Assembly (NCBI RefSeq): GCF_019649055.1
Contig: NW_026570664.1
Location: 1 to 21,748, forward strand
Reading direction: 5' to 3'
DNA from: Paramacrobiotus metropolitanus
Lineage: Eukaryota > Tardigrada > Eutardigrada > Parachela > Macrobiotidae
Length of the DNA: 21,748 nt
The translations under genes were made by a program, and so were the position numbers. The notes under the pieces are model-generated. The model was not told the origin of the DNA, ran no database searches, and saw only the letters and a program-made list of their open reading frames with translations. Positions 1 through 21,748 of this stretch are shown one piece after another. Each line of letters begins with the position of its first letter. Within the stretch, counting starts at the first letter, position 1.

Positions 1-752
1 GAATGTCTGCTTTTCTTCCAGGTGCATCTGTCGCTGTCTGACAAAATTTTTTCAGCATTTCCGGGGACATGTAGCGTTTCGTGCCGCGCAACTGCGAAAT
101 GTTTGCAGAGCAGGTAGAATGTCCTTGCATGTGGATTATATCATCCAGGTCACTGATCATTAACTCCTCGCGATCGTCTCCCAAGGCCTTTACCAAAACG
201 TTTCCCGGTTTAAGATCTCCGTGAATTATACCATTCTCGTGGAGGAAATTCAGTCCTTTGGCTATGCATACCGCGTACTGGACAACTTTGTAACTGTTTA
301 TCTAGTAGCATCGCTAGATCCCTAAACATTTGGCACTGATTTAATTAAACCGCAGGCTATACGTAAAGAATTGCTCAACAATACTAGCTTGCCTGACCTG
401 TATGGCAATCCATTGCTAACTCGACGGTGGGCTCCGGCAAGATTCTTAATGATGGATATTTCGTGAACAAGTGCAGTAAGTTTTCTCATTTCTCGTCTCA
501 GTGCAGTAAGTTAAGTTTGTTCACGGCTCGCTGAAAGCTTTCCTGGTCAGCAAGTTTTTCCAAAGGAACACAAATTTGGATCACTTTGACTGCTACGACG
601 TCGTTTCCTGCATAATCACCACGCTTTGTAACTTTGGCTTTGTAAACAGCGCCATACGATCCCTTTCCAATAAAATCTGCATGGGAGTAGTGATACTGCA
701 TAGTACGGCCGAAATGCTGTGTTTCGGCCGGGTTGGAAGCGTTAATTCCCAT
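1..752 (-). pseudogene. Protein kinase domain gene, disrupted, 3' end off window
   Basis: The minus strand encodes most of a Ser/Thr-type kinase fold. The 752-498 segment opens with an ATG just after an in-frame TAA and holds the Gly-rich loop IGKGSYGAVYKAK and the ATP-binding lysine in VAVKV. A helix-C-like stretch (HEISIIKNL) lies in another frame at about 480-420. The catalytic loop HGDLKPGNVL and activation segment ending GTKRYMSPEML read from about 290 to 1. Odd points: the metal-binding DFG position reads DLD; the first segment hits TGA inside a 30-bp-spaced repeat, so helix C is out of frame; and strands beta4-beta5 and the hinge are not visible in the roughly 140 bp between helix C and the catalytic loop. 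Kinase identity is secure. Whether it is functional is not: I read it as a decayed copy, but missed small exons or an assembly indel are possible. Confidence 0.7.
471..510. repeat. 10-bp direct repeat, 30-bp period
   Basis: GTGCAGTAAG occurs at 471-480 and again at 501-510. The intervening 20 bp bring an in-frame TGA into the kinase reading frame on the minus strand. Removing about 35 bp here would join FQRAVNKL to the helix-C-like HEISIIKNL, so this looks like a small insertion or duplication. It is too short for a normal GT-AG intron. Confidence 0.6.
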
Positions 753-1099
753 CTCTTAGTCCAAAGATAAATTCAAGCCACGTTGTAATTTATTCACAAT
801 AGCTGAAACAAACTTATTGCGCATCATTATGATACTTTCATTCTCTGCTAGTTCTGGGTTGTATAAATTGGTGATCGAACAATGCTATCATCAGGTCGTA
901 ATGTGTCCGATAATAAATGTAAATGCTATCGCAGTACCGCCAATGCTGGTTGCCGAAATAGCGGTATTCTGAACACCAGTGTGAACGCCTTCACACGCGA
1001 GCTAACTCTTGTGTACCGTACATCTATCGAACCCTGATATTGGTAATCAGATAAAGTGGTAAAGCCGTGCGATATTTACATTGACGTGAGATATTTACA
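753..1099. other. Gene-free stretch upstream of the kinase
   Basis: I see no convincing coding exon on either strand. The only structure is a tandem duplication of GATATTTACATTGA at 1071-1084 and 1090-1103 (period 19 bp). It presumably holds the kinase gene's 5' flank; no TATA box is obvious. Confidence 0.5.
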
Positions 1100-1139
1100 T
1101 TGAGTTCAGCTTCGGCAAAGCATACTCGACGGCAGCACA

Positions 1140-1315
1140 AGTTGTGTTGTCGGGAATGGATGCCACTGAACTGTGCATTTTGCTACAATCCCACTGACAA
1201 TAGGTGGAGCAAGTTGGCCCCGATGCCGACGGCACGCTTGAATACTCCTTCAGCTAGCGTGAATGATTTACGTATTGCAGTCGTATTTGTTTCCGTGTTT
1301 TTTCCTCGAAACCTT
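1140..1315 (+). pseudogene. Kelch-repeat fragment
   Basis: One open plus-strand frame reads a single kelch blade: CAFCYNPTDNRW, then SKLAPMPTAR, then a hydrophobic strand DLRIAVV. The order Tyr-Asn-Pro, a Trp about six residues on, and the PMPTAR turn is typical of kelch motifs, which form beta-propellers in substrate adaptors. Only one blade is present. The di-glycine that should follow the last strand is missing, and no BTB domain or neighbouring blade is seen, so it is probably a gene remnant. It lies next to another remnant (an LRR-gene fragment at 1519-1633). It could be one exon of a split gene. Confidence 0.5.
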
Positions 1316-1518
1316 TGATCAGATTGGTTCTGCCTAGTAAATCTGCTGAGGCAAATTTGTGACTGTTTTCAAGCGTTGGTTTAATTAAAGGATTAATGCT
1401 CGAGAATGCTCAGTCGCAATCAGATTGAACAGAAGAGCACTTTCCAACCGGGGAATTGTGACATTATGAGCAATCAAGTTGTTACCGAGACGGTACTTTG
1501 AATAAAGCCGCTGCCTGA

Positions 1519-1633
1519 CGACTTATGAGCGGATTACTTCCTTGACCGATGTGGCACCATGCACGACGTTGAAGCGGCTGAGAAGAATGCGCTGGATATG
1601 ATTACTCGCCAGGTCGACATCCTGCAACAAGAA
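1519..1633 (-). pseudogene. Internally deleted copy of the LRR-gene 3' end
   Basis: Positions about 1563-1633 match 17299-17368 (roughly 84% by eye), the start of the last exon of the LRR gene. The acceptor TTGTTGCAG is conserved, and the frame DVDLASNHIQRILLSRF parallels NLDLSSNHIQRIVLSRF. The match then jumps directly to ACTTATGAGCGGATTACTTCC, which belongs to the 3' flank of that family (compare 13187 and 16810). The rest of the exon is deleted. This is a rearranged pseudogene fragment. Confidence 0.7.
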
Positions 1634-1968
1634 AGTGATGACCCAGCGTTACAATTCATGACAGTGTTTAATGCTAAAACCACAGGACCAGCAGACAAAA
1701 AAGTTTAATTCTGATACTGAAACCTTTTGTTCACACGATAAAACCGGTTTTGCTTAGTTTTCTCTCAGAAACCCGGCTCTCTCACATGCGTACGATTACG
1801 CTGAATTACTATTCAGCGACAATAATATATTCGCCGGAAAGAGAATATTTAAAATCATCCTACATTATACTGTCGGTATCTTGCGGCTGCTGGTTACAAA
1901 TTTCTGAAAATGCTTGCACTATGCTGAACGCTGGCTTCGCGTTTCGTAATGGTAAAAAATTTCACCTA
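1634..1968. other. Gene-free stretch before the MITE
   Basis: No supported gene. An open frame from 1750 runs into the transposable element and has no recognisable motif, so it is treated as chance. Confidence 0.4.
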
Positions 1969-2895
1969 TGGCCCATTTTGTACCACTCTGTAAAGTCGGC
2001 TCGTTTTTTCATTCACTGTGTTCCACCTGTTCCTGTTTATCGCCCATGTAATCCGTATGTATTGTGCCCGTGGTGCATTTTCCATTATTTTGACTTTGCA
2101 AGTACGTCTGACTACATCTTCTTGTGCTCTGTTATAATATTCCCACGTATTTTACCCGTGTGTTGTCCGTGTTCACATTGTACTCCTGGGTTTCTTAGGT
2201 GATTTTACTAAAACAGCAGGAAATATGTGGTGAATACAGGCCGAATACATGGGTGAATACATTAAGATGATGCAGGAAGATGATGCAGTAGTTATACAAG
2301 CGAGACACTAGAGTTTGGGGTGGTACATACAATGCACTGTACAAGCAGAATACAAATGGTGTACGTGGGAATACGGGCACAATCCGCAGTGCATATCAAA
2401 CTCGCCAGTATGATTAAGGTGCCTTTAGTACTCCTACGTATTCCATCCGTCTTCTGCCTGTATCCCTATTGTGTTCGCGAGGTGTTTTTCATTATCCAGC
2501 TTTCAGGCATGACTGTTGTCTTTTTAGTGTATCCCCGTATTCTCCCGTATTTCGCCCGTATTCTTGGGTTTCTTAATCAGTGAAATTAGAATGCGCTTTG
2601 AATCCGGGAAGAATATTAGCGGAATACGTGAGAATACCTCAGTATACTAAAGAAGACGGCAGTCATACATCAGAGCTACTAGTAGATAATAAACAAACTG
2701 TTGTTAATTCCTACCCTAGTATCCACGGTAGGAATACCGGCTCGTCGCAGAGAATACTGAAATCATGTACTTAACTATTTGTAATAGCGGAAGCGAAAAT
2801 TACAGTACACATACAGTCGAAATACGTAGGAATACATGGAACACAATAACAAAAACAGGGTGCCGATTTTCTAGAGTGGTATGAAATGGGCCATA
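1967..2895. mobile_element. TA-flanked MITE-like element with polarity-switching GAATAC repeats
   Basis: The ends are imperfect inverted repeats of 32 bp (27 of 32 matching): 1969-2000 begins TGGCCCATTTTGTACCACTC, and 2862-2893 ends GAAATGGGCCA. Each is flanked by TA (1967-1968 and 2894-2895), as expected for a Tc1/mariner-type insertion. No transposase is encoded. The interior consists of degenerate short repeats around GAATAC or its complement GTATTC. They run minus at 2030-2200, plus at 2220-2395, minus at 2425-2575 and plus at 2585-2850, so the element could fold into long hairpins. Short ORFs inside it look like by-products. The superfamily assignment is inferred from the TA and end structure only. 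Confidence 0.7.
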
Positions 2896-2984
2896 TCTAA
2901 TAAATGAAGTCATTGCTAAGTTTATTAAACTGTCTAGCAGCTCTCGTGGGAGCTTTCTTGGTTAGCCTGGCTGTATGAGAGTTT

Positions 2985-4029
2985 CATGTATCCAACGCCC
3001 ATTCGCTTAACGCGAGGTTCCCAGTGTAAATTCATTTTGGGGTTTATAGCTCATTGTAAAAAATAAAGTTTCCTCTATCAGAATATGGCGCTATCATGTA
3101 TGTAAAAAAATTGTTTACGTTAAAAAACGATTTTTCGTTATGAGTGCCGAAGGGGGAAACGCTGTTCAACAGAGAAAAAGCGGCTAGCGCTGCTTTTAAA
3201 CTATCCGGGTTATAAATCCGGTCTTTTATGGTCAAGAGCGATGGATGGGATTCTGATGCAAAGCTATTGTTAGCGCAGGTGAAGTAATCAGCCGTTTCAA
3301 AGGAATGCTGAGCCGAAGCAATTAGTGACAGGATGGTGTGATAACTTACTTGTTAGTTGACCGACGGCTATTGTGTTTGCATGCGGCGTGCGCGTCTGCA
3401 TTCTCTAGCCCTTCTGTCCTTTCATTTGCTTCACTCAGCGTTCCAGCTGTAGATTTTCTGTACTGAACATAGCGCAACAAAACACGGTAGACTTAAAACG
3501 CGTTTCGTGAGAAATCAAACTTAATTTCACAACAAATCAACGCGTTATCAAAAAATTACTCAAATAGTGTCATTAAATCGAGCACTACCTGCTGAGCTTG
3601 TTACACATACCGTTTTTTGATATCATGTAATCTTCGAGAGTTATAGCAGAAAATGTTCAGGGTCGGCACCGCCCCACCACCCCTGGATCGTTTTTTTGCA
3701 CTTTAAATTTTTGATAGCAATGATATCGAAATTTCCAATGTGTGACAAGCTTTCACACTGTTTCCGCACCGAACAGCGTTTCCAAAACTTTTTTTGGATA
3801 AACAGTACTCAGTAAATTTCTCCCTGAAATTTTTGAATTTAAAACTTCATAATTAGTTTACTGTGAGCAAAATAAACTTTTTGCTAACGCTATAATGTAG
3901 GAGAATCATTTTCCTGATATATCGTCGAGTGCGTTTGATGTAAAGTCGTGCTATGACCGTGTTATATGAGTTACCGCACAAGGACCGAACCACTGGGAAC
4001 CTCGCGTTCAGCGAATGAAGGGATGCATG
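2985..4029. mobile_element. Second inverted-repeat (MITE-like) element, about 1 kb
   Basis: Inverted repeats of 27 bp bound this AT-rich stretch: 3000-3026 (CATTCGCTTAACGCGAGG, continuing to CCCAGTG) and 3991-4017, differing at one position. Weaker pairing extends outward to CATG at 2985 and 4028. The interior has no gene I can support; a 63-codon minus ORF at 3044-3235 is not convincing. No target-site duplication could be fixed, so the exact boundary and superfamily are open. It sits about 90 bp from the previous element. Confidence 0.6.
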
Positions 4030-4095
4030 CTACATTTGCCTAACCGCTCTTAACGGCCTTAGGTATACAAACGCAGAAAAAGATTGTACAAGATC

Positions 4096-4120
4096 TACCG
4101 GCGTATTTTGTACGCCGGTA
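4096..4120. repeat. Perfect hairpin, 10-bp stem, 5-nt loop
   Basis: TACCGGCGTA, loop TTTTG, then TACGCCGGTA. The stem is perfect and GC-rich in an AT-rich setting. No gene or terminator role is evident. Confidence 0.8.
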
Positions 4121-4329
4121 CAGAATACACGGAACAGATAGTCCATACTCCCCTCGTTGCAGAAAATGAAGAAGCATGCACGTAAATTTTGAAGATATCT
4201 GCAGAATAAGCAGAATTAAGTGCCAACGATTCATCGCGCGCAGTTCTTTTTTTATGTTTTTATCCATCACACGCCATTCATTTTCTGCTCAGTTGTGGTG
4301 GAACTGAGCCAATGCAGAACCGACTGAAG

Positions 4330-4640
4330 TCTAGGTTACCTCACCCAATCCATGGTATCCGATGCCCTGCTCAGCCGGTTTGCTATTCTTCGTACGTACG
4401 GTATGCTTGTGGCCGAGCACATATAAAGGCTGCTGCTGTCCACAATGGGAGCGCCCTGCCCACCGCCGGCGCCCTGTGCGGCATAAGAAATAGCCTTGAT
4501 GCCGTCTGCTGTTGTAGCGTGTAGCGCCCAACAACTTTCTGTTGTACGCGTCTGTCAACGTGTCTACGTGTACGATCCCGTCGGTCGCGAATGGCTCGCC
4601 GCTCGCAGCCGAGAACATAGTGATGGTCCCTGGCACTGTT
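4330..4640 (-). pseudogene. Unidentified coding-like segment, minus strand
   Basis: This GC-rich island reads on the minus strand as protein-like text in two frames. First comes GTITMFSAASGEPFATDG, continuing to YNRKLLGATRYNS. From about 4508 a shifted frame reads GIKAISYAAQGAGGGQGAPI, then VDSSSLYM, ending near DTMDWV. Reading them as one protein needs a one-step frame change with no splice sites, so either a frameshift or chance is involved. I do not recognise the family. The composition contrast with the flanks is the main support. Confidence 0.3.
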
Positions 4641-5207
4641 CTGATTCAATTAATCTGTACTCTGCTTTAAAGCTTAGCCTACCAACGAACTTTTGATAAC
4701 AGGTAGAAAGAAATACAAGTACTTCAGTGTGGGGTTAACTAACTCCCTATAACCGGCCTCCTTTCGCTGAGACCTTTACGGACAGCCAGTCCATATGGCG
4801 ACTTCTTTGACACTTGATAATGATTCTTTAAGAAAAACCTTTTTATTGAAATCAAGACGTTGCTTTAAAAGAATCGTACGTGTATCCGTTCTTTTGGTTT
4901 TCATTACGCGCTTACGTATGGAGCAGTCTAGCAACTTGGAGTCGAATGCCAGATTATTGTCGCGCATGGTTGTTTCAGATGTTAAAAATAAAACCGGCTG
5001 TTTAGAAGTGTTGGATAGTTATGATTCACGAACGAAGTATCTCGAGCCGGTTTTTTAAGCTAAAAAAAAGCGTTTGCCTGAGGGAGCATCTACCAATACG
5101 ACTTTCCGAGAGAGGCATAAAGCTGGCGATTCCAGTTGACGGAGTTTGGCAGAAATAATGATATACAGATAATACCACGTTGTTAGCAGTAAAATACAAT
5201 CACCGCC
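4641..5207. other. Gene-free stretch upstream of the astacin gene
   Basis: It holds an 87-codon plus ORF (4795-5058) with no recognisable domain, and a 10-bp perfect inverted repeat AAAACCGGCT (4990-4999) / AGCCGGTTTT (5045-5054) at that ORF's end. No clear TATA box precedes the astacin ATG at 5208. Confidence 0.4.
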
Positions 5208-7569
5208 ATGCTGCGATATGAAATTTGCGCGCTGCTTCCTTTTGTTGCACTTTGTTCCCGCGTTTCGATGAAAACAATCCGAAATCTACCAGAGGGTATG
5301 TAAAAACAAGACCTGAAATACAAGACAGGGAAGGAAGGAAATGTGTGTCCATGGCTGGAATTCCTTTCATACATCAAAAGGATGAGCTTCCCTCAAATAC
5401 GCTGTCAGTATTTTGGTTGTGCAGATTGGAGAGATTTCATCGATCCGGAAATTTTGGCAAACAGTGATGATGACGAATTCACGCGCTACGACAGCGATCT
5501 GCCGGAAGGAGACATTCTGGGACTCCAAACGCTGCAGGTATTTCGTCATGCGAAACTCCTTTAAAGGACAGCGTGTATATCCAATTTCGTAAAAGGCAAT
5601 TAAACCATTTAAATCTAAACGATTGCTGATCGCAAAATAGACAAGTCTGCTAGTCAGAAGTTGTACGAACATCCATTTTAATTGTCAAATTGTTTGACCT
5701 TTGTAGCTGGGACAGGAAGCCGCAAACGCCGTAAGCGACGCCAGCTCTTTTTGGCCGAACAACACCATTCCATACGAATTCTCCAAAAAGCAGAACGCAT
5801 TAATGAGTGAGGAAAGCCTGCACTAGTTTTTGGCAGTTTCAAGCAGAAGATAAAAATCAGCTCTTACCAGAGTGTGATAGTTGACCATCTTACTATTTGT
5901 AGCGCCTAAGGAAATTCAGAGTGTGTTGGAGTCTATGCGTATTGTTAGCCACCTGACCGGTAACTGCGTCAAATTTGTGCAGCGCACCACCGAAGAAGAT
6001 TACATCAGCTTTCAAAAAGGACTGCAGTCAGTAACTCTTCTTAACAATACAGTTTACTGGTACCATGATTGTCATTCAAAAACAGTTACCGGTTTGTGTT
6101 AGGTGCATGTCGAGTATTGGTCGCATTGGTGGGAAGCAAGCGGCAACATATTCGCCCGCATGCCTCAAGCAGCACGGCGATGTCCAGCACGAACTGATGC
6201 ATGTTCTGGGTTTCTTCCATGAACATTCGCGAGCTGACCGAGACGAATACGTTAAAATCATCTGGGACAACATCGCCAAAAGTAAGGCTGGATAAACGCT
6301 GAGTTCAGCGACTGATTGGCCATTTGGATCTACCGTCCCTTTTCCAGGCGACAAAGACCAGTTTGCCAAGCACGAGAACGGCAACACGTACGGGTTGCCG
6401 TACGACTACGAATCGGTTATGCACTACAAGCACAACGCCTTCGCCAAAGACAGCGGCATCCCGACTATCGTCCCAACCAGCAGAAAGTCGAAGATTGGAC
6501 AGAACCGGGATCTGAGTCCGTTGGATGTGGTCAGAATACACCGACGGTTCCGGTGTTCGATTGCGGACCCAAAGACGTTTTCCTGTAAGCCACATTTCCT
6601 TAGGCACGCCCTAAATTAAACGCCAGGCACACGCCATCCGACTTCTGCTTTATGTAGCAGGCGAAGACAGTTGCAACGAGAAGTCGGGTAACTGTCCTGT
6701 CTGTCCGATTGCGCAAGCAGGAAAGCAGGATCAGTGCGAATCCGGAAACAGCAGGGGTAAGTGCTGTTCATTCTTTGCCCTAATTTGCAAATTGCACCAA
6801 CCCGAAGAAAAGACACAGTTTCTTGGCAACCGAAGAACAATATTGTAACCGGTGAACTTCGATAAACTAATACGCCGTTGCAGACAGGGCGTCGATGCAC
6901 TAGTAAAAAAATAATGAAACGTACCGGCTGATAATTATTACAGAAGATGATGGTGAAAACAATGGGATGTTTACTGCAACAGAATCGTTCCTGCAGTTTT
7001 CCCAGGAGCCAATGACCGCAGAGCAATGTGGGCTTCAGTTCACCACCAGCTGTAATAACCCGCGATATACAGCTGAGAACTGCACGTATACGCGAGCGCT
7101 TGCCATCAACTGCAGCACGCTCGTTACTTCGGCAGAAATTCGGCAGATCAGCGCTGGACTTTCCAGATCTCCAAAGAGAGCAATTGCGGTTGATCTTTAT
7201 GATGGTGACTACATCGTTTTCGATAACTTCCACACGGTCCGGCAACAAGTTGTGGCGACTGCCATCACAAACTGCATTTCTAGCCGGACCGTTCAAAAAC
7301 TGGCCGCACTACGTTTTTCCAGTTTGTTAGAATTGGAGATAAAACACTGCTATGGACTGGAAATCAAGAGAGCTGATTTCGGCCAGTCAAACAAGATCAC
7401 AGTGATTACTTTTGAAGACACTACTATTAAAATGTTGGAGAAGGGCACGTTTACTGATCTGCCGTCTTTGCGAGTGCTATCCTTAGAGTTGGGCATGCGT
7501 AACATGGCTGTTTTCGGGCGGACCATTCGAGATTACCTGAAGAAGGTCCACTGCGGCTGCGATTTCTAG
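5208..7569 (+). CDS. Astacin-family zinc metalloprotease spliced to an LRR module, ending at TAG
   Basis: This is a secreted metalloendopeptidase of the astacin (M12A) family. Exons: 5208-5295, 5425-5537, 5707-5806, 5903-6026, 6103-6281, 6348-6584, 6661-6756 and 6944 on; every junction is GT-AG and phase-compatible. The ATG at 5208 gives a hydrophobic leader (MLRYEICALLPFVALC). An acidic propeptide follows, then WPNNTIPYEF (83-92) at the start of the mature domain. The zinc site HELMHVLGFFHEHSRADRD has His171, His175 and His181. The Met-turn SVMHY (224-228) supplies the fifth-ligand Tyr. Domain cysteines include C143, C162 and C271. A Cys-rich tail (C281-C306) precedes the LRR module. The frame stops at TAG 7567-7569, after 520 codons. 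The astacin part is secure. The fusion to LRR rests on splice phase alone. Astacins usually carry CUB, EGF, TSP or ShK tails, so LRR would be unusual. Confidence 0.85.
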
Positions 7570-7777
7570 TGGTTTCGCGATTGGTGGGAAGGTAATCGGC
7601 AATTGCTGCGAAAGGCTGCAGCAGAGGAAGTGTACCTCATCCCAGAAGCACGGAGAAATAATAATTACACTAAAGAGGACATTTATCTGCCCATTGACTG
7701 CTCGGTTAACCCGTTTCCTACTGTACCAACTTCCATAGACCATAAACAGTACAGGTTCTCAATCAACGTACCGCAGT
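6944..7777 (+). other. LRR module 1 (with internal TAG)
   Basis: The module starts after acceptor TTATTACAG. A Cys-rich N-cap (PMTAEQCGLQFTTSCN) leads into an LRR core with GTFTDLPSLRVLSLELG, and a C-cap with CGCDF. TAG at 7567-7569 follows CDF, yet the same frame stays protein-like to 7777: WFRDWWEGNRQLLRKA, then YLPIDCSVNPFPTVP and FSINVPQC. It aligns without gaps to module 2 across the stop. A donor GTAAGT at 7778 leaves phase 1, the same phase as the intron in front, so the exon is a symmetric 1-1 module. Without splicing, the readthrough frame would end at TAA/TGA near 7827. The stop makes expression of the module's end doubtful. Confidence 0.75.
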
Positions 7778-7989
7778 GTAAGTGCAACCCAACTATTAAA
7801 TCCCTCTCAAGATCAGCTTACTCTTAATGAACATCAATGTCTTACAGCCATAAACCGGGAAATGACATACGCTGAGCTGATACATGATAATAATAACAGA
7901 GCGCCTCAGCATTTTGTTCTCTACTAATTCACATAATGACACATATGGTAATACATCTCTTAGGTCGAAATTTATTTGGTTCATTCTAG
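7778..7989 (+). other. Predicted intron between the LRR modules
   Basis: Donor GTAAGT at 7778, acceptor TTCATTCTAG ending at 7989. Phase 1 on both sides restores the module 2 frame (SSADVDTSQCSDELL). The frame can also be read through the acceptor as a short hydrophobic run (FIWFILVSS), so a separate start for module 2 cannot be excluded. Confidence 0.55.
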
Positions 7990-8845
7990 TTTCGAGTGCC
8001 GACGTTGACACATCACAATGCTCGGATGAACTGTTGAACTCTAAAGACTTATTCCCGTCTTTTTCCACTGATCCAATGACTGCAGGAGAATGCGATATCC
8101 AGTTCACCGCACACTGTGAACCATCATTTTACACAAGAACCTCATGCCTACTTAATAAGATCGTGCAAATCCGCTGCGACCGAGAAGCAAGCTCGGACGA
8201 AATTAACCGCATGCTGACGGCTATCAGCAAAGCACCCGTGCGTCCGGTACAGATTATTTCCGTGGACGACTCTGAAATGTCATCGGTTGATCTGGGGAAG
8301 TGAGAAAACATGTTGTTGCATATAACCTCCACGACTGCACAGCTCGAAGAGCAACCGGAAGGCTGCGCGAAATACCTCTGCCCAGTCTTTTAAGTTAGAG
8401 TCTTTACAGATGTCTCAACTTACATGCAAAAAAGGCGGATTTCGAGTATTCTCAAGAATTACGAATAGTTGGATTTTGGAATTCAACCTTTCGTACTTTC
8501 GAAAGCGGTACGTTCTCTCAGTTATCGGCACTGCGCATATTGTCTCTCGAGTCCGACATCAGAAAGGCAACAACTTTCACTGCAGATATGAACGACTATC
8601 TGTTTCGACTTCACTGCAGCTGTGATTTCGCACCCTTCCGTAAATGGCGAAAAAACAACAAGCAATTACTGCGAACGGCTGACTGGGGACTACTTTATGG
8701 TTTTCAAGAGAGTTTCGCCAGCCCCGCGTTCCATCACAATGAAGTTTATGTGCCCGTTGACTGCTCTGCAGATCCTTTCCCTTCCGGACCAGATTCCATT
8801 GACTTTGACCAGGTGGAATTTTCGCTGAATGAGCCTTCCTGCTGA
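7990..8845 (+). pseudogene. LRR module 2, tandem paralog of module 1, disrupted
   Basis: The N-cap (PMTAGECDIQFTAHC) and the end (GTFSQLSALRILSLES, then CSCDFAPFRKW, to FSLNEPSC and TGA at 8843-8845) align with module 1. The middle is damaged. After SSVDL, relative to module 1, about 11 codons are lost with a frameshift. The homologous frame then resumes and contains TAG at 8396-8398, where LPSLLS*SLYRC faces FSSLLELEIKHC. Alternatively, a GT-AG intron at 8300-8409 (GTGAGA, CTTTACAG) would remove both lesions and rejoin the frame in phase 2, deleting about 45 residues of LRR core. I cannot tell a decayed exon from intronised coding DNA. A poly(A) signal lies 500 bp downstream. Confidence 0.75.
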
Positions 8846-9573
8846 CCCGATTGTTGTCAAGCTATTAAGAGCGGCAAAATTACTAAACTTGTTGTCAATG
8901 CTGTTGCTAATTATCTGCAGTTAAATAAGCATATTGGGTTTACGTTATCCTATACTAGATTCGCCACTGCTCCTGTTTCGCATGCGTTTGTTAAATTTTT
9001 CCTCCTGGTTTTGTTCATACTGTCATTGTTCTGTAAATCTTGTCAAGGAGCAGTTTCTTCTATCATTCTATTCTCGCAGCAGCAGGCCTTTCGGGACAAG
9101 CAGAATTTTGAGTACAGTCTTTACATACTTACCAGTGCTGGAAACTACAAATCATTACATGGCTTTTCCGCAAAAGCGACCTTTATTGGTATCCATGCAC
9201 GGTCATATTACTCCACAAATGTACCAAATTAAGCTGAATTATGGCTCTACTGTAAAGTGTCATACGTATATGATAAATATAATTTTTGCCAGAATTCCAG
9301 TGTGTGCAAGCCAGTCAATATAACGCAACTGTTCCATCGAAGCCTAATAAAGAAGAAATTTTGATATCAGGACGGCACAACGCGTTGAAGAAACGCTGCA
9401 GGAACCTCCCAGAAAACGAGGTACCAACAATCATGCCTGAACCGAGCCGAAAAAGAATCCAGTGACTGTTACCTCTAAGGAAATAGCAGAAATACGAAAC
9501 GCAGAAACGTTCCAGAGAGAGTTCGTCTGGATGAAAAGACGGCGTGCCTGTTATTGGAGAGCTGTTAGAGAGT
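8846..9573. other. 3' flank of the astacin-LRR gene
   Basis: No coding exon is supported. Long frames on both strands lack motifs. AATAAA at 9346-9351 is a candidate poly(A) signal for the upstream gene. Confidence 0.45.
9346..9351 (+). promoter_or_regulatory. Candidate poly(A) signal AATAAA
   Basis: A canonical hexamer about 500 bp after the module 2 stop codon. It could end the astacin-LRR transcript. Confidence 0.35.
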
Positions 9574-10294
9574 TTAACCCGTTTAGGGTAACCAAGACAT
9601 AGTTTCCCTGTACCGGCCGTTATAGTCGAAACACAAAAAGTCGCTGCGCCCTCAAGTGACACCAATGGAACCAATGGACCCTACTGGAACCCGTTGGAAC
9701 TGTTGCAACTACTATCTGTACATGTCTTATTGCACCCTTGTGTGGTGCCAATGGAACATATGGAACACTACTGTAACCCACTGGAACCGTTGGAACATCG
9801 TCTCGTCGTCGTCATCGTCAGTACATCGTCTCATTGCGCTGTTACAGATATGTGATACCAAAGGAACCTATGGAACTCCTTTGGAACTGTTGGAACTGCT
9901 GTAAATCGTCTCATTGCGCCTTTATTTGATTCCAATGGAACTTATGGAACTCCACTGGAACTCGTTGGAACCAAAGGAAACATTGTTAATACGTTCCAAC
10001 GGGTTCCAATAGAGTTCCATAGGTTCCATGTATCACGTAAAGGGCGCAGTGAGAAATGTACAGTGGTTCGGACAGCTCCAATGGGTTCCAATAGAGTTCC
10101 ATACGTTCCACTGGTATCATAAGGAGACGTAACATGAACTTCTGTTGCGGTTTCATCGGATCCTAGCGTAGGTATTTAGTTGGACTGGATGGAACTGGTG
10201 GAACTTATGGAACCGATGTAGATTTTGGAACTAGTGGAACTTGTGGAACGATTGGAACTCTAGAGGAACCGCCTTCTTACCCTAAACGGGTTAA
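9574..10294. mobile_element. piggyBac-like MITE with inverted GGAAC minisatellite
   Basis: Both ends read TTAACCCGTTTAGGGTAA: plus at 9574-9591 and as its exact reverse complement at 10277-10294. The outer TTAA fits the piggyBac target duplication, and CCC is the usual start of that superfamily's ends. No transposase is present. The interior is a minisatellite built on TGGAAC with partner motifs such as TCGTCTCATTGCGC. It runs plus at 9656-9985 (about three units of 85-115 bp), minus at 9990-10115 and plus at 10180-10270. Perfect ends after such internal divergence suggest a fairly recent insertion or selection on the ends. ORFs within it are repeat translations. Confidence 0.85.
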
Positions 10295-10490
10295 TCTATG
10301 TTACAAAAGCCGGCTTTCCAAAGAAAGTTGTAAAAAAACGGACTGTAATCGTAAAAAAACGTGTGGGTTATGATTATACTTCGTGAAGTGTTCAAAAACA
10401 ATCAAATTTTAAATTTGCGGGAAATTTCCTGGCGCATAGCACTTTCGAAATTTTAAGACGGTCGATCTGCTTTGCTTTGCGTTGCGTTGC

Positions 10491-10780
10491 TTATAAAGAA
10501 TTTCACGCCACTGTATACGAATCATTTGACTATAGCATGACTTAAATCTATGGAAAAAGAGGTTAAGGGTGCGCGAAAGCGAAAGTGTTCGTTTATGTAC
10601 ACCAATGTTGCACCATATACCGGCATTCCTTTAATTTTAGGGACACTAAAGCTCATTTGCTTATATGGTGCATTTTGCCGGAGGTATAAGGAATGCAACG
10701 AAAGTCGAGTAAAAGCAGGCCCCAGGTGGTGTGCCAGCTGCATCGTCTATCGCGACGGTAGCCTGGTACTGAACTGAACC
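10491..10780 (+). other. Weak candidate small ORF with TATA-like site
   Basis: TTATAAAG at 10491 precedes an ATG at 10550 that opens 75 codons. Near its end the sequence RWCASCIVYRDGSLVL resembles the strand-turn part of a kelch blade, but no Gly-Gly follows. An 11-bp perfect inverted repeat, TGCACCATATA (10609-10619) / TATATGGTGCA (10662-10672), lies inside. I treat it as a probable remnant of the kelch sequence at 11121. Confidence 0.2.
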
Positions 10781-11120
10781 GTTGAGTTCAGCCAACACTG
10801 CACCCTACTTTTACTGTTGTCAACCGACTGCAGCACCGCGTTCGACCGCAAACCGTATTTCAGCGGCGTGCTTGCTAGATCTGGAAGTACCGCGATTATA
10901 TTTTGAGCGCCCTCTGTCATTCTTTTTTTGTTGTTGTTCGCGCAAACGGTGAAGCAGAATGTGACCTTACAAAATTCTATGTGTCTGCTCTTACTTTGTG
11001 CATGCCCAGTATTAAATCTGTTGACACTTTATATGAAAAACTGACTATATACTGACAACATTTTAAAGAGTTATACCGTTTAACCCAACTTATTAAGTGT
11101 GTCACATTTTATGCGGCATC

Positions 11121-11287
11121 TGCCAGATTTTATCGTTTGCCAACGGCTACTTATACATCATCCGCGGGTTTGTTTCCTACAACGCGATTCTCTCCGCTGA
11201 ATGCATTATTCTGCACCTGGAAACTGGGACATGGGAAGAAATAGGACCGCTTAATCAACCAAGATGCTGCCATGCTGCTCTGAAGTG
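11121..11287 (+). pseudogene. Kelch-repeat fragment
   Basis: The frame reads NGYLYIIRGF, then a loop, then ECIILHLETGTWEEIGPLNQ and PRCCHAALK before TGA. This matches one kelch blade plus the start of the next: a hydrophobic strand with Gly (IIRG where IGG is usual), the Glu-x-x strand, Trp and the PL..PRCCHA turn. One Gly of the doublet is replaced by Arg, and a stop falls where the next blade should continue. A BTB or other partner domain is not visible. Probably a remnant of a kelch protein. Confidence 0.55.
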
Positions 11288-11468
11288 ATTTACAACGTGA
11301 TTTTCTGCGTTTAGTCAGCTGGAGGCGTGGTTTCGGATTGAATCTGGTGAACAAACATAATTTGAGGAAATGTTATTTTTATTATTAATATTATTCGTTA
11401 GTTGCCGCATTTTTCTAAACTTGAAACGTTGCTTTCCGTACAGCGAATTTTTTTAAAAGCCAGCATTT

Positions 11469-11777
11469 TCAGATAATCAGTTTATGCGTCAAGTAAAACA
11501 ATACTAATGCACAAAATAGCGCACACGTTTTGCGGAAATAGTGCAAACCGTACCGCTGATATGGATCCACTTTGGCGTTGCAAATGGCGATCTGAACAGG
11601 CACAAAAGACAATACTGGCAAATGGCGTTGCAAATGGCGATCTGAAAGCTCTCCATCGTTGAATACTGTATATATACGTAATACAGAGGGATAAATTCTT
11701 GTCAATTTTGCTGTTTCAAAACTACGCACCGACGTGAACACACTGCCGTGCAATAAACACCCGACTAGAAGAAACAT
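11469..11777 (-). CDS. Possible small secreted protein, unknown function
   Basis: From ATG at 11777 the minus strand gives 102 codons starting with a leader-like MFLLVGCLLHGSVFTSVRS and ending at TGA 11469. A TATAAAA box lies 83-89 nt upstream at 11860-11866, a sensible distance for a core promoter and short 5' UTR. Against it: part of the frame is made of a 24-bp direct repeat (11573-11596 and 11623-11646), the rest has no family resemblance, and introns may be hidden. The C-terminal hydrophobic run (LFCALVLFYL) may be chance. Confidence 0.3.
   Translation of the reverse strand: MFLLVGCLLHGSVFTSVRSFETAKLTRIYPSVLRIYTVFNDGELSDRHLQRHLPVLSFVPVQIAICNAKVDPYQRYGLHYFRKTCALFCALVLFYLTHKLII
11573..11646. 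repeat. 24-bp direct repeat, 50-bp period
   Basis: TGGCGTTGCAAATGGCGATC, ending TGAA, occurs identically at 11573-11596 and 11623-11646. This is a partial tandem duplication inside the candidate ORF. Confidence 0.85.
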
Positions 11778-11859
11778 GTCTTCCGGTAACACGTTTACCG
11801 TAAATTTCCTCGCTGCGTGGCAGCACCTAGGAGCCGCTTTTGCGACCGCTGCCGGCTGA

Positions 11860-11866
11860 TTTTATA
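11860..11866 (-). promoter_or_regulatory. TATA box (TATAAAA on the minus strand)
   Basis: TTTTATA on the plus strand reads TATAAAA upstream of the minus-strand candidate ORF starting at 11777. Confidence 0.3.
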
Positions 11867-12036
11867 CTGATGTGCATACATTCAATACATCTCAGAAATT
11901 CTTGCCCAACACCAGGGTTGTTTCATCGAACACTTGGTACTTCCAACCAGTTATGGTTAGTACGTCAACCCTCCGAATAGTGTTGAGTCGAATAGTGTTA
12001 TTTTTGACGTTAAAGCTCGGCCGGGGTATAATACCG

Positions 12037-12466
12037 TTATGCCACAAAAGGGCTCGCTGCCAGAAGCCCGCGCCTCCCTGCTTTTCCACAGACACCGCGA
12101 ACCTGTACCTCGGGAAGTAGTTCGCGACGCCACTGCCCGTCCACCACGACCTCCACCAGTGCCGCCTTCTCGAACTGGTCGAAGCGGGGCGTCAGCATCT
12201 TTCCCGGGTACCATATCCAATGCGGGCCGTCGTGCAGCAGCCCCTCCACCGCAGCTGCTTTATCTGGGTCACTCAATCGATTGGAGAAACATGTCCCAGA
12301 CCTTCCCATACTCTACCAGCGCCGACTGCTCTGCCGGGCATCCGAAATCGATCAGCAGACGGGGAGAAGCGCTCTCGGTCTCTTCCAGACCGACCACGTG
12401 GCCGTGCTGCAGTCCACCGTTGATCGCAACGCCCACGGCGTTCCACGCGTACACCGATCGTCGCAT
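12037..12466 (-). pseudogene. Orphan N-terminal fragment of the F-box gene family, frameshifted
   Basis: From an ATG at 12466 the frame reads MRRSVYAWNAVGVAINGG to LVEYGKVWDMF, then meets TGA near 12269. Shifted by one base at about 12285, the next frame continues SDPDKAAAVEGLLHDGPHWI, then YPGKMLTPRFDQFEKAALVE and VVVDGQWRRELLPEVQVRG, to a stop at 12037. The last part parallels MALVEVIVEGQCRRELLP at 21729-21670, upstream of the F-box of the gene at the right edge. So this is the N-terminal region of a paralog whose F-box and C-terminal parts are missing. Function is unknown; in the family the F-box would recruit an SCF ubiquitin ligase. No intron of credible size explains the shift. Confidence 0.65.
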
Positions 12467-13157
12467 ATCTTCGCACAGATGCATTCTTATTCTCCGAATG
12501 AGAACGAGAACCCGAAATGAGCTGTGTATAATGACAATTAGCTTAAACAAATCTGTGTGCAGTCTGCGTAGTCAAAAAATAAACTGTAAATGAACATTGT
12601 CACGTCAGACTGTACTTGGCTGTTATGAATCAGGTTGTCATAGCGCACGCTTTAAGGGCCAATGTCAGCAGCGCAGAATAGCAATGGCGAAATATCTGGT
12701 GATTTGAAGCAGCCAATACAACCGCCTAGAACTAAGCCAAATGGCTTAAAGCCGTCTAATGCCTGCGGCCTCACCAATCTCTACATTTGGTATTGTGAAC
12801 CGCAATTCGTTCGCTTGTTGAATACTGACCCACATTCTACAATACACACTTTATCCCATCCTGTGTTTTGCTGTTTGATCGGATTCGTATTATTGGTTCC
12901 AAGTTTTTTTCTCACAATTTTCGACAACATTGATTCGGTCTTGTAAAACTGCTGAGAGAAATTTGTGAATGTTGTTGTCCGGACCGTAGTTTTGCAAACT
13001 CAACCAATCCTTCTCTCCTCTTCTTGAAGACTTCAGTCATCCTGAATGCTTTGTTTACGAGGACGCTCGGTCGTAACCACACCAAACAGGAAATCGTCAT
13101 TCAACAGGCGAATTCTAATGCTACGAGTACGATCAACCGTTGGGCAACAGAACCGGC
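12467..13157. other. Gene-poor stretch with one weak ORF
   Basis: A plus ORF at 12662-12946 (94 codons, MSAAQNSNGEISGDL) has a polar start and a hydrophobic end; it may be a first exon or chance. Positions 12925-12985 resemble 1318-1372 (shared CTGCTGAG.AAATTTGTGA pattern), which suggests that more of the 1.3-1.6 kb fragment was duplicated here. Confidence 0.3.
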
Positions 13158-13584
13158 ACCTTCGATGCCATCGCTGCACTGGCGATTTATGAGCGGACTA
13201 CTTCCTTGTTTGCTGTCTCTGACCTGAGTGGCGCCGAGCCATGTGTTATTTTCCGTGTGTGTTCAGAGTAGGACCAAACACACCAAATTGAGCCTGCAGT
13301 TGCAGAATGAAGCGCTTTGGTACGACCCATGATGGAATCGCGCGCGACGATTGTTACTATTTCCAACGCGTACGAAACACAAATCTATTTTTAACATTGT
13401 AGAGACTTAATTATCATGCTAGTATTCTTCCGTTGTAGTGTCGTGGTAGTTGTTGGGGACTGACTCGGGCTCGGATGTTGTACTGTAACATCCATACAGC
13501 GGACCGTCGATAACTGCCACTTTTTCTAACTTGTGCGCGTAGTCCAACAAACAAGCGGGCGGTTCTTCAACGCGTGTCACTTCG
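13158..13584 (-). pseudogene. Partial copy of the LRR-gene last exon and 3' flank
   Basis: After acceptor TTTCTTATAG the minus strand reads EVTRVEEPPACLLDYAHKL and ends LYGCYSTTSEPESVPN, NYHDTTTEEY, with the stop at 13419-13421. This tail matches the LRR gene's LYECCSTTSEPESAPN... TTTEEY (17050-17358). Homology continues through the 3' flank: GGCGATTTATGAGCGGA at 13184 and 16803, and GATGGAATCGCGC in both. No LRR or signal-peptide exon could be found upstream (13585-13980), so this is a detached 3' copy, perhaps with its own altered upstream exon. Confidence 0.65.
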
Positions 13585-14005
13585 CTATAAGAAACCAGAT
13601 CAACAGTTCTGCGAACGAGTGGCTAGCTATCCATGCGGCGTCAGCGCAGCACTTACAGCCTGTCGCTTCTCGGAGAAAACGCATGGCTTAAAGGACTTTC
13701 CGACTGGCAGCAGGCTTTCCTTCCAAAACATGATTTCCACCTACATTAGCGCGCCCGAACATGTTTCCTGAAGTGGTTGCTGGGAAGGGCCGCAAATGCC
13801 GGCTGCGCCTTACCAGAAAAACAAGTGCACACTGGGAAATCTTTATGCAACGCCATGGATTCGTGCCAAGTAGGCACTGATACCGCGAATGTCGCCGCTC
13901 AGATCGCCACGCAAAAGTCATCCTACTCTGAATAGCTCTTGAATGAAGTACCACACTCAGCTTTCTAGCCATTATTACACATCACATTTTCGGTTTCTTC
14001 TCGAT
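13585..14005. other. Gene-free stretch
   Basis: Open frames on both strands overlap and show no motif. It may hold the 5' remains of the LRR copy to its left. Confidence 0.35.
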
Positions 14006-14013
14006 TATATAAA
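14006..14013 (+). promoter_or_regulatory. TATA box TATATAAA
   Basis: A consensus TATA box 126 bp upstream of the ATG at 14139, suggesting transcription starts near 14035-14045 with a short 5' UTR. Confidence 0.5.
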
Positions 14014-14138
14014 CCACTTCCTTGCTTCTGTGCACTGTATGTGCACATCGCCCATTTTAATAAGGTTTCATTGCAACGAATACCGGTGGCGGTAACTAAA
14101 TCCTTTTGCACCATCTTCAAGAATTGTTTGACTTTAAA

Positions 14139-14789
14139 ATGGTCTACACGATCACTGTTACCTTGCTTATTTGGATTCCGGTCATTACTCGTACGGTATG
14201 TACTGTAATTTTTTTGTATTATGCATTTAACGTGGGTGCAGAAGTATGGAAGGAAGATCTGGGATTGTTAAGGGAACACGCGTACGGCACAGCGCTAAAC
14301 GTTCAGTGTGGCTGACCTGATAAGAATCACTCTACTGATACGTTTCGCTACTGATATACACGGTTTGCTATCGTTGTCTTGTAGATGTCCGCCCTATCCT
14401 CGGAGCCGGCTAAGAATGCCGGACTGATCCAGGAAACGGATGTCGACGGCGCTAGTGCTACCCATCATCGCCAAGTTAGACTAGCTAGGGTGTTTCTTGG
14501 TCCCTATGAGTGCCTGCTTACAGACGGCAGTAAGTGGCCGACAAGCACGGGTGTGTGCTAGTGCAACGCAACGGGTTTCTAGAACACATTCTTTGTAGGA
14601 ATGCATATGCGGTACACCGACAGGGATCCGCCGCACGCAGTTGTGACCGAGGAGTTCACCGCCACCACGTGGCCCAACTATCGTTATAACTGTGGTACGT
14701 CGAAATCAGATGTGACCTCCAGCCATATCCCTTACTGAATTTCCTCAATTTTAGGTCCTGAATCTGATCACCCTTGGATAAACGCCTGA
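14139..14789 (+). CDS. Small secreted-type protein, 110 residues, four exons, unknown function
   Basis: Exons 14139-14195, 14385-14529, 14599-14694 and 14755-14789 join in frame through GT-AG introns (phases 0, 1, 1; donors GTATGT, GTAAGT, GTACGT; acceptors CTTGTAG, TTTGTAG, TTTTAG). Exon 1 encodes a leader, MVYTITVTLLIWIPVITRT. The rest is polar: MSALSSEPAKNAGLIQE, RVFLGPYECLLTDGR, MHMRYTDRDPPHAVVTEEF, TATTWPNYRYNCGPESDHPW, stop TGA at 14787-14789. Two cysteines fall in the mature part. A TATA box lies upstream and AATAAA at 14990 downstream. I recognise no family. Unlike most of the window, the gene shows no stop or frameshift, so it is probably expressed. The start follows the promoter spacing; the upstream in-frame TTG is not favoured. 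Confidence 0.6.
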
Positions 14790-14989
14790 GCCACCAAGGG
14801 ATGGTATCAGCGCTACACCTACGGCTTCCCGTGTGTATTGAGAAACGCAGTCCAATCGGTTCTATAAAGGAGTTTCGAGTGTTATGATTACGTGTGCACA
14901 ATTAAAATTACTTTTTCCCACGAGGTGGCATTCCAGATCCATTACTGCTCCTGTGCATGGTAACTATTTACTTTAGCCGCCTGCAAATT

Positions 14990-15004
14990 AATAAAAAAAA
15001 TAAA
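14990..15004 (+). promoter_or_regulatory. Poly(A) signals, two AATAAA copies
   Basis: AATAAA occurs at 14990-14995 and 14999-15004, 200 bp past the stop of the small secreted-protein gene. Confidence 0.5.
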
Positions 15005-15314
15005 AATGCAGTCCAATGACGAGTCTTTTCACTTTTTTGCTATGCCTTAGAAGTGTGAATCATGCACAGTTCATTCGCGCTCACCGTCAGTGTTAGTTAA
15101 AAGCAAATAGTTTGTTGCATTATCTGAAGAGGATGACGTTAGGTTGGCTGGCGCCTGGCGGTATCTTAAGGATGTCAAACAAAATCCTTTGTGAACCTAA
15201 GCGCCAAAAAAAATTCAACTTCGACCCGCCAAATTTTAATTACACAAACAATGGATTAAGTAACACAAGAAACGCGCAAAAACACTTTAAAGCAAATGAT
15301 CCCAGTTAAGAAGA

Positions 15315-15690
15315 ATCACGTTGTTGTCAGCAAGCACTTGGACGCGCTTAGCGGCACCAGCGGTCAAACCGAACACTTGCAAGATAGACCTTCCTGACTA
15401 CATCACTCCCTCCCACAGACGCCGACAGTGTGTCGGGCCTACATATCGATAGCCGCCACGCCCTCGGCATAGCGGCGCTACCTAAAACGGAGATGAAATC
15501 CCATGGTTCTCCGTTTCAAAGAAGACGGAACTGTTCTTGGAGAGGCGCTGCTTGACCTTTATAACGGCGCCCTCAATAACCCGCGCCATGGCTGCGTTGT
15601 CGGCCTGCATGCGGCTGATGGGGGAGAAGTGGCTGTTGTAATTGCTGTCGGTGGTGCTGTACCCAAAGCGGGAACGTACTTCTGGTCACA
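15315..15690 (-). pseudogene. Unidentified coding-like GC-rich segment
   Basis: Composition rises in GC against AT-rich flanks. The minus strand is open from 15685 to 15482 with protein-like text (RFGYSTTDSNYNSHFSPISR, ADNAAMARVIEGAVIKVKQR). A second minus stretch near 15315-15380 reads VFGLTAGAAKRVQVLADNNV in another frame. The plus strand is also open over 15503-15694, so the true strand is uncertain. No family is recognised and a stop separates the pieces. Probably a damaged gene fragment. Confidence 0.3.
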
Positions 15691-15785
15691 TTAAGGGATC
15701 CCTAGCAGTAGAACGCGAGTTTGGGAAAATAGGAATGGCTTGAAAACAATGGCCAGACATGTGTTTTCACAACTTTGACTGAACG

Positions 15786-15829
15786 CAGAGAGGATTTAGC
15801 TACACAATGGTGTGACGCGATCCTCTCTG
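15786..15829. repeat. Perfect 10-bp stem inverted repeat
   Basis: CAGAGAGGAT at 15786-15795 pairs with ATCCTCTCTG at 15820-15829; an inner CACA/TGTG pair flanks ATGG. It could be a cruciform or the remains of a transposon end. Confidence 0.7.
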
Positions 15830-16009
15830 TCCTGTGCTTAGACTCTAGACCGAGCTATTCATCAAACAAAGAATAAACTTTGAAACCAAAAGCTGAATGG
15901 GAAAGTTTCTTTGTTTAGGATGTAATATACATTGTTGCGTGTGTTTTCTTCTAGAAAGCTTATATACTGAAACTCCAGTGTTGCACAACAGGTTGCACTC
16001 CGTAAAACT

Positions 16010-16042
16010 GCGAAAAACACTTTTCGAAGAGTGTTTTTTGCG
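16010..16042. repeat. Near-perfect hairpin next to the third repeat array
   Basis: GCGAAAAACACT, a short centre TTTCGAAG, then AGTGTTTTTTGCG. The stem of about 12 bp has one extra T. It lies just left of the GTATCC array. Confidence 0.7.
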
Positions 16043-16073
16043 ATTAATTTGAACATTTTGAACTTTTCTACCA

Positions 16074-16690
16074 ACAGTATCCTCTACCGGCTCTACGTAT
16101 CCGACATGTATCCTACAAATTTTCAACTTGTTATAATTACTACCATATCCCACCGTATGTCTGCAGTATTCTTCATACATCTCAATTCCTAAATGTATTC
16201 CACTAAGGAAATAATCCCAATACTTGAAATATGCTCGACGGATACGGTAAGGATACGTTAAGATACGTTGGGAAGCTGCAGTAACTGGCTACCCCCAATT
16301 TTATAAGTACAGCAGACGAGTACGCGAAGAGTACTTAGAGGTTACTGTGGCTTCTAACCAGTAAGGTGATACGCATAACAACATCACTTTAATCGCACGT
16401 ACAAGTAAATGTAGTAATTTTTTTTAACTAGCGCATCCCACAGTATCCTCACAGTATCTTTCGTCTGTCCTCCATATATCCCGTTAATAATTTGTCTCAG
16501 TTTTCTTTGGTTTTCTTGTGTTTCTTAGGTTTTCTTATGTTCCTTAATGGGGCACATGTGGAATACGTACAGGATACTGCAGACACACTGTACAATACGG
16601 CAGTGAACAAAAAGGCAAACAAATTGAAGGGATACATGTGGGATATGTAGAGGATACCATGGGATACGGCTAATACAAGTAGGAAAACAA
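16074..16690. repeat. Third polarity-switching array (GGATACG type)
   Basis: Degenerate GTATCC motifs on the minus orientation at 16074-16195 switch to GGATACG at 16230-16275, back to GTATCC at 16430-16480, and to GGATAC again at 16555-16680. The order minus, plus, minus, plus and the GTTTCTTAGG spacer (16523) are shared with the 1967-2895 element, so it is likely a diverged relative. No matching terminal inverted repeats were found. A 13-bp direct repeat with one mismatch (15841-15853 and 16768-16780) may or may not mark its limits. ORFs inside are not genes. Confidence 0.6.
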
Positions 16691-16872
16691 GCTTCGAAAA
16701 CTTTAACGTGTACGAACTACTACGAAGTCGCTCATATCTAACTTCTGAAGCTATGAGCACACCGCGGGACTATAGACCGACACTTTCGATGAGGGCGCTC
16801 CGCTGGCGATTTATGAGCGGATTATTACTTGTTGACTGTAATCGACCTGAGCGGCGCTGAGCCATTTGTCTG

Positions 16873-16878
16873 TTTATT
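16873..16878 (-). promoter_or_regulatory. Candidate poly(A) signal of the LRR gene
   Basis: TTTATT on the plus strand is AATAAA on the minus strand, about 170 bp beyond the LRR stop codon at 17050. Confidence 0.4.
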
Positions 16879-17049
16879 TTTCGGGTGTATAGGAATAGGA
16901 AAAGATACGCCAATAACTGAATCTGCAATTGCAACGATACGTTGTTTGACACCTGATGGAATCGCGCTCTACGACTGACGCTATTTCCACCGCCTGCGAG
17001 ACGCAGTTCTGCTTTTAACATTTCAGAGACATTTTCGTTAGCAGTTATA

Positions 17050-18284
17050 TTAATATTCCTCCGTTGTTGTGTCGAAATGGATGTTTGGCGCAGACTCGGG
17101 CTCGGATGTTGTACTGCAGCATTCGTACAATTTGCCGTAAATCTTTCGGATCCGGCGGCACGGCATGACGGATGAGCAGACGGGGTTATCACACAAAATG
17201 AGGTCCGGTCGATCGTGAGGTGCGGACACGCTGTGCAGGAAGTGGTCGTCGACGTTGGTTAGTTGATTAAACATCAGCTCCACCGACTTTACTCCGTGCA
17301 TGACGTAGAAGCGGCTGAGAACAATCCGCTGGATATGATTACTCGAAAGGTCTAGGTTCTGCAACAGGAAATCCAAGTTTATTTTAGGACACTATTGCCT
17401 TATTACGGACACTATTAAGCCTTCGTCAAGAGTATAAAATCTGTCTGATGCCACGTAAAGCGTAACGTAACCCAATTCCCCACAAATTCACTGCCATTTG
17501 TTAGTGGCACTGGAGCTCGCGCTCGTGCAGGGATGTCGTAACAACCACCGCTAGTAATATGTTGGACTAAAGAGAAAATTTCATATCATGCCTTTCGATA
17601 CCTTGAGGCTGCTGGTTAGCGGTTTGAAGACGGTCCAATCCAACGTTGTAAGATTGTTGAATGTGATGCTGAACCGACCGAGATTCGGTAGCGCCGATCC
17701 CGACGCAGCGCCCACCGCGGTAAAAGCATTGACCTCAATGGTCGACAGGCGGTTACTGTACAGATACAACGCCTCCAGACGCACAAACCCGCCAAACGTC
17801 GCCCGGGTGATCGTCGGTAGATAGACTTGCGTCAGGTCCAAAGAAGTCAGCACTGCCTGCACATTGACCAGGAAGCCGGCGACGGGGAAGGGCCGGTCGT
17901 CGGGAGCCACCCAGATGTGGGTCGAGAACACGGCGGTGACGTTCGGGCGATGTGGGAGGGGCGTGAAGGTGTCCAGTAAGCAGCTGGGTGGGCACAGATT
18001 GCGGGACATGGTTCCCAGTAGAACCTCGGTGGCGTTGGCGGCGATGGCGCTGAGATTGACAGCCGGAATGTCGCAGGCGCACAGCTTGCACTTGTCACTG
18101 CAACCCGATAAGGTCCAGCGCTCGCAGGGGCACGCCGTAAGAGTTCTTCATTATCCGGCGACGGATGGGAGAACTCTTCGGGGACGGGACAACTCCATGG
18201 GGGTGCTAGACAATCCACGCATCGCGGCAGAACGCACAACACCGGCAGAAAATGCAGGTAATAATTCGATCGTAATCGAGTCAT
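17050..18284 (-). pseudogene. Secreted LRR protein gene, two exons, one frameshift
   Basis: An extracellular leucine-rich-repeat protein; such proteins act in adhesion or ligand binding, but the partner here is unknown. From ATG at 18284 a leader-like segment (MTRLRSNYYLHFLPVLCVL) leads to Cys-rich text. At about 18132-18140 the frame shifts by one base into CPCERWTLSGCSDKCKLCAC and the LRR body. Repeats visible: LTSLDLTQVYLPTITRATF, GGFVRLEALYLYSNRLSTI, LPNLGRFSITFNNLTTLDW. Intron 17359-17601 (donor GTATCG, acceptor CCTGTTGCAG, phase 0) joins exon 2, which continues NLDLSSNHIQRI and VKSVELMFNQLTNVDDHFL, then a Cys-containing C-cap and a Ser/Thr/Glu-rich tail ending TTTEEY. The tail is copied at 13419. 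No membrane segment follows. The single shift could be an assembly error; without it the gene would read intact. Confidence 0.75.
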
Positions 18285-19460
18285 TGCGTGGAGATTCAGA
18301 GTAACTGCAATAAGAGATTGCAGCCTTAATGCGTGCCACTGCACTCAGTATACTCTATTCGAGCAAAGAAGAGCATCTACAAGGCAGCACATGGCTATTT
18401 CTTTACTGGTATCTCAAGTCTTTAGGCGTTCAGTGAGTCAGCGGACGATGGACTGCAGCCACTGCAGCCATGATGAGATACCACGTGCCATGCTGCACCG
18501 GTGTCGGACGGTGGAAACTGCAGTTTACTTCCTTGTTAGTGTCAGCCGGCAGACTCTTATGTTAGGTCCGCGTTCAACAGACTTTGCGCTGACTTTAATT
18601 AATACAAACAGCGCTGTGGTATTTCTATAGCATTATTTAATAATGTTACTGATTTAGAACATTTTTAGCTTAACAGCCTGCAATTTGGATGGAATTTGTA
18701 TATACATACTGTGCACTAATAAGATAATCCAAATTAAATTTATGATTCGCTGGGTCCCATGAACCCTGACGCACAAGTGGCAAGAGGCCCTCTCCCCGCT
18801 TCACTGCATTCGATAGGAAAGTGTACCCTGTAGGTGTACGCTGAATCTTGCTTCATAATACAGCAGTTATTACTTGTGCCACTATAAGGAACAATGATTT
18901 TTGGTTTTATTAAGGGTTCGAACGTACAAAAACGTGTACAAAATCCGTAGCTTAAAAATCCGGCTACTTTCGGACTTGTTTTCGTTAGATTTCCAGTTGT
19001 TTGATGAGTTATGTACTTACTTCTAGTTTACAAGGAATTTTCCAGACAATGCACCACGCTTTACAAAAGTTTTAAACCGTATCTCAAAGAGTTAAAAATT
19101 TTAAATTAATCACTGGTTCAGAAACGTGCACCAACCACCAATTACACCAAATGCATAAAACAACGAAATTTCAAGACTTTGCTGCCAGACAGCTGTGTTG
19201 GCGTTATAAAAACGCATGTAAAAAGAGATCAAGAAACACGAAACTGACTGGAGAAATGCGTGGCGAAACCTGAATAAATACCTATCAGCTTGTAAGGGAG
19301 GCGGTGTCGTGACCACGAAACAGGCTCAACCAAACAACCGTTACAGGTCGTACCGTTCTGGCTACCATGATTAACAATCAACATCGACTGTACACGATTA
19401 AGCAGGATTCAACAAAGAGCGCCTTCTACTCATCGGACTCAGACTCCGGGTCGCTGGGTT
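18285..19460. other. Gene-free stretch
   Basis: AT-rich DNA with no supported exon, tRNA or transposon end. GGTTCGAA at 18915 resembles a tRNA B box but has no A box or cloverleaf around it. Confidence 0.45.
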
Positions 19461-19469
19461 GCGGTTGCA

Positions 19470-19825
19470 CAGCGTATGCGCTCTCGTATGCGGACCAGTA
19501 CTGAACGCCATAAGATGCACAGACTGAATCGATTCAGCCGGCCCACGTCCACACCGGCCACACTGTACACGCACCACCGGATCGAATGTCGCGCCACCCA
19601 TTCCCGATTCAAGCCGCCAGAACCAATTTTGTGGAGCGGAAGTGCCAGCCAGCGAAGACTCCTTCGCATGGAGGATCGCTAAAATCTGGAACGACCTCGA
19701 TTTGGATCTATCGTCGTATCGCTCACTGCAAGCGTTCCAAACAGCACTGGAAGACGTCTCATGGAAGGAGATCGCATCTGCTAAAGACCACCTGCCATCG
19801 AATAACCTTGACCTTTGATTAAATC
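19470..19825 (+). mobile_element. Non-LTR retrotransposon 3' coding remnant
   Basis: The plus strand carries what looks like the C-terminal end of a LINE reverse-transcriptase polyprotein. First comes ERHKMHRLNRFSRPTSTPAT in one frame. After a shift near 19625-19640 follows SFAWRIAKIWNDLDLDLSSY, then RSLQAFQTALEDVSWKEI, to TGA at about 19817. The aromatic-R...WN-L...SL..F..AL pattern is the usual end of such proteins. The catalytic part is not in the window, so the copy is 5' truncated, as is common. Identification is by pattern only. Confidence 0.45.
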
Positions 19826-19946
19826 GATGAATTGTTTCATTTCTTTCTTTTAAGAGTTTAAATTGTTGTTCTTATTATTTTATTATGTTGACTGTCTATA
19901 GATCTCGTTGCGAGTGATTCCTTGTATCTGTAGACAATAAGCAATT

Positions 19947-19971
19947 AAAACCTAAAACCTAAACCTAACCC
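19947..19971 (+). repeat. CCTAA-like tail at the retrotransposon 3' end
   Basis: AAAACCTAAAACCTAAACCT, then AACCC: three to four imperfect CCTAAA/CCTAA units after an A/T-rich 3' UTR. It may be the element's simple-repeat tail. It also resembles arthropod-type telomeric TTAGG on the other strand. Confidence 0.5.
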
Positions 19972-20504
19972 GTGTCCCCGATACTGTGCCGCCGGACGCG
20001 GATCGCTGGATTGGTAGTCCGCAGAATCTGCAGAATACGCATCAGAACCCATGTGTTACGTTACTAACATTATGTGCTGCCCAGGATACTGTACGTAGTT
20101 AAGCCTAACGTAGAAATACCGGCATGCATTTGAAGACTTTATTAATAATGACGAAACACAACTCAAACGACTACTAGAGGACTTCCAGTGGACTGAACCA
20201 GAGTGGACCATCTAGCTATGGCAAGCTTGGCGCTTATATGGCCACATTCGGATAAACATCTACATTAAGAAACTTCCAAAGCCTTAGATCGCTAAATAAG
20301 AACACTGAAACGACGTAAAAAAAAGATACAGAGAAGACGGGAAACATGTCGAAACAACATGTATCAGCTTATGTCCAAATACAGAACTAACTGATATGCT
20401 CTCAGTTCTCTTAAATATTTAACTAACTGAATATATGTAGAACTTAACTGTTATTCTCTCAGTTCTCTTAAATATTTTTCTCTGATATTCCCTCAGCTCT
20501 GTAG
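19972..20504. other. Gene-free stretch with a 22-bp repeat
   Basis: No supported exon. A 22-bp direct repeat starting CTCTCAGTTCTCTTAAAT occurs at 20399-20420 and 20456-20477 (period 57 bp); ACTAACTGA-type motifs between them suggest further degenerate units. It could be more transposon 3' UTR. Confidence 0.45.
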
Positions 20505-21748
20505 CTAATGATTAGAGTACAGTACCTTCTTGACGATCGTCGCGCCCTCTTGACAGTTGAGCCGATTGGCCATGAAATGGGCTACTTGCTGCACATCCAC
20601 CGGCGGCCCCTCGTAGTGCAGATGCTTCTCGAACAGGTCCACAACGTCCGCCTCATCGACCTGTCCCCGGGTGAAGATGATCAGGGGCACGCGGAACTCT
20701 AAGAGGAGCACCTCCCACTGTTTTGCACGACGACGACGATATCTTTGAAAATCACACGATTGCAGCATGACTCCAGCCGGAACCGTGGTTCCGCGATCTT
20801 GTCGGTAAACAAGGCGAATTTCCATCGAGCAAATGTTGACTCTTTGTACGTGAGCGATCGCCGCTGCACGATGCAACGGTCAAGGCGGATGCCGGCGTTT
20901 TGGAAGAGATGCTGCATAACATCGAAGACGTCGTTGGCATACATCCCGCTTTCACGAATGCAGATGGTGCGTGCGACGGGCGTCACGTGCTTGGGCAAAA
21001 GCAGCGTACACGAGGTAATTATCCCAGAAGCTGTACTGCGCCCGCGATACAACCACTTCGCTGCACATTTCCGGCCTAATGAGAATGTCCGCCCACAGTT
21101 GGCAGGTGCGGCGGCAGCGCACGCGGTCGACGGTGTCCAATGAATGGAAAATCTCCTTCAGCACTTCCAACGGCAACGCCCAGGCGTCGTTTTCAACGAC
21201 ATTCAACTGGCTCGCCGGCGTCCGCCGCTTCCGCTCAACATCCAGCTCTTCGTTTTCAGTAAGGATTTCAATTTGCCGGGCAAAATCATGCTTCTCCCTC
21301 TGGTCCTCCAAGATATTCGCCTATTGTACGAGAACCAGAGTAGGGCGTTAAAAAATATGCCAAATAGTGAAAGTTGTACAATAATGAACCAAAATAATTT
21401 TCCAGTAGCCTGGTTAGATATCTCGTTAATGGAGTTTGGCTACTGTAGAGTGACGATAATAATAATCGTTAACCAAGAACCATAACTTACCACATCCATG
21501 TCACTTAAAGGCCACTCCCTGTATCTCCGCAGATAGCGCATCGTCTGACTGAGAACCGTGGCGAATCGCAGGTTGCACCGGCTCAAGTCCAGTAGCCGTT
21601 TGGCACCTCACACCTCACTATGACGAAATGACCCGCTTCAAGAAGTCTCGGCCAGGCATCACGAATCTGAGTGGTGGGAAGCAGTTCGCGACGACACTGC
21701 CCTTCGACTATCACCTCCACCAGCGCCATCTCTGCAGCTCGTCAAGCG
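20505..21748 (-). pseudogene. F-box family gene with several frame breaks, 5' end off window
   Basis: F-box proteins are substrate adaptors of SCF ubiquitin ligases. The right edge encodes the family N-terminal part (MALVEVIVEGQCRRELLP), then after a frame break near 21605 LSRCNLRFATVLSQTMRYLR and WPLSDMDV. Intron 21321-21490 (GTAAGT, CAATAG, phase 0) leads to an exon with a charged helix and the F-box ALPLEVLKEIFHSLDTVDRV, RCRRTCQLW. The frame shifts at about 20995-21010 into KHVTPVARTICIRESGMYAN, and shifts back at about 20705-20730 into LLLEFRVPLIIFTRGQVDEA and CQEGATIVKKVL, stopping at 20505. The first and last frames agree, so two compensating indels bound a block of about 290 bp. AAG|GTACTG near the end may be a donor. 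Probably a decayed copy, or a real gene with assembly indels. Confidence 0.7.

Follow-up and report, generated by a model that had tools for sequence, protein, structure and literature searches.

The locus at positions 5208-8845 of the window, the 21,748-nucleotide stretch of Paramacrobiotus metropolitanus DNA analysed here, is, as assembled, a broken copy of a gene family in which an astacin protease is followed by leucine-rich repeat (LRR) modules. Judged from sequence, and with a probability of roughly 0.7, it belongs, in disabled form, to a large family of eutardigrade secreted zinc proteases, built as an astacin and then one to three Cys-capped LRR modules, whose modules would act as arms guiding selective cutting. 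Dozens of astacins in this genome bear one to three such arms.

The window gene and its lesions

Nine exons with canonical splice sites span the locus, and the modelled parts are a signal peptide, a propeptide, an astacin domain, a Cys-rich linker and LRR modules 1 and 2 (M1 and M2). Features are listed with the evidence for each.

5208..5295, + strand: E1, start codon and signal-peptide-like sequence, ending in phase 1 (joined translation and donor site; signal peptide by eye)
5425..5537, + strand: E2, propeptide with LPEGDI (joined translation; identical residues in the paralog C281)
5707..5806, + strand: E3, propeptide end and mature protease start (joined translation; assignment by eye)
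5903..6026, + strand: E4, astacin N-terminal subdomain (no Pfam match alone; contributes to the joined match)
6103..6281, + strand: E5, zinc motif HELMHVLGFFHE, intact (Pfam astacin, E = 5.7e-21)
6348..6584, + strand: E6, Met-turn SVMHY and C-terminal subdomain (Pfam astacin, E = 3.7e-17)
6661..6756, + strand: E7, Cys-rich linker, ending in phase 1 (splice sites kept in paralogs C281 and C9)
6944..7777, + strand: M1, first LRR module, a symmetric 1-1 exon of 834 bases (profile, alignment, tree and joined translation)
7567..7569, + strand: in-frame TAG in M1, inside the C-terminal Cys cap (at codon 521 of the joined frame; C281 and C9 lack it)
7990..8845, + strand: M2, second LRR module, terminal exon with its natural stop at 8843-8845 (comparison with paralogs)
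8293..8303, + strand: in M2, one base lost near 8293 relative to two paralogs, then TGA at 8301-8303 (paralog comparison)
8396..8398, + strand: in M2, second premature stop, TAG, in the recovered frame (paralog comparison)

Joined from E1 through M1, the gene starts with ATG and follows a single reading frame apart from the one TAG in M1. Its N-terminus contains a hydrophobic stretch and LPEGDI, both recognised by eye, the latter resembling the aspartate-switch motif of astacin propeptides. The catalytic part, joined by hand with provisional exon borders, matches the Pfam astacin profile over positions 2-189 of 189 (E = 5.7e-53) and includes both the zinc motif HExxHxxGxxHE, as HELMHVLGFFHE, and the Met-turn SxMHY, as SVMHY. 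The window exons scanned gave no Pfam match to CUB, EGF, MAM or MATH at E up to 1, Rfam and ARAGORN returned nothing within the window, and M1 had no match in NCBIfam; the sole NCBIfam match of E6, far below cut-off, was to a bacterial astacin, which the shared domain would lead one to expect. Both the intron ahead of M1 (6757-6943) and the one separating M1 from M2 (7778-7989) are in phase 1, as the preliminary description had stated. Its proposal that the modules could be duplicated without a change of frame applies to M1, which is present twice in the family member C238, but fails for M2: because M2 is the last exon and bears the stop, only M1 is symmetric and freely duplicable.

The coordinates, splice sites and phases first proposed for the astacin and LRR exons thus agree with the joined model, but the intact frame proposed with them does not exist in the window as assembled, where an open frame across both modules is interrupted by the TAG in M1, directly 3' of HCGCDF, and by the frame loss and TAG in M2. 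Two introns that could have restored the frame are not supported: C281 and C9 code straight across the position of a small intron removing the TAG at 7567, and the bases of a new M2 intron at GAAGTGAGA (8298-8306) are identical and coding in both. The disablements might instead be assembly errors in a gene that is intact in the animal, a reading we consider improbable. One lesion is a one-base loss, the window contig (C444) is small, and the source assembly is likely Nanopore-based; if the genome is that of Paramacrobiotus sp. TYO, it was assembled from Nanopore reads by Canu and polished with nanopolish and Pilon, according to PMC8277472. Mn-catalase, sought as a tardigrade marker, gave no match, which is uninformative. 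Against this, both TAGs differ from C281 and C9 by substitution, which is less typical of such errors, the astacin exons are free of lesions, and other members are damaged as well (8 of 150 module matches with stops; E2 and E3 of C9).

As assembled, the window copy would give either no more than a protease whose first arm lacks its cap or no product at all. It is more doubtful still that this truncated product, the protease and first arm minus the cap, is made and useful. The window astacin exons show strong constraint relative to C281 (dN/dS 0.05), but past constraint is no proof of present use, and the TAG deletes the remainder of a cap in which the HCxC residues show no or almost no variation across 37 aligned modules.

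Astacin and LRR modules in one gene

The closest paralog, C281, has the same nine exons with canonical sites and encodes 875 amino acids without a premature stop. Exon lengths in the window equal those of C281 for E1-E7 and M1, M2 being 856 bases in the window versus 857 in C281, and homology is continuous, introns included, at 77.5% across 4,787 columns. Between the two copies, dS is 0.42 in the astacin, 0.41 in M1 and 0.43 in M2, with dN/dS of 0.05, 0.25 and 0.32, respectively; since dS is similar and these ratios are low, all three parts have been constrained. In C9, E2 is shortened and much of E3 is gone, and stops occur elsewhere in the family, in 8 of the 150 module matches.

It is extremely improbable that an astacin and a separate neighbouring LRR gene were misread as one, and at the family level the sequences already contradict it. 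The E7 donor and M1 acceptor are conserved in the window, C281 and C9. Just upstream of 6944, where the preliminary description had considered a separate start and signal peptide, the window intron holds only two ATG frames, 2 and 5 codons long. The longest ATG frames of the same intron in C281 and C9 have 38 and 44 codons, respectively, but the frames end within it and are not common to the copies, so that a separate LRR gene with its own start was rejected: no ATG frame of this intron reaches M1. Across the genome, a listed astacin lies at most 3 kb upstream of 54 of the 116 module clusters; in 33 of those, astacin and module share one open-frame length, and all 11 of the 33 that were translated are continuous. 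C46, C58, C19 and C92 are loci with such a single frame. What speaks for two genes is that module genes exist apart from the protease, as, in a sample of 16 module clusters that have no listed astacin, 14 also had none in the stretch read. The LRR arm is therefore not protease-specific. In one such gene, L033, a signal-peptide exon ending in phase 1 precedes the module, as judged by eye. Conversely, among 16 randomly drawn astacin loci without a listed module, eight do have one downstream. The astacin-tandem-LRR architecture first proposed for the window is thus strongly upheld for the family, by the intact C281, the equal-frame clusters and C238, but not for the window copy as assembled, which stops inside M1.

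Identity, spread and variability of the modules

The genome yields 150 scored relatives of M1, out of 473 candidates, so M1 is not a chance sequence. Taken by itself, the window module supports the LRR label weakly, matching LRR_8 with E = 0.0012, below the Pfam cut-off; for the family the label is firm: in the alignment, which holds 37 of 53 modules (52 plus the window), 22 of the 37 match LRR_8 at E up to 0.01, and the module-family profile matches TLR13 best among PDB entries (E = 1.3e-19) and also LRRC15, LGR5, TLR3 and Slit2. In the C-terminal cap H202 and C203 are invariant and C205 nearly so, giving HCxC followed by W and C. An AlphaFold model of M1 from the single window sequence reached only pLDDT 30, and hence the assignment of an LRR fold rests on the profiles.

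In a tree of 50 modules, with the partial modules L031, L032 and L042 left out, grouping is mostly by position and class, and C238 has two first-type modules. Related modules occur on at least two astacin lineages and in genes without a protease. The arm-bearing astacins do not all form one clade by the AU test (28 rows versus 8, p 1.5e-5), run on a set that includes the long or partial rows L034, L037, L051 and L059; without these rows, a group uniting the catalytic domain of L030 with seven members of the window's class was likewise rejected (p 3e-5). Repeated gain of the arm is not thereby proved, because arm loss in unfused copies would give similar test results.

Mean dN/dS was 0.04-0.12 in astacin exons and 0.13-0.55 in modules, in comparisons where many pairs have dS > 1 and are near saturation. 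Positive selection on the arms is not shown, the module means lying well under 1. With concave LRR positions assigned by hand from the repeat pattern, and p values uncorrected for the number of tests, these positions vary more than other non-core repeat positions in B first modules (1.73 versus 0.85 bits, p 0.003), B later modules (p 0.02) and A first modules (p 0.009). The excess was not significant in all 52 modules (p 0.06), A later modules (p 0.08) or protease-less modules (p 0.08); relative to the rest of the module, it was significant only in B first (p 0.004) and A first (p 0.02) modules.

Relation to known astacins and a possible role of the arms

The window family shares with other M12A astacins (crayfish astacin, nematode NAS, tolloid/BMP1 and meprins) a predicted secreted zymogen plan, PF01400, both catalytic motifs and accessory domains after the catalytic domain, and differs in that these domains are LRR modules. 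The window exons scanned show neither CUB/EGF nor MAM/MATH after the protease, features of the tolloid and meprin subfamilies. The modules resemble Cys-capped extracellular LRR proteins (Toll-like receptors, Slit, LRRC15 and LGR5) in their 24-residue repeats and HCxC-type cap, but are about 280 amino acids long, have N- and C-terminal extensions of their own, and each occupy a single exon downstream of a protease. Shuffling of modules on symmetric 1-1 exons is familiar for CUB, EGF and other domains; here too the borders are in phase 1 and a module was copied without a change of frame (C238), but within one family, and LRR modules are, to our knowledge, an unusual unit of such shuffling. LRRs are highly evolvable binding scaffolds.

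We found no description of an LRR-tailed astacin in the astacin literature, as far as the texts available to us extend. A 2023 review names CUB, EGF, MAM, MATH, ShKT, TSP, LysM, lectins, Ig, FN3, SRCR, TPR and others in its Figure 1 legend; LRR is not in that legend, nor is "LRR" or "leucine-rich" in the main text, and the review cites a survey of helminths that counts over 100 types of extra domain on the downstream side (PMC9848320). According to the same text, many astacins owe their specificity to accessory domains, and the non-catalytic domains of BMP1/tolloid carry exosites for substrate recognition (PMC9848320). As predicted for the tardigrade family, BMP1/tolloid is an extracellular astacin with non-catalytic domains, but its arms are CUB and EGF, to which the window modules have no match at E up to 1.

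We infer, as the preliminary description suggested, that the LRR arm may be a substrate-binding arm. In intact members, a signal peptide would export the zymogen, which the propeptide would keep silent until cleavage, and the arms would bind a partner (a substrate, or a matrix, microbial or food protein), making cutting selective. The arms would diversify and, through exon shuffling, be exchanged around an unchanging catalytic core. That the arms are instead adhesion, oligomerisation or inhibitory domains is a possibility to which we give less credence, though a good deal more than to assembly error; any kind of binding would look alike at the sequence level, and the data do not conflict with it. 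Unexpectedly, some arm-bearing astacins are followed downstream by an astacin with Leu in place of the catalytic Glu. Some fused astacins that have lost this Glu still keep an arm; together with the modules that exist without a protease, these fused astacins suggest that the arm is useful apart from catalysis. Active and dead genes form tandem pairs with correlated distances (Mantel r 0.92 over 12 pairs), as would fit a complex. One set of sampled places was hand-picked, many near active genes, and counts there give no unbiased rate.

A wider reading, which we hold to be rather unlikely, is a tardigrade repertoire of LRR-guided proteases in which phase-1 LRR exons would be swapped and duplicated around a retained core, partly in tandem cassettes of an active arm-bearing gene and then a dead partner, serving immune, digestive or matrix recognition through variable binding surfaces set before a fixed blade. 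If the sample of 16 is representative, this repertoire would comprise about two thirds of the listed astacin loci. The window itself teaches the more modest lesson of a broken copy, while the tardigrade family offers a clear case of phase-1 LRR exons. In a lineage with the LRR-astacin fusion in dozens of genes, arms across protease lineages and active/dead pairs, the steering of a protease by its arms would be directly testable.

Structure and apparent decay of a two-armed astacin gene

A nine-exon gene lies on the + strand between 5208 and 8845 of the window, which corresponds to positions 1-21748 of contig C444 in the 169.8-Mb genome searched (G000) and is apparently that entire contig, as contigs numbered close to it measure 22-23 kb. 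Exons 1-8 share a single frame from the ATG in the joined translation, with GT..AG borders and with phase-1 introns on both sides of the first module exon, and therefore the preliminary description, which proposed an astacin protease fused to tandem leucine-rich repeat (LRR) modules, was right in its coordinates, splice sites and phases. The astacin part contains the zinc motif HELMHVLGFFHE and SVMHY. The proposed phase-1 symmetry holds for the first module exon (M1) but not for the second (M2), which is a terminal exon.

Features of the window
E1, + strand: signal-peptide-like exon (joined translation)
E2-E3, + strand: propeptide (joined translation)
E4-E6, + strand: astacin catalytic exons (Pfam E 5.7e-53 for the joined part)
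E7, + strand: Cys-rich linker
M1, + strand: LRR module exon, 834 bases, phase 1 at both ends
7990-8845, + strand: M2, preceded by a second phase-1 intron, own stop at its end
17584-18147, - strand: LRR_8, E 3.7e-10
17050-17391, - strand: LRR_8, E 0.00055, below cut-off
20952-21320, - strand: F-box domain, E 1.3e-8
1085-1315, + strand: isolated Kelch motif, E 4.9e-6
11097-11285, + strand: isolated Kelch motif, E 1.7e-5, just below cut-off
498-755, - strand: kinase-like fragment GSYGAVYKAKV, E 0.01, below Pfam's cut-off
10189-10259: tandem array of an 18-base unit, the only such array reported within about 9650-10260

The LRR_8 matches mark a further LRR gene or fragment at 17050-18147 (- strand), and both Kelch motifs are apparently Kelch gene fragments. 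Numerous TGGAAC/GTTCCA words, loosely repeated by eye, occupy about 9650-10260.

The preliminary description overlooked premature stops in both modules and a loss of frame in M2. M1 is interrupted by an in-frame TAG (7567-7569), which is codon 521 when the exons are joined. By reference to the copies on contigs C281 and C9, one base is missing from M2 near 8293; a TGA is met at 8301-8303 after this loss, and a TAG at 8396-8398 in the recovered frame. The window copy as assembled is unable to yield a two-arm protein.

The closest paralog (C281) is undamaged, having all nine exons with canonical borders, E1-E7 and M1 equal in length to those of the window, and an open frame of 875 aa whose end position matches that of the window M2. 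The two copies are 77.5% identical over 4,787 columns, up to the end of the fetched stretch, and their introns can be aligned. Their dS values of 0.42 (astacin exons), 0.41 (M1) and 0.43 (M2) are nearly equal, which is what duplication of the entire gene should give. The corresponding dN/dS values are 0.05 over the 171 codons of the astacin exons, 0.25 over 278 codons of M1 and 0.32 over 283 codons of M2. Across all pairs with defined values among seven copies, many of which have dS >1, dN/dS ranges over 0.04-0.12 (astacin), 0.13-0.25 (M1) and 0.14-0.55 (M2). Other close copies vary in condition: in C9, E2 is shortened and a large part of E3 is missing, and C85 has stops within two exons of the astacin part.

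LRR-armed astacins across the genome

A CAHS protein, a eutardigrade marker, matches 20 places in the genome (best E 3e-69, 65% identity). Of 473 candidates for M1 in this genome, 150 were scored as matches, and the astacin-part and PF01400 searches gave 150 scored each, from 376 and 445 candidates, respectively; module and astacin counts are lower bounds because some candidates went unscored. No stop interrupts the matched part in 142 of the 150 M1 matches. The numbers for the other eight are small (TAG 6, TAA 2, TGA 0), and both substitution-type premature stops of the window are likewise TAG.

The module matches form 116 clusters by position, 54 of which have a listed astacin on the same strand within 3 kb upstream. 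Astacin and module have identical open-frame lengths in 33 of these 54, and all 11 that were translated join an astacin to one, two or three modules without interruption (three on C46; the L029 translation begins within the astacin, where the stretch was cut). Among 16 clusters drawn at random from the 62 without a listed astacin, 2 had an astacin upstream and 14 had none. A random draw of 16 from the 109 astacin loci (of 164) for which no module is listed gave 8 with a module downstream, found by local profile, and 8 with none; if this draw is representative, about two thirds of listed astacin loci would bear arms. The one-arm astacin on C36 (L027, G000:C36:452000-455500) ends its frame in a hydrophobic stretch resembling a membrane anchor. 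For L033, L038, L044, L045 and L046, among others, the stretch read contains an LRR module gene but no astacin, and some such genes also follow the first-plus-later module plan.

In an alignment of 37 modules, two regular 24-residue repeats and some irregular ones are seen by eye, and an HCxC C-terminal cap is conserved. Pfam LRR_8 is matched by 22 of the 37 at E up to 0.01, and the module profile matches solved structures of Toll-like receptor 13 (E 1.3e-19), LRRC15, LGR5, TLR3 and Slit2. These matches and the cap argue that the module is a secreted-type LRR domain. The window module taken alone scores under Pfam's LRR cut-off, and structure prediction from its sequence alone gave no fold.

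No LRR-tailed astacin appeared in titles or abstract starts on astacins or LRR expansion among the matches listed, in a literature search confined to open-access papers; entries in UniProt or InterPro may show this architecture. The one paper in which astacin, leucine-rich repeat and tardigrade occur together concerns rotifers. A 2023 review of astacins names a wide range of accessory domains in its Figure 1 legend, LRR not among them, and the terms 'LRR' and 'leucine-rich' do not occur in its main text (PMC9848320). Term searches likewise returned no 'leucine-rich' in PMC2824743 and PMC6767649, and no 'astacin' in PMC5531438 and PMC11191345.

History of the modules and of active/dead pairs

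Modules were classed as A (sharing one frame with the astacin), B (on their own exon after it) or S (no astacin seen). A tree of 50 modules groups them mostly by class and by position within the gene, its six groups needing seven changes where five is the minimum possible, which argues that the two-arm plan predates most copies; L018 (C46) and L033 are set apart. Downstream of first-position B and S modules, the earliest donor-like site falls in phase 1 in 15 of 16 cases (window and C9 excluded; by alignment these two have the same donor after the first module). In the remaining one, L033, no donor-like site precedes the module's stop; in L033, the one protease-less gene read for this feature, the exon before the module codes by eye for a signal peptide and has a phase-1 end. 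The suggestion that a phase-1 module could be duplicated without changing the frame is borne out on C238, which has two in-frame copies of module 1 and one copy of the terminal, later-type module. Both first-type modules there are followed by phase-1 donors and preceded at the homologous place by a phase-1 acceptor; a simple scan favoured another AG.

A single clade of the 28 arm-bearing domains in a tree of 36 astacin domains was rejected (AU p 1.5e-5). L030 (C230) has modules of the window's class and a catalytic domain grouping elsewhere, and constraining that domain with seven of the window's class was also rejected (p 3e-5). Any of three histories would account for this pattern: repeated joining, exchange of arms or repeated loss.

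The catalytic Glu of HExxH is replaced by Leu, with zinc histidines kept, in five of eight arm-bearing astacins of the random sample of astacin loci; each of these dead copies has one module, in frame, and an astacin within 10 kb upstream. In the sample of clusters without a listed astacin, L037 has a degenerate zinc motif. Twenty further hand-picked places, whose arms were only partly read, gave 11 Leu copies, 8 active copies and one (L073) with no motif. Fourteen of the 16 dead copies lie downstream of another listed astacin on the same strand within 21 kb, nine of them within 6 kb; the other two are at a contig end and without a listed neighbour, respectively. Twelve of the 14 upstream neighbours were read as active, L073 has no motif and C19:295816 was unread. 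The 12 active-then-dead pairs (C58 (two), C6, C92, C60, C19, C104, C63, C135, C7, C326 and C131; for example L020/L056, L025/L057 and L022/L062) mostly have HLVLH in the dead partner. Distances among active and among dead partners correlate (Mantel r 0.92, with 0 of 20,000 permutations as high), which would fit copying of each pair as a unit; one deep split common to both sets contributes to this value. The window's contig has no second astacin among the matches listed.

Possible role of the arms

Intact members are predicted to have a secreted, active protease part. Binding of some kind is the most likely role of the arms, since they are conserved Cys-capped LRR domains, persist in genes with a dead or absent protease, and are more variable at concave-face positions in three of five subgroups. 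Compared with other non-core repeat positions, the uncorrected p values are 0.003 (B first), 0.02 (B later) and 0.009 (A first); the excess is not significant in A later (0.08), S (0.08) and all modules pooled (0.06). Tolloids are reported to have exosites on accessory domains (PMC9848320). By this analogy, an arm that chooses the substrate or location of the protease would be the best-supported reading.
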